Assembly: GCA_038380435.1 (NCBI GenBank)
Contig: JAWZYU010000127.1
Coordinates: forward strand, 333,501 to 397,500
DNA length: 64,000 nucleotides
Direction: 5' to 3'
Source: Ryuthela nishihirai
Taxonomy: Eukaryota; Arthropoda; Arachnida; Araneae; Heptathelidae
The notes beneath the pieces were generated by a model. That model had not been told where the DNA came from, did no database searches, and saw nothing but the letters and a program-made list of their open reading frames with translations. The number at the start of each line of letters is the position of its first letter. The first letter of the stretch is position 1. The translations under genes were made by a program, and so were the position numbers. Shown piece after piece: positions 1 to 64,000 of this stretch.

Positions 1-6
1 AAATGA

Positions 7-756
7 AACAAACTTATCTATGACTTTATTTGGAATGGCAAGCCAGAGTTGATTAAACGTGAAACATCACAAAATCCAATCAACCTGGGTGGACTTGCCA
101 TTCCAATTATTACCACAATGTCAAAGATTATTTATTTAGAACATATACAAAGAATATTAAGCACACCTACTGTCCCCTCTTTATTTCTCTTGAATTACTT
201 TGCCTTCTTTCACACCAAACACATATGCACACATAACAGTTATAATGGGCCCAAAAACACAGAACACAACACAAATTACAAACTTCTACCTTCCATAGTT
301 ACACTAGTACACAAAAAAGGTCCAATCCCCAACCCTATTAATAAAACACAGCTATACACAACTATCCAGACTTTCAACCCTACCAACTTTCAACAGTTAT
401 ACCCAAATATCAATTGGCCTAAGGCCTGGACCAACATTGCCAGCACAGACATTGAGAAAACTATGAGGAATTTTAATTGGAATGTAGCTCATAATATTGT
501 TTACACAAATTCGAGAAGAAGACATTGTGGCTTCATTGCTTCTCATAATTGCTTTAGATGCCCTACCAGAGAAAGTATTGATCATCTAGTTTACCACTGC
601 TGGTATGCTATCAAGATCTGGACAAAAGTAAGCCAATGGCTCCAGATAGCAAGACCTTTGTTAAGAGCAGTTAGATTCCATGATTTACAACAGTACCCCA
701 ACAAGAAACATTACATCATCAATTTGGTAATTAGCATTGTTAAATACCAAATTTAG
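7..756 (+). pseudogene. Tx1/L1-type LINE ORF2, C-terminal fragment
   Basis: The reading frame begins at the window edge after an in-frame stop (4-6) and runs about 249 codons to TAG at 754-756. It opens with FIWNGKPELIKRE, followed by a GGLAIPII segment. These resemble the thumb region just after the reverse transcriptase of L1/Tx1-clade LINEs. The C-terminal third has a CX2CX7HX4C knuckle at nt 550-600 (CFRCPTRESIDHLVYHC), followed by KIW, as in the zf-RVT tail of Tx1-like ORF2. The endonuclease and catalytic RT would lie upstream, outside the window. The internal stop and lack of a start codon argue for a dead 3' remnant. Clade assignment rests on motif recognition only; L1 proper is the alternative. 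Confidence 0.7.
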
Positions 757-2160
757 TTATCCAGATGCCAACTACAGCACGAACATACCACCACGGCTAT
801 TTTGGAAAAAACTAAATTGATTACGAAAGTTTATAGAAAGAGACACAAGTCTGTCCTTGCACATGATAAATATATTCTTTTGTGGTGTTTACCACATATT
901 TAATCAGTTCACACTTCCTTCTTGCTCCACTCATTTGTATTATTTTTCCTGTCTTCCTTCTTCTTTCCTCTTCTCACCTTTCGCTCAGTCCCTCCCCCCC
1001 TGTTATATTCTTTCCCCCCCCCCCCTTCTATTTCTCTTGCCACCTCTCCTTTTTCATATTACCTTTCATTCTCACTATCAAATTATCCTTGCCTTTTTAC
1101 TTTACCCATATGCTTCAATTAACTCCTTTTGTTTCAAACCCATTACACACTATCAGAACTTTAGCGCCCCCCCCCCCTTATCGTAACCAATTTTTTTATC
1201 ACTTTTAACCCTATCATAAGACAATGCATATTTTTAACAGTTCATAGAGTGTTTACTTGTGGGAATCAGCCATGGGGTTCTCTTGCAATTTGCATTCTCA
1301 TGGCCCCCCACAATTTCTCTTTTCGGTTTGTTTTAACAAGTTTGAGTAAACAGGTTGCAAGGTATCTGCCCCCACTGGTCGCATTTGGCCATATGAGTAG
1401 ACACCAGCATAGAGCAATACTGTAGTGTGTTGGTGGCCGCATTTTCCGCCCCCCTCCCTAATTGTGGGAGCTGTGGGAGGGGAGGGGGGTGTAGTGGCCT
1501 CACTTCACTGCAGTGTTTAAGATTTCAAAAGTAGACCTTGCCCATTGAAATTTTCAAACAAATGAAAAATTTCTAATTACCGATGGAATATTTTTGGATA
1601 GCCCGGTTTGTTTCGCTAAGAACCGGGACTGACAAATGGAGATAGAGTTTGGAAAGTAGTGAGTGAATTTGTAATGTAAAACAATTCGAAGTTGATAAAA
1701 GGATTATTCTAATAGAAAAGGTTTTTAAGGGGATAATAGGCTTTCTATGGTGAAGGGAATTAGAGGTATAAAGCATTAGTATTGTATATTTTTTTCTTTG
1801 TTGGCTATGGCTAGGCTTCGTGATTTCTATTTCTTTTTGTGAATGCTAGGTGTTAGGGTACGTTTATACGATGTGTGTGTGTGGGGGGGGTTATGTTGTC
1901 AGGGGCTGGAATTGTTGGGCGAGTGCGTTTCTCAGATGGCCATGTTAATACTTGCTGGGTGTGTGGGGTGGGGATGAATAAGGCAAAGGGAGATTCAGGC
2001 GAAGTGAGGATGGGCGGGTGGAGGTGGTTGCGACTGCGTTTCCCGGCATCCGACGGACTTTTCAAAAAAATACATCAGACGGACTTCCTGTTTTGCTTTA
2101 CATCTGATACGATTACTAAAGAACTTTAAATGTTGCATGTACTAATTTTGGATTAAATAT
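757..2160. other. LINE 3' flank and unassigned sequence
   Basis: No gene is recognised. The first 450 bases after the LINE stop are pyrimidine-rich (C runs near 1010-1025 and 1166-1178) and may be the 3' UTR of the LINE fragment. A G/C-rich inverted motif lies near 1445-1490 (CCCCCCTCCC against GGGAGGGGAGGGG). A TG-rich, G-run stretch sits at 1870-1980. Short frames here on both strands look random. Confidence 0.4.
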
Positions 2161-2162
2161 GT

Positions 2163-2309
2163 GGGCCGCTACCGGAAGTAGTGCAATACCGGTCCAACCC
2201 GTGACAGAGGTTGAGCAAGCTCAAAGCACTCCGTCGAACTACAAAAATAAGATTAATATCTTGATTTCATATAGAAATCGTATCAGATATTAAGCTGATA
2301 AGAACAGAT
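2163..2309 (-). ncRNA. U2 snRNA, 3' part (split gene)
   Basis: Read on the minus strand from 2309, this continues U2 from about nucleotide 39 to the 3' end. It starts ATCTGTTCTTATCAGCT, then forms stem IIa (ATCAG/CTGAT) and a stem IIb hairpin (GATTTC-TATAT-GAAATC). The Sm site ATTTTTG follows, then stem III (GACGGAG/CTCTGTC with the TTGAGC-TTGC-TCAA tip) and stem IV (ACCGG/CCGGT). The stem IV loop is TATTGCACTA where TATTGCAGTA is usual, a change in the U2B'' binding loop. Joined length without the insert would be about 185 nt, normal for U2 (188 in human). The stems are well kept, so the gene decayed little before or after being split. As it stands the transcription unit is interrupted and presumably inactive. 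Confidence 0.92.
2293..2309. repeat. Target-site duplication, U2 3' side
   Basis: The 17 bases AGCTGATAAGAACAGAT (plus strand) recur exactly at 4158-4174. They correspond to U2 nucleotides 39-55, just downstream of the branch-point recognition sequence. They bracket the insertion and mark it as transposition into U2, not rearrangement. Confidence 0.93.
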
Positions 2310-2318
2310 TTGAAAAGC

Positions 2319-2324
2319 TTTATT
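2319..2324 (-). terminator. Polyadenylation signal near element 3' end
   Basis: TTTATT on the plus strand reads AATAAA on the minus strand, about ten bases before the insertion joins U2. This fits a Pol II-type 3' end of a minus-strand element. The hexamer is common in AT-rich DNA, so position is the main support. Confidence 0.4.
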
Positions 2325-2380
2325 GAAGCAATAATAATCAGAATACAGGGTTTTTTAAAAAATAGTAGAATCCTCTTCAC

Positions 2381-2523
2381 AGGCACAGCATAGGTCTTCA
2401 TAAACAGTATCTTCAGCCTGCTAACAAAATTGCAAACTCATTTAAAGAGTTACGAAAATGATCTACAATAAAGGAAGAAGATGAGGCACAGCATAATTCT
2501 TCACCGACAAAATCTTCAGCCTC
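2381..2523 (-). repeat. Internal direct repeat, about 103-bp period
   Basis: AGGCACAGCATA followed by a shared CTTCA...ATCTTCAGCCT block occurs at 2381 and again at 2484 within the U2 insertion. The two copies differ by several substitutions, so the duplication is older than the insertion or drifts quickly. Confidence 0.6.
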
Positions 2524-3144
2524 ATTTACAATGGAAGAAAAGTCGGAAGGAAGGAAGGAAGGACGACGAGGAAGCCGGATGGTAGCAGCAAAGAAAACTC
2601 GTCAGACATCCCTGAGAGCTGAAGAAGAAGCAGAGGCGGATGACAACAGCGTAGCTCCGAAGAGGCATCCGCGGTGCACTGGAAGGAGCAGGTCACGACG
2701 TGCAAAACAAGGTCTGTGAACAAGGGAGCTCAAAAAGACAAACATCATCAGCAGGCGTGACAGGAAACTGCAATCAGGAAATCGATGCAGGTGATTTCGA
2801 GGCTTCTCAGCATCCAGTCCAAGGAAGGCGAAAAAACAGCGTTGACGAGTAAGTTCCCAGAAGCAGAGATTCTATTGTTCGTGTGGAGAGTTCAAGTAAT
2901 GTCGCATTGAAGGGTAACTGAGGGAACTCGATGAATCACAGAGGACACAGGCACAATCCGAAGAACTGGGCAAGGGAGCTCAGGATGAACGGCAGACAGG
3001 AAGCCTGGATCGTGAACAGAACCTTGAACCATCCTGAATTAATAGGAGAGTTCGTCTAAAGACCAATAGTGTGGTAAGTTATAGCCATACCCTCAGTATG
3101 TGGAAAGGAAACGTTTCGAATACTGCGATCAGGGTACCTACTGC

Positions 3145-3493
3145 TGCGGTCAGCGTCGCTCACTAGGGAGAGCAAGACGAAGCACCACACCAAAAAAGTC
3201 GGTAGAGCAAATGCAGGTGAAGAATGTCCTCGGTGATAGATAGCTGGTGATGGGTTACGTGAAGATCATCAAACCTGGAAGAAACATGATGGACAACAGG
3301 TACGTCTGGGTTCGGCTCTGAATCAGAAGAGCTGGAGAACATCTAAAGACACGGTGGCCTGGTAGGTGAAAGTACACCCTTCAGAAAGGAAAGGGGAGCC
3401 CCTCAGCATCTGGAATCAGGGTGTCAGTCGCCACGGTCAGCATCGCCCACTAGAGAGGGCAAATGAAGCACCAAGCCACGCCAGTCGGTAGAG
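3145..3493 (-). repeat. Internal module duplicated at 286-bp spacing
   Basis: A block of about 63 bases at 3145-3207 (CGGTCAGCGTCGC...AGTCGGTAGAG) recurs at 3431-3493 with about 80 percent identity by eye. Similarity extends weakly upstream into both units. The spacing implies an imperfect tandem duplication of nearly 290 bases inside the U2 insertion. Confidence 0.65.
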
Positions 3494-4095
3494 AAGACAA
3501 AACGGTCAGCAGAGGGCATCCACATCAAATTCAGCTGATGGCAGTGACTACATGAAGAAAACGTGTCGTTTAATAGAAGATGAGCCAGCTGACAGCTACT
3601 TGTGGTGCAGGTGCAGGTTCTCTGCTCCGAAAATCCCGTGGCTATCAGCCGATGGGAGCAGATGGAGGAGGATCTTCACAAAGCATCTATTGAAGGAGAG
3701 TTCGATGTGCCTTGGGAACAGTGCAGAACCAGGAGGCAAGTCGTCAGAAAGTCCTCCGTCACCACCGCTGTGTCGAATGGCGACGATGATCAGCTTCTGG
3801 CGTTTTGAATAAGTGACAGGTACCGCCAAGAAAACGTGGGAAATTGCGGTCGAGCGACGGCACTAAAAGTGCAAGTCGCGAAAATTCGCAAACATCCACG
3901 GCGGTAGCTATCGCACGAACCGCTCGAGGAGAGCTAAAGAGCCTTTAAGAGGCCCCCCTGGGGGTTGAGCATTTGCTCGGTTTACGGACAGTACCATACT
4001 CACCAAGGGGGTGGCTCCTCAGCGGGCGGCTCCGGAGGCATCAGTCCATCAGGCGGGAAAAGGCTCCAGGGCGTCCGTAGATCCCGGCAGTCCTT

Positions 4096-4157
4096 GGGTC
4101 GGTGGAAAACCCGGCATCGTCCGTTTCTTTTCAACGGGTCGAGGGAAAACCCGATTG
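4096..4157 (-). other. Structured 5' end of the U2 insertion
   Basis: Two near-identical 18-base segments, GGGTCG(G/A)(T/G)GGAAAACCCG, lie 40 bases apart at 4096-4113 and 4136-4153. Each is self-complementary at its ends (GGGT...ACCC), so each can form a hairpin, and a third hairpin (CCGTT/AACGG) lies between them. Such a structured leader right at the 5' junction recalls the 5' RNA structures of R2-like elements. I could not fit an HDV-type ribozyme core. Confidence 0.45.
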
Positions 4158-4174
4158 AGCTGATAAGAACAGAT
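4158..4174. repeat. Target-site duplication, U2 5' side
   Basis: Exact partner of 2293-2309. On the minus strand it is the last intact U2 sequence before the insertion begins. Confidence 0.93.
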
Positions 4175-4212
4175 ACTACACTTTGATCTTAGCCAAAAGG
4201 CCGAGAAGCGAT
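4158..4212 (-). ncRNA. U2 snRNA, 5' part (split gene)
   Basis: Minus-strand reading from 4212 gives ATCGCTTCTCGGCCTTTTGG, then CTAAGATCAAAGTGTAGTA and ATCTGTTCTTATCAGCT. These are the first 55 nucleotides of U2: stem I, the U6-pairing strand, and the GTAGTA branch-point recognition element, all intact. The triple A in GATCAAAGTG differs from human U2 and matches the arthropod and nematode form. Transcription from its own promoter would run straight into the insertion, so a read-through RNA would be a U2 5' end fused to the element. Confidence 0.95.
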
Positions 4213-5286
4213 AAACAGTATTCTTTTTAAATTATTAATAATTTTCATAATCAGAAATTCATACACGGTAATTCGCGCGTAAGAATCCAAAAGTCCGTAG
4301 GCGAAGTCGCGGTAAAGTTGTTAGCGTGTGCGTTAAATCAGTCTGTTCTCCTGAACGGTTAGTCGACTTTATCCCACACAGAGACCGACATATTTTTTAA
4401 GCCTCCATTCCCACCCTCGAGCGAACAACACGGGCCCGGCTGTCCGTCCGTCCGTCCAATAGCATCACTGATCACCGCGGACCGCACCTCTCGAGCCGAC
4501 AAGTGGTGCCATCTATGGGTAGAGCGAAGGGACTAAGCGCATATGTAGATTGGGAGGTTGTAGGCCGTGAGGAGCAATTAGACTTTCCTGCTTCACCATA
4601 TATTTATTCACCATATTTTTTCGGAGAAAATAAAGGACAAATCACAAATTGTTTCATAATGAAAAAAACAACAGTTTGCATTTATTATAAAATATAAGCA
4701 TATAATAGCATTTTAAGCAATCATAATTTGGATATTTTTCACAAGAATGAACTTTTCTTAACCCTTTCAAGTGTCTAGCCTGAAAAACAGGTTTACATCC
4801 AGAGGCCAAATTTAACTTTAGAACTTTTTTCCCAAATAATTAGTGAAAGGAATTATGGCATGTTATATGCCAAATTAATCAACATTTAAATCTGGATTTT
4901 TTCAAAATAAAATATTTAACAAAAAAGACCATATCTTTCATTTTAATAGGACTTTTTTAGTCATGTAGTAAAAAAATGCATCTTGCAACACAAATAAAAA
5001 TTTATAAAAAAAAAAAGAACTAATAGAAATGATTTCTAAATAAAAAAAAAATTCTTGTTTAAAGAAAACATTTCTTCCTTTCTTTCCACCTTTAAAAAAA
5101 AATACAGTGCATATGAAAATCTTTAAGTATTCATTTGATTTTTTTTAATTTAAACACATTTTTAATTATATAAATGTTACTTATCTCGTATAAAAGTGTA
5201 AGTTAAAATAGAGTGGCGGCATGAGAAATAACTGAACTCCTAAAATTAGTGCTGCCAGCCTGTAAATACGGGTTAATAGTAAAGTA
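4213..5286. other. AT-rich sequence without a gene
   Basis: After the U2 upstream region there is a short (TCCG)n run at 4440-4457. A long stretch with many A and T homopolymers follows (4580-5280). The part from about 5070 to 5280 matches duplicated DNA near 20.6-20.8 kb, which flanks a TIR element. Nothing coding is visible. Confidence 0.5.
4252..4274 (-). promoter_or_regulatory. Candidate snRNA proximal sequence element
   Basis: Positions -40 to -62 relative to the U2 start hold AATTACCGTGTATGAATTTC on the minus strand. Arthropod snRNA genes carry a PSEA of about 21 bases at this distance. I am judging by position only and have no species consensus to compare. Confidence 0.25.
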
Positions 5287-5325
5287 GCAAAAACACCGAG
5301 ATGACGTCAGTACGTTGAAGTTTTA
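5287..5325 (-). mobile_element. Solo terminus of TIR element (family C)
   Basis: AAAACACCGAGATGACGTCA followed by a GTTGAAGTTTTAAAAA stretch is the end of the TIR family also seen at 20.8 kb. The rest of the element is replaced by TA-rich sequence, so this is a truncated end. Confidence 0.6.
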
Positions 5326-5580
5326 AAAAAATATATATATATAACTTTTATATATTTATTTTTTTAAAACCAAACCGGTCGGTTTTATTTTGAAAAAAAG
5401 AAAAATTAGTTCTTACGCTGAAAATCTTCCTTAGTATTTCCATAATAGTTAATATCAAAAATTATCAGCCCAAGTTTTTTTTAGGTCTCCTTAAAGTCTT
5501 TACATGCACATAGCAATAAAAACAACACTGAGGAGAAAGGAAACAAATTGTAAATCCGTGCCTAGCATAATACATATGCA

Positions 5581-5684
5581 GCGGCGGGGGTGGCTTAGTC
5601 GGTAGCGAGCCAGGCTCGTAATCTGTAGTTCCCAGGTTCGAGTCCCAGCTGGGTCAGCGTTGAGATTTATCTCCGCAAAAATTC
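5581..5684 (+). mobile_element. SINE-A, 5' head fragment
   Basis: The tRNA-like head is present: an A box (TGGCTTAGTCGG), a CTCGTAA anticodon-like loop and a B box (GGTTCGAGTCC). The GTTGAGATTTATCTCCGC junction to the body follows. The copy stops about 105 bases in. Confidence 0.85.
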
Positions 5685-5810
5685 GAGGAGTCATTTCAAA
5701 CCCTAAACATTTAACCTCTAATGATTATTTTATTTCCCAATTCAAAGAGGCTTAACGTGTTAGGGAAAAGAGTGAAAATATCTTCATAAATATAATAAAG
5801 GAATAAAAAA

Positions 5811-6262
5811 ACACCCCCTCAAGCAGCTGCTTGCAACAGCGATCTAACAGGAACCTGTCAGTTTACCCGCCATAGTCGAAGATCTGTGAGGGTGGTGACC
5901 CCTTTAATTACTTTAATACGCCATATATTAGATATGCGTTTGGTTGGGTTGTTTCATCTCTGAACGGTAGTTATTTGCACACAAGGGTCTAAATGGCGAC
6001 GTCATAAAGAACCAGAGGGATCAGTTTAGGTTGCGGGAAGGTGACCGAATGTTATGAGACAGATGAAAAAATAGCAGATTGGTTCCAGACGTGAAAAAAA
6101 ACAACATACCCCCTCAAGCAGCTGCTTCCCACAGAGATCTGACAGGAAGCTGTCAGTTTATATGCCATAATAGAAGGTCTGTGAGGATGGCAGGACCTCA
6201 CACAAAAAAAGACACATACGTCCATACCTTACCCGGGACTCGAACCCAGGTCCCTTAGACGT
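5811..6262 (-). mobile_element. Two truncated SINE-B copies around a SINE-A relic
   Basis: SINE-B 3' parts lie at 5811-5905 and 6100-6262, both beginning (plus strand) with CCCCCTCAAGCAGCTGCTT. The second retains its B box (GACTCGAACCC, inverted). Between them, 5946-6066 is a strongly diverged SINE-A 3' half (TTGCACACaaggGtCTAAATGGC). The trio recurs inverted at 11432-11885 and direct at 30814-31262 and 44427-44877. Confidence 0.75.
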
Positions 6263-6469
6263 GAAAACCGAATACAAATGAGTTGTTTTCAAACAAGTGA
6301 TATCAAAATCTTGAAGTCTTTATTTCATTTTTATTAATTTTAAGACATTTTTAATTTTATAAACTTAAAAGTTTTCAAATTAAAACCGACCGGTTTGATT
6401 TTAAACAAAATAAATATATAAAGAATTCTTAAATATTTTTTAGTTTTTTTTTTTTACCTTTGTCGTGTT

Positions 6470-6656
6470 TTTTAACTCTGTAGTTCCCAGGTTCGAGTCC
6501 CAGCTGGGTCAGCGTGAGATTTATCTCTGCAAAATTCTCCGCCGTGCTCACGGTCAGTAGGGGACACCGGTGGGCTTGGAAAGACCGCCGTCCTTCGGAT
6601 GGGGCGTTAAGCCTTGGCCCCGTGTGTGGGAGAGCCATACCCTGTGCACGTGCGCC
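6470..6656 (+). mobile_element. SINE-A fragment
   Basis: It starts within the head at the T-arm (GTTCCCAGGTTCGAGTCCCA) and runs through the ATTTATCTC and GGGGCGTTAAGCC blocks to the GTGCACGT block, where it is cut by the TIR element at 6676. Both ends are truncated. Confidence 0.8.
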
Positions 6657-6675
6657 ATAATAATAATAAATTGGA

Positions 6676-8036
6676 GAAAACACAGAGGTGACGTCAGCAA
6701 CGCGGTTTCGGTTACTTCCCAGCATAATTTCTATAATGTGAAGAGGAAAAGTATTTTCAGTGTCTCCTGAAAGCCATACAACAAAACTATATTGTGAAAT
6801 CACACTTTATTATTCAGTTCAATACATTTTCCAAACATATTTTCTCCTGAGGTCACTCACAATACCTGTCTGATGGACGAAATAAAAGGTGACATTGGCA
6901 TAATACCTTAGTAGCAAAATATCTTATTCGATATCTTTTGCATTAGATATCTCTCACACCTGTACGACCTACGTGTAATATCGAATATAAAAAACGTTGG
7001 TTGCCGTAATATATAAATGAAGAACGCTGGAATATTTAACACGCAAAAAAAACAAACATTAAACGCAAAGTTGACATGAAACCTCAAATCACGTTCCGAT
7101 TTCAGTTTTACTCTTAATAATTAGTGTATTGCACCGGATAATTATTTTCCATCTTGGCATTTGTAAAATTATCTTATCGTTCTTAACTTTAAAAACGCAA
7201 ATAACGTAGTTCAAAAATAGGCCATTTCCATGGCTACAATTAATGGGAACCCTATTTCGTGTCAACACAAATATTTCGTACTCAATTCCTATTTATAGAA
7301 ATATAATTGCAATTCTTTATTTCATCTCTCAATAAATAAGTTTTACCCCACCATTCACTATAGAACGAAATATTTATTCACCATAATCATAATTTTTAAA
7401 CACTACAAACGTTCGGAAAAAGGGTTAAGGTGCGATGCCAATCCATTCCTATTTTTCTATCTTATTACACCACGACGTGCACATAAGTGTTAATTTTCCT
7501 TTCTGGGCCAAAAGAATAATATTAATCTTGAGATTACTCGCAAAAACCAAATTTTTTAGCGAAAATGACTTTTCAAAAACCGGAATTTCCAAAGCTTTAA
7601 CGGTTGGTAAACGTACGTAAAGCCCTTCCACATCGCAGTACATCACTAAAATCTGAACCAAAATATATAAAACAAAAGAATGGTTACTTCCTCCGTAGAT
7701 CATACGAGGGCGAGAAAAAAAAAATCCAGTGGAACTACTCAAAAAAGCTTGCAATGCGAAACTCAAAGTATGCGACTTCCATCTTTTACTACGGCTTTTT
7801 ATTTATACTTCTCCGAAACTTTATATAACCATTTTTCTTCTCTGTAGGTAGAAAAATAAAAATGCATCTTACGTATCTGAGATGATCGAAACATAATATA
7901 AAAATATACCTTAAATAGGAACATTGTTACGATTAAGAAAAGCATTTTTAAAACTTCAACGTGGCTGTAATATATATTATGCAAAATCTACTGGCAACAC
8001 AACGAAACAGTACTCCTGACGTCATCTCTGTGTTTT
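6676..8036 (+). mobile_element. TIR element C-a, about 1.36 kb
   Basis: Left end AAAACACAGAGGTGACGTCA (6678-6697) and right end TGACGTCATCTCTGTGTTTT (8018-8036 region) are inverted repeats centred on the 8-base palindrome TGACGTCA. The interior is AT-rich, with no convincing transposase. A 105-codon minus-strand frame (7449-7766) is shared by copies but shows no domain I know. Related copies lie at 14752-15825, 25547-26590, 26884-27955 and 62018-63330. The superfamily is not assigned because no clear target duplication is visible. Confidence 0.7.
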
Positions 8037-8144
8037 TGCTCTTTATTATTAACCAGTATTCACAGGCAGCACTAATTTTACGAGTTCACTTATTTCTCAT
8101 GCCGTCACTCTATTTTAACTTACATTTTTATACGAGATAAGTAA

Positions 8145-8350
8145 TAATAATAAAAATACCCCCTCAAGCAGCTGCTTGCCACAGAGGTCTGACAGGAGCC
8201 TGTCAGTTTATATGCCATAGTAGAAGGTCTGAGAGGATGGCAGGACCTCAGCAGAAAAACAACACATACAACCATGCCTTATCCGGGGCTCGAACCCAGG
8301 TCCCTCAGATCAGTAGCCAAGCGCGCTAACCACTCGGCCATGGGACGGCT
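8145..8350 (-). mobile_element. SINE-B, full length, with TSD
   Basis: In the minus sense it has an A box (TGGCCGAGTGG) and a B box (GGTTCGAGCCC) of a Ser-like tRNA head. The body ends GCAGCTGCTTGAGGGGGTA, followed by an ATT-type tail. It is flanked by the 8-base duplication ATAAGTAA (8137-8144 and 8351-8358). The paralogous sequence at 15920-15940 reads straight through ATAAGTAACATTTATATAA without the SINE, so that site is the empty allele of this insertion. Confidence 0.88.
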
Positions 8351-8555
8351 ATAAGTAACATTTATATAATTAAAAATGTATTTAAATTAATAAAAATCAA
8401 ATGAATATTTAAAGATTTTCATATCTATTTTTTTCATATGCACTGTATTTTTTTTTAAAGGTTTATTTTTTTACACGGTTTTCTCGGGAATTGGGTGCAT
8501 TGAATTAGATTATTCCTATTGTTTATTAAGAAGGATTTATTTATTTTTTTTAATT

Positions 8556-8764
8556 TGAGTCGTTAGCGCGCTTGGCTACTGATCTAAGACACCTGGGTTC
8601 GAGTCCCGGGTACGGCATGGCTGTTTTGTGTCGTTTTTCTGCTGAGGGCGTGCCATCCTCTCAGACCTTCTACTGTGGCATATGACACTGACAGGCTCCT
8701 GTCACACCTCTGTGGTAAGCAGCTGCTTGAGGGGGTATTTATTTATTTATTTATTTATTTATTA
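8556..8764 (+). mobile_element. SINE-B, plus copy with ATTT tail
   Basis: The head GTTAGCGCGCTTGGCTACTG and B box GGTTCGAGTCC are present. The body ends GCAGCTGCTTGAGGGGGTA and passes directly into (TTTA)n. With the minus copy at 8145 it forms an inverted pair only about 200 bases apart. The pair recurs at 16471/16900. Confidence 0.88.
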
Positions 8765-8949
8765 TTAAATGTTGAGAAACATCCTGAAACAATTTTTAGA
8801 GAATATAATAGCAGGAATACGCTGTGATGCATACGAATAAACATCTTTGTAAGCTGGATGCTTTTAAATGTAAACACAATCAATTTGAATATCTGACTGG
8901 AATTGCATAGAATAAAATGCATATGATATCATATAGCGCTCAGAGTTGG

Positions 8950-9072
8950 TAGTTTTACATGTGATCGGCATTTTTTTTGTAGACAATGGGCTAAACGGGC
9001 AGGTCACGAGGACCCCGAAGGCTCAGAGAAGGTTGGGGGAGGGGCCTCACTGGAACAGCTGTTGGGAGACAT
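8950..9072 (-). mobile_element. SINE-A 3' fragment
   Basis: It contains GGCATTTTTTTTGTAGACAATGGGCTAAACGG, then the conserved GGACCCCGAAGGCTCAGAG and CACTGGAACAGCTGTTGGGAG blocks in minus sense. The copy is 5' truncated. The inverted paralogue is at 19975-20095. Confidence 0.75.
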
Positions 9073-9290
9073 ATGACTTATTTGCAGAATGACTACAGAC
9101 TATACTTATCTGCAGAAATGACTCTTAAGTGTCGTTTCGAAGACTCCCGGAAAGATCTTAATAACACAAATAACCATATCTAAATAACCAATGAAATCTA
9201 TTTCAGTTGAAAACCTAAGTTTTATATTCACTAATAAATGTTACATTGTGAGTTTCACGATTAAAGAGAAAGGAAGAAAACAAACCTTAT
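9073..9290. other. Dispersed repeat sharing hAT-region sequence
   Basis: This stretch (TCTTAATAACACAAATAACC, then TTTCAGTTGAAAACCTAAG) recurs inverted near 18.2-18.35, 25.1-25.2 and 59.9 kb. There it follows hAT-like termini, so it is probably the interior of the same non-autonomous element. Confidence 0.45.
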
Positions 9291-9473
9291 GTACAGTCGC
9301 TCAAAAAAGTATTCGAACACCATGGTTGATTACAGAACAGAATTCAGGAAAAAAATCTGGAACGATTTCTTTTTTAATAATTAATGATTTGGCAACCTTC
9401 CTGTACGTATGCGAAGGTTGTCAGATCAGTAATTTCTAAAAAAATCGTTGCCAGGTATTCTTCCTGAATTCTA

Positions 9474-9895
9474 CAATCAACCACATTGGGGACGGGGTGG
9501 CTCAGTCGGTAGCGCGCCAGGCTCGTAATCTGTAGTTCCTAGGTTCGAGTCCCAGCTGGGTCAGCGTTGAGATTTATCACTGCAAAATTTCCCCGTCCTG
9601 GCCACGGTCAGTAGGGGACACTGATGGGCTTGAAAAGGCCGCCGTCCGTCGGATGGGACGTTAAGCCGTGGCCCCGTTTGCGGGAGAGCCCATACCCTGT
9701 GCACGTTATAGAACACGCTAGATGGCCTTGACGGGAGGCTACCATCTGTCTCCCAACAGCTGTTCCAGTGGGTCCCCTCACCCAACCATCTCTGAGTCTT
9801 CGGGGTCCTTGTGGCCTGGCCATTTAGCCCATGGTGTGCAAAAAAAGTGCCGTTCTGAGGTAATACAATCGAATGCAATCCAATCAACCACATTG
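9474..9895. repeat. 15-bp target-site duplication around SINE-A
   Basis: CAATCAACCACATTG occurs exactly at 9474-9488 and 9881-9895, bracketing the SINE. Its length fits target-primed reverse transcription. Confidence 0.93.
9489..9880 (+). mobile_element. SINE-A, complete reference copy
   Basis: This is a full-length SINE with a clean 15-base target duplication. The head is tRNA-derived: A box TGGCTCAGTCGG, loop CTCGTAA (CGT, Thr-like) on a five-pair stem with one mismatch, B box GGTTCGAGTCC. The body holds conserved blocks GACGTTAAGCCGTGGCCCCG, GTGCACGTT, AACAGCTGTTCCAGTGGG and CATTTAGCCCATGGTGTGCA, ending AGAGGTAA. The 3' tail here is AATC-rich. Pol III boxes are intact, but no T-run terminator is seen. 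Confidence 0.93.
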
Positions 9896-9976
9896 TTCGG
9901 ATACTTTTTCGAAGGAATGGACAAGAATATATTTCGGATTTTATTTTAAACCACGGAAGGAAAATTAAATTTTTTG

Positions 9977-11065
9977 GCGCCCTGTCGTAATCTTAAGTTC
10001 CAGGGTTCGAGTTCCAGCTGGGGTCAGCGTTAAGATTTATCTCCGTAAGACTCCCCGCCCTGCCGTCGGTCAGTAGAGGACACCGATTGGCTTGTAAACG
10101 TCGCCGTCTTCCTAACGGGACATTAAACCATGGTTCCGTGTGCCGGAGAGCCATACTGTGTGCGCGTTAAAGAACGCACTGGATGGCTTACCTTCAGGCT
10201 ACCATTCGTCTTCCAACAACTATTCCAATGGGTCCCCTCGCCCAACTTCTTTTGAGCCTTCGAGGTCATTGTGACTTGGCCATTCAGCCTATTCTATGCA
10301 AACAAAGTGCCGTTTAGAGGTATAACTACCGAACGTTAAAGAACACGCTGGACGGCCTTGACTGGAGTCTCCCATCTGTCTCCTACAGCTGTACAGTGTG
10401 TCCCCTTTCCCTGAGCCTTCAGGGTCCTTGTGGCGTGGCCATTCAGCCTATTCTATGCAAACAAAGTGCCGTTTAGAGGTAAAACTACCGAACGTTAAAG
10501 AACACGCTGGACGGCCTTGACTGGAGTCTCCCATCTGTCTCTTACAGCTGTCCAGTGTGTCCCCTTTCCCTCAACTTTCCCTGAGCCTTCAGGGTCCTTG
10601 TGGCGTGGCCATTCAGCCTATTCTATGCAAACAAAGTGCCATTTAGAGGTAAAACTACCGAACGTTAAAGAACACGCTGGACGGCCTTGACTGGAGTCTC
10701 CCATCTGTCTCCTACAGCTGTCCAGTGTGTCCCCTTTCCCTCAACTTTCCCTGAGCCTTCAGGGTCCTTGTGGCGTGGCCATTCAGCCTATTCTATGCAA
10801 ACAAAGTGCCGTTTAGAGGTAAAACTACCGAACGTTAAAAGAACACGCTGGACGGCCTTGACTGGAGTCTCCCATCTGTCTCCTACAGCTGTCCAGTGTG
10901 TCCCCTTTCCCTGAGCCTTCAGGGTCCTTGTGACCTGACCATTCAGCTCATTGCATGCAAAAAAAGTGCCGTTTAGAGGTAAAACTACCCAACGTTAAAG
11001 AACACGCTGGATGACCTTGAGTGGAGTCTGCCATTTGTCTCCTACAGCTGTCCAGTGTGTCCCCT
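9977..11065 (+). repeat. Diverged SINE-A with tandem array of its 3' half
   Basis: A degenerate SINE-A (9977-10330) is followed by repeated copies of its 3' half. Each unit begins GAACGTTAAAGAACACGCTG and ends GTGCCGTTTAGAGGTAAAAC. Starts lie near 10332, 10491, 10670, 10834 and 10991, a period of 157-179 bases. Some units carry an extra TCAACTTTCCC. The units are far more alike to each other than to other SINE-A copies, so they were homogenised or recently amplified. The inverted paralogue at 18493-19060 has only two such units. Confidence 0.88.
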
Positions 11066-11193
11066 CGCGGTCAGTACTTGGGAGGGTGACCACCTGGGAA
11101 CACCGTGTGCAGTTGGCAATTTTTTTCCCCCAAGCGCTGTACTCCTAGAATATTAGCCAAATTCATTCTGCGTCGGTCGCCGGGTTCCATTCC
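11066..11193 (+). mobile_element. 5S-rRNA-headed repeat, 5'-truncated
   Basis: It begins in the 5S C box (CGCGGTCAGTACTTGGGAGG) and runs to the 5S 3' end GTGTGCAGTTGGCA. A T-run and C-run follow, then the tail AAGCGCTGTACTCCTAGAAT...GTCGCCGGGTTCCATTCC shared with the copies at 22.6 and 56.1 kb. A SINE-A head in minus orientation (11194-11224) abuts the tail. Confidence 0.85.
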
Positions 11194-11224
11194 ACTACGA
11201 GCCTAGCGCGCTACCGACTGAGTC

Positions 11225-11431
11225 AAAAAAAACTACAGAGATAAAAAAAACCCAAAAAATATTGAAGAATTCTTTATATATTTCTTTTCTTTAAAACCAA
11301 ACCGGTTGGTTTTAATTTGAAAACTACTAAGTTTATAAAATTAAAAATGTCTTAAAATTAATAAAAATGAAATAAAGACTTCAAGATTTTGATATCACTT
11401 GTTTGAAAACAACTCATTTGTATTCGGTTTT
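11225..11431. other. AT-rich duplicated spacer
   Basis: No gene is seen. It is the inverted counterpart of 31262-31470, with AACCGGTTGGTTTTA near the middle. It marks the start of a large inverted repeat with 26.6-31.5 kb. Confidence 0.6.
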
Positions 11432-11885
11432 CACGTCTAAGGGACCTGGGTTCGAGTCCCGGGTAAGGTATGGACGTATGTGTCTTTTTTGTGTGAGGTC
11501 CTGCCATCCTCACAGACCTTCTATTATGGCATATAAACTGACAGCTTCCTGTCAGATCTCTGTGGGAAGCAGCTGCTTGAGGGGGTATGTTGTTTTTTTT
11601 CACGTCTGGAACCAATCTGCTATTTTTTCATCTGTCTCATAACATTCGGTCACCTTCCCGCAACCTAAACTGATCCCTCTGGTTCTTTATGACGTCGCCA
11701 TTTAGACCCTTGTGTGCAAATAACTACCGTTCAGAGATGAAACAACCCAACCAAACGCATATCTAATATATGGCGTATTAAAGTAATTAAAGGGGTCACC
11801 ACCCTCACAGATCTTCGACTATGGCGGGTAAACTGACAGGTTCCTGTTAGATCGCTGTTGCAAGCAGCTGCTTGAGGGGGTGTTA
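11432..11885 (+). mobile_element. SINE-B / SINE-A relic / SINE-B trio
   Basis: SINE-B pieces lie at 11432-11590 (with B box GGTTCGAGTCC) and 11795-11885. A diverged SINE-A 3' half lies at 11632-11752. It is the inverted copy of 5811-6262. Confidence 0.75.
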
Positions 11886-13322
11886 TTTTTATTCCTTTAT
11901 TATATTTATGAACATATTTTCACTCTTTTCCCTAACACGTTAAGCCTCTTAGGATTAGGAAATAAAATAATCATTAGAGGTTAAATGTTTAGGGTATGAA
12001 ATGACTCCTCGGCTAAGCACTTAATCCCTGTGTAGTCTGTAATACAGAAATTCGTTAAAATTATGTTGCTGTTATGGATAATTTTATATTGTGAATGTTG
12101 TATTCCAAGCCTATCGGTGTCCAGTACTGACCGTGGGAAGGGCGGGGAGTTTTGCGGAGATAAATCTCAACGCTGAGGATTCTTTATGAGTTCCGTACTT
12201 AAATAGAAATGGAAACCGAAACATATTTATCGCTGTGCCCAATGAAAGGTACATTATTCCATTCTCCCTTCCTTTAAACTTGTTTCTTTTAGGGTTTCAG
12301 ACTAAATAAACAGATTTCGCTGCTATTAAACATCAGAACTTGCGTTACTAATTAAATACTGCATCAATTGAAGTAGTAAAATAAAATAGTTTTTCTAATG
12401 TCTCTTAATTATCAAGGGTATTTTTTTGTGTTTTAAAACCTATTACTGTTCGTAAATTTTATCCCAATGAGATGATACGGAATACAGCGTCATAACTTAG
12501 CGAGTTGCGGAGTGTCATTTACTACCTGTCTCTGGCAGTCATAACTCATCGGTGAAATCAATGTACACGCTCGAAATTTTCACAGAAAGTTTCAGGTTAA
12601 GGTCCAGTTTGCAGTGCGAAATTTCAGGTCGGAAGTCCAAATAAGTTGAACCGTAACAAAAAAAAAAAATTCACATTTCCCCTCACCCAAAAAAGTGTCC
12701 TAAATTTATATTTCAGCATACTATATGTGGTAATATTCAAATAGTGTTCATTAAAGTTTTGAAACATGAATGCATATATATAACTTATGTACTTAATTAA
12801 ATTCACACGTACGACAATTATTGCTAAATGAAATAAATTCCTCTAGGTGGCGTTAATTTTGTTTTAACGAAATATTTGCTTCTTCCCGCCTCTCCTAACG
12901 GTTGTTCGTGTTCCTCTTCTACGATTGGTCAAATATGTTACAATGGCACGTGCACCTAGATAGCTTCACACGTGGCACCCTTAGTTACGATAGCAACCAT
13001 ATATTCGCTTTGACTTCAGTGTCAAATTTTACTCTCAATTCATTTCTTCTTTTCCATAATATATTTTATTACGTATATTTAGAATAAAGTTCACACACCA
13101 CGTAAATTTTACCTACACAAGAATCGAACTACAGTTAGCAATGATTAATAGTAATATTACAATATTTCATAAACGTTAATATTTAATATATGCGAATGCA
13201 ATTAAATATCAAAGCCGGAAATTACATACAATTCCACTATAACGTTTCAGCTTAAATAACTGGGATTTATTAATTTAATTATCAAACTTCACTGGTTTTA
13301 TTAACAATCTGACACCGTGGAG
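11886..13322. other. Non-coding part of the duplicated unit
   Basis: No gene is seen. The stretch is repeated inverted at 29375-30813 and again at 43000-44425 and 57806-59020. A SINE-A scrap (TACTGACCGTGGGAAGGGCG, to CTCAACGCTGA) sits at 12122-12177. The short frames in it differ between copies by frameshifts, so coding constraint is unlikely. Confidence 0.6.
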
Positions 13323-13697
13323 ACGGGGGCGGGGTGGCTCAGTCGGTAGCGCGGCAGGCTCGTAATCTGTAGTTCCCAGGTTCGACTCCCAGCTGGTTCA
13401 GCGTTCAGATTTTTCTCCTCAAAATTCCCCGCCCTGCCCACTGTCAGTAGGGAACACCGATGGGCTTGGAAAGGGCGCCGTCCGTCGGATGGGACGTTAA
13501 ACCGTGGCCCCGTGTGCGGGAGTGACATACCCTGTGCACGTTAAAGAACACGCTGGATGGCCTTGACGGGAGGCTACCATCTGTCTCACAACAGCTGTTC
13601 AAGTGAGTCCCCTCCCCCAACCTTCTCTCACCCTTCGGGGTCCATGTGACCTGGCCATTTGGCCCATGGTGTGCAAAAAAGTGCCGTTCAGAGGTAG
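13323..13697 (+). mobile_element. SINE-A, near full length
   Basis: Head boxes TGGCTCAGTCGG and GGTTCGACTCC (one change in the B box) and the full body are present, ending at CAGAGGTAGG. The left flank TGACACCGTGGAGAC also occurs at 21420 with no SINE beside it, an apparent empty paralogous site. Confidence 0.88.
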
Positions 13698-14034
13698 GCA
13701 GGTCTTTTGCCTGCCTTCTGCATCGCCTTTTTGTTTTTTCATTAGCGCCATGCACGTTGCCAGCGCGCCTAGAAGAAAACTGAAAAATGTCGACGGTACT
13801 ACGTACGTTTCACTTCAACAGATTTCATTAACTGTATACTGTTTGAAAGTAATCGTAATAATTCTTTGCTGACGTCTGAAAATAGCATTGTTGATTTAAT
13901 TGTTTTCCCGACTTCGAAGGAAGTGACACCTCTCCATATCCGCAACAAAGTTCTGTTTCTTTAAGCTTCCTTTCTCACCATTTCTCGTACCTGGCCGAAG
14001 CCATTTAGTGAATATTACAGGAACGAATATTATT
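13698..14034. other. Spacer between two SINE-A copies
   Basis: No gene is recognised. The inverted copy lies at 28674-29005 with few differences. A 149-codon frame through that copy is mostly SINE translation and is not believed. Confidence 0.5.
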
Positions 14035-14045
14035 CAACATAACGT

Positions 14046-14425
14046 GGGGCGGGGGTGGCTCAGTCGGTAGCGCGGCAGGCTCGTAATCTGTAGTTCCCAG
14101 GTTCGAGTCCCAGCTGGGTCAGCGTTGAGATTTATCTCCGCAAAATTCCCCGCCTTGCCCACGGTCAGTAGGGGACACCGATGGACTTGGAAATGCCGCC
14201 GTCCGTCGGATGGGACGTTAAGCCGTGGCCCCGTGTGCGGGAGAGCCATACCCTGCGCACGTTAAAGAACACGCTGGATGGCCTTGACGGGAGGCTACCA
14301 TCTGTCTCCCAACAGCTGTTCCAGTGGGTCCCCTCCCCCAACCTTCTCCGAGCCTTTGGGGTCCATGTGACCTGGCCATTTAGCCCATGGTGTGCAAAAA
14401 AGTGCCGCTCAGAGGTAAAACAACC
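14046..14425 (+). mobile_element. SINE-A, complete, with 11-bp TSD
   Basis: This 380-base copy is flanked by CAACATAACGT at 14035-14045 and 14426-14436. The head and body match the reference copy at 9489 closely, with tail AGGTAAAACAACC. The same insertion with the same duplication is seen inverted at 28282-28662, so it predates the large inverted duplication. Confidence 0.92.
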
Positions 14426-14601
14426 CAACATAACGTAGCAGTGGGGATCGCCATCAAATAACCAAAGTTAATCGAATAACGAAAACTTTCCCTGCCTAGA
14501 CTTGTTAAAGGATAAAATGTCCCACGTGTACCGTATAAGAGCTACGTATTGCCATAAATAAGCAAACTAAAATATGTGTAAATAATAAATATAATAATAA
14601 A

Positions 14602-14730
14602 TACCCCCTCAAGCAGCTGCTTGCCACAGAGGTCTGACAGGAGCTTGTCAGTTTATATGCCACAGTAGATCTGAGAGGATGGCAGGACCTCAGCAGAAAC
14701 AACACGAACATCCATGCCTTACCCGGGGCT
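14602..14730 (-). mobile_element. SINE-B, 5'-truncated
   Basis: The body from GCAGCTGCTTGAGGGGG back to the CCCGGGTAAGG block is present. The tRNA head is cut where TIR element C-b begins. The inverted counterpart is at 27976-28108. Confidence 0.8.
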
Positions 14731-14751
14731 GCGCCTTAATAATAAGAAATT

Positions 14752-15825
14752 GGAGAAAACACAGAGATGACATCAGCAACGCGGTTGCTTTACAGCATAA
14801 TTTCTATAATGTGAAGAGGACAAGCATTATCAGCGTCTCGTGAAAGCCATACAACAAAACTATATTGTGAAATCACCGTTCATTATTCAGTTCAATACAT
14901 TTTCCAAATCATATTTTCTCCTGAAGTCACTCACAATACCTATCTGATGGACGAAATGAAAGGTGACATTGGCATAATACCTTAGTAGCAAAATATCTTA
15001 TTCGATGTCATTTGCATTAGATATCGCTCACATCTGTACGACCTACGTGTAATATCGAATATAAAAACGTTGGTTGCCGTAATATATAAATCACGAACGC
15101 TGGAATATTTAACACGCAAAAAACAAATTATTAAACGCAAAGTTGATTTGAAACTTCAAATCACGTTTAGATTTCAGTTTTACTCTTCATAAAATAATTA
15201 GTGTATTCCACCGAATAATTATTTTCCATCTCGGCATTTGTAAAATTATCCTATCGTTCTTAACCCTAAAAACGCAAATAACGTAGTTCATTTCCATAGC
15301 TACAATTAATGGGAACCCTATTTCGTGTCAACACAAATATTTCGTAGTCAATTCCTATTTATAGAAATATAATTGCAACTGTTTAATTCATCTCTCAATA
15401 AATAAGTTTTACCCCACCATTCACTCTAGAACGAAATATTTATTCACCATAAACGTAAATTTTAAAACACTGAAAACGTTCGGCAAAACCCTTTAGGTGC
15501 GATGCCAATCCATTCCTATTTTTCTATCTTATTACACCACGACGTGCGCATAACTTTTAATTTTCATTTCTGGGCAAAAAAAATAATATTAATCTTGAGA
15601 TTACTCGCAAAAACCCAAGTTTTTACCGGAAACGACTTTTCAAAAACCGGAATTTCCAAAGCTTTAACAGTTCGTAAACGTATAAATGGTTGCTGTCTAG
15701 GTAAGCAACATTATCATGATTAAGAAAAGCATTTCTAAAACTTTAACTGCGTGTAATATATTATACAAAATCTGCTGGCAACACAAACAAAACAGTACTG
15801 CTGACGTCATCTCGGTGTTTTTCCT
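14752..15825 (+). mobile_element. TIR element C-b, about 1.07 kb
   Basis: The left terminus AAAACACAGAGATGACATCA has one change in the central palindrome. The right terminus is TGACGTCATCTCGGTGTTTT. It matches C-a up to about 15690, then skips the next 300 bases of C-a. It appears inverted at 26884-27955. Confidence 0.7.
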
Positions 15826-16470
15826 ACTTTATCATTTAATCCGTATTCACAGGCAGCACTAATTTTAGGAGTTGACTTATTTCTCATAATCCGCCATTTT
15901 CCTATTTTAACTTCCACTTTTATACGAGATAAGTAACATTTATATAATGAAAAATGTGTTTAAATTAATAAAAATAAAATTAATAGTTAAAGATTTTCAT
16001 ATCTATTTTTTTCATATGCACTGTAATTTTTTTTTTTTTTTAAAGGTTTTAAGGCATCGGAAATAAGTGAATTCACTAAAATTTCCAACTTTTATTACGG
16101 CTTCACAATGTTTCGTCTATACTTCTCCGAAACTTTATATAACCATTTTTCTTCTCTGTAGGTAGAAAAATAAAAATGCATCTTACGTATCTGAGATGAT
16201 CGAAACATAATATAAAAATATACCTTAAATAGGAACATTGTTACGATTAAGAAAAGCATTTTTAAAACTTCAACGTGGCTGTAATATATATTATGCAAAA
16301 TCTACTGGCAACACAACGAAACAGTACTCCTGACGTCATCTCTGTGTTTTTCCTACTTTATTATTAACCAGTATTCACAGGCAGCACTAATTTTACGAGT
16401 TCACTTATTTCTCATGCCGTCACTCTATTTTAACTTACATTTTTATACGAGATAAGTAATAATAATAAAA
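15826..16470 (+). mobile_element. TIR family flank and extra right end
   Basis: 15826-16080 is the outer flank of C-b and includes the empty SINE-B site at about 15920. From 16085 the sequence repeats the right third of C-a, ending TGACGTCATCTCTGTGTTTT at 16331-16350. Two right ends in a row show a duplication breakpoint near 16080. Confidence 0.6.
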
Positions 16471-17100
16471 ATACTCCCTCAAGCAGCTGCTTGCCACAGA
16501 GGTCTGACAGGAGCCTGTCAGTTTATATGCCATAGTAGAAAGTCTGAGAGGATGGCAGGACCTCAGCAGAAAAACAACACATACAACCATGCCTTATCCG
16601 GGGCTCGAACCCAGGTCCCTTAGATCAGTAGCCAAGCGCGCTAACCACTCGGCCATGGGACGGCTATAAGTAACATTTATATAATTAAAAATGTATTTAA
16701 ATTAATAAAAATCAAATGAATATTTAACTATTCATTTGTTTTTTATTAATTTAAAGATTTTCATATCTATTTTTTCATATGCACTGTATTTTTTTTTTAA
16801 AGGTTTATTTTTTTACACGGTTTTCTCGAGAATTGGGTGCATTGAATTAGATTATTCCTATTGTTTTTTAAGAAGGATTTATTTATTTTTTTTTAATTTG
16901 AGTCGTTAGCGCGCTTGGCTACTGATCTAAGACACCTGGGTTCGAGTCCCGGGTACGGCATGGCTGTTTTGTGTCGTTTTTCTGCTGAGGGCGTGCCATC
17001 TTCTCAGACCTTCTACTGTGGCATATGACACTGACAGGCTCCTGTCACACCTCTGTGGTAAGCAGCTGCTTGAGGGGGTATTTATTTATTTATTTATTAT
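16471..17100. mobile_element. Inverted SINE-B pair
   Basis: A minus copy (16471-16666) and a plus copy (16900-17100, ATTT tail) repeat the arrangement at 8145-8764. The near identity of copies and spacer shows segmental duplication, not two new pairs of insertions. Confidence 0.85.
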
Positions 17101-17289
17101 TAAATGTTGAGAAATATCCTGAAACAATTTTTAGAGAATATAATAGCAGGAATACGCTGTGATGCATACGAATAAACCTCTTGGTAAGCTGGATGCTTTT
17201 AAATGTAAACATAATCAATTTGAATATCTGACTGGAATTGCATAGAATAAAATGCATATGATATCATATAGCGCTCAGAGTTGGTAGTT

Positions 17290-17410
17290 TTACATGTGAT
17301 CGGCATTTTTTGGGTAGACAATGGGCTTAACGGCATGGTCACGAGGACCATGAAGGTTCAGAGAAGGTTGGGGGAGGAGCCTCACTGGAACAGCTGTTGG
17401 GAGCCAGATG
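17290..17410 (-). mobile_element. SINE-A 3' fragment
   Basis: Duplicate of 8950-9072, with the blocks AGAGAAGGTTGGGGGAGG and CACTGGAACAGCTGTTGGGAG. Confidence 0.75.
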
Positions 17411-17755
17411 ACTTATTTGCAGAATGACTGCAGACTAAACTTGTATGCAGAAATGACTCCTAAGTATCGTTTCGAAGACTCCCGGAAAGATCTTAATAAC
17501 ACAAATAACCATATCTAAATAATGGAACAGCTGATATGAGACAGATGGTAACCTCCCATCCAACGTTTTGTTTAACCTGCACAGGGTATGATACATACAA
17601 AATTTCTACACTATTTTACTGTGATTTACATCACTTTTTATTCTAACAATATTAAGTTTTTAAGACATTTTGGTATTTTTTGTCTTCTACTATTGACTTT
17701 GGTAACTTCAGTCTTATGACGTCATATCTTTGAACTTTATGTATATATAATAGAG

Positions 17756-18350
17756 CAGTGGTTCTCAAAACCTTTTAGGCCTCACGTACCTTCTGGAAAA
17801 GTGTATGTTACTGGCGTACCCCATGTATAGATATAATTATACTATAACAATTGGAATAAAATAAAACGTATATATATACACACACACATTCTTTATTGTA
17901 AAATTTTCGATCAAAATATTATCAGATTTATTCCGGATATCGGAGCAATCTTCCGATGTCTGTCGTTTTAAAAATGTTCGGTAATATATGGTCAGTGACT
18001 TAATTGTTTATACGAGAGTTGTTAAAGCTAAAACTAATTCGTGACGGAAATGGAAATTACGAAACAAAAGGCGTATCCGGTTTAACGATTCGAAAAGCAT
18101 TGTTGTGTCTTCGATTCTTTAGCATACAAGCTGTTTTATTCGATTCTTTTTCATCGTGATAGGTTATTTATTTTTTTAAGTCTCATCGTACGATGACAAG
18201 GAACTGTTTTAGGTGCATTGTAACAGTTACTAGTGAATATAGAACTTAGGTTTTCAACTGAAATATATTTCATTGGTTCGATGTCGTTATTTGTGTTATT
18301 AAGAGCTTTCCGGGAGTCTCCGAAACGACACAGAGCAGTCATTTCTGCAC
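17756..18350 (+). mobile_element. hAT-like non-autonomous element, one end
   Basis: CAGTGGTTCTCAAAACCTTT followed by CTCACGTACC and GGCGTACCCCATG resembles the terminal inverted repeat of hAT/Charlie elements. Copies begin at 24642 and 59444. The downstream 500 bases are shared by all three and contain a TA-rich run. I do not see the opposite terminus or a transposase. Confidence 0.55.
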
Positions 18351-18377
18351 GTAAGTTGCAGGTTTTGTAACCAAAAC

Positions 18378-18492
18378 TAAAACTCCTTTATTTATTTACT
18401 AAAAATGGAATGGGAGTACAGCGCTTGGGGAAAAAAAATTGCCAACTGCACACGGTGTTCCCAGGTGGTCACCCTCCCAAGTACTGACCGCG
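18378..18492 (-). mobile_element. 5S-rRNA-headed repeat, truncated and deleted
   Basis: The 5S 3' portion (18440-18492, minus) has an A/T-run terminator and a shortened tail. Compared with the copy at 22.6 kb the tail lacks about 60 bases but keeps the AAATAAATAAA end. It directly abuts the SINE-A array, as at 11066, but inverted. Confidence 0.8.
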
Positions 18493-19060
18493 AGGGGACA
18501 CACTGGACAGCTGTAGGAGACAAATGGCAGACTCCACTCAAGGTCATCCAGCGTGTTCTTTAACGTTGGGTAGTTTTACCTCTAAACGGCACTTTTTTTG
18601 CATGCAATGAGCTGAATGGTCAGGTCACAAGGACCCTGAAGGCTCAGGGAAAGGGGACACACTGGACAGCTGTAGCAGACAGATGGCAGAGTCCAGTTAA
18701 GGCAGTCCAGCGTGTTCTTTAACGTTCGGTAGTTTTACCTCTAAACGGCACTTTTTTTGCATAGAATAGGCTGAATGACCTCGAAGGCTCAAAAGAAGTT
18801 GGGCGAGGGGACTCACTGGAATAGTTGTTGGGAGACAGATGGTAGCCTGAAGGTAAGCCATCCAGTGCGTTCTTTAACGCGCACACAGTATGGCTCTCCG
18901 GCACACGGAACCACGGTTTAACGTCCCGTTAGGAAGACGGCGACCTTCACAAGCCAATCGGTGTCCTCTACTGACCGACGGCAGGGCGGGGAGTCTTACG
19001 GAGATAAATCTTAACGCTGACCCCAGCTGGAACTCGAACCCTGGAACTTAGGATTACGAC
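18493..19060 (-). repeat. SINE-A 3'-half array, short version
   Basis: The inverted paralogue of 9977-11065 contains only two GTTCTTTAACGTT...TTTACCTCTAAACGGCAC units before the degenerate SINE-A. Unit number differs by three between the two duplicates. Confidence 0.8.
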
Positions 19061-19104
19061 AGGGCGCCAAAAAATTTTATTTTCCTTCCGTGGTTTAAAA
19101 TAAA

Positions 19105-19755
19105 ATCCGAAATACATTCTTGTCCATTCCTTCGAAAAAGTATCCGAACAATGTGGTTGATTGGATTGGATTCGATTGTTTTACCTCAGAACGGCACTTT
19201 TTTGCACACCATGGGCTAAATGGCCAGGACACAAGGACCCCGAAGACTCAGAGATGGTTGGGTGAGGGGACCCACTGGAACAGCTATTGGGAGACAGATG
19301 GTAGCCTCCCGTCAAGGCCATCCAGCGTGTTCTTTAACGTGCACAGGGTATTGGCTCTCCCGCAAACGGGGCCACGGCTTAACGTCCCATCCGACGGACG
19401 GCGGCCTTTTCAAGCCCATCGGTGTCCCCTACTGACCGTGGGCAGGACGGGGAAATTTTGCGGTGATAAATCTCAACGCTGACCCAGCTGGGACTCGAAC
19501 CTAGGAACTACAGATTACGAGCCTGGCGCGCTACCGACTGAGCCACCCCGTCCCCAATGTGCTTGATTGTAGAATTCAGGAAGAATACCTGGCAACGATT
19601 TTTTTTAGAAATTACTGATCTGACAACCTTCGCATACGTACAGGAAGGTTGCCAAATCATTAATTATTAAAAAAGAAATCGTTCCCAGATTTTTTTCCTG
19701 AATTCTGTTCTGTAATCAACCATGGTGTTCGAATACTTTTTTGAGCGACTGTACA
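19105..19755 (-). mobile_element. Palindromic MITE split by SINE-A (inverted copy)
   Basis: This is the same nested structure as 9290-9935. SINE-A lies at 19164-19554, flanked by CAATGTGGTTGATTG (19149-19163) and CAATGTGCTTGATTG (19555-19569), now one base different. The palindrome lies at 19570-19700 and the Tc1-like end near 19735-19755. Confidence 0.75.
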
Positions 19756-19974
19756 TAAGGTTTGTTTTCTTCCTTTCTCTTTAATCGTGAAACTCACAAT
19801 GTAACATTTATTAGTGAATATAAAACTTAGGTTTTCAACTGAAATAGATTTCATTGGTTATTTAGATATGGTTATTTGTGTTATTAAGATCTTTCCGGGA
19901 GTCTTCGAAACGACACTTAAGAGTCATTTCTGCAGATAAGTATAGTCTGTAGTCATTCTGCAAATAAGTCATAT

Positions 19975-20095
19975 GTCTCCCAACAGCTGTTCCAGTGAGG
20001 CCCCTCCCCCAACCTTCTCTGAGCCTTCGGGGTCCTCGTGACCTGGCCGTTTAGCCCATTGTCTACAAAAAAAAAATGCCGATCACATGTAAAAC
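19975..20095 (+). mobile_element. SINE-A 3' fragment
   Basis: Inverted duplicate of 8950-9072. It is recognisable by CAACAGCTGTTCCAGTGAGG and GAGCCTTCGGGGTCC. Confidence 0.75.
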
Positions 20096-20297
20096 TACCA
20101 ACTCTGAGCGCTATATGATATCATATGCATTTTATTCTATGCAATTCCAGTCAGATATTCAAATTGATTCTGTTTACATTTAAAAGCATCCAGCTTACAA
20201 AGAGGTTTATTCGTATGCATCACAGCGTATTCCTGCTATTATATTCTCTAAAAATTGTTTCAGGATGTTTCTCAACATTTAATAATAAATAAATAAA

Positions 20298-20477
20298 TAA
20301 ATACCCCCTCAAGCAGCTGCTTACCACAGAGGTGTGACAGGAGCCTGTCAGTGTCATATGCCACAGTAGAAGGTCTGAGAGGATGGCACGCCCTCAGCAG
20401 AAAAATGACACAAAACAGCCATGCCGTACCCGGGACTCGAACCCAGGTGTCTTAGATCAGTAGCCAAGCGCGCTAAC
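20298..20477 (-). mobile_element. SINE-B with AAAT tail
   Basis: Inverted duplicate of 8556-8764. The tail (AAATAAAT on the plus strand) is shorter by two or three units than at 8.7 kb, so the tail length has changed since duplication. Confidence 0.85.
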
Positions 20478-20789
20478 GACGCAAATTAAAAAAAATAAAT
20501 AAATCCTTCTTAATAAACAATAGGAATAATCTAATTCAATGCACCCAATTCCCGAGAAAACCGTGTAAAAAAATAAACCTTTAAAAAAAAAATACAGTGC
20601 ATATGAAAAAATAGATATGAAAATCTTTAAATTAATAAAAAACAAATGAATAGTTAAACACATTTTTAATTATATAAATGTTACTTATCTCGTATAAAAG
20701 TGTAAGTTAAAATAGAGTGGCAGCATGAGAAATAAGTGAACTCCTAAAATTAGTGCTGCCTGTGAATACGGGTTTAATAATAAAGTAGC

Positions 20790-21310
20790 AAAAACACCGA
20801 GATGACGTCAGGAGTACTGTTTCGTTGTGTTGCCAGTAGATTTTGCATAATATATTACAGGCAGGTTGAAGTTTTAAAAATGCTTTTCTTAATCGTAACA
20901 ATGTTCCTATTTAAGGTATATTTTTATATTATGTTTCGACCATCTCAGATACGTAAGATGCATTTTTATTTTTCTGCCTACAGAGAAGAAAAATGGTTAT
21001 ATAAAGTTTTGGAGAAGTATAGACGAAACATTGTGAAGCCGTAATAAAAGTTGGAAGTCGCATACTTTGAGTTTCGCATTGCAAGCTTTTTTGAGTAGTT
21101 CCACTGGATTTTTTTTTTCTCGCCCTCGTATGATCCACGGAGGAAGTAACCATTCTTTTGTTTTATATATTTTGGGTGAGGTTTTAGTGATGTACTGCGA
21201 TGTGGAAGGGCTTTACGTAGGCAGCAACCATTTATACGTTTACGTTGAACCGTTAAAGCTTTGAAAATTCCGGTTTTTTAAAAGTCATTTTCACTAAAAA
21301 ATTTGGTTTC
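20790..21310 (-). mobile_element. TIR element C, partial
   Basis: The end AAAACACCGAGATGACGTCA lies at 20790-20812. The next 500 bases match C-a in inverse, then break into unrelated sequence near 21310. The other terminus is missing. Confidence 0.65.
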
Positions 21311-22050
21311 TGCGAGATTTGAAGCTGGAAATTACATACCATTGCACTGTTTCGTTTGAGCTCAAATAACTACGTTTTATTAATTTAATTATAAAACTTT
21401 ACAGGTTTTACTAACAATTGTGACACCGTGGAGACACCCAATTTATTGAAATTAAATCATCACGGACATGATATGTTTTATAGGATAAGGTCTGCCGCAT
21501 TACTAAATACAATCTCAAAACATATGCGGTCAGAAGGAGTAAAGATGGAAGAAGCAATGGTCAAGTCGTTAGGTGTCCATGCTGCGAATATGAAATTTTG
21601 AGGTTTGAGTCACACTTCGGTCAACGTTAAGATTTAATTCCGTTGTTCTGCGAATGAATAAGGAAACACCAATAGGTTTGCAAAGTCGCTGTGAAGTTAA
21701 CTCATGGTTGACCTATGCAGGAAATAAATGCTCCGTATAAATCCCCGTCCCAAAAAATAAAAAAAATTATTTCTTATTCTACATGCGGCCCAGTTTATGT
21801 TAAATCTTAGGAACGTGAGGCCCGAACGCAACAAGATCCATGTCACATGAAAACTCGTTAAGTAGGTAATGCTGCTGTCCATAAAACTAAAAACCTTCGT
21901 TTACTTTCCCCTCAAAATTGAAGAAATTTACTAGTCAGTACATGTTCTGACAGCAAAGAATTACGAATTTCATATGAAATGGAAGCTCGTATGAGGATCC
22001 GTGTGTGGGAAACATCCATACCCTGTACATGTTAAACACGCTGTATGCCC
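21311..22050. other. Mosaic spacer
   Basis: 21311-21435 matches the flank of the SINE-A at 13323 and includes its empty site. 21640-22040 matches 56700-57040 in inverse. No gene is recognised. Confidence 0.5.
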
Positions 22051-22054
22051 TTGA

Positions 22055-22400
22055 TTGGGCTTAGTAGGTAGCGCACCAGGCTTGTAATCTGCAGTTCGCA
22101 GATTCGAGTCCCAGCTGGGTCAGCGTTGACACATATCTGTGCACAACTGTCCGCTACTGCCCCGATGGGCTTGGAAAGGCCGTCGTCCGTCAGATGGGAC
22201 GTTAAGCCGTGGCTCCGTGTCTGGGAGAGGCATACCCTGTGCAAGTTAAAGACACTGGATGGTCTTGACGGGAGGATACCATCTGTCTCCCAACAGGTGT
22301 TTCAGTGTGGGTCCCCTCCCCCCCAACCTTCGAGGTCCTTGAGACCTGGCCATTTAGCCCATGGTGTGAAAAATAATGCCGCTCACGGGTAAAACAACCG
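22055..22400 (+). mobile_element. SINE-A, diverged copy
   Basis: The head retains GGTAGCGCACCAGGCTTGTAA and B box GATTCGAGTCC but has lost the first dozen bases. Several block deletions make it the oldest-looking recognisable SINE-A here. Confidence 0.8.
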
Positions 22401-22573
22401 AACCCTTGAGAGGCGGACAAGCTGGAATTGGCATTTCGAACGTGTCGAGTGTTACCAGTATACTCTGACGATGGTCTTAAATTCGTACCTTACATATATA
22501 GTTTTTGTTCGAGATACGTAGAACCAATGCAGGTTTTGTAACCAAAGGAAATTCTCCTTTATTTATTTACTAA

Positions 22574-22656
22574 AAATGGAATGGAACCCGGCGACCGACG
22601 TAGAATGACTTTGGCTAATATTCTAGGAGTACAGCGCTTGGGGGGGGAAAAAAAAA
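22574..22656 (-). mobile_element. 3' tail of the 5S-headed repeat
   Basis: In the minus sense: T9, C8, then AAGCGCTGTACTCCTAGAAT through GTCGCCGGGTTCCATTCC and ATTTTTAGTAAATAAATAAA. The same tail follows the 5S sequence at 11118 and 56088. A fixed non-rRNA tail and simple-repeat end are the signature of a 5S-derived SINE (SINE3 type) or of a duplicated 5S locus with its flank. Confidence 0.65.
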
Positions 22657-22775
22657 TGTCAACTGCACGCGGTGTTCCCAGGTGGTCACCCTCCCAAGTA
22701 CTGACCGCGCCCAAAGCTGCTTAACTTCGGGGATCAGACGAGAACCGGTGCTTTCAGCTTGGTATGGCCGTTGAC
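22657..22775 (-). rRNA. 5S rRNA sequence, full length
   Basis: Minus-strand reading gives a 119-base 5S. The 5' end is GTCAACGGCCATACCAAGCT and the middle CGGTTCTCGTCTGATCCCCG. GAAGTTAAGCAGC is the A-box region, GGTCAGTACTTGGGAGGGTG the C-box region, and the 3' end is GTGCAGTTGACA. The terminal helix pairs perfectly (GTCAAC/GTTGAC). A run of nine T follows at once, a good Pol III terminator. It could be transcribed. Whether it is a working gene, a pseudogene or the head of a SINE depends on the conserved tail; three other copies here are damaged. Confidence 0.85.
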
Positions 22776-22934
22776 ACTCCAATTCTTTCTTATCTGCCTT
22801 ATAAAGTTACTCGCATTATCAATAACGGAACAATTCTTAAAAATCAGTTATTAAATGGCGTGGAATAGTGCTAAAGGATTTCCTTCACGATATAGTATTT
22901 CATAGATTTATATAAATAAGTAAAAAAAAATAAA

Positions 22935-23318
22935 TACCCCCTCAAGCACCTGTTTGCCACAGAGGTCTGACAGCAGCCTGTCAGTTTACATGCCATAGTA
23001 GATGTTCCGAGAGGATGGCAGGACCTCAGCCAAAAAACAACATGCACATTCATGCCTTACCAGGGACTCGAACCCAGTTCCATTGGGTCACTAGCGAAGC
23101 GCGTTACGCACTCGGTATATTTAAAAAAAAAAATTTTAATACTTACTGATTCGTTTTAAAATGTTTAAATTTAAACTTTTTACGGTGGTTAATATAGAAT
23201 TCATATTAACATTTTTTTCGACATAATAGCGTACAATTAAACGTAACACAGAAAAGTAATAAATAAATAAATACCCCCTCAAGCAGCTGCTTGCCACAGA
23301 GGTGTGACAGGAGCCTGA
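22935..23318 (-). mobile_element. SINE-B copy plus a short SINE-B scrap
   Basis: 22935-23118 is almost complete, with a recognisable head (CTAGCGAAGCGCGTTACGCA inverted) and changes in the body. 23271-23318 is only the 3' end, joined to unrelated sequence at GGAGCCTGATAA. Confidence 0.8.
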
Positions 23319-23459
23319 TAATTATTTACATTTCATCACCCTACTTCTGCGACCCGTCCGAAGAGAGTAGACTTAATTACTTTCACAGAGCAAGTTTGTT
23401 TTTCATTTCTTTGTTTGTTTCAACGACCGAGAGGCCATTTCCTACAACGCCGTGGCCTA

Positions 23460-24330
23460 CCAAACCAAAGGTTTCTGAAACTCTAAACATTTCTCAAGAA
23501 TCTGCGTAAGTGAAAATATCTGATCCACACATCCCTTACCTCTTTCTGAATCCACATTGCTCATAACGCAATTGCCTGTCAACCAGATTCTTAATTATAT
23601 TAAGCACAATCATGGAAAGAACTTTACCTGGAGCAGAGATTAGGCTGATACCCCTATAGTTATCACAAGCACTGCGATCACCTTTTTTGAAAAGAGGGAT
23701 AACAATAGCTCTGGTAAAAACCTTACCATGCCTTTATCATAAAAGATATTCAGAATTTCGGTCATCCAAGTGGTAACCGAAACATTCCCAGTTCTGAGCA
23801 TTTTTGTAGTAATTTCATCTATCCCTGGGGATTTATGAAGTTTAAGCTAAGTAACCTATCATGGTAAGTTTTGGCTATCACTGGGTCTTTCAGATGCTTC
23901 AGTATTAAAAGCAATTTTTTTAACCCTAGCACAAAACTTTTTAAGTTTAAGTTGCAAGACACTTTTAACAAGATAAAGGTCAGATCCAATTTCAGTTCCC
24001 CTATATGACCTGGTATTCCTAACAGAACTAGCCCATTTGATGTTAATTAATATATAATCAGTCATATTCTTATGCAGCCCATCGGGTGAAACCCATGTGT
24101 ACTTATCTATGTCGCAGTGTTTGTAATAATTGTTAGTTATTCTGAATCCATTGAGTTTACTTACCTGCAGGAGATGCTGCCCATTGCAGCTACCTATACC
24201 AAAAGGGCCTATTACTCCTCCCCAAAGGTCAGAGTCAGTATCAACTTTGGCATTGAAGTCACCAAGAACAAGGGTAATATCTCCTTTCTTGACAGAATTC
24301 AAAATATCCTGAAGTTGTTCATAAAATGCG
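23460..24330 (-). pseudogene. RTE-clade LINE, internally deleted
   Basis: The minus strand carries two LINE pieces fused. 23850-24325 encodes the endonuclease C-terminal part: GDFNAKV, then KYTWVSPDGLHKN and DYILIN, with SDL in place of the catalytic SDH. 23460-23845 encodes the start of the reverse transcriptase (AIVIPLFKKG, NYRGISL, RQLRYEQCGF-type residues in broken frame). Relative to the copy at 36.9-39.8 kb about 550 bases joining endonuclease to RT are missing; the join is near 23848. The SDH-to-SDL change and the deletion mean no activity. Confidence 0.82.
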
Positions 24331-24334
24331 TTTG

Positions 24335-24500
24335 GTTGCGTTGTTTTATCTCTGACCGGTAGTTATTTGCACACAAGGGTCTAAATGGCGACGTCATAAA
24401 GAACCAGAGGGATCAGTTTAGGTTGCGGGAAGGTGACCGAATGGAACAGCTGTTACGAGACAGATGGTAACCTCCCATCCAACGTTTTATTTAATCTGCA
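24335..24500 (-). mobile_element. Diverged SINE-A 3' half
   Basis: TTTGCACACAAGGGTCTAAA through GAACAGCTGTTACGAGACAG is the variant SINE-A also seen at 5946 and 59135. It abuts the LINE fragment without spacer. Confidence 0.65.
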
Positions 24501-24641
24501 CAGGGTATGATACATACAGAATTTGTACACTATTTTCTTGTGGTTTTCACCAGTTTTTATTTTAACAATATAAGTTTTTACGGCATTTTGGTATTTTTAC
24601 GCTTATGACATCATCTCCTTGAATTTATATATATAATAGAG

Positions 24642-25440
24642 CAGTGGTTCTGAAAACCTTTTATGCCTCACGTACCTGCTGGAAATGTGCATGTTACTGG
24701 CGTACCCGATGAATCGATAAAGAAAACTATAGTTATAAGAATGGGAATAAAATAAAACATATATATATACACACATTCTTTATTGTAAAATTTGGAATGA
24801 AAATATCATTACCAGATTTATTCCGGATATCGGAACAATCTTCCGATGTGTGTCGTTTTTAAATAGTTCCGTTTATACGAAAGTTGTTAAAGCTAAAACT
24901 AATTCGTGACGGAAATGAAAATTACGAAACGAAAGGCGTATCCGGTTGGACGATTCGAAAAGCATTGTTGTGTCATCGATTCTTTAGGATGGAAGCTGTT
25001 TTATTCGATTCTCTTTCATCGTGAAAGGTTAATTATTTTTTTAAAAGTGTCATCGTATGATGAGAACTGTTTTCGATGCATTGTAACAGTTACTAGTGAA
25101 TATAGAACTTAGTTTTCAACTAAAATAGATTTCACTGGTTATTTAGATATGGTTATTTGTGTTATTAAGAACTTTCCGGGAGTCTTCGAAAAGACACTTA
25201 GGAGTCATTTCTGCAGATAAGTTTGGTCGAAATAGGATTTCATCAATTACGAATAGTTATGGAATACAACGGACTCGTTTATGACGGCATCATACTGTTG
25301 CAAGTAACGTTCACTTCAGTGAACTCTTATTACGACGGATGTTATGCAAATATGACTTTACAGAAACCATCGGTGTTCGCTTTTCTAACCGATATAACGA
25401 TGGGGTGTTTAACGTAAAGTTTTTTTTTTTTTTCAAATTA
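24642..25440 (+). mobile_element. hAT-like non-autonomous element, second copy
   Basis: CAGTGGTTCTGAAAACCTTT and the following CTCACGTACC match 17756. The shared body runs to about 25215 and then diverges. A T-run and CCAGTTTGGCTTTAAAG mark the join to the next repeat. Confidence 0.55.
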
Positions 25441-25546
25441 AAACCTACCAGTTTGGCTTTAAAGAAAATAAATATATAAACAATTCTTAAATATTTTTTG
25501 ACTATTAACCATAAAATTACCTAGCCTTATTAATGAACTGTATAAA

Positions 25547-26590
25547 ACACAGAGATGACGTCATCAACGCGGTTTCGACTGCTTTCAGAGATAAATCGTA
25601 TGGTATGCACGTATGGAAAAAGCATTTCTAATGTGTCATCAACGCCATACAAGAAAAATATAAATCGAAAGAAACATTCATATTCCAATATTCATCTCAA
25701 TACATTTTTTCTCCTGAGGTCAATCGCAACACGTAGGTCAATGATCAAAAAATCGGAAACATTTCCGTAATACCTCAGTAGCAAAATAACAGACCGATCT
25801 CAAGAACTTATACAATATCATTTGCATTTCACATCTGTAACACCTACACAAGATATCTAAATGTCGTTAAAATTACCCCACCAATCACTCTAAATCGGAA
25901 TATTTATTGACATAGTCTACCTTTAGCATAAAGAGAATTTTTTTTTTGAACACTTGAAACATTGAAGAAAACGTTTATGGTGCCATGCAATTCCTTTCCT
26001 AATTTTCTATATTATTATACCATGACGTGCACATAAGTGTTAATTTTGATTTGTCAGCCACAACAGAAATATTAATCTTGATATTATTATTCGTAAAAAA
26101 AAAAAAAGTTTTTACCGAAAATGAATTTTCAAAGCTTTAACGATGGGTAATCATATGAATGGCTGCTACGAACTAAAAAGCCCTGCAATATCGCAGTCCA
26201 TCACTAGAATCTCACCCGAAATATATTTAATACAAAAATTGTTTATACCCTCTACCTCCTTGCCACTGTGGATGGTAGTAGCGTAAGACAAATCTTCCCG
26301 TGGATTTCTCATCATACAGAAAAAATCTTTTTCGAACTTCCAACTTTTCACTACGGCTTCGCAATGTTTCGTCTGTACCTCTACGTACCTTACACAAGCA
26401 TTTTCAATTTTCTCTAGAAAATTATTTATTACGTAACAGGTACATCGAAATATTTCACTTTTCAGATATTCGTTCCCCTAAAGTAGCAATATTATGATTT
26501 ACAAAAACATTTGTAAAACTTGAATATGCATCTAATATACAAAATGTACTGACAACACAAGAGTACTGCGGAAGTCACCTCGCTGTTTTA
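25547..26590 (+). mobile_element. TIR element C-c, divergent
   Basis: The left end AAAACACAGAGATGACGTCA is well kept. The right end GGAAGTCACCTCGCTGTTTT has lost part of the palindrome. The interior aligns only loosely with C-a, so this is an older subfamily. Confidence 0.6.
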
Positions 26591-26883
26591 CCTACTTTAT
26601 TTCTAACCCTTATTCACATGCGGCACTAATTTTAGTGAATTCACTTATTTCCGATGCCTTAAAACCTTTAAAAAAAAAAAATTACAGTGCATATGAAAAA
26701 ATAGATATGAAAATCTTTAACTATTAATTTTATTTTTATTAATTTAAACACATTTTTCATTATATAAATGTTACTTATCTCGTATAAAAGTGGAAGTTAA
26801 AATAGGAAAATGGCGGATTATGAGAAATAAGTCAACTCCTAAAATTAGTGCTGCCTGTGAATACGGGTTAAATGATAAAGTAG
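26591..26883. other. Duplicated flank of TIR elements
   Basis: No gene. It is the inverse of 15840-16080 and contains the empty SINE-B site near 26775. This is the outer edge of the inverted repeat with 11.2-16.1 kb. Confidence 0.5.
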
Positions 26884-27955
26884 GAAAAACACCGAGATGA
26901 CGTCAGCAGTACTGTTTTGTTTGTGTTGCCAGCAGATTTTGTATAATATATTACACGCAGTTAAAGTTTTAGAAATGCTTTTCTTAATCATAATAATGTT
27001 GCTTACCTAGACAGCAACCATTTATACGTTTACGAACTGTTAAAGCTTTGGAAATTCCGGTTTTTGAAAAGTCGTTTCCGGTAAAAACTTAGGTTTTTGC
27101 GAGTAATCTCAAGATTAATATTATTTTTTTTGCCCAGAAATGAAAATTAAAAGTTATGCGCACGTCGTGGTGTAATAAGATAGAAAAATAGGAATGGATT
27201 GGCATCGCACCTAAAGGGTTTTGCCGAACGTTTGCAGTGTTTTAAAATTTACGTTTATGGTGAATAAATATTTCGTTCTAGAGTGAATGGTGGGGTAAAA
27301 CTTATTTATTGAGAGATGAATTAAACAGTTGCAATTATATTTCTATAAATAGGAATTGACTACGAAATATTTGTGTTGACACGAAATAGGGTTCCCATTA
27401 ATTGTAGCTATGGAAATGAACTACGTTATTTGCGTTTTTAGGGTTAAGAACGATAGGATAATTTTACAAATGCCGAGATGGAAAATAATTATTCGGTGGA
27501 ATACACTAATTATTTTATGAAGAGTAAAACTGAAATCTAAACGTGATTTGAAGTTTCATGTCAACTTTGCGTTTAATATTTTGTTTTTTGCGTGTTAAAT
27601 ATTCCAGCGTTCGTGATTTATATATTACGGCAACCAACGTTTTTATATTCGATATTACACGTAGGTCGTACAGATGTGAGCGATATCTAATGCAAATGAC
27701 ATCGAATAAGATATTTTGCTACTAAGGTATTATGCCAATGTCACCTTTCATTTCGTCCATCAGATAGGTATTGTGAGTGACTTCAGGAGAAAATATGTTT
27801 TGGAAAATGTATTGAACTGAATAATCAACTGTGATTTCACAATATAGTTTTGTTGTATGGCTTTCACGAGACGCTGATAATGCTTGTCCTCTTCACATTA
27901 TAGAAATTATGCTGTAAAGTAACCGCGTTGCTGATGTCATCTCTGTGTTTTCTCC
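26884..27955 (-). mobile_element. TIR element C-d (inverted copy of C-b)
   Basis: It has ends AACACCGAGATGACGTCAGC and GATGTCATCTCTGTGTTTTC. It keeps the same palindrome mutation (TGATGTCA) as C-b, which confirms descent by duplication. Confidence 0.7.
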
Positions 27956-27975
27956 AATTTCTTATTATTAAGGCG

Positions 27976-28108
27976 CAGCCCCGGGTAACGCATGGATGTT
28001 CGTGTTGTTTCTGCTGAGGTCCTGCCATCCTCTCAGATCTACTGTGGCATATAAACTGACAAGCTCCTGTCAGACCTCTGTGGCAAGCAGCTGCTTGAGG
28101 GGGTATTT
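27976..28108 (+). mobile_element. SINE-B, 5'-truncated
   Basis: Inverted counterpart of 14602-14730, ending GCAGCTGCTTGAGGGGGTA with an ATT-type tail. Confidence 0.8.
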
Positions 28109-28281
28109 ATTATTATATTTATTATTTACACATATTTTAGTTTGCTTATTTATGGCAATACGTAGCTCTTACACGGTACACGTGGGATATTTTATCCTTT
28201 AACAAGTCTAGGCAGGGAAAGTTTTCGTTATTCGATTAACTTTGGTTATTTGATGGCGATCCCCACTGCTACGTTATGTTG

Positions 28282-28662
28282 GGTTGTTTTACCTCTGAGC
28301 GGCACTTTTTTGCACACCATGGGCTAAATGGCCAGGTCACATGGACCCCAAAGGCTCGGAGAAGGTTGGGGGAGGGGACCCACTGGAAACAGCTGTTGGG
28401 AGACAGATGGTAGCCTCCCGTCAAGGCCATCTAGCGTGTTCTTTAACGTGCGCAGGGTATGGCTCTCCCGCACACGGGGCCACGGCTTAACGTCCCATCC
28501 GACGGACGGCGGCATTTCCAAGCCCATCGGTGTCCCCTACTGACCGTGGGCAAGGCGGGGAATTTTGCGGAGATAAATCTCAACGCTGACCCAGCTGGGA
28601 CTCGAACCTGGGAACTACAGATTACGAGCCTGCCGCGCTACCGACTGAGCCACCCACGCCCC
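28282..28662 (-). mobile_element. SINE-A, complete, with TSD
   Basis: It is flanked by ACGTTATGTTG at 28271-28281 and 28663-28673, the complement of the duplication at 14035. Sequence is nearly identical to that copy. Confidence 0.92.
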
Positions 28663-29009
28663 ACGTTATGTTGGATAATATTCGTTCCTGTAATATTCAC
28701 TAAATGGCTTCGGCCAGGTACGAGAAATGGTGAGAAAGGAAGCTTAAAGAAACAGAACTTTGTTGCGGATATGGAGAGGTGTCACTTCCTTCGAAGTCGG
28801 AAAACAATTAAATCAACAATGTTATTTTCAGACGTCAGCAAAGAATTATTACGATTACTTTCAAACAGTATACAGTTAATGAAATCTGTTGAAGTGAAAC
28901 GTACGTAGTACCGTCGACATTTTTCAGTTTTCTTCTAGGCGCGCTGGCAACGTGCATGGCGCTAATCAAAAAACAAAAAGGCGATGCAGAAGGCAGGCAA
29001 AAGACCTGC

Positions 29010-29373
29010 CTACCTCTGAGCGGCACTTTTTTGCACACCATGGGCCAAATGGCCAGGTCACATAGACCCCGAAGGGTGAGAGAAGGTTGGGGGAGGGGAT
29101 TCACTTGAACAGCTGTTGTGAGACAGATGGTAGCCTCCCGTCAAGGCCATCCAGCGTGTTCTTTAACGTGCACAGGGTATGTCTCTCCCGCACACGGTTT
29201 AACGTCCAATACGACGGACGGCGCCCTTTCCAAGCCCATCGGTGTCCCCTACTGACAGTGGGCAGGGCAGGGAATTTTGCGGAGAAAAATCTGAACGCTG
29301 AACCAGCTGGGAGTCGAACCTGGGAACTACAGATTACGAGCCTGGCGCGCTACCGACTGAGCCACCCCGCCCC
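29010..29373 (-). mobile_element. SINE-A at start of tandem unit 1
   Basis: Body and head are present, with a 14-base loss in the CCCCGTGTGCGG region near 29190. It begins the first large direct repeat unit; the equivalents are at 42635 and 57413. Confidence 0.88.
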
Positions 29374-31470
29374 CGTCTCCACGGTGTCAGATTGTTAATA
29401 AAACCAGTGAAGTTTGATAATTAAATTAATCAATCCCAGTTATTTAAGCTGAAACGTTATAGTGGAATTGTATGTAATTTCCGGCTTTGATATTAAATTG
29501 CATTCGCATATTTTAAATATTAACGTTTCTGAAATATTATAATATTACTATTAATCCTTCCTAAATGTAGTTCGATTCTTGTTTAGGTAAAATTTACGTG
29601 GTCTATGAACTTTATTCTAAATATACGTAATAAAATATATTATGGAAAAGAAGAAATGAATTGAGAGTAAAATTTGACACTGAAGTGAAAGCGAATACAT
29701 GGTTGCTATCGTAACTAAGGGCGCCACGTGTGAAGCTATCTAGGTGCACGTGCCATTGTAACATATTTGACCAATCGTAGAAGAGGAACACGAAGAACCG
29801 TTGGGAAAGGCGGGAAGCAGGAAATATTTCATTAGAAACAAAATTAACGCCACCTAGAGGAATTTATTTCATTTAGCAATAATTGTATGTGTTTAAGTAC
29901 ATAAGTTATATTTATGCATTCATGTTTCAAAACTTTAATGAACACTATTTGAATATTACCACGTATAGTATGCTGGAATATAAATTTAGGACACCTTTTT
30001 GGGTGAGGGGAAATGTGAATTTTTTTTTTTGTTACGGTTCAACTTATTTGGACTTCCGACCTGAAATTTCGCACTGCAAACTGGACCTTAACCTGAAACT
30101 TTCTGTGAAAATTTCGAGCGTGTACATTGATTTCCCCGATGAGTTATGACTGCCAGAGACAGGTAGTAAATGCCACTCCGCAACTCGCTAAGTTATGACG
30201 CTGTATTCCGTATCATCTCATTGGGATAAAATTTACGAACAATAATAGGTTTTAAAACACAAAAAAATACCCTTGATAATTAAGAGACATTAGGAAAACT
30301 ATTTTATTTTACTACTTCAACTGATGCAGTATTTAATTAGTAACGCAAGTTCGGATGTTTAATAGCAGCGATATCTGTTTATTTAGTCTGAAACCCTAAA
30401 AGAAACAAGTTTAAAGGAAGGGAGAATGGAATAATCTACCTTTCATTGGGCACAGCGATAAATATGCTTCGGTTTCCATTTCTATTTAAGTACGGAGCTC
30501 ATAAAGAATCCTCAGCGTTGAGATTTATCTCCGCAAAACAAAAATTTATCTCGCCCTTCCCACGGTCAGTACTGGACACCGATTGGCTTGGAATACATTA
30601 TTCACAATATAAAATTATCCATAACAGCAACATAATTTTAACGAATTTCTGTATTACAGACTACACAGGGATTAAGTGCTTAGCCGAGGAGTGATTTCAT
30701 ACCCTAAACATTTAACCTCTAATGATTATTTTATTTCCTAATCCAAAGAGGCTTAACGTGTTAGGGAAAAGAGTGAAAATATCTTCATAAATATAATAAA
30801 GGAATAAAAAAACACCCCCTCAAGCAGCTGCTTGCAACAGCGATCTAACAGGAGCCTGTCAGTTTCCCCGCCATAGTCGAAGGTCTGTGAGGGTGGTGAC
30901 CCCTTTAATTACTTTAATACGCCATATATTAGATATGCGTTTGGTTGGGTTGTTTCATCTCTGAACGGTAGTTATTTGCACACAAGGGTCTAAATGGCGA
31001 CGTCATAAAGAACCAGAGGGATCAGTTTAGGTTGCGGGAAGGTGACCGAATGTTATGAGACAGATGAAAAAATAGGAGATTGGTTCCAGACGTGAAAAAA
31101 AACAACATACCCCCTCAAGAAGCTGCTTCCCACAGAGATCTGACAGGAAGCTGTCACTTTACATACCATAATAGAAAGTCTGTGAGGATGACAGGTCCTC
31201 AGCACAAAAACGACACGTACGTCCATGCCTTACCCGGGACTCGAACCCAGGTCCCTTAGACGTGAAAACCGAATACAAATGAGTTGTTTTCAAACAAGTG
31301 ATATCAAAATCTTGAAGTCTTTATTTCATTTTTATTAATTTTAAGACATTTTTAATTTCATAAACTTAGTAGTTTTCAAATTAAAACCAACCGGTTTGGT
31401 TTTAAAGAAAAGAAATATATAAAGAATTCTTCAATATTTTTTGGTTTTTTTTTATCTTTGTAGTTTTTTT
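29374..31470. repeat. First part of tandem unit 1
   Basis: Non-coding. It holds a SINE-A scrap at 30513-30590, SINE-B pieces at 30814-30905 and 31106-31262, and a SINE-A relic at 30946-31070. It matches 43000-45085 at an offset of about 13,615-13,624 and 11.2-13.3 kb in inverse. Confidence 0.75.
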
Positions 31471-31828
31471 TTTAACTCAGCTCGTAGTCTGTAGTTCCCA
31501 GGTTCGAGTCCTAGCTGGGTAAGCGTTGAGATTTATCTCCGCAAAATTCCCCGCCCTGCTCACGGTCAGTAGGGGAGACCGGTGGTCTTGGAAAGGATGC
31601 CGTCCGTCGGATGGGGCGTTAAGCATTGGCCCCGTGTGTGTGAGAGCCATATCCTGTGCACGTTAAAGAACACGCTGGATGGCCTTGACGGAAGGCTACC
31701 ATCTGTCTCCCAACAGCTGTTCCAGTAAGTCCCCTCCGCCAACCTTCTCTGAGCCTTCGGGGCCCATGTGACCTGGCCATTTAGCCCATGGTGTGCAAAA
31801 AAGTGCCGCTCAGAAGTAAAACAACCCA
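31470..31828 (+). mobile_element. SINE-A, 5' truncated within head
   Basis: It starts at the anticodon arm (GCTCGTAGTCTGTAGTTCCC) and keeps the B box and full body to CAGAAGTAAAACAACCCAAC. The direct duplicate is at 45085-45443. Confidence 0.88.
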
Positions 31829-32047
31829 ACCTATTAGATTATCTAAATATTGTTTCAGGATGTTTCTGAAGGGTAAAATAATTCATTTATACTACAGAAA
31901 ATAAATGATCTAAATAAATGCACCAAATTCTGTTTTAAATTTTTAAACGGTAAATAGGTTCCGGAAAAAAACGTGTAAAAAAAAAATTCTAAAACAAAAC
32001 ACAGTGCATATGAAAAAATAGAAGATTGGTTCCAGACGTGAAAAAAA

Positions 32048-32112
32048 AAACATACCCCCTCAAGCAGTTGCTTGCCACAGAGATCTGATAGGAACCTGTC
32101 AGTTTATATGCA
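32048..32112 (-). mobile_element. SINE-B 3' scrap
   Basis: CCCCCTCAAGCAGTTGCTTG to the CCTGTCAGTTTATATGC block only. Confidence 0.65.
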
Positions 32113-32289
32113 AGTGTTAGTTTAATTATCTTTATAACTTTAAACACATGAGAGACCAAGACTAACGTATATTGCAGATAAAAATGAGGGGAATTCCCAG
32201 AACTCAAAGTTACCATTTTTTCTAAATGGTTTCGTAGTTTTTCGATCAAATGGAAAATAAAATGCATTAAAATGTTGAGTTGTTTTACC

Positions 32290-33015
32290 TCTGAGCGGCT
32301 CTTTCTTACACACCATGGGCTAAATGGCCATGCCACATGGACCCCGAAGGCTCAGAGAAGGTTGGGGGATGGGACCCACTTGAATAGCTGTTGTGAGACA
32401 GATGGTAGTCTCCCGTGAAGGCCATCCAGTGTGTTCTTTAAAGTACACAGGGTATGGTACTTTTTTGAAAACCATGGGCTAAATGGCCATGCCACATGGA
32501 TCCCGAAGGCTCAGAGAAGGTTGGTGGAGGGTCCTCACTGGAACAGCTGTTGGGAGACAGATGGTAGCCTCCCGTCAAGGACATCCAGCGTGTTCTTTAA
32601 CGTAAACAGGGTATGGTACATTTTTGCAAACCATGGGCTAAATGGCCAGGTCACATGGACCCCGAAGGCTCAGAGAAAGTTGGGGGAGGCTAAACAGCTG
32701 TTGTGAGACAGATGATAGCCTCCCGTCAAGGCCACCCAGCGTGTTCTTTAACGTAAACAGGGTATGGTACTTTTTTTTGCAAACCATGGGTTAAATGGCC
32801 ATGCCACATGGACCCCGAAGGCTCAGAGAAGGTTGGGGGAGGGTCCTCACTGGAACAGCTGTTGGGAGACAGATCATAGGCTCCCGGCAAAGCCATGCAA
32901 CGTGTTCTTTAACGTGCACAGTGTATGGCTTTTCCGCACACGGGGACACGGCCTAAGATCCCATCCGACGGATGGTGACACGGCCTAAAATCCATCCGAC
33001 GGCCTTTCCAAGTTT
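32290..33015 (-). repeat. Second, independent SINE-A 3'-half tandem array
   Basis: Four units begin (plus strand) CCATGGGCTAAATGGCC near 32314, 32472, 32628 and 32784, period about 155-158. Each carries AGGCTCAGAGAAGGTTGG and GTTCTTTAA. The unit boundary (AACAGGGTATGGTACTTTTT) differs from that of the array at 10 kb, so the two arrays arose separately. The final unit runs into a normal SINE-A middle (GCACACGGGGACACGG). Confidence 0.85.
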
Positions 33016-33749
33016 ATCGATTAGTAGAACTAATGGTTGGGCGAGGAAAAAAAATTCTTTGCTTAATTTTTGATTTCTTCATTTTCGTATTTGTCGTTAC
33101 AGTAGGCGTAGAAATATATCTATATCGTAAATGATCAAACGGCAGTTTTTTTTTATGTACAGGTTTTCACATCTATTTGACCCATTACCGCCTGTCTGGA
33201 TAGCCTTCTACAAAAAGAGCGAAAATAGATATGCCTAAACAAGCAATTCCATTCATTGGTTTAAGATAACTTAAAGTTAATTTATTTTAATAACATTCAA
33301 AATAATTTACTTATTAAGATTTTATTTAAATGTTTCCGAATATTTTAAAAATATTTCAAATAACTAGCAGTTAATATTTTAGGATTAGAAATTCTTTTTG
33401 ATTTACACACTTTGTTTCTGAAATATATTGTAAAAATTAAAGTGGGAACATTGGACATTCTCATTCTACTGGGTGACGTCACTTCCGTGTTTTCGCGATA
33501 TCGTTTGTAATCCTTATTTAACCGCTGTATTCTTCTAGTAATTTAACTTTTAATTTATATTCACACGTTATAGTTTTTATTCTGAGGAAGTCATACAATC
33601 TGTAGCTGAATTTCTTATCACTGTGGTAAATAATAATTATTGATGACACATTTGAAATTTCGGTACGAGAATAGATAGTTTCGTCGCTGCAGTGTAAAAT
33701 TTTACCTTTAGGCCTTTGTAATTACTTTACGAGTTATTTGTTTCGCTGA

Positions 33750-34600
33750 GTTGCCTGGTATAGCTCTGTGCTGTCCAACTGCTTCTTCGGCTCTGTCATC
33801 CAAAGATTATTATCAGGAGCTAACTGATCCTTTACACGTTTATTAAGCTCTCTATAATGTTTTCTATTAGAATTAATATTGATTCAGGACATTCCTGTAG
33901 TTCTTTCTTTCTAAAATAAACTCAAGTGCCTTGTCACTCGGATAATTATGCGTCCTCTGTTTCATTTTACGTAAGAGTACCTGTTAGTTTGCAAAAAAGT
34001 CTATTTTAGGTGGTCACATTTTTCCTGAACTTAAGTAGCAAGTAAACCACGACTGTCATAATGAGTAAGTAACCTATCATGATAAGATGTACTCTAATTA
34101 GGTCTTTCACAGCTTCATAATTAAAGGTAAATTTTTTAACCTTAACACAACACTTCTTAAGTTTAAAACGCAAAACGCTTTTAACAAGATAATGGTCAGA
34201 TCCAATTTCAGCTTCCGAATATGACCTGTTCTTTGTAACAGAAGTAGTCCATTTGCTGTTAATTAATATATAATCTACAAAGTTCTTATGCAGCCCATGA
34301 GATGAAACCCACGTGTACTTATGTATGTCGCGGTGTTTGTAATAAGTGTTAGTTATTGTAAAACCATTGAGGTTAACATTGACATTGACGTCACGAAGAA
34401 CAAGGGTAACATCTCATTTCTTCACAGAATTCGAAATACCTTGAAGTTGTCTGTAAAACCTATTTTCTCATCGTCATTCAAAGTGGTGGCATAACAGTAG
34501 ATAAGTTTGAAGTCCTTAACCCTTGTCTGTAATTTTGCTGTAAAGAACCTTTCATTAATATCCTAGGAGAGCATCACTAGCGTCTCATGCCTTGGTGATG
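33750..34600 (-). pseudogene. RTE LINE fragment inside foldback element
   Basis: The minus strand aligns with the endonuclease-to-linker region of the LINE at 38.4-39.3 kb: the TTGCAAGAC/AAACGCAAAAC region, the DHY-equivalent site and the YTWV region. Frameshifts are frequent and no frame exceeds 60 codons. It is the most decayed LINE copy in the window. Confidence 0.7.
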
Positions 34601-35379
34601 TTTATTCTCTTTCTTCACCGAAAATTTCAGATAGTCACGGTGAATCCGAAAAACTTTTGAAAGAGGTACTAGGTTAAAAGGAATGCATCTTATTTCTCGT
34701 CTATAATTTTTAGTAAATTTGGTATACAAGATATCGAAAAATATTAGTGCGGAAGAGGAAACAAACTCCTCTGTTGGGAATACGAAACAATGTAAATGTC
34801 ACTTCCTCCGGATTGTGTAAACAATGCATTCTGAAACGTCACTCTCCGATGTCATTCGCCTCTTATTGAATTCGTCCAACGCTTTTGTCGCTGTTCCATT
34901 AGTCGCGTTAGCTATTAAAATATGGCGAAGAAGTCATCCTATTTTGAGGGTCTGTAATTATCAGAGCTTTGCCTATCGCGAACAGATTCGAGTATAATAA
35001 GGAGCCACAGACAAGGTCCTTGCGGTTGATAAATAACGTCAGCCTGTCCTTCCGTAACTTAGATCTCTGGTGGTCGAAAAGTTTCAGCTAAAGCCAGTTA
35101 AATAATATTCGTGAAGTGTTTGTGGTTCTTTTATATTTTCCTTCAGGTAAGTAATTTTGTAATGAATAATTAGTTAAGAGTATAGGTAATCTAATTCTAC
35201 AGTTTTTAGCCTAAGAGCTATGAAATTTCGGACGGTTTCGAACCAACAAATAGTACGCAGCACATTATTCTGATTATGGGATATAAAATTGATAGCTAAG
35301 CGCTATTTGACGTGTCGACCACTTTATTTTGGCTCGTCATACGGACATTATTCATTTCCTATGCTTTTCACACACCCTA

Positions 35380-35590
35380 CGGAACGGCAACAGAATTTCC
35401 TTGTTATGCCAGTGAGAAACGTTACTTGGAAGCTCTAAAATATGCATTTAATGGAAAAATGTCACTGATGATAAATTAAAGATCATAATCAAATATTTTT
35501 TTTAAATATCGGTTTTAAAAAACATTGTTTTAGTTATATAAAAATATTGTTTAGTCTTCAGTGGTATGCCAGTGAGAAACTGGAATTATT
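35380..35590 (+). repeat. Tandem-repeat unit shared with 60-kb array
   Basis: TATGCCAGTGAGAAACGTTA, CTTGGAAGC and AAATATGCATTTAATGGAAA, then AATGTCACTGATGATAAATT, match units of the array at 60020-60800. A second partial unit starts at 35565. Confidence 0.7.
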
Positions 35591-36489
35591 ATTTCAGCAG
35601 GTAAATTAGAATTACTAATCCTATCGCGAAAATACGGACATGACGTCATCTATCGTATGTCCAAGTGTTGCCACCATAATTTCTATAAGATCTTTCAAAA
35701 CCAAAGTATGTATAAATCGAAAAGAATTTCTAATCCTAAAATATTAACTGGTAGTAGTTATTTCCTTTTTTTAATTTTGGTAAATATTTTTATAATATTC
35801 TGAAATATTTAAATAAAATCTTAATAAGAAAATTATTTTGAGTGTTATTAAAATAAGTTAACTTTAAGTTATCTTAAACCAATGAATGGAATTGCTTGTT
35901 TAGGCATATTTATTTTCGCTCTTTTTGTTGAAGGCTGTCCAGACAGGCGGTAACTAGGTGGCTTTCACGAAACGCGTTTCCCTATGGTGTCCAACGAGAA
36001 ATTCGTAGATCGAGGCTAGGTGTGAATCTCTTACGTATGTCATAGGCAACTTTGTCCTTAGGGGTAAAGAACGGTTTTTCCTGTGTTCACAAAGAACAAC
36101 TCTGTGGTTTAATCTAAGGCTTCTATTACACGTTTCGCTGTACTGTACATTACCTTCTTCTTAGCTCTGAGCAATGCGTTTCCGTGTAGTGGGTAAATTA
36201 TATATTTATCGCCACGTTGACATTTCTTGGGCTCGTTACGTCACCCTATCAGCTCGATATATCTGTTGCGAACATGAGACGTTGGTTTCAAACTTCGTCC
36301 ACGATAATGGGCAAATACATCTGAAAGCATGTACATAAAAATACTGCCGTTTGATCATTTACGATATAGAACTATTTATACGCGTACTGTAACGACGAAT
36401 GGCGAAATGAAGAAATCAAAAATTAAGCAAAGAATTTTTTTTCCTCGGACAACCATTAGTCCTACTGACCGAGCCTAAATGAAAGGGGT

Positions 36490-36890
36490 GGTTTGTGGTC
36501 GACAGCGACAAATAGCGTTTAACTATAAAATTTATATCTCATAATCAGATTAATGTGCTGTACAGTAGCTCTCGGTTGAAATTTCATAACTCTCGTGTTA
36601 AAAAGTGGAAAATTACACTACCTCTACTGTAAATTAATTATTCAGTACAAAGTTACTTACCTGAAAGAATTTATAAACGAACCACCAACACTTTATGAAT
36701 ATTATTAAACTTGATTCACCTGATATTTTTTCGAACAGCAGAATGGTGGTTTAGAGAAGGGAATAGGGAATACAGTCCGTGTGTATTTTTTAATCGCATA
36801 GACCTTGCCAATGATTGCTTATTACACTGTAATGTGTTCCCGGCTATGCAAAGGTCCAAAAATATGAAAAAAAGAAAAACTCAAATTATA
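36490..36890. repeat. Second inverted repeat and LINE 3' flank
   Basis: 36490-36720 pairs in inverse with 35080-35330 inside the foldback core (GACAAATAGCGTTT, CATAATCAGATTAAT and TTACTTACCTGAAAG against their complements). 36721-36890 leads to the LINE 3' end. No gene is seen. Confidence 0.6.
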
Positions 36891-39770
36891 TCAATTATTA
36901 TTCGCCAATCTATAATTATTCGTACGGGCAACATGGCGAAACCAACGGAGTCTCTCTCTGCAAAATATGCTGCTTAAAGGAGGTTGCAAACTCCTTTGCC
37001 TAACCTGATCATTAGTTTCAAAGTTGAACCACCTAATGCCCAAGATACTGCGTATGCATCTGGAATCAAAAGCATCTAGTTTCCTGTTATCTTGTTTACA
37101 AAGTGTCCAAGTTTCACTACCGTAACTAACCCTAGAAAGAACCAAACTATTATACAGTCTAATTTTAGTCTTTAGGTGTATACGCCTATTTCTCCACACT
37201 CTACATAGGTTCTTAAAAGTCCCGGCAGCAATCCCTATTCGTCTGTTAATCTCGTGCCGCACATCACCATTATCTGTTAGATAGCTCCCAAGATAATTAA
37301 ACTGTGATACCTGCTCAAGACTACAACCATTCAGCTTAACTGAATCACAGCCTGCCTGACCAATTTTCATCACTTTAGTTTTCTCTCTGTTTATAACCAA
37401 ACTTACTCTACTTCCAGTCTCATCAACAGCTCGAATGAAAGAGTTCATCTCATCAACATCTTTTGCCAAAAGGGCTAAATCATCAGCCTAATCTATATCA
37501 GAAATTTTCGTATCTCCAGTCCATTAAAGGCCAAAATCTTTCCCTTGAAGTGAATTTCGCATAACGTAATCAATAACCAATATAAAGATAAAAGGCGACA
37601 AAATGGACTCTTGTGGAACAGCAGAAGTAATGCTAAAGCAATTGCTACAAGCCTTACAAGCTTTCACACACGACTCAGTGTTATTATAGAGAGTTTTCAG
37701 TATGTTAACTAACTTGTCACGTATACCATATGATATATCATGACGATCAACAGAGTCGAAAGCCTTTTGGAAATCAACAGAGCTACCAACCAAAGGTTTT
37801 GGAAACTCTAAACATTTCTCAAGAATCTGCGTAAGTGAAAATATCTGATCCACACATCCCTTACCTCTTTCTGAATCCACATTGCTCATAACGCAATTGC
37901 CTGTCAACCAGATTCTTAATTCTATTAAGCACAATCATGGAAAGAACTTTACCTGGAACAGAGAGTAGGCTGAAACCCCTATAGTTATCACAAGAACTGC
38001 GATTACTTTTCTTGAAAATTGGGATAACAATAGCTCTGGTAAAATTCTTAGGAACCATGCCTTTATCATAAAAGATATTCAGTTTTTCAGTCATCCAAGT
38101 GGTAACCGAAACATTCCCAGTTCTGAGCATTTCTGTAGTAATTTCGTTTACCCTTGGGAATTTATGAGGTTTAAGTTTAGAAACATCCAAAATAAATTCA
38201 GATTGTCTTATAGGGCCACCATTAAAGGCATCAATGCATGTATCATCATTCGAAAAAATGATGAAGAACTAACCGCATTGTTTAGAACATCACTGAAATG
38301 CTCAGCCCATCTAGCCATGAGATACTATAACCTTACCTTGTTTATGCTTCAATCCCTGTATACCTGTCTGTTTTTCACCACACAAAACATTAACTATCTG
38401 GTACAGCTCTCTGGTGTTGTGCTGTCTAACTGCTTCCTCGGCTTGTCAGTCAAACCATCATGCCAAAGATTCTTATCAGCAGCTAACTGATCTTTTACAC
38501 GTTTATTAAGTTCTCTGTAATGCTTTCTATTAGGACTAGTAGGGTATTGGATCAAGGACATTCCTGAAGTTCTTTCTTTCCAAAATAAGCTCAAGTGCCT
38601 TATCACTCAGATAATTCTGCCCTCCATTGTTCCTTTTTTCCTAAAAGAGTACTGTTAGTGTCCAAAAAAGTCTGTTTAAAGTGGTCCCATTCATCCTCAA
38701 CTTCAGTAGTAAGCATACCATGACTGTCATAATGACTAAGTAACCTATCACGGTAAGCTTTGGCTATAACTGGGTCTTTCAGAGCTTCAGTATTAAAAGT
38801 AAATTTTTTAACCCTAACACAACAATTTTTAATTTCAAGTTGCAAGACACTTTTAACAAGGTAATGGTCAGATCCAATTTTAGCTCCCCTATATGACCTG
38901 GTATTCCTAACAGAACTAGCCCATTTGCTGTTAATTAATATATAGTCAATCATATTCTTATGCAGCCCATCGGATGAAACCCATGTGTACTTGTGTATGT
39001 CGTGGTGTTTGTAATAAGTGTTAGTTATTCTGAATCCATTGAGTTTACTTACCTGGAGGAGACGTTGCCCATTGCCATTGCAGCTACCGATGCCAAAAGG
39101 GCCAATTACCCCTCCCGAAAGGTCAGAGTTAGTACCAACTTTGACATTGAAGTCACCAAGAACAAGGGTAATATCTCCTTTCTTGACAGAATTCAAATAT
39201 CCTGAAGTTGTCCATAAAACTTATCCTTCTCATCCTCATCCTCGGTGGGGGCATAACAGCCTATAACATTCAAGTCTTTAACGCTTGTCTGAAATTTTGC
39301 TGTAAGAAGCCTTCCATTAATGCACTCATATCCTAGAAGAGCATCACTAGCGTGTCTGGTGAGAAGCAGACCCCCGCCTTGCTGAATCTTATTGTCGTCC
39401 TCCCTTAAAATTTTCTTTTTATGAATCTGACCTTTATCTGTCGATTTGCTCTCTTGCAAGCCGAGAATATCTAAATTACAATGGTGGAATTCTTGTGTGA
39501 GAACATTAAGAGAGTAAGCTCTGTGCAGAGTCCTCACATTCCAACTACCTATGGAGAGAAAATGGTTAGTGGGATGTTTAAAGAAACTATGTTTATTGAG
39601 AGAGGGAATGCCGACAATATCAAACAGCCCCCTAATCGCAGACATGGGGCAGATACCCTTTCCCCCACCACTAAAGGCTCAAGTCATCTACACTGGAAGA
39701 CTTCCTCCAATGTAGAATTTGACGATGCCAATAGAAGCAAAGAGTTCAGGTGGCTGCGATGACCTCTGCT
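36891..39770 (-). pseudogene. RTE-clade LINE ORF, broken, copy A
   Basis: Minus-strand pieces in order. Endonuclease N-terminus 39193-39645: IGSWNVRTL, LDILGLQESK, GGGLLLTR. Endonuclease C-terminus 38603-39196: GDFNVKVG, KYTWVSSDG, MIDYILINSKWA, SDHYLVKS. Linker 38190-38606. Reverse transcriptase 37524-38190: AIVIPIFKK, NYRG, SVDFQKAFDSVDR, then VPQESILSPF. C-terminal domain 36891-37469: LVINREKTKVM, FNYLGSYLTDNGDVRHEI, SYGSETWTL, LDAFDSRCIRSILGIRW. The pieces lie in different frames, so at least four frameshifts separate them. TAG at 37488-37490 replaces the aromatic residue of the xADD box (*ADDLALLAKD). The C-terminal pattern is that of RTE, as in BovB. Confidence 0.93.
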
Positions 39771-40085
39771 CAGGATTATCCACCAGCTGATAAACATATC
39801 CTGTGAATCTATTCACTTGGGGCTGTCAACCCAGAAACAAACAGAAAACATAGCGGAAGATCATCCCTCCACAGAAGCCCACCAGTGCAGCAAAATCAGG
39901 ATCCATAATCAAGCTCAGAGCCATATATCTGTCCAGTCCAGTGGGTATATGGTCAGCACCTGGACCCTGTGTGGTTGACCACTCCTCAGTAGGGTGGAAA
40001 AATGAGAAAAGTAGCCATAGTTGTCGAGATCAGTAGGCCACACTGATCTGGCAGCCCTTCCCTTCCGTTAACTTCCACAAGAGAG
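39771..40085 (-). mobile_element. RTE LINE 5' untranslated region
   Basis: This GC-richer stretch precedes the endonuclease on the minus strand and is repeated with the LINE at 52771-53100. There is no conserved frame. The LINE's own 5' boundary is probably near 40085, where AT content jumps. Confidence 0.5.
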
Positions 40086-41400
40086 TATCTCTTTTGAAAG
40101 GTCCCCCACATTTCCACCCCGCTAAGAACCCATTGAAATTCTTCTCAATTTACATAAATATCACGCACTTTCAACATAAGGAAAACTTTAAAACATATTA
40201 CTATCGACTAAATTAAAACCGTTTTCTCGAATTCTTTAGAATACACCACTGTACACTATTCATGAGACAAAATCATATTAACTCCAACATTGCCACCAAA
40301 TACACCTGAACAGTAGAAATATCAAATACCCTATATATATATATACACACAACATACCGAGAGGAAAAATATAAATACTTAAAAAGAAAGAAACCAATCC
40401 TGCTATTCTTAAAGAGATTTTCTCCAAACCTCAATTAGAAGTTTAGAAAACACAGCTCAAAGCTAAACTCTATAAATTACACAGATTCAATTATTTTTAA
40501 ACCTCTTAACAGGAAAGGAAATTAAAAAAAGAATCAACAATAAACTATATTCAAGTGAGCTACGTAACTCATAACTTATGATCATTTCCGCTTCCTTTCT
40601 GCTAAACTGTCACTTTACATTATCAGATTTAAACATCATTCGAACATGGAAATTTTTTCTCACCAAATATCTACAACAGTTGATTAATCATTTCACCGTC
40701 TAATACAGAAAATAAATCACATCAGATCTACATATTATGAAATTAAAATCTTGTAAATAATCTCTCTCATATCAACTTCATCTTACACCTAAAATATGTT
40801 CATATTTGCAATAATACTACACATACGTTGCTACTTTGACGAAAGAATATCATGCACTTCCGGTTATAGCGATATAATTGTTGGAAATTTTAGTATTTCC
40901 GGCTACGCGTAGAAGATTAAGCAGAGGTTTGGTTTCCGAATATAAAAAATAGACCTGGGATTTTAAGACGTATACCTGATTTGAAAACCATATATTGCGA
41001 TAACAGACGTTATATAGCGAATGGTTAGTCACAGCGAGGTAATTATCAGAGTTTATAATTCAAATAGGAAAGGGGGATATGTTTTCAACAGGATTCTGAA
41101 TAGAAAGTAGTTGATTATGAATTAATACAAAGTCTGAAGATTAGATATAACACTGTGACTTTTAAAATTTTTTTATATTTAGATTATTCATTGTGAATAA
41201 TTTATTTTGAAATTTTTCATTGTCAATTATCATTGATTATTCATTGTCAATAATTTATTTTGAAATTTTGTGAGGTTTCGTAATTAGTAGGGTAAATCCG
41301 GTCTTGGGATATTAATTCAACGTTACATCATACTGGGCGATCCTTCTCGAGGTTTTCCAAAATGCAATTTAAATTCGAGTTTTGAATATCGAAAAAACCT
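40086..41400. other. AT-rich sequence without a gene
   Basis: Nothing coding. A TA run lies at 40336-40350. A short internal repeat of TTATTCATTGTCAATAATTT occurs around 41190-41265; one unit is deleted in the paralogue at 54230. It is duplicated at 53100-54420. Confidence 0.55.
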
Positions 41401-41408
41401 GACATTTC

Positions 41409-42425
41409 GGTTGTTTCACCTCTGAGCGGCACTTTTTTGCACACCATCGGTTAAATAGTTAGGTCACAAGGATATGTAGAAGACTCAGATACCGTTCGAT
41501 GCAAATCCATTCCTAATTTTGTATCTTATTACATCACGACGTGAACCTAACAGTTAATTTTCATTTCTGCGCCAAAACAATAATATCAATCTTGAGATTG
41601 CTCGCATATATCAAATTTTTTTACCGAAAACGACTTTTCAAAAACCGGAATTTCCAAAGCTTTAACGGTTCGTAAACGTATAAATGGTTGCTGCCTACGT
41701 AAAGCCCTTCCACATCACTAAAATCTCACCCAAAATATCTAAAACAAAAGAATGGTTACTTCCTCCGTGTATCGTACGAGGGTGAGAAAAAAAAAAAAAT
41801 CCAGTGGAACAACTCAAAAAAGCTTGGAATGCGAAACTCAAAGTATGCAACTTCAAACTTGTACTACGGCTTCACAATGTTTCGTGTATACTTCTCCGAA
41901 ACTTTATATAACCATTTTTCTTCTCTGTAGAAAAATAAAAATGCATCTTACGTACCTGAGATGATCGAAGCATAACATAAAAATATACCTAAAATAGAAA
42001 CATTATTATGATTAAGAATAGCATTTTTTAAACTTCAACGTGATTGTAATATATTATACCAAATGTGCTGGCAACACAACGAAAGAGTACTGCTGACGTC
42101 ATCTCGGTGTTTTTCCTAACTTTATTATTAACCCGTATTCACAGGCAGGCAGCACTAATTTTAGGAGATTTAAACATTTTGATATCCATTTTTTCATATG
42201 CACTGTATTTTTTTTAAAGGTTTATTTTTTTTACACTGTTTTCTCGGGAACCTATCAGAAACAGAATTGGGTGCATTGAATTAATTATTCCTATTGTTTA
42301 TTAAGAAGGATTTATTTTTTTTTAAAGTTGATTGCTTCGCGCGCTTGGCTACTGATCTAAGAGACCTGGGTTCGAATCTAGGGTAAGGAATTGATGTGTG
42401 TTGCTTTTCTGCTCAGGTGCTTACT
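41409..42425. mobile_element. SINE-A scrap, TIR element right half, SINE-B head
   Basis: 41409-41500 is a SINE-A 3' end in minus sense. 41500-42115 is the right half of TIR family C, ending TGACGTCATCTCGGTGTTTT. 42335-42425 is a SINE-B head (GCGCTTGGCTACTGATCTAA, GGTTCGAATCT) with no body. It is duplicated at 54425-55390. Confidence 0.65.
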
Positions 42426-42634
42426 TACGGTAGCAACAATGTAATCAGTTTAGGTTAATCAGTGACAAATTTGAATCTCAATCAAGTATATATTTTTTTT
42501 ACACGTTTTTGATTTAACACAGATCAGAAAAGAAATTTAAATTCCCTATTTAAACGATTTATTTTGATGTAACACGGTTGACACGAAGCCTTTTTGAAAA
42601 ACCCCATTTGAATTTAATTCTGAAAAAATTGTTT

Positions 42635-42998
42635 TACCTCTGAGCGGCACTTTGTTGCACACCATGGGCTAAATGGCCACGTCACATGGACCCGGAAGAA
42701 GGCTGGGGTAGGGGACCAACTGGAACAGCTATTGTAAGACAGATGGTAGCCTCCCGTCAAGGCCATCGAGCGAGTTCTTTAACATGCACAGGGTATGGCT
42801 GTCGCACACACGGGGCCACGGCTTAACGTCCCATCCGACGGACGGCGGCCTTTCCAAGCCCATCGGTGTCCGCTACTGACCGTGGGCAGGGCGGGGAATT
42901 TTGCGGAGAAAAATCTGAAAGCTGAACCAGCTGGGACTCGAACCTGGGAACTACAGTTTACGAGCCTGGCGCGCTACCGACTGGCCCACCCCGCCCCT
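42635..42998 (-). mobile_element. SINE-A at junction of tandem units 1 and 2
   Basis: Full body and head are present; the A box reads inverted as CCGACTGGCCCA, one change. Its 5' flank (plus left) CATTTGAATTTAATTCTG equals the flank of the SINE-A at 55600. Its right flank GTGTCAGATTGTTAATAAAA equals that at 29380 and 57805. It therefore joins the end of one unit to the start of the next. Confidence 0.9.
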
Positions 42999-45085
42999 GT
43001 CTCCACGGTGTCAGATTGTTAATAAAACCAGTGAAGTTTGATAATTAAATTAATCAATCCCAGTTATTTAAGCTGAAACGTTATAGTGGAATTGTATGTA
43101 ATTTCCGGCTTTGATATTAAATTGCATTCGCATATTTTAAATATTAACGTTTCTGAAATATTATAATATTACTATTAATCCTTCCTAAATGTAGTTCGAT
43201 TCTTGTTTAGGTAAAATTTACGTGGTCTATGAACTTTATTCTAAATATACGTAATAAAATATATTATGGAAAAGAAGAAATGAATTGAGAGTAAAATTTG
43301 ACACTGAAGTGAAAGCGAATACATGGTTGCTATCGTAACTAAGGGCGCCACGTGTGAAGCTATCTAGGTGCACGTGCCATTGTAACATATTTGACCAATC
43401 GTAGAAGAGGAACACGAAGAACCGTTGGGAAAGGCGGGAAGCAGGAAATATTTCATTAGAAACAAAATTAACGCCACCTAGAGGAATTTATTTCATTTAG
43501 CAATAATTGTATGTGTTTAAGTACATAAGTTATATTTATGCATTCATGTTTCAAAACTTTAATGAACACTATTTGAATATTACCACATATAGTATGCTGG
43601 AATATAAATTTAGGACACCTTTTTGGGTGAGGGGAAATGTGAATTTTTTTTTTGTTACGGTTCAACTTATTTGGACTTCCGACCTGAAATTTCGCACTGC
43701 AAACTGGACCTTAACCTGAAACTTTCTGTGAAAATTTCGAGCGTGTACATTGATTTCCCCGATGAGTTATGACTGCCAGAGACAGGTAGTAAATGCCACT
43801 CCGCAACTCGCTAAGTTATGACGCTGTATTCCGTATCATCTCATTGGGATAAAATTTACGAACAATAATAGGTTTTAAAACACAAAAAAATACGCTTGAT
43901 AATTAAGAGACATTAGGAAAACTATTTTATTTTACTACTTCAACTGATGCAGTATTTAATTAGTAACGCAAGTTCGGATGTTTAATAGCAGCGATATCTG
44001 TTTATTTAGTCTGAAACCCTAAAAGAAACAAGTTTAAAGGAAGGGAGAATGGAATAATCTACCTTTCATTGGGCACAGCGATAAATATGCTTCGGTTTCC
44101 ATTTCTATTTAAGTACGGAACTCATAAAGAATCCTCAGCGTTGAGATTTATCTCCGCAAAACTCCCCGCCCTTCCCACGGTCAGTACTGGACACCGATAG
44201 GCTTGGAATACATTATTCACAATATAAAATTATCCATAACAGCAACATAATTTTAACGAATTTCTGTATTACAGACTACACAGGGATTAAGTGCTTAGCC
44301 GAGGAGTGATTTCATACCCTAAACATTTAACCTCTAATGATTATTTTATTTCCTAATCCAAAGAGGCTTAACGTGTTAGGGAAAAGAGTGAAAATATCTT
44401 CATAAATATAATAAAGGAATAAAAAAACACCCCCTCAAGCAGCTGCTTGCAACAGCGATCTAACAGGAGCCTGTCAGTTTCCCCGCCATAGTCGAAGGTC
44501 TGTGAGGGTGGTGACCCCTTTAATTACTTTAATACGCCATATATTAGATATGCGTTTGGTTGGGTTGTTTCATCTCTGAACGGTAGTTATTTGCACACAA
44601 GGGTCTAAATGGCGACGTCATAAAGAACCAGAGGGATCAGTTTAGGTTGCGGGAAAGTGACCGAATGTTATGAGACAGATGAAAAAATAGGAGATTGGTT
44701 CCAGACGTGAAAAAAAACAACATACCCCCTCAAGAAGCTGCTTCCCACAGAGATCTGACAGGAAGCTGTCACTTTACATACCATAATAGAAAGTCTGTGA
44801 GGATGACAGGACCTCAGCACAAAAGCGACACGTACGTCCATGCCTTACCCGGGACTCGAACCCAGGTCCCTTAGACGTGAAAACCGAATACAAATGAGTT
44901 GTTTTCAAACAAGTGATATCAAAATCTTGAAGTCTTTATTTCATTTTTATTAATTTTAAGACATTTTTAATTTTATAAACTTAGTAGTTTTCAAATTAAA
45001 ACCAACCGGTTTGGTTTTAAAGAAAAGAAATATATAAAGAATTCTTCAATATTTTTTGGTTTTTTTTTATCTTTGTAGTTTTTTT
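42999..45085. repeat. First part of tandem unit 2
   Basis: Nearly identical to 29374-31470, including SINE-A and SINE-B scraps (44132-44215, 44427-44515, 44560-44685, 44722-44877). No gene is present. Confidence 0.75.
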
Positions 45086-45443
45086 TTTAACTCAGCTCGT
45101 AGTCTGTAGTTCCCAGGTTCGAGTCCTAGCTGGGTAAGCGTTGAGATTTATCTCCGCAAAATTCCCCGCCCTGCTCACGGTCAGTAGGGGAGTCCGGTGG
45201 TCTTGGAAAGGATGCCGTCCGTCGGATGGGGCGTTAAGCATTGGCCCCGTGTGTGTGAGAGCCATATCCTGTGCACGTTAAAGAACACGCTGGATGGCCT
45301 TGACGGAAGGCTACCATCTGTCTCCCAACAGCTGTTCCAGTAAGTCCCCTCCGCCAACCTTCTCTGAGCCTTCGGGGCCCATGTGACCTGGCCATTTAGC
45401 CCATGGTGTGCAAAAAAGTGCCGCTCAGAAGTAAAACAACCCA
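45085..45443 (+). mobile_element. SINE-A, 5' truncated (unit 2)
   Basis: Direct duplicate of 31470-31828, differing at single bases (for example GGGGAGTCC against GGGGAGACC). Confidence 0.88.
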
Positions 45444-45663
45444 ACCTATTAGATTATCTAAATATTGTTTCAGGATGTTTCTGAAGGGTAAAATAATTCA
45501 TTTATACTACAGAAAATAAATGATCTAAATAAATGCACCAAATTCTGTTTTAAATTTTTAAACGGTAAATAGGTTCCGGAAAAAAACGTGTAAAAAAAAA
45601 ATTCTAAAACAAAACACAGTGCATATGAAAAAATAGAAGATTGGTTCCAGACGTGAAAAAAAA

Positions 45664-46625
45664 AACATACCCCCTCAAGCAGTTGCTTGCCACAGAGATC
45701 TGATAGGAACTTGTCAGTTTATATGCAAGTGTTAGTTTAATTATCTTTATAACTTTAAACACATGAGAGACCAAGACTAACGTATATTGCAGATAAAAAT
45801 GAGGGGAATTCCCAGAACTCAAAGTTACCATTTTTTCTGAATGGTTTCGTAGTTTTTCGATCAAATGGAAAATAAAATGCATTAAAATGTTGAGTTGTTT
45901 TACCTCTGAGAGGCTCTTTCTTACACACCATGGGCTAAATGGCCATGCCACATGGACCCCGAAGGCTCAGAGAAGGTTGGGGGATGGGACCCACTTGAAT
46001 AGCTGTTGTGAGACAGATGGTAGTCTCCCGTCAAGGCCATCCAGTGTGTTCTTTAAAGTACACAGGGTATGGTACTTTTTTGAAAACCATGGGCTAAATG
46101 GCCATGCCACATGGATCCCGAAGGCTCAGAGAAGGTTGGTGGAGGGTCCTCACTGGAACAGCTGTTGGGAGACAGATGGTAGCCTCCCGTCAAGGACATC
46201 CAGCGTGTTCTTTAACGTAAACAGGGTATGGTACATTTTTGCAAACCATGGGCTAAATGGCCAGGTCACATGGACCCCGAAGGCTCAGAGAAAGTTGGGG
46301 GAGGCTAAACAGCTGTTGTGAGACAGATGATAGCCTCCCGTCAAGGCCACCCAGCGTGTTCTTTAACGTAAACAGGGTATGGTACTTTTTTTGCAAACCA
46401 TGGGTTAAATGGCCATGCCATATGGACCCCGAAGGCTCAGAGAAGGTTGGGGGAGGGTCCTCACTGGAACAGCTGTTGGGAGACAGATCATAGGCTCCCG
46501 GCAAAGCCATGCAACGTGTTCTTTAACGTGCACAGTGTATGGCTTTTCCGCACACGGGGACACGGCCTAAGATCCCATCCGACGGATGGTGACACGGCCT
46601 AAGATCCATCCGACGGCCTTTCCAA
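45664..46625 (-). repeat. SINE-B scrap and SINE-A tandem array (unit 2)
   Basis: SINE-B scrap at 45664-45727, then the four-unit SINE-A 3'-half array at 45897-46625. Unit number and boundaries equal those at 32290, so this array is older than the tandem duplication. Confidence 0.82.
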
Positions 46626-46636
46626 GTTTATCGATT

Positions 46637-49600
46637 AGTAGAACTAATGGTTGGGCGAGGAAAAAAATTCTTTGCTTAATTTTTGATTTCTTCATTTTCG
46701 TATTTGTCGTTACAGTAGGCGTAGAAATATATCTATATCGTAAATGATCAAACGGCAGTTTTTTTTTATGTACAGGTTTTCACATCTATTTGACCCATTA
46801 CCGCCTGTCTGGATAGCCTTCTACAAAAAGAGCGAAAATAGATATGCCTAAACAAGCAATTCCATTCATTGGTTTAAGATAACTTAAAGTTAATTTATTT
46901 TAATAACATTCAAAATAATTTACTTATTAAGATTTTATTTAAATGTTCCGGAATATTTTAAAAATATTTCAAATAACTAGCAGTTAATATTTTAGGATTA
47001 GAAATTCTTTTTGATTTACACACTTTGTTTCTGAAATATATTGTAAAAATTAAAGTGGGAACATTGGACATTCTCATTCTACTGGGTGACGTCACTTCCG
47101 TGTTTTCGCGATATCGTTTGTAATCCTTATTTAACCGCTGTATTCTTCTAGTAATTTAACTTTTAATTTATATTCACACGTTATAGTTTTTATTCTGAGG
47201 AAGTCATACAATCTGTAGCTGAATTTCTTATCACTGTGGTAAATAATAATTATTGATGACACATTTGAAATTTCGGTACGAGAATAGATAGTTTCGTCGC
47301 TGCAGTGTAAAATTTTACCTTTAGGCCTTTGTAATTACTTTAGGAGTTATTTGTTTCGCAGAGTTGCCTGGTATAGCTCTGTGCTGTCCAACTGCTTCTT
47401 CGGCTCTGTCATCCAAAGATTATTATCAGGAGCTAACTGATCCTTTACACGTTTATTAAGCTCTCTATAATGTTTTCTATTAGAATTAATATTGATTCAG
47501 GACATTCCTGTAGTTCTTTCTTTCTAAAATAAACTCAAGTGCCTTGTCACTCGGATAATTATGCGTCCTCTGTTTCATTTTACGTAACAGAGTACTGTTA
47601 GTTTCCACAAAAGTCTATTTTAGGTGGTCACATTTTTCCTGAACTTAAGTAGCAAGCAAACCACGACTGTCATAATGAGTAAGTAACCTATCATGATAAG
47701 ATGTACTCTAATTAGGTCTTTCACAGCTTCATAATTAAAGGTAAATTTTTTAACCTTAACACAACACTTCTTAAGTTTCAAACGCAGAACGCTTTTAACA
47801 AGATAATGGTCAGATCCAATTTCAGCTTCCGAATATGACCTGTTCTTTGTAACAGTAGTAGTCCATTTGCTGTTAATTAATATATAATCTACAAAGTTCT
47901 TATGCAGCCTATGAGATGAAACCCACGTGTACTTATGTATGTCGCGGTGTTTGTAATAAGTGTTAGTTATTGTAAAACCATTGAAGTTAACATTGACATT
48001 GACGTCACGAAGAACAAGGGTAACATCTCATTTCTTCACAGAATTCGAAATACCTTGAAGTTGTCTGTAAAACCTATTTTCTCATCGTCATTCAAAGTGG
48101 TGGCATAACAGTAGATAAGTTTGAAGTCCTTAACCCTTGTCCGTAATTTTGCTGTAAACAACCTTTCATTAATATCCTAGAAGAGCATCACTAGCGTGTC
48201 ACGCCTTGGTGATGTTTATTCTCTTTCTTCACCGAAAATTTAAGAATCCGAAAAACTTTTGAAAGAGGTACTAGGTTAAAAGGAATGCATCTTATTTCTC
48301 GTCTATAATTTTTAGTAAATTTGGTATACAAGATATCGAAAAATATAAGTGCGGAAGAGGAAACAAACCCCTCTGTTGGGAATACGAAACAATGTAAATG
48401 TCACTTCCTCCGGATTGTGTAAACAATGCATTCTGAAACGTCACTCTCCGATGTCATTCGCCTCTTATTGAATTCGTCCAACGTTTTTGTCGCTGTTCCA
48501 TTAGTCGCGTTAGCTATTAAAATATGGCGAACAAGTCATCCTATTTTGAGGGTTTGTAGTTATCAGAGCTTTGCCTATCGCGAACAGATTCGAGTATAAT
48601 AAGGAGGCATAGACAAGGTCTTTGCGGTTGATAAATAACGTCAGCCTGTCCTTCCGTAACTTAGAACTCTGGTGGTCGAAAAGTTTCAGCTAAAGCCAGT
48701 TAAATAATATTCGTGAAGTGTTTGTGGTTCTTTTATATTTTCCTTCAGGTAAGTAATTTTGTAGTGAATAATTAGTTAAGAGTATAGGTAATCCAATTCT
48801 ACAGTTTTTAGCCTAAGAGCTATGAAATTTCGGACGGTTTCGAACCAACAAATAGTACGCAGCACATTATTCTGATTATGGGACATAAAATTGATAGCTA
48901 ACCGCTATTTGACGGTGTCGACCACTTTATTTTGGCTCGTCATACGGACATTATTCATTTCCTATGCTTTTGACGTACCCTACGGAACGTCAACAGAATT
49001 TCCTTGTTATGCCAGTGAGAAACGTTACTTGGAAGCTCTAAAATATGCATTTAATGGAAAAATGTCACTGATGATAAATTAAAGATCATAATCAAATATT
49101 TTTTTTTAAATATAGGTTTTAAAAAATATTGTTTTAGTTATATAAAAATATTGTTTAGTCTTCAGTGGTATGCCAGTGAGAAACTGGAATTATTATTTCA
49201 GCAGGTAAATTAGAATTAGAAATCCTATCGCGAAAACAAGGACATGACGTCATCTATCGTATGTCCAAGTGTTGCCACCATAATTTCTATAAGATCTTTC
49301 AAAACCAAAGTATGTATAAATCGAAAAGAATTTCTAATCCTAAAATATTAACTGGTAGTTATTTCCTTTTTTTAATTTTGGTAAATATTTTTATAGTATT
49401 CTGAAATATTTAAATAAAATCTTAATAAGTAAATTATTTTCAATGTTATTAAAAATAAATTAACTTTAAGTTATCTTAAACCAATGAATGGAATTGCTTG
49501 TTCAGGCAAAGTTTTGTTAGTTATATATTTATCGCCACGTTGACATTTCTTGGGCTCGTTACGTCACCCTATCAGCTGGATATATCTGTTGCGAATATTA

Positions 49601-49788
49601 GACGTTGGTTTCAAACTTCGTCCACGATAATGGGGAAATACATCTGAAAGCATGTACATAAAAATACTGCCGTTTGATCATTTACGATATAGAACTATTT
49701 ATACGCATACTGTAACGACGAATGGCGAAATGAAAAATTAAGCAAAGATATTTTTTTTTCCTCGGACAACCATTAGTCCTACTGACCG
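46637..49788. mobile_element. Large foldback element, copy 2
   Basis: Paralogue of 33022-36467, with inner TGACGTCA sites at 47087-47094 and 49245-49252, a trapped LINE fragment at 47370-48215 and repeat units at 49000-49200. It lacks most of the extra segment in the right arm (about 300 bases) found in copy 1. Confidence 0.7.
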
Positions 49789-50217
49789 AGCCGAAATGAA
49801 AGGGGTGGTTTGTGGTCGACAGCGACAAATAGCGTTTAACTATAAAATTTATAACTCATAATCAGATTAATCTGCTGTACAGTAGCTCTCGGTTGAAATT
49901 TCATAACTCTCGTGCTAAAAAGTGTAAAATTACATTACCTCTAACTGTAAATTAATTATTCACTACAAAGTTACTTACCTGAAAGAATTTATAAACGAAC
50001 CACCAACACTTTATGAATATTATTAAACTTGATTCACCTGATATTTTTTCGAACAGCAGAATGGTGGTTTAGAGAAGGGCATAGGGAATACAGTCCGTGT
50101 GTATTTTTTAATCGCATAGACCTTGCCAATGATTGCTTATTACACTGTAATGTGTTCCCGGGTACGCAAAGGTCCGAAAATCTCAAAAAAAAAAATAAAA
50201 TAAAAACTCAAATTATA

Positions 50218-52780
50218 TCAATTATTATTCGCCAATCTATAATTATTCGTACGGGCAACATGGCGAAACCAAGGGAGTCTCTCTCTACAAAATATGCTGC
50301 TTAAAGGAGGTTGCAAACTCCTTTGCCTAACCTGATCATTAGTTACAAAGTTGAAGCACCTAATGCCCAAGATACTGCGTATGCATCTGTAATGAAAAGC
50401 ATCTAGTTTCCTCTTATCTTGTTTACAACCCGGCAGCAATCGCTATTCGTGTGTTAATCTCATGCCGCACATCACCATTATCTGTTACATAGCTCCGAAG
50501 ATAATTAAACTGTGATACCTGCTCAAGACTACAACCATTCAGATTAACTGAATCACAGCCTGCCTGACCAATTTTCATCACTTTAGTTTTCTCTCTGTTT
50601 ATAACCAAACTTACTCTACTTCCAGTCTCATCAACAGCTCGAATGAAAGAGTTCATCTCATCAACATCTTTTGCCAAAAGGGCTAAATCATCAGCCTAAT
50701 CTATATCAGAAATTTTCGTATCTCCAGTCCATTAAAGGTCAAAATCTTTCCCTTGAAGTGAATTTCGCATAACATAATCAATAACCAATCTAAAGATAAA
50801 AGGCGACAAAATGCACTCTTGTCGAACAGCAGAAGTAATGCTAAAGCAATTGCTACAAGCCTTACAAGCTTTCACACACGACTCAGTGTTATTATAGAGA
50901 GTTTTCAGTATGTTAACTAACTTGTCAGGTATACCATATGATCTCACAATCAAGTACAAATCATGACGATCAACAGAGTCGAAAGCCTTTTTGAAATCAA
51001 CAGAGCTACCAACCAAAGGTTTCGGAAACTCTAAACATTTCTGAAGAATCTGCGTAAGTGAAAATATCTGATCCACACATCCCTTACCTCTTTCTGAATG
51101 CACATTGCTCATAACGCAATTGCCTGTCAACCAGATTCTTAATTCTATTAAGCACAATCATGGAAAGAACTTTACCTGGAACAGAGAGTAGGCTGATACC
51201 CCTATAGTTATCACAAGAACTGCAATTACGTTTCTTGAAAATTGGGATAACAATAGCTCTGGTAAAATTCTTAGGAACGATGCCTTTATCATAAAAGATA
51301 TTCAGAATTTCAGTCATCCAAGTGGTAACCGAAACATTCCCAGTTCTGAGCATTTCTGTAGTAATTTTGTCTACCCCTGGGGATTTATGAGGTTTAAGTT
51401 TAGAAACATCCAAAATAAATTCAAATTGTCTTATAGGGCCAACATTAAAGGCATCAATGCATGTATCATCATTCGAAAAAATGATGAAGAACTAACCGCA
51501 TTGTTTAGAACATCACTGAAATGCTCAGCCCATCTAGCCATGAGAGAATCCTCACCTTCTATAACCTTAGCTTGTTTATCCTTCAATCCCTGTATACCTG
51601 TCCGTTTTTTACCACACAAAACATTAACTATCTGGTACAGCTCTCTGGTGTTGTGCTGTCTAACTGCTTCCTCGGCTTGTCAGCGAAACCATCATGCCAA
51701 AGATTCTTATCAGCAGCTAACTGATCTTTTACACGTTTATTAAGTTCTCTGTAATGCTTTCTATTAGGACTAGTAGGGTATTGATCAAGGACATTCCTGA
51801 AGTTCTTTCTTTCGAAAATAAGCTCAAGTGCCTTATCACTCAAATAATTCTGCCTCCATTGTTCCTTTTTTCCTAAAAGAGTACTGTTAGTGTCCAAAAA
51901 AGTCTGTTTAAAGTGGTCCCATTCATCCTCAACTTCAGTAGTAAGCATACCATGACTGTCATAATGACTAAGTAACCTATCATGGTAAGCTTTGGCTATA
52001 ACTGGGTCTTTCAGAGCTTTAGTATTAAAAGTAAATTTTTTAACCCTAGCACAACATTTTTTAAGTTTAAGTTGCAAGACACTTTTAAGAAGGTAATGGT
52101 CAGATCCAATTTTAGCTCCCCTATATGACCTGGTATTCCTAACAGAACTAGCCCATTTGCTGTTAATTAATATATAATCAATCATATTCTTATGCAGCCC
52201 ATCGGATGAAACCCATGTGTACTTATGTATGTCGTGGTGTTTGTAATAAGTGTTAGTTATTCTGAATCCATTGAGTTTACTTACCTGTAGGAGACGTTGC
52301 CCATTGCCATTGCAGCTACCGATGCCAAAAGGGCCAATTACCCCTCCCGAAAGGTCAGAGTTAGTACCAACTTTGACATTCCTAAGTCTCCCTAGTCCCT
52401 CTTTGACAAGAGAAATTTAAAGTTTTCTTTTTATGAATCTGACCTTTATCTGTCCATTTGCTCTCTTGCAAGCCGAGAATATCTAAATTACAATGGTGGA
52501 ATTCTTGTGTGAGAACATTAAGAGAGTAAGCTCTGTGCAGAGTCCTCACATTCCAACTACCTATGGAGAGAAAATGGTTAGTGGGATGTTTAAAGAAACT
52601 ATGTTTATTGAGAGAGGGAATGCCGACAATATCAAACAGCCCCCTAATCGCAGACATGGGGCAAATACCCTTTCCCCCACCACTAAAGGCTCAAGTCATG
52701 TACACTGGAAGACTTCCTCCAATGTAGAATTTGACGATGCCAATAGAAGCAAAGAGTTCAGGTGGCTGCGATGACCTCTG
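50218..52780 (-). pseudogene. RTE-clade LINE ORF, broken, copy B
   Basis: It has the same domain order as copy A. Endonuclease N-terminus is 52382-52657 (IGSWNVRTL, ILGLQESKWTD) and endonuclease C-terminus 51628-52185 and beyond. The linker 51431-51619 includes RWAEHFSDVLN. RT is 50732-51413 (PHKSPGVDKITTEML, SVDFKKAFDSVDR) and the C-terminal domain 50218-50677. The xADD box carries the same TAG (50696-50698) as copy A. About 200 bases of the endonuclease are replaced by filler at 52381-52425, and part of the C-terminal domain near 50430 is deleted. It retains the RT segment YLIVRSYG lost in copy A. Confidence 0.92.
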
Positions 52781-54424
52781 CTCAGGATTATCCACCAGCT
52801 GATAAACATATCCTGTGGATCTATTCACTTGGGGCTGTCAACCCACAAACAAAAAGAAAACACAGCGGAAGATTTTCCCTTCACAGAAGCCCACCAGTGC
52901 AGCAAAATCAGGATCCATAATCAAGCTCAGAGCCATATATCTGTCCAGTCCAGTAGGTTTATATGGTCAGCACCAGGACCCTGTGTGGTTGACCACTCCT
53001 CAGCAGGGTAGAAAAAAAAGAAAAGTAGCCATAGTTGTCGAGATCAGTAGGCCACAGTAATCTGGCAGCCCTCCTCTTCTGTTAACTTCCACAACAGAGT
53101 ATCTCTTTTGAAAGGTCCCTCACATTTCCACCCCGCTAACAACACATTGAAATTCTTCTCAATTTACATAAATATCACAACACTTTCAACATAACGAAAA
53201 CTTTAAAACATATTACTATCGACTAAATTAAAACCGTTTTCTCGAATTCTTTAGAATACACCACTGTACAGTATTCATCAGACAAAATCATATTAACTGC
53301 AACATTGCCACCAAATACACCTGAACAGTAGAAATATCAAATACCCTATATATATATACACACACAACATACCGAGAGGAAAAACTAGGGAAAGAAAGTA
53401 CAGCATCATACTTAAAAAAAAAAGAAACCAATCCTGCTATTCTTAAAGAGATATTCTCCAAACCTGAATTAGAAATTTAGAAAACACAGCTCAAAGCAAA
53501 ACTCTATAAATTACACAGATTGAATTATTTTTAAACCTCTTAACAGCAAAGGAAATTAAAAAAAGAATGAACAGTAAACTATATTCAAGTGAGCTACGTA
53601 ACTCATAACTTATGATCATTGCCGCTTCCTTTCTGCTAAACTGTCACTTTACATTATCAGATTTAAACATTATTCGAACATGGAAATTTTTTCTCACCAA
53701 ATATCTACACTTGATAAATAATTTCACCGTGTAATACAGAAAATAATTCACATCAGATCTACATATTATGAAATTCAAATCTTGTAAATAATCTCTCTCA
53801 TATCAACTTCGTCTTACACCTAAAATATGTTCATATTTGCAATAATAACTACACATAAGTTGCTACTTTGACGAAATAATATCATGCACTTCCGGTTATT
53901 GAATAAGCTTTATGCGATATAATTGTTGGAAATTTTAGTATTTCCGGCTACGCGTAGAAGATTAAGCAGAGGTTTTGTTTCCGAATATAAAAAATAGACC
54001 TGGTATTTTAAGACGTATACCTGATTTGAAAACCATATATTGCGATAACAGACGTTATATAGCGAATGGTTAGTCACAGTGAGGTAATTATGAGTTTATA
54101 ATTCAAATAGGAAAGGGGGATATGTTTTCAACAGGATTCTGAATAGAAAGTAGTTGATTATGAATTAATAGAAAGTCTGAAGATTAGATATAACACTACG
54201 ACTTTTAAATTTTTTTTATATTTAGATTATTCATTGTGAATTATCATTGATTATTCATTGTCAATAATTTATTTTGAAATTTTGTGAGGTTTCGTAATTA
54301 GTAGGGTAAATCCGGTCTTGGGATATTAATTCAACGTTACATCATACTGGGCGATCCTTCTCGAGGTTTTCCGAAATGGAATTAAAATTCGAGTTTTGAA
54401 TATCGAAAAAACCTGACATTTGGG
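52781..54424. other. LINE 5' region and AT-rich flank (unit 2)
   Basis: The LINE 5' UTR runs to about 53100. AT-rich non-coding DNA equal to 40086-41400 follows, with small indels (insertion near 53380 and 53900, deletion near 54235). No gene is seen. Confidence 0.55.
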
Positions 54425-55390
54425 TTGTTTCACCTCTGAGCGGCACTGTTTTGTACACCATCGGTTAAATAGTTAGGTCACATGGACGTAGAAGACTCAG
54501 ATACCGTTCGATGCAAATCCATTCCTAATTTTGTATCTTATTACATTACGACGTGCACCTAACTGTGAATTTTCATTTCTGCGCCAAAAGAATAATATGA
54601 ATCTTGAGATTGCTCGCATATATCAAATTTTTTACCGAAAACGACTTTTCAAAAACCGGAATTTCGAAAGCTTTAACTGTTCGTAAAAGTATAAATGGTT
54701 GCTGCCTACGTAAAGCCCTTCCACATCACTAAAATCTCACCCAAAATATATAGAGGAAAAGAATGGTTAGTTCCTCCGTGTATCGTACGAGGGTGAGAAA
54801 AAAAACATCCAGTGGAACAACTCAAAAAAGCTTGCAATGAGAAACTCAAAGTATGCAACTTCCAACTTGTACTACGGCTTCACAATGTTTCATTTATACT
54901 TCTCCGAAACTTTATATAACCATTTTTCTTCTCTGTAGAAAAATAAAAATGCATCTTACGTACCTGAGTTGATCGAAGCATAACATAAAAGTATACCTAA
55001 AATAGCAACATTATTACGATTAAGAATACCAAACCTGCTGGCAACACAACGAAAGAGTACTGGTGACGTCATCTCGGTGTTTTTCCTACTTTATTATTAA
55101 CCCGTATTCACAGGCAGGCAGCACTAATTTTAGCAGATTTAAAAATTTTCATATCCATTTTTTCATATGCACCGTATTGTTTTTTAAAGGTTTATTTTTT
55201 TACACGGTTTTCTCGGGAACCTATCAGGAACAGAATTGGGTGCATTGAATTAATTATTCCTATTGTTTATTAAGAAGGATTTATTTTTTTTTTAAGTTGA
55301 TTGCTTAGCGCGCTTGGCTACTGATGTAAGAGACCTGGGTTCGAACCTAGGGTAAGGAATTAATGTGTTGCTTTTCTGCTCAGGTGCTTA
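54425..55390. mobile_element. SINE-A scrap, TIR right half, SINE-B head (unit 2)
   Basis: Paralogue of 41409-42425. The TIR end TGACGTCATCTCGGTGTTTT is at 55067-55086. The SINE-B head is at 55300-55390. Confidence 0.65.
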
Positions 55391-55599
55391 CTTACGATAG
55401 CAAGAATGCAATGAGTTTAGGTTAATCAGTGACAAATTTGAATCTCAATCAAGTATATATTTTTTTACACGTTTTTGATTTAACACAGATCAGAAAAGAA
55501 ATTTAATTTCGCTATTTACACGATTTATTTTGATGTAACACGGTTGACACGACGCCTTTTTAAAAAACCCCATTTGAATTTAATTCTGAAAAAATTGTT

Positions 55600-55970
55600 T
55601 TACTTCTGAGCGGCACTTTTTTGCACACCATGGGCTAAATGGCCAGGTCACATGGACCCCGAGGCTCAGAGGAGGTTGGGGGAGGGGACCCACTGGAACA
55701 GCTGTTGGGAGACAGATGGTAGCCTCCCGTCAAGGCCATCCAGCGTGTTCTTTAACGTGCACAGGGTATGGCTCTCCCGCACACGGGACCACGGCTTAAC
55801 GTCCCATCCGACGGACGGCGGCCTTTCGAAGCACATCGGTGTCCCCTATTGACCGTGGGCAGGGCGGGGAGTTATGCGGAGATAAATCTCAACGCTGACC
55901 CAGCTGGGACTCGAACCTGGGAACTACAGATTACGAGCCTGGCGCGCTACCGACTGAGCCATCCCCGTCC
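55600..55970 (-). mobile_element. SINE-A at end of tandem unit 2
   Basis: This is a complete copy with well-kept boxes. Its head abuts a 5S sequence (from 55972) with no spacer. Confidence 0.9.
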
Positions 55971-55971
55971 C

Positions 55972-56185
55972 ATCAACGGCCATAGCAAGTTGAACACACT
56001 GGTTCTCGTCTGATCCCCGAGGTTAAGCTTTGGGCGCGGTCAGTACTTGGGAGGGTGAGAACATGGAAACACCGCGTGCAGTTGGCAGTTTTTTTTCGTA
56101 TGCGCTGTTACTCCTAAAATATTGGTCTACGTTATTCTACGTTGGTTGTCGGGTTCGAATACATTTTTAGTAAATAAATAAATGA
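55972..56185 (+). mobile_element. 5S-rRNA-headed repeat, full head, mutated
   Basis: The head runs from ATCAACGGCCATAGCAAGTT to GTGCAGTTGGCA (56087). It lacks four bases after GGTTAAGC and has a damaged C-box flank (GTGAGAACATGGAAAC for GTGACCACCTGGGAAC). A T-run follows, then the conserved tail (GCGCTGTTACTCCTAAAATA) ending ATTTTTAGTAAATAAATAAA. As rRNA it would be defective. Confidence 0.82.
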
Positions 56186-57065
56186 AGAATTAAAGCGTTC
56201 ACAGAATAGTTTTGGTTACGAAACCTGCAACGTTTCTAGGTTGTTTAGCGAATGGACTCTCTGCAGACAGAACGTAAAAATAAAAGATTATATTTCTCGG
56301 GGTTGCAGATATATTTCGCCCACTGTTTCAGAAAGTAGAAGTGCATAATTTTTTTTTTAATATTCGATAGAAACACGTGAAATATAAAGAAATATTTAAA
56401 GTTGTATTGAAATATAGTTATAGAAAAATGTTCATTTCCTTCTGGCCCTATATTACCGTTTGTATTATAATTATATGTAAATGTTCCTTACTAACGACTT
56501 GATTTAAACATCAGATTTACCGAATATGGAGAGATTAGCGTTCACACTGAGAATATAAGGAAAGAATAATGTTAGTTTATTTCCACCGAAGGTGTTGCCA
56601 CTGGAAATGGTGTAATGAGACATTTAAAAGTTAAGAATGAAAATAGCGAATAGAATCTATATATGTAAGGTACTAATTTTAGACTCTAATCAGAGTATAC
56701 TGGCAATACTCGACACGTTCGAAATGCCAATTCAACTTTTTCCACCTGTGAATGACATCCAGCGTGTTGTTCAATACAGGGTATGGATGTCTGACGTACA
56801 CGGGATCTCGTACGAGCTTCGATTTGAACCTAAATTCGCAATTCTTTGCTTTCCGAATATGTAGTATTTAGTAATTTTTTTTTTATTTTGTGGTGGAAAG
56901 TAAACGAAGTGGGTTACTCTTATGGAGAGCAGCATTACCTGCTTAACGAGTTTTCATGTGACATGGAACCTGTTGCATTCGGCCCTCAATTCATGTTCCT
57001 AAGATTTGACAGAAGCTGGGCATCATGTAGGTAAAAAAATAAATAAACTTTTATTTGGGGGCTGG
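56186..57065. other. Spacer, partly duplicated from 21-22 kb
   Basis: No gene. 56640-57040 matches 21640-22510 in inverse with gaps; the rest is AT-rich and unique in the window. Confidence 0.5.
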
Positions 57066-57318
57066 AAGAGCTGTTGGGAGGGATGGAAGCTTGCCGTCAA
57101 GCGTGTTCTTTGACGTGTATAAGGTATGGCTGTCCTGCACACGGGCCAAAGGCTTAACGTACCTTCTGACGGACGGCGGCTTTTCCAAGCCCATCGGTGT
57201 CCTCTACTGACAGTGGGAAGGGTGGGGAATTTTGCCTAGATAAATAAATCTGAACCAGCAAAGTCTCAAACCTCGGAACTAAAGATTACGAGCCTGGCGC
57301 GCTACCGACTGAGCCCCC
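57066..57318 (-). mobile_element. SINE-A, internally deleted
   Basis: Scraps of the 3' half are joined to the middle and the head. The B-box region is damaged (AGTCTCAAACCTC), and the head ends in a 14-base C run at 57316. Confidence 0.7.
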
Positions 57319-57412
57319 CCCCCCCCCGTGTTTTTAGTTTCTATTTGAAATGCTATGAAACAGATATCATCTTGGCGATGAATTAATTTCTGGAATTGGA
57401 TGTCTCCACGGT

Positions 57413-57793
57413 TGGGTTGTTTTACCTCTGAGCGGCACTCTTTTGCACACCATGGGCTAAATGGGCAGGTCACATTGACCCCGAAGGCTCAGAGAAGGTT
57501 GGGGGAGGGGACCCACTGGAACAGCTGTTGGGAGACAGGTGTTAGCCTCCCGTCAAGGTCATCCAGCGTGTTTTTTAACGTGCACAGGGTATGGCTCTGC
57601 CGCACACGGGGCCACGGCTTAACGTCCTATTCGACGGACGGCGGCCTTTCAAAGCCCATCGGTGTCCCCTACTGACCGTGGGCAGGGCGGGGAATTTTGC
57701 GGAGAAAAATGTGAACGCTGAACCAGCTGGGACTAGAACCTGGGAACTACAGATTACGAGCCTGGCGCGCTACCGACTGGCCCACTCCACCCC
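57413..57793 (-). mobile_element. SINE-A with 12-bp TSD, start of unit 3
   Basis: It is flanked by TGTCTCCACGGT at 57401-57412 and 57794-57805. This shows the original insertion event of the SINE that begins each tandem unit. In units 1 and 2 only the right-hand duplication remains. Confidence 0.92.
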
Positions 57794-57805
57794 TGTCTCC
57801 ACGGT

Positions 57806-59310
57806 GTCAGATTGTTAATAAAACCAGTGAAGTTTGATAATTAAATTAATCAATCCCAGTTATTTAAGCTGAAACGTTATAGTGGAATTGTATGTAATTT
57901 TCGGCTTTGATATTAAATTGCATTCGTATATTTTAAATATTAACGTTTCTGAAATATTATAATATTACTATTAATCGTTGCTAACTGTAGTTCGATTCTT
58001 GTGTAGGTAAAATTTACGTGGTGTATGAACTTTATTCTAAATATACGTAATAAAATATATTATGGAAAAGTAGAAATGAATTGAGAGTAAAATTTGACAC
58101 CGAAGTGAAAGCGAATATATGGTTGCTATCGTAACTAAGGGCGCCACGTGTGAAGCTATCTAGGTGCACGTGCCATTGTAACATATTTGACCAATCGTAG
58201 AAGAGGAACACGAACAACCGTTGGGGAAGGCGGGAAGAAGCAGATATTTCATTAGAAACAAAATTAACGCCACCTAGAGGAATTTATTTCATTTAGCAAT
58301 AATTGTATGTGTGAATTTAATTAAGTACATAAGTTATATTTATGCATTCATGTTTCAAAACTTTAATGAACACTATTTGAATATTACCACATATAGTATG
58401 TTGGAATATAAATTTAGGACAGTTTTTTGGGTGAGGGGATATGTGAATTTTTTTTTTGTTACAGTTCAACTTATTTGGACTTTGGACCTCAAATTACGTT
58501 TGATAATTAACAGACATTAGAAACAGTATTTTATTTTACTACTTCAACTGATGCAGTATTTAATTAGTAACGCAAGTTGAGATGTTTAATAGCAGCGATA
58601 TCTGTTTATTTAGTCTGAAACCCTAAGAGGAACAAGTTTAAAGGAAGGGAGAATGGAATAAGTTGCCTTTTATTGGGGAAAGCGATAAATATGTTTCCGT
58701 TTTCATTTCTATTTAAGTACGTAACTCATAAAGAATCCTCAGCGTTGAGATTTATCTCCGCCAAACAAAAGTTTATCTCGGCCTTCCCACGGTCTGTACT
58801 GGACACCGATAGGCTTGGATATAAAATTATCCATAACAGCAACATAATTTTAACGAATTTCTGTTTTACAGACTACACAGGGATTATGTGCTTCGCCGAG
58901 GAGTCATTTCATACCCTAAACATTTAACCTCTAATGATTATTTTATTTCCTAATCCAAAGAGGCTTAACGTGTTAGGGAAAAGAGTGAAAATATCTTCCT
59001 AAATATAATAAAGGAATAAAAATAACACCCCCTCAAGCAGCTGCTTGCAACAGCGATGTTTCTCCGCAATAGTCGAAGGTCTGTGAGGGTGGTGACACCT
59101 TTAATTACTTTAATACGCCATATAGAAGATATGCGTTTGGTTGGGTTATCTCTGAACGGTAGTTATTTGCACACAAGGGTGTAAATGGCGACGTCATAAA
59201 GAACCAGAGGGATCAGTTTAGGTTGCGGGAAGGTGATCGAATGGAAGAGCTGTTATGAGACAGATGGTAACCTCCCATCCAACGTTTTATTTAACCTGCA
59301 CGGGTAGGAT
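57806..59310. repeat. Partial third tandem unit
   Basis: Matches 29375-31070 and 43000-44690, with a deletion of about 400 bases near 58495 and several small indels. It includes a SINE-A scrap at 58738-58820, a SINE-B piece at 59025-59100 and a SINE-A relic at 59135-59310. It then departs into the hAT-like region. Confidence 0.75.
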
Positions 59311-59443
59311 ATATACAGAATTTCTACACTATTTTCTTGTGGTTTTTATCAGTTTTTATTCTAACATTTTTAAGATTTTGCGACATTTTGGTATTTTTTT
59401 GTCTTCTACTATTGGCTCCTTGAACTTTATATATATAATAGAG

Positions 59444-60010
59444 CAGTGGTTCTCAAAACCTTTTATGCCTTACGTACCTGCTGGAGATGTGTATGTTACT
59501 GACATACCCCATGTATAGATACAGAAAGATATAGTTATAAGAATGGGAATAAAATAAAACATATATATATACACACCTTCTTTATTTTAAAATTTTGAAT
59601 CAAAATATGATTAGCAGATTTATTCCGGATATCGGAGTAATCTTCCGATGTGTGTCGTTTTTAGAAAGTTCGGTTTATACGAAAGTTGTTAAAGCTAAAA
59701 GTAATTCGTGACGGAAATGAAAATTACGACACGAAAGGCGTATCCGGTTTGACCATTCGAAAAGCACTGTTGTGTCATCGATTCTTTAGGATAGAAGCTG
59801 TTTTATTCGATTCTCTTTCATCGTGAAAGGTTAATTATTTTTTTAAAAGTCTCATCGTATGATGAGAAGAAATTGTTTTCGATGCATTGTAATAGTTACT
59901 AGTGAATATAGAACTTACGTTTTGAACTGAAATAGATTTCACTGGTTATTTGTGTTATTAAGAACTTTCTGGGAGTCTTCGAAACAACACTTAGTAGTCA
60001 TTTCTGCAGA
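59444..60010 (+). mobile_element. hAT-like non-autonomous element, third copy
   Basis: CAGTGGTTCTCAAAACCTTT and a shared body with 17756 and 24642. The body ends around GCAGATAAGTTTGGTCGAA, where the tandem array begins. Confidence 0.55.
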
Positions 60011-60019
60011 TAAGTTTGG

Positions 60020-60800
60020 TCGAATTCTTAAAAAATGCATTTAATGGAAAAACGCAAATTATAGACCCCAGTGAAATCTTTTTAAATATCGTTTTTTAGA
60101 CTATATTGTTCTAGTATTTTAAGTAGTTGCGGTAGGTGGAATATTTGCGAATCTTCCACGTTATGTAAGAAAACGTAACTTGGAAGGTTTATAACTTGTA
60201 AAATATGCATTTAATGGAAAAATGTGACTGAAGATAAATTAAAGATCAGAATGAAATCTTTTTAATTTATCATTTTTGAACGATATTCGTTTAGTATTTA
60301 AAAAGCTGCAGAAACTGAAATATTTAACAATAATATTCCGTAGTATGGCAGAGAGAAAGTGGAAACTGTATATATAACTTCTAAAACATGCACTTAATGG
60401 AAAAATGTGACTGGAGGTCAATTAAAATCTATATAAATATCGTTATTTAACAGTGTAGTTTTAGTATTTGAATAGTTGCGGAAGGTGGAATATTGAACTA
60501 TAATCTTTCATTTTATGCCGGTGAGAACGTAAGTTGGAAGATGTATAATTTATAAAACATAGATATATTTGAAAAATATGACTGAAAATAAATTTAAGAT
60601 CATAATGAAATGTGTTTAAATATGGAATTTTCAAAATATATTTTTTTTAGTATTGAAATATTTGCGGAAGCTGGAATATTTAACAATAATCTTCCGTGTT
60701 GTGCAACTTGTGAGCTTGAAGCGTAAATTAAGCGTAAGTTCGAACCTCTATAACTTCTAAAATATGCATTTAATGGAAGAATGTGACGAGCTTTCAGCTT
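60020..60800 (+). repeat. Degenerate tandem repeat, 170-205-bp units
   Basis: Five units carry ATGCATTTAATGGAAAAA or variants at 60035, 60205, 60388, 60559 and 60764. Each is followed by TGTGACTGAAGATAAATTAA and a GTTGCGGAAGGTGGAATATT block. Units differ by many substitutions. Related units lie in the foldback core (35380 and 49000). Confidence 0.8.
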
Positions 60801-62017
60801 TAGAAAAGTTTGGTAAAATAATGATATTATTTAATTGATTCTATTCAAGGCAGCACGTTTTTTAATTGCTACGTTACAAAATTTAAATTTGTGTTACGTA
60901 ATTAAGTTTATTTAAAATGTCGTTTTCTACATTTATTTTGCAAGAATTTACATTTTGAAATTTTTCGTCGGGAGATTTTATTTAGAGAAGTTACGCCAAA
61001 TGAGGAACGGAAAACTCCCTCGACCTGAAAAAAATAGCGAGGTATATAACGTGATATGTTTTTGTAATGGAATGTAACATTTTTCTCCCGTTTTGGTAGG
61101 TGTTTAAAATATGAAGCCTTAGTTTATTCTTCAGTAGCAGGGAATATAAAGAAGTTGAATAGTTTGTTGTCCTTATTAAACCCTTACTACATTGGATATC
61201 ATAGTAAACTCCATTTTATGAAAAAGATGCTGCAAAGGTTGCATTTAGAATGTTATTTGCGGACTAATCTGAAGTGGGGTTAAATAACTGTGTTTAAAAA
61301 GAAAAGTGATTGCATAAGTAAAAAATTATATACGTTGCATAACAAAATCGTTTTTTTTTTTTGGAATAATTAGATATAGTATGCTAGTCGAATGAAAGGG
61401 GGTTCAGTGACATTTAAATGCTGAATGGGAATCTTTTAGTACGTCAAACGAATGCGATTGTATTGAATTGTACTGGGATTAAATTTTCGGACATATTGGA
61501 ACTGAGATGCAGTGCGCAGCTTTCTGAGTAGGCAGAACACGTGTACCGTCGTTCTCCGAGGCTACACTAGCGGCCTATGCTAAGAGGATAGAAAGGGAAT
61601 GGAATTATAACGGATATTACACTGCTAAGAACAAACCACAGTCTCGAACAGCACACTGAAACGCACAGATTCTTGTAGTATATTATGAAATGGTTGGCAA
61701 CACGATCGGACTGAGGGAAAGCAAAAATAAGTATTGGTGGGTGGTTATTAAGCAGTGGAAATGCATTCCTGTTTGCGTAATCGTCTTTATTTCTAGACTT
61801 GTTTTATTAAATTTTCACGCAGAACTGTATGCTCGAAGTTCATCAGTAGGCAATCGTGCTAAGCACTCGGCAACGGACGGCGGGAAATAACGTTACTTAT
61901 CGCGTTTCAAAGTGCAAGTCAAAAAGGAGTGGTGACAAAGACAAATGGCGGCATGAGAAATAAGTGAACTCCTAAAATTAGTGCTGCCTGTGAATACGGG
62001 TTTAATAATAAAGTAGC
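60801..62017. other. Mostly unique sequence without a gene
   Basis: No coding region is recognised. 61930-62017 is TIR-family flank (GTGCTGCCTGTGAATACGGG). Confidence 0.5.
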
Positions 62018-63330
62018 AAAAACACGGAGATGACATCAGGAGTACTGTTTCGTTGTGTTGGCAGTAGATTTTGCATAATATATTACAGGCGCGTTGAAGT
62101 TTTAAAAATGCTTTTCTTAATCGTAACAATGTTCCTATTTAAGGTATATTTTTATATTATGTTTCGATCATCTCTGATACGTAAAATGCATTTTTATTTT
62201 TCTACAGAGAAGAAAAATGGTTATAATAAAGTTTCGGAGAAGTATAGACGAAACATTGTGAAGCCGTAGTAAATGTTGGAAGTTGCATACTTTGAGTTTC
62301 GCATTGCAAGCTTTTTTGAGTTGTTCCACTGGTTTTTTTTTTTCTCATCCTCGTACGATACATGGAGGAAGTAAGGATTCTTTTGTTTTATATATTTTGG
62401 GTGAGATTTTAGTGTTGTACTGCGATGTGGAAGGGCTTTACGTACGTTTACCAACCGTTAAAGCTTTGGAAATTCCGGTTTCTGAAAAGTCATTTTCGGC
62501 AAAAAATTTGGTTTTTGCGAGTAATCCTCAAGATTAATATTATTCTTTTGGCCCAGAAAGGAAAATTAACACTTATGTGCACGTGTATCGTGGTGTAATA
62601 AGATAGAAAAGTAGGAATGGGTTGGCATCGCACCTAAAGGGTTTTAGCCGAACGTTTGCAGTGTTTAAAATAAATATTTCGTTCTAGAGTGAATGGTGGG
62701 GTAAAACTTATTTATTGAGAGATGAAATAAACAGTTGCCATTATCTTTCTATAAATAGGAATTGACTACGAAATATTTGTGTTGACACGAAATAGGATTC
62801 CCATTAATTGTAGCTATGGAAATGAACTACGTTATTTGCGTTTTTAGGGTTAAGAACGATAGGATAATTACACTAATTATTTTATGAAGAGTAAAACTGA
62901 AATCTAAACGTGATTTGAAGTTTCATGTCAACTTTGCGTTTAATATTTTGTTTTTTGCGTGTTAAATATTCCAGCGTTCGTGATTTATATATTACGGCAA
63001 CCAACGTTTTTATATTCGATATTACACGTAGGTCGTACAGGTGTGAGAGATATCTAATGAAATGATATCGAATAAGATATTTTGCTACTCAGGTATTATG
63101 CCAATGTCACCTTTTATTTCGTCCATCAGACAGGTATTGTGAGTGACCTCAGGAGAAAATATGTTTGGAAAATGTATTGAACTGAATAATAAAGTGTGAT
63201 TTCACAACATAGTTTTGTTGTATGGCTTTCAGGAGACACTGAAAATGCTTTTCCTCTTCACATTATAGAAATTATGCTGGGAAGTAACCGAAACCGCGTT
63301 GCTGACGTCACCTGTGTGTTTTCTCCAATT
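62018..63330 (-). mobile_element. TIR element C-e, about 1.3 kb
   Basis: Ends AAAACACGGAGATGACATCA (62018-62038) and TGACGTCACCTGTGTGTTTT (63303-63322). It is the inverse of C-a over nearly its whole length, with a gap near 62870. It stands alone, without the SINE neighbours of the other copies. Confidence 0.7.
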
Positions 63331-63917
63331 TATTAAGATATATTTCAGTTTGCTTATTTATGGAAATACACTTTTTTATTTTAACGAGTCTAGGCAGGGA
63401 AAGTTTTCGTTATGCGATTATTATTCAAGCTCTTTAAATAATATTCAGAGTTATATTTTCGTTAAATGCATAGTTCCTAAGTTAATATCGTTGAATATTC
63501 CAGTTTCGATGAGTCTTGTAATAGTCAATTTCTGCATTGTATCTGCTTATTTAATAAGTTTTAGGACTTGAAACGTCGATTGTCATAAACATGAAAATTC
63601 GGTAGGATAGATTTCGGTAGAGGAAATGACGTATGTTTTGGAGAAATTTATAGTAAACCTCGATTTCATCATTTTACATTAAAAAAGAGTGAAATTCTTC
63701 CTGCCGTAGGTCCTGACCTAGTTAGTATATTATCTATTTCGAGAAAAAATTTGACAGGTTCATTCTTATTGAACGCATTTCACGGTCGTTGTTAGGACAG
63801 TTATAATACGTTACATGCGACTCGTTTTTCTTCCTATCTCAATGCTTGCAATGGTACTTATAGTTTTGTGTGTCTGCCGCTCGCCGTAATGATTATCCTT
63901 CTCGTCAGGAACTAGAT
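63331..63917. other. No feature seen
   Basis: AT-rich, unique within the window. Short frames only. Confidence 0.4.
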
Positions 63918-64000
63918 AAGTGGTTCCCAAAGTTATTTGTCCTACCGCCCCCTTTTCCGGAAAAAAATACCTGGTAAACTACGTTCTTGAAGTGAAGAAA
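63918..64000 (+). mobile_element. Possible hAT terminus at window edge
   Basis: AAGTGGTTCCCAAAGTTATT followed by CCTACCGCCCCCTTTTCCGG is typical of the start of many hAT elements (xAGTGGTTCCCAAA, then a CGCCCCC block). The rest lies outside. Confidence 0.45.

Follow-up and report, generated by a model that had tools for sequence, protein, structure and literature searches.

The window analysed here, a stretch of 64,000 nucleotides from the spider Ryuthela nishihirai, contains a minus-strand U2 snRNA gene that is split by a 1.85-kb insert, which we name EL (Table 1). The two parts of the gene are recovered separately by Rfam model RF00004, the 5' part at 4212-4097 (60.3 bits) and the 3' part at 2338-2156 (123 bits), and comparison with intact genes places the start of the U2 portion of the second match at 2309. 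These matches bear out a first-pass annotation that had described the two halves of a minus-strand U2 gene around 1,848 bases of non-U2 sequence (4157-2310; 1844 bp if the initial CAAT is assigned to the repeat instead). When EL and one repeat are removed in silico, an intact U2 gene results, the same as at each of the 20 uninterrupted loci that were read. Because of this restoration, and because the reversed-pattern controls for the whole-genome pattern counts are all 0, chance is excluded for the split-gene structure. The GTAGTA stretch of the 5' half, which we take to be the branch-point recognition sequence, extends one base into the repeat.

Table 1. Features of the interrupted U2 locus (window coordinates).
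Feature	Position	Strand	Basis or content
U2 snRNA 5' half, host nt 1-38	4175..4212	-	Rfam RF00004; identical in 20 intact genes read
5' repeat copy, U2 nt 39-59, C for T at nt 56 (window 4157)	4154..4174	-	
EL, non-coding, 1848 bp; sense strand is the U2 sense strand	2310..4157	-	
EL 3' region	2310..2540	-	two GGCTGAAGA...TGTGCC units, AATAAA, terminal ...GCTTTTCAA
3' repeat copy, U2 nt 39-59	2289..2309	-	
U2 snRNA 3' half, host nt 39 to 3' end	2156..2309 (3' limit approximate)	-	Rfam

The flanking repeat had been called a perfect 17-bp target duplication. The exact 17-bp run exists (4174-4158 and 2309-2293), but beyond it a single mismatch (4157, C on the U2 strand and T in the second copy) is followed by a matching AAT before the copies diverge. 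Two neighbouring element families, B and ZF, lack the A before TCTG where they meet U2, and for this reason we prefer to read the duplication as 20 bp, TCTGTTCTTATCAGCTTAAT, corresponding to host U2 nt 40-59 with 19 of 20 positions matching in the window copy. Alignment reveals one extra A in host U2 relative to the Rfam consensus, and host nt 40 is therefore consensus nt 39.

Whole-genome pattern searches return 106 EL 3' ends and 110 junctions between an EL 3' end and U2 nt 39-53 (up to two mismatches). These totals are search counts with 100 places listed for each; array-amplified copies are counted more than once among the junctions, and at least one junction, on C10 with two mismatches, has a family D-like 3' end and is not EL. 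Among the 100 listed EL 3' ends, 97 continue into U2 nt 39-53 at positions of listed junctions, and the other three read ATCTG and then enter a rearranged or re-invaded U2 site. EL is thus neither a unique genomic segment nor an element with copies in unrelated targets, the two outcomes that the first-pass annotation had named as contrary to its reading. One set of loci holds 41 EL segments; all 38 that reach the 3' end continue with ATCTG, and the remaining three are one 3'-deleted copy and two chimeras. One candidate list, in which 40 of 1554 candidates were scored, gives a lower bound. The EL 3' junction falls at U2 consensus nt 39, as it does in Utopia elements.

The same kind of search counts 291 U2 5' halves, of which 33 belong to uninterrupted genes and 258 (89%) do not. 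Twenty of the 33 were read, and all consist of the two window halves joined, with no differences from the window over U2 (185 bases) and 100 bases upstream and with 0-9 differences over 60 bases downstream. How 33 intact genes persist when 89% of the 5' halves lie outside uninterrupted genes is a sharp question. The search count for U2 3' halves is 457 as against 291 5' halves, and many 3' halves occur without a 5' half.

The longest stop-to-stop frame in EL is 106 aa, on the strand opposite U2, and no coding capacity was found, in agreement with the earlier description of the insert as non-coding. The two repeated units listed in Table 1 lie 212 nt and 109 nt before the EL 3' terminus, with the AATAAA downstream of them. 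An HDV-like ribozyme was not found at the EL 5' end by Rfam (E up to 5) or by a simple descriptor scan that spanned U2 nt 1-59 and the initial 250 nt of EL, scans that could miss a divergent ribozyme; a RAGATH-18 match of 22.7 bits is half the gathering score of that model and was disregarded. The predicted RNA fold of the 5' region is not notable (z -1.5). Covariation in a 3' hairpin (one pair, 4 sequences) is equalled by 50 of 500 shuffles and is suggestive only. No tRNA, 5S, 7SL or snRNA head was found inside EL. Dada, a DNA transposon that targets snRNA genes, has terminal inverted repeats and a transposase; this candidate was rejected, as the EL ends do not read as mutual inverted repeats and no ORF is of transposase size.

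The C at U2 nt 56 in the window's 5' repeat recurs in 58 of 84 EL 5' repeats, in none of 27 U2 3' halves and in none of nine 5' repeats of other elements, in a tally that omits sites where the context on either side is shorter than 20 bases and counts array-amplified loci more than once. The share of C does not differ between repeats behind foreign 3' ends (11/16) and those behind U2 (40/58). L036 has two C-bearing repeats that are not among the 84 and do not fall into any simple class. Additional U2 leader precedes EL in two copies (nt ~10-38 in L020 and nt ~30-38 in L036). Together, the substitution and these leaders suggest U2 read-through RNA as a source of EL. If transcription from the U2 promoter yields EL RNA by reading through, as this evidence in part indicates, then the cDNA of EL could carry a U2 leader, and pairing between leader and target may attach the 5' end. 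The 5' repeats provide a sequence-level test of travel on host snRNA read-through transcripts.

The U2 site is shared with other elements. Present there too are four families of Utopia-like LINEs (A, B, C and D), a Keno-like LINE of the L1/Tx1 type (APE, RT), and two further elements that lack RT: a ZF-protein element (ZF) and K2, a 2.07-kb ORF1-only relative of the Keno-like LINE. Families A-D have 44-61% protein identity to one another. Family A matches Pfam RVT_1 at 8.7e-35, and its top PDB match is the R2 protein (5.3e-70); RT was assigned through Pfam in A and D, and in B and C through a protein-level match with A. Long frames with zinc-finger, RT and a pattern that we take to be RLE-like occur in A and native B. 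An RT tree of 24 rows (5 of our own and 19 of 111 database proteins) gives A-D no clear placement inside or outside the Utopia/NeSL lineage, and the best matches that bear an organism name are from turtles. For the ZF protein, the 7994 scored candidates include no homologue at E <= 0.001, and no Pfam family matches at E <= 0.1. EL, A-D, ZF and K2 are found in tandem arrangements.

Three hybrids join EL to its neighbours: EL 1-1047 is joined to family B within the B ORF (C1202), EL 1-433 is fused into the RT of C (C1115), and K2 1-1980 is fused to EL 1761-1848 (L092). Reverse transcription may sometimes switch templates between EL RNA and the RNAs of Utopia or Keno, much as hybrid SIDEs and template jumps have been described for R2 (PMC3414825). 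In every chimera both the 5' end at U2 and the 3' end are complete, which is what a jump would produce, and ~7 bases between the two parts of the B fusion correspond neither to EL nor to the one other B copy read. Deletion between neighbouring insertions is about as likely, falling just short of even odds, since the tandem arrangements supply the substrate and deletion would yield the same structure.

A short motif links EL to the Utopia-like families. G(A/C/G)CTGAAGA occurs once or twice in the last 700 nt of all six of EL, A, B, C, D and ZF, where shuffles predict 0.000-0.020 occurrences; it is found in neither of the two Keno-like elements and nowhere in the remaining covered sequence of all eight. 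EL also aligns with A over 54 nt (81.5%, E 1.8e-6), and EL nt 1 to ~1600 has no similarity to A-D outside two chimeras. The first-pass annotation had suggested looking for a LINE that shares an end of the insert. At the 3' end, the RT-encoding Utopia-like LINEs at the site have this motif; among the LINEs read, the 5' end appears only in the two chimeras that carry EL itself. The broader suggestion of a non-autonomous U2 parasite is supported by a non-coding element that is multicopy, lies at U2 and is accompanied there by RT-encoding LINEs.

Considered as sequence, then, EL is a multicopy, non-coding element that occupies a single U2 position in the listed copies, is flanked by 20-bp repeats, has been 5'-truncated repeatedly and bears a Utopia-like 3' motif. 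With a probability of roughly 0.83, we interpret it as a non-autonomous, U2-gene-specific non-LTR retroelement that acts as a satellite to the Utopia-type LINEs (R2 group, encoding RLE) at the same U2 nucleotide. Utopia-type proteins would mobilise EL in trans: one of these proteins would bind the 3' motif of EL RNA and nick U2 beside nt 39, and target-primed reverse transcription (TPRT) would begin there.

An independently assembled satellite is not the only possible origin. EL could be a SIDE, that is, an internally deleted copy of an unsampled Utopia family, for which the R2 SIDEs described in PMC3414825 offer a precedent; its Utopia-like 3' motif would follow from such descent, and the families read are a part of those inserted in U2. 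Searches of EL by tblastn with A-D find no Utopia coding trace, and the sole significant match, to C, begins in the EL-derived stretch of the C chimera. No LINE parent of EL is recognised among A-D, and we regard the SIDE origin as doubtful but deserving of appreciable weight.

A single old insertion that was amplified with its array, and that has moved little or not at all since then, is improbable. Part of the EL copy number is array amplification: U2 flanks, wherever covered, match one array unit at about 98-100%, the U2 places on C127 are spaced about 125-130 kb apart, and the truncated copies L009/L010 and L087/L088 share their junctions pairwise. However, EL starts at nt 968 (L009, L010), 1599 (L087, L088), 1354 (L089) or 641 (L090) in its truncated copies, and each of these four distinct points is joined to U2 at nt 35-39. 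Variable 5' truncation with a fixed 3' junction is a hallmark of TPRT, and EL displays it. Among 52 further EL copies, a set chosen without copies directly behind another EL and thus lacking the tandem class, 36 follow U2 nt 1-38, seven follow the 3' end of another element, and nine have no EL 5' end at the expected place. Tandem EL copies within one gene are often not closest relatives (35 copies; 7 within-locus pairs at 5 loci) and belong to different subgroups, the elements whose 3' ends precede EL are several and unrelated, and empty sites exist. The four truncation junctions, the tandem insertions and the insertions behind other elements therefore indicate repeated insertion besides array amplification.

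Mobilisation of EL by the Keno-like (APE, L1/Tx1-type) LINE instead of a Utopia-type LINE is the least probable alternative, for although the Keno-like LINE and K2 use the same U2 site and one K2/EL hybrid exists (L092), the EL 3' motif is that of the Utopia-like set with no match to the Keno-like 3' end, and EL is flanked by the repeat that also accompanies A, ZF and others, whereas K2 meets U2 at ~nt 41-42 without a repeat.

Beyond the satellite interpretation, we tentatively propose, at somewhat less than even odds, that one U2 nucleotide hosts a community of retroelements with four or more lineages of Utopia-like LINEs, one Keno-like LINE and no fewer than three members that lack RT (EL, ZF and K2). 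In such a community EL would exploit several of the Utopia-like lineages simultaneously, U2-EL read-through would make the apparent duplication partly a copy of an RNA leader, and RT jumps among the RNAs that share this compartment would keep producing hybrids.

SINEs are non-coding elements with small-RNA heads and a LINE-like tail. EL resembles them in being non-coding with a LINE-like tail and differs in its site specificity, its length of 1.85 kb and the lack of any Pol III small-RNA head found. Few transposons target snRNA genes (PMC4640811), and in the open-licence literature we found no report of a non-autonomous Utopia partner or a U2-inserted satellite; the term "non-autonomous", so spelled, is absent from the main text of PMC4640811. 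Keno is described there as a U2-specific APE LINE. It has the same U2 site as EL, and a Keno-like APE/RT LINE is present here, but the APE endonuclease and a different 3' end with no motif in common with EL set it apart.

The likeness to Utopia is closer. According to PMC4640811, Utopia elements are U2-specific RLE non-LTR retrotransposons whose downstream U2 begins at nt 39, the consensus equivalent of host nt 40 here. Reptile Utopia has a 20-bp duplication like that at EL, tandem insertion is reported for Nasonia Utopia and is seen here too, and in both systems disrupted U2 genes outnumber intact ones (PMC4640811). The difference is that Utopia encodes RT and RLE and EL encodes nothing. R2 SIDEs and R2/R1 hybrid SIDEs (PMC3414825) are likewise non-autonomous, occupy the target of an R2-group LINE and have a LINE-like 3' end; these SIDEs retain the R2 5' ribozyme and are internal deletions, whereas no HDV-like ribozyme is detected in EL and no parent is recognised for it. 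If the satellite interpretation is correct, then recognition of the 3' UTR by a helper protein is directly testable and bears on site-specific R2-group proteins generally, and EL would be the counterpart of R2 SIDEs in snRNA genes, one whose likely helpers occupy the site that it does itself.

The U2 snRNA gene of the window is split by EL, an insert of 1848 bases, with both U2 halves in order on the minus strand as the first-pass annotation had proposed (see table). That annotation also described a perfect 17-bp target duplication. The exact run of 17 bp stands, but it is followed by one mismatch, after which the match resumes. Two other elements at this site, family B and ZF, meet U2 at TCTG with no A before it, which makes 20 bp the best reading of the duplication (host U2 nt 40-59, 19/20 identical in the window copy). 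The Rfam U2 consensus is one A shorter than host U2, so host nt 40 equals consensus nt 39, and the EL junction agrees with the nt 39 reported for Utopia (PMC4640811). EL is non-coding, as had been suspected: neither strand holds a notable ORF (the longest stop-to-stop frame is 106 aa), and no small-RNA head was found in it. Its 3' terminus reads ...CAATAAAGCTTTTCAA and a poly-A tail is absent.

Features of the split U2 gene, elements at the same site, and chimeras (C, contigs of the assembly; L, fetched loci)
Feature	Location	Strand	Description
Window	C127:333501-397500		3.11-Gb genome
U2 nt 1-38	window 4212-4175	minus	5' side of insert
EL, 1848 bases	window 4157-2310	minus	between U2 halves
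U2 nt 39 to end	window 2309-2156	minus	3' side of insert
Family A	C443		5.4 kb; same U2 point; open frame 1412 aa with zinc fingers
Family B	C175 (native copy)		same U2 point; open frame 1781 aa
Families C and D			same U2 point; partial sequences; D RVT_1 6.2e-39
Keno-like LINE	C197		same U2 point; partial sequence; Exo_endo_phos 2.5e-13, RVT_1 4.5e-37
K2	L023:2088-4155, L024, L022		2.07 kb; Keno-like relative; ORF1-like frame only
ZF	L027:785-3659, L028:1166-4052		2.9 kb; U2-inserted; zinc-finger frame 659-677 aa
EL nt 1-1047 + B	C1202		fused inside B frame
EL nt 1-433 + C	C1115		fused into RT of C
K2-EL hybrid	L092		U2 nt 1-42, K2 nt 1-1980, EL nt 1761-1848, then U2

The window also contains two 5S rRNA-like sequences at 22657-22775 (-) and 55972-56087 (+); one is a good match at 102 bits, the other a weaker one at 52.5 bits. 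Six tRNA-Thr(CGT)-like matches (9491, 13327, 19480, 28587, 29299 and 55896) are possibly a tRNA-derived SINE. A stretch at 5590-5660 that looks tRNA-like by eye, where ARAGORN reports none, recurs in the array flanks of L038, L060 and L064. There is a 6.9-kb direct repeat (29011-35906 versus 42635-49508, 97.9% identity) among several other large internal repeats.

An initial genome search gave at least 56 matches, in most of which U2 and EL occur together (best 40 of 1554 candidates scored). Genome-wide pattern searches, with reversed-pattern controls of 0 throughout, find the EL 3' end 106 times, so the insert is multicopy and not a unique segment. Allowing at most two mismatches, 110 places join the EL 3' end to U2 nt 39-53, and at least one of them belongs to another family. 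Occurrence at the same U2 position, the check for site specificity that the first-pass annotation had proposed, holds for 97 of 100 EL 3' ends among the matches listed, which coincide with listed U2 junctions. Of the other three, all read, two are in L018, where a rearrangement comes after ATCTGTTCTTATC, and one is in L022, where ATCTG leads into K2. Among 41 EL segments in a first set of fetched loci, all 38 that extend to the 3' end are directly followed by ATCTG; the rest are one 3'-deleted copy (L015) and two chimeras. At L018 a U2 unit carries a palindromic rearrangement, with two EL copies pointing in opposite directions and U2 pieces inverted.

Uninterrupted U2 spans the insertion site at 33 places genome-wide, all exact. 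All 20 such loci fetched equal the two window halves joined; they are identical over the 185 bases of U2 and the preceding 100 bases, and differ at 0-9 of the 60 bases that follow U2. Most U2 5' halves (258/291, 89%) and 3' halves (424/457, 93%) lie outside any uninterrupted gene. The spacing of U2 places in C127 (129.7, 128.7, 124.5, 129.9 and 124.9 kb) suggests a tandem array whose unit is about 125 kb; other contigs have many gaps near this value or twice it, and others of 14.8, 18.0, 35.9, 84.2 and 111 kb. U2 genes look arrayed at ~125 kb in C127, C135, C180, C197 and other contigs, generally with a common orientation within a contig, some exceptions apart; the 64-kb window itself holds one U2 gene. 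C51 has many irregularly spaced U2 3' halves and no exact 5' half among the matches listed (in contig order to C222), which could reflect 5'-deleting insertions or a U2-derived satellite.

Amplification of the array accounts for part of the EL copy number: breakpoints are common to L009/L010 and to L087/L088, and the U2 flanks, where reached, belong to a single array unit (about 98-100% identity). The copies themselves argue that EL also inserted repeatedly and that amplification is not their sole source. Full-length copies differ by 0-2.2% (mean identity 99.1%, n = 35), and copies in tandem within one gene often come from different subgroups (7 within-locus pairs at 5 loci), although two of these seven rank in about the top quarter of all pairs by similarity. 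At some loci EL follows the 3' end of another element (A, B, C, ZF or K2). In a sample of 52 further copies read at the expected 5' end, leaving out those directly behind another EL, 36 follow U2 nt 1-38, 7 follow another element and 9 have no EL 5' end there. Fuller reading of six of these nine, plus L009/L010, gave truncated copies that start at EL nt 968, 1599, 1354 and 641, each fused to U2 at nt 35-39, as well as one copy with an internal deletion (L091) and the hybrid at L092. Pieces of 351 bases represent L037 and L083, where EL is truncated and part of U2 is also missing, and L036, where EL has a U2 leader. A fixed 3' junction with variable 5' truncation is a hallmark of target-primed reverse transcription.

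The other occupants of the site include candidate helpers. The Utopia-like (A-D, 44-61% protein identity to each other) and Keno-like labels rest on target site and domains, not on RT-tree placement of A-D. Family A matches RVT_1 (8.7e-35) and, best in the PDB, R2 (5.3e-70), and its C-terminus has an RLE-like pattern. The best PDB match of the Keno-like LINE is LINE-1 ORF2. No RT was found in ZF; scoring 7994 database candidates gave no relative of its protein at E <= 0.001, and no Pfam family matched at E <= 0.1.

The first-pass annotation had called for a LINE that shares an end with EL; family A, nearest to EL by 3' end, aligns with it over 54 nt (81.5% identity, E 1.8e-6). EL, A, B, C, D and ZF each contain one or two copies of the motif G(A/C/G)CTGAAGA within their last 230 nt (0.000-0.020 expected from shuffles); it is absent from the rest of the sequence read of these elements and from the Keno-like LINE and K2. 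On the strength of this motif and the match to A, EL appears to use a Utopia-type protein. The original observation is real, and its interpretation as a possible non-autonomous U2 parasite is right in substance. The EL and A units could also form a 5-bp stem whose outer pair occurs as G-C, C-G and U-A; with four sequences and 50/500 shuffles as good, this covariation is a hint only.

The native B copy shows that the C1202 fusion lies inside the B frame. EL-LINE and K2-EL hybrids may come from template jumps, as described for R2 (PMC3414825), or from deletions between neighbouring tandem insertions, which would produce an identical arrangement.

A 5' repeat copied afresh from the target at each insertion would be expected to carry the target T at U2 nt 56. 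This base is T in 27/27 U2 3' halves and in 9/9 5' repeats of other elements, and C in 58/84 EL 5' repeats, counts in which array-amplified loci enter more than once; two further C sites, outside the 84, are in the odd locus L036. C is as frequent behind foreign 3' ends (11/16) as behind U2 (40/58); it therefore travels with EL, and the 5' repeat, at its end at least, is element-borne. Extra U2 leader precedes EL in L020 (nt ~10-38, within a U2 3' fragment behind a Keno-like 3' end) and L036 (nt ~30-38), and K2 in L022 (nt ~25-41, behind an EL 3' end). Such leaders are expected from a U2 read-through RNA; in each case taken singly, recombination between U2 copies is an alternative.

The system is of interest as a site-specific satellite with likely helpers in place, for its U2 genes near-saturated with insertions, and for the element-borne 5' repeat. 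Searches of open-licence papers showed none on a non-autonomous Utopia partner, and the nearest described systems are Utopia and the R2 SIDEs, internally deleted non-autonomous R2 derivatives. Unlike Utopia, EL is without a coding region; it shares the U2 site, the 20-bp duplication of reptile Utopia and the tandem insertion seen in Nasonia. Unlike R2 SIDEs, EL has no 5' ribozyme detected as far as tested and no recognised parent; it resembles them in being non-autonomous and in its hybrids, which, with template jumps, are described for SIDEs and R2 (PMC3414825).
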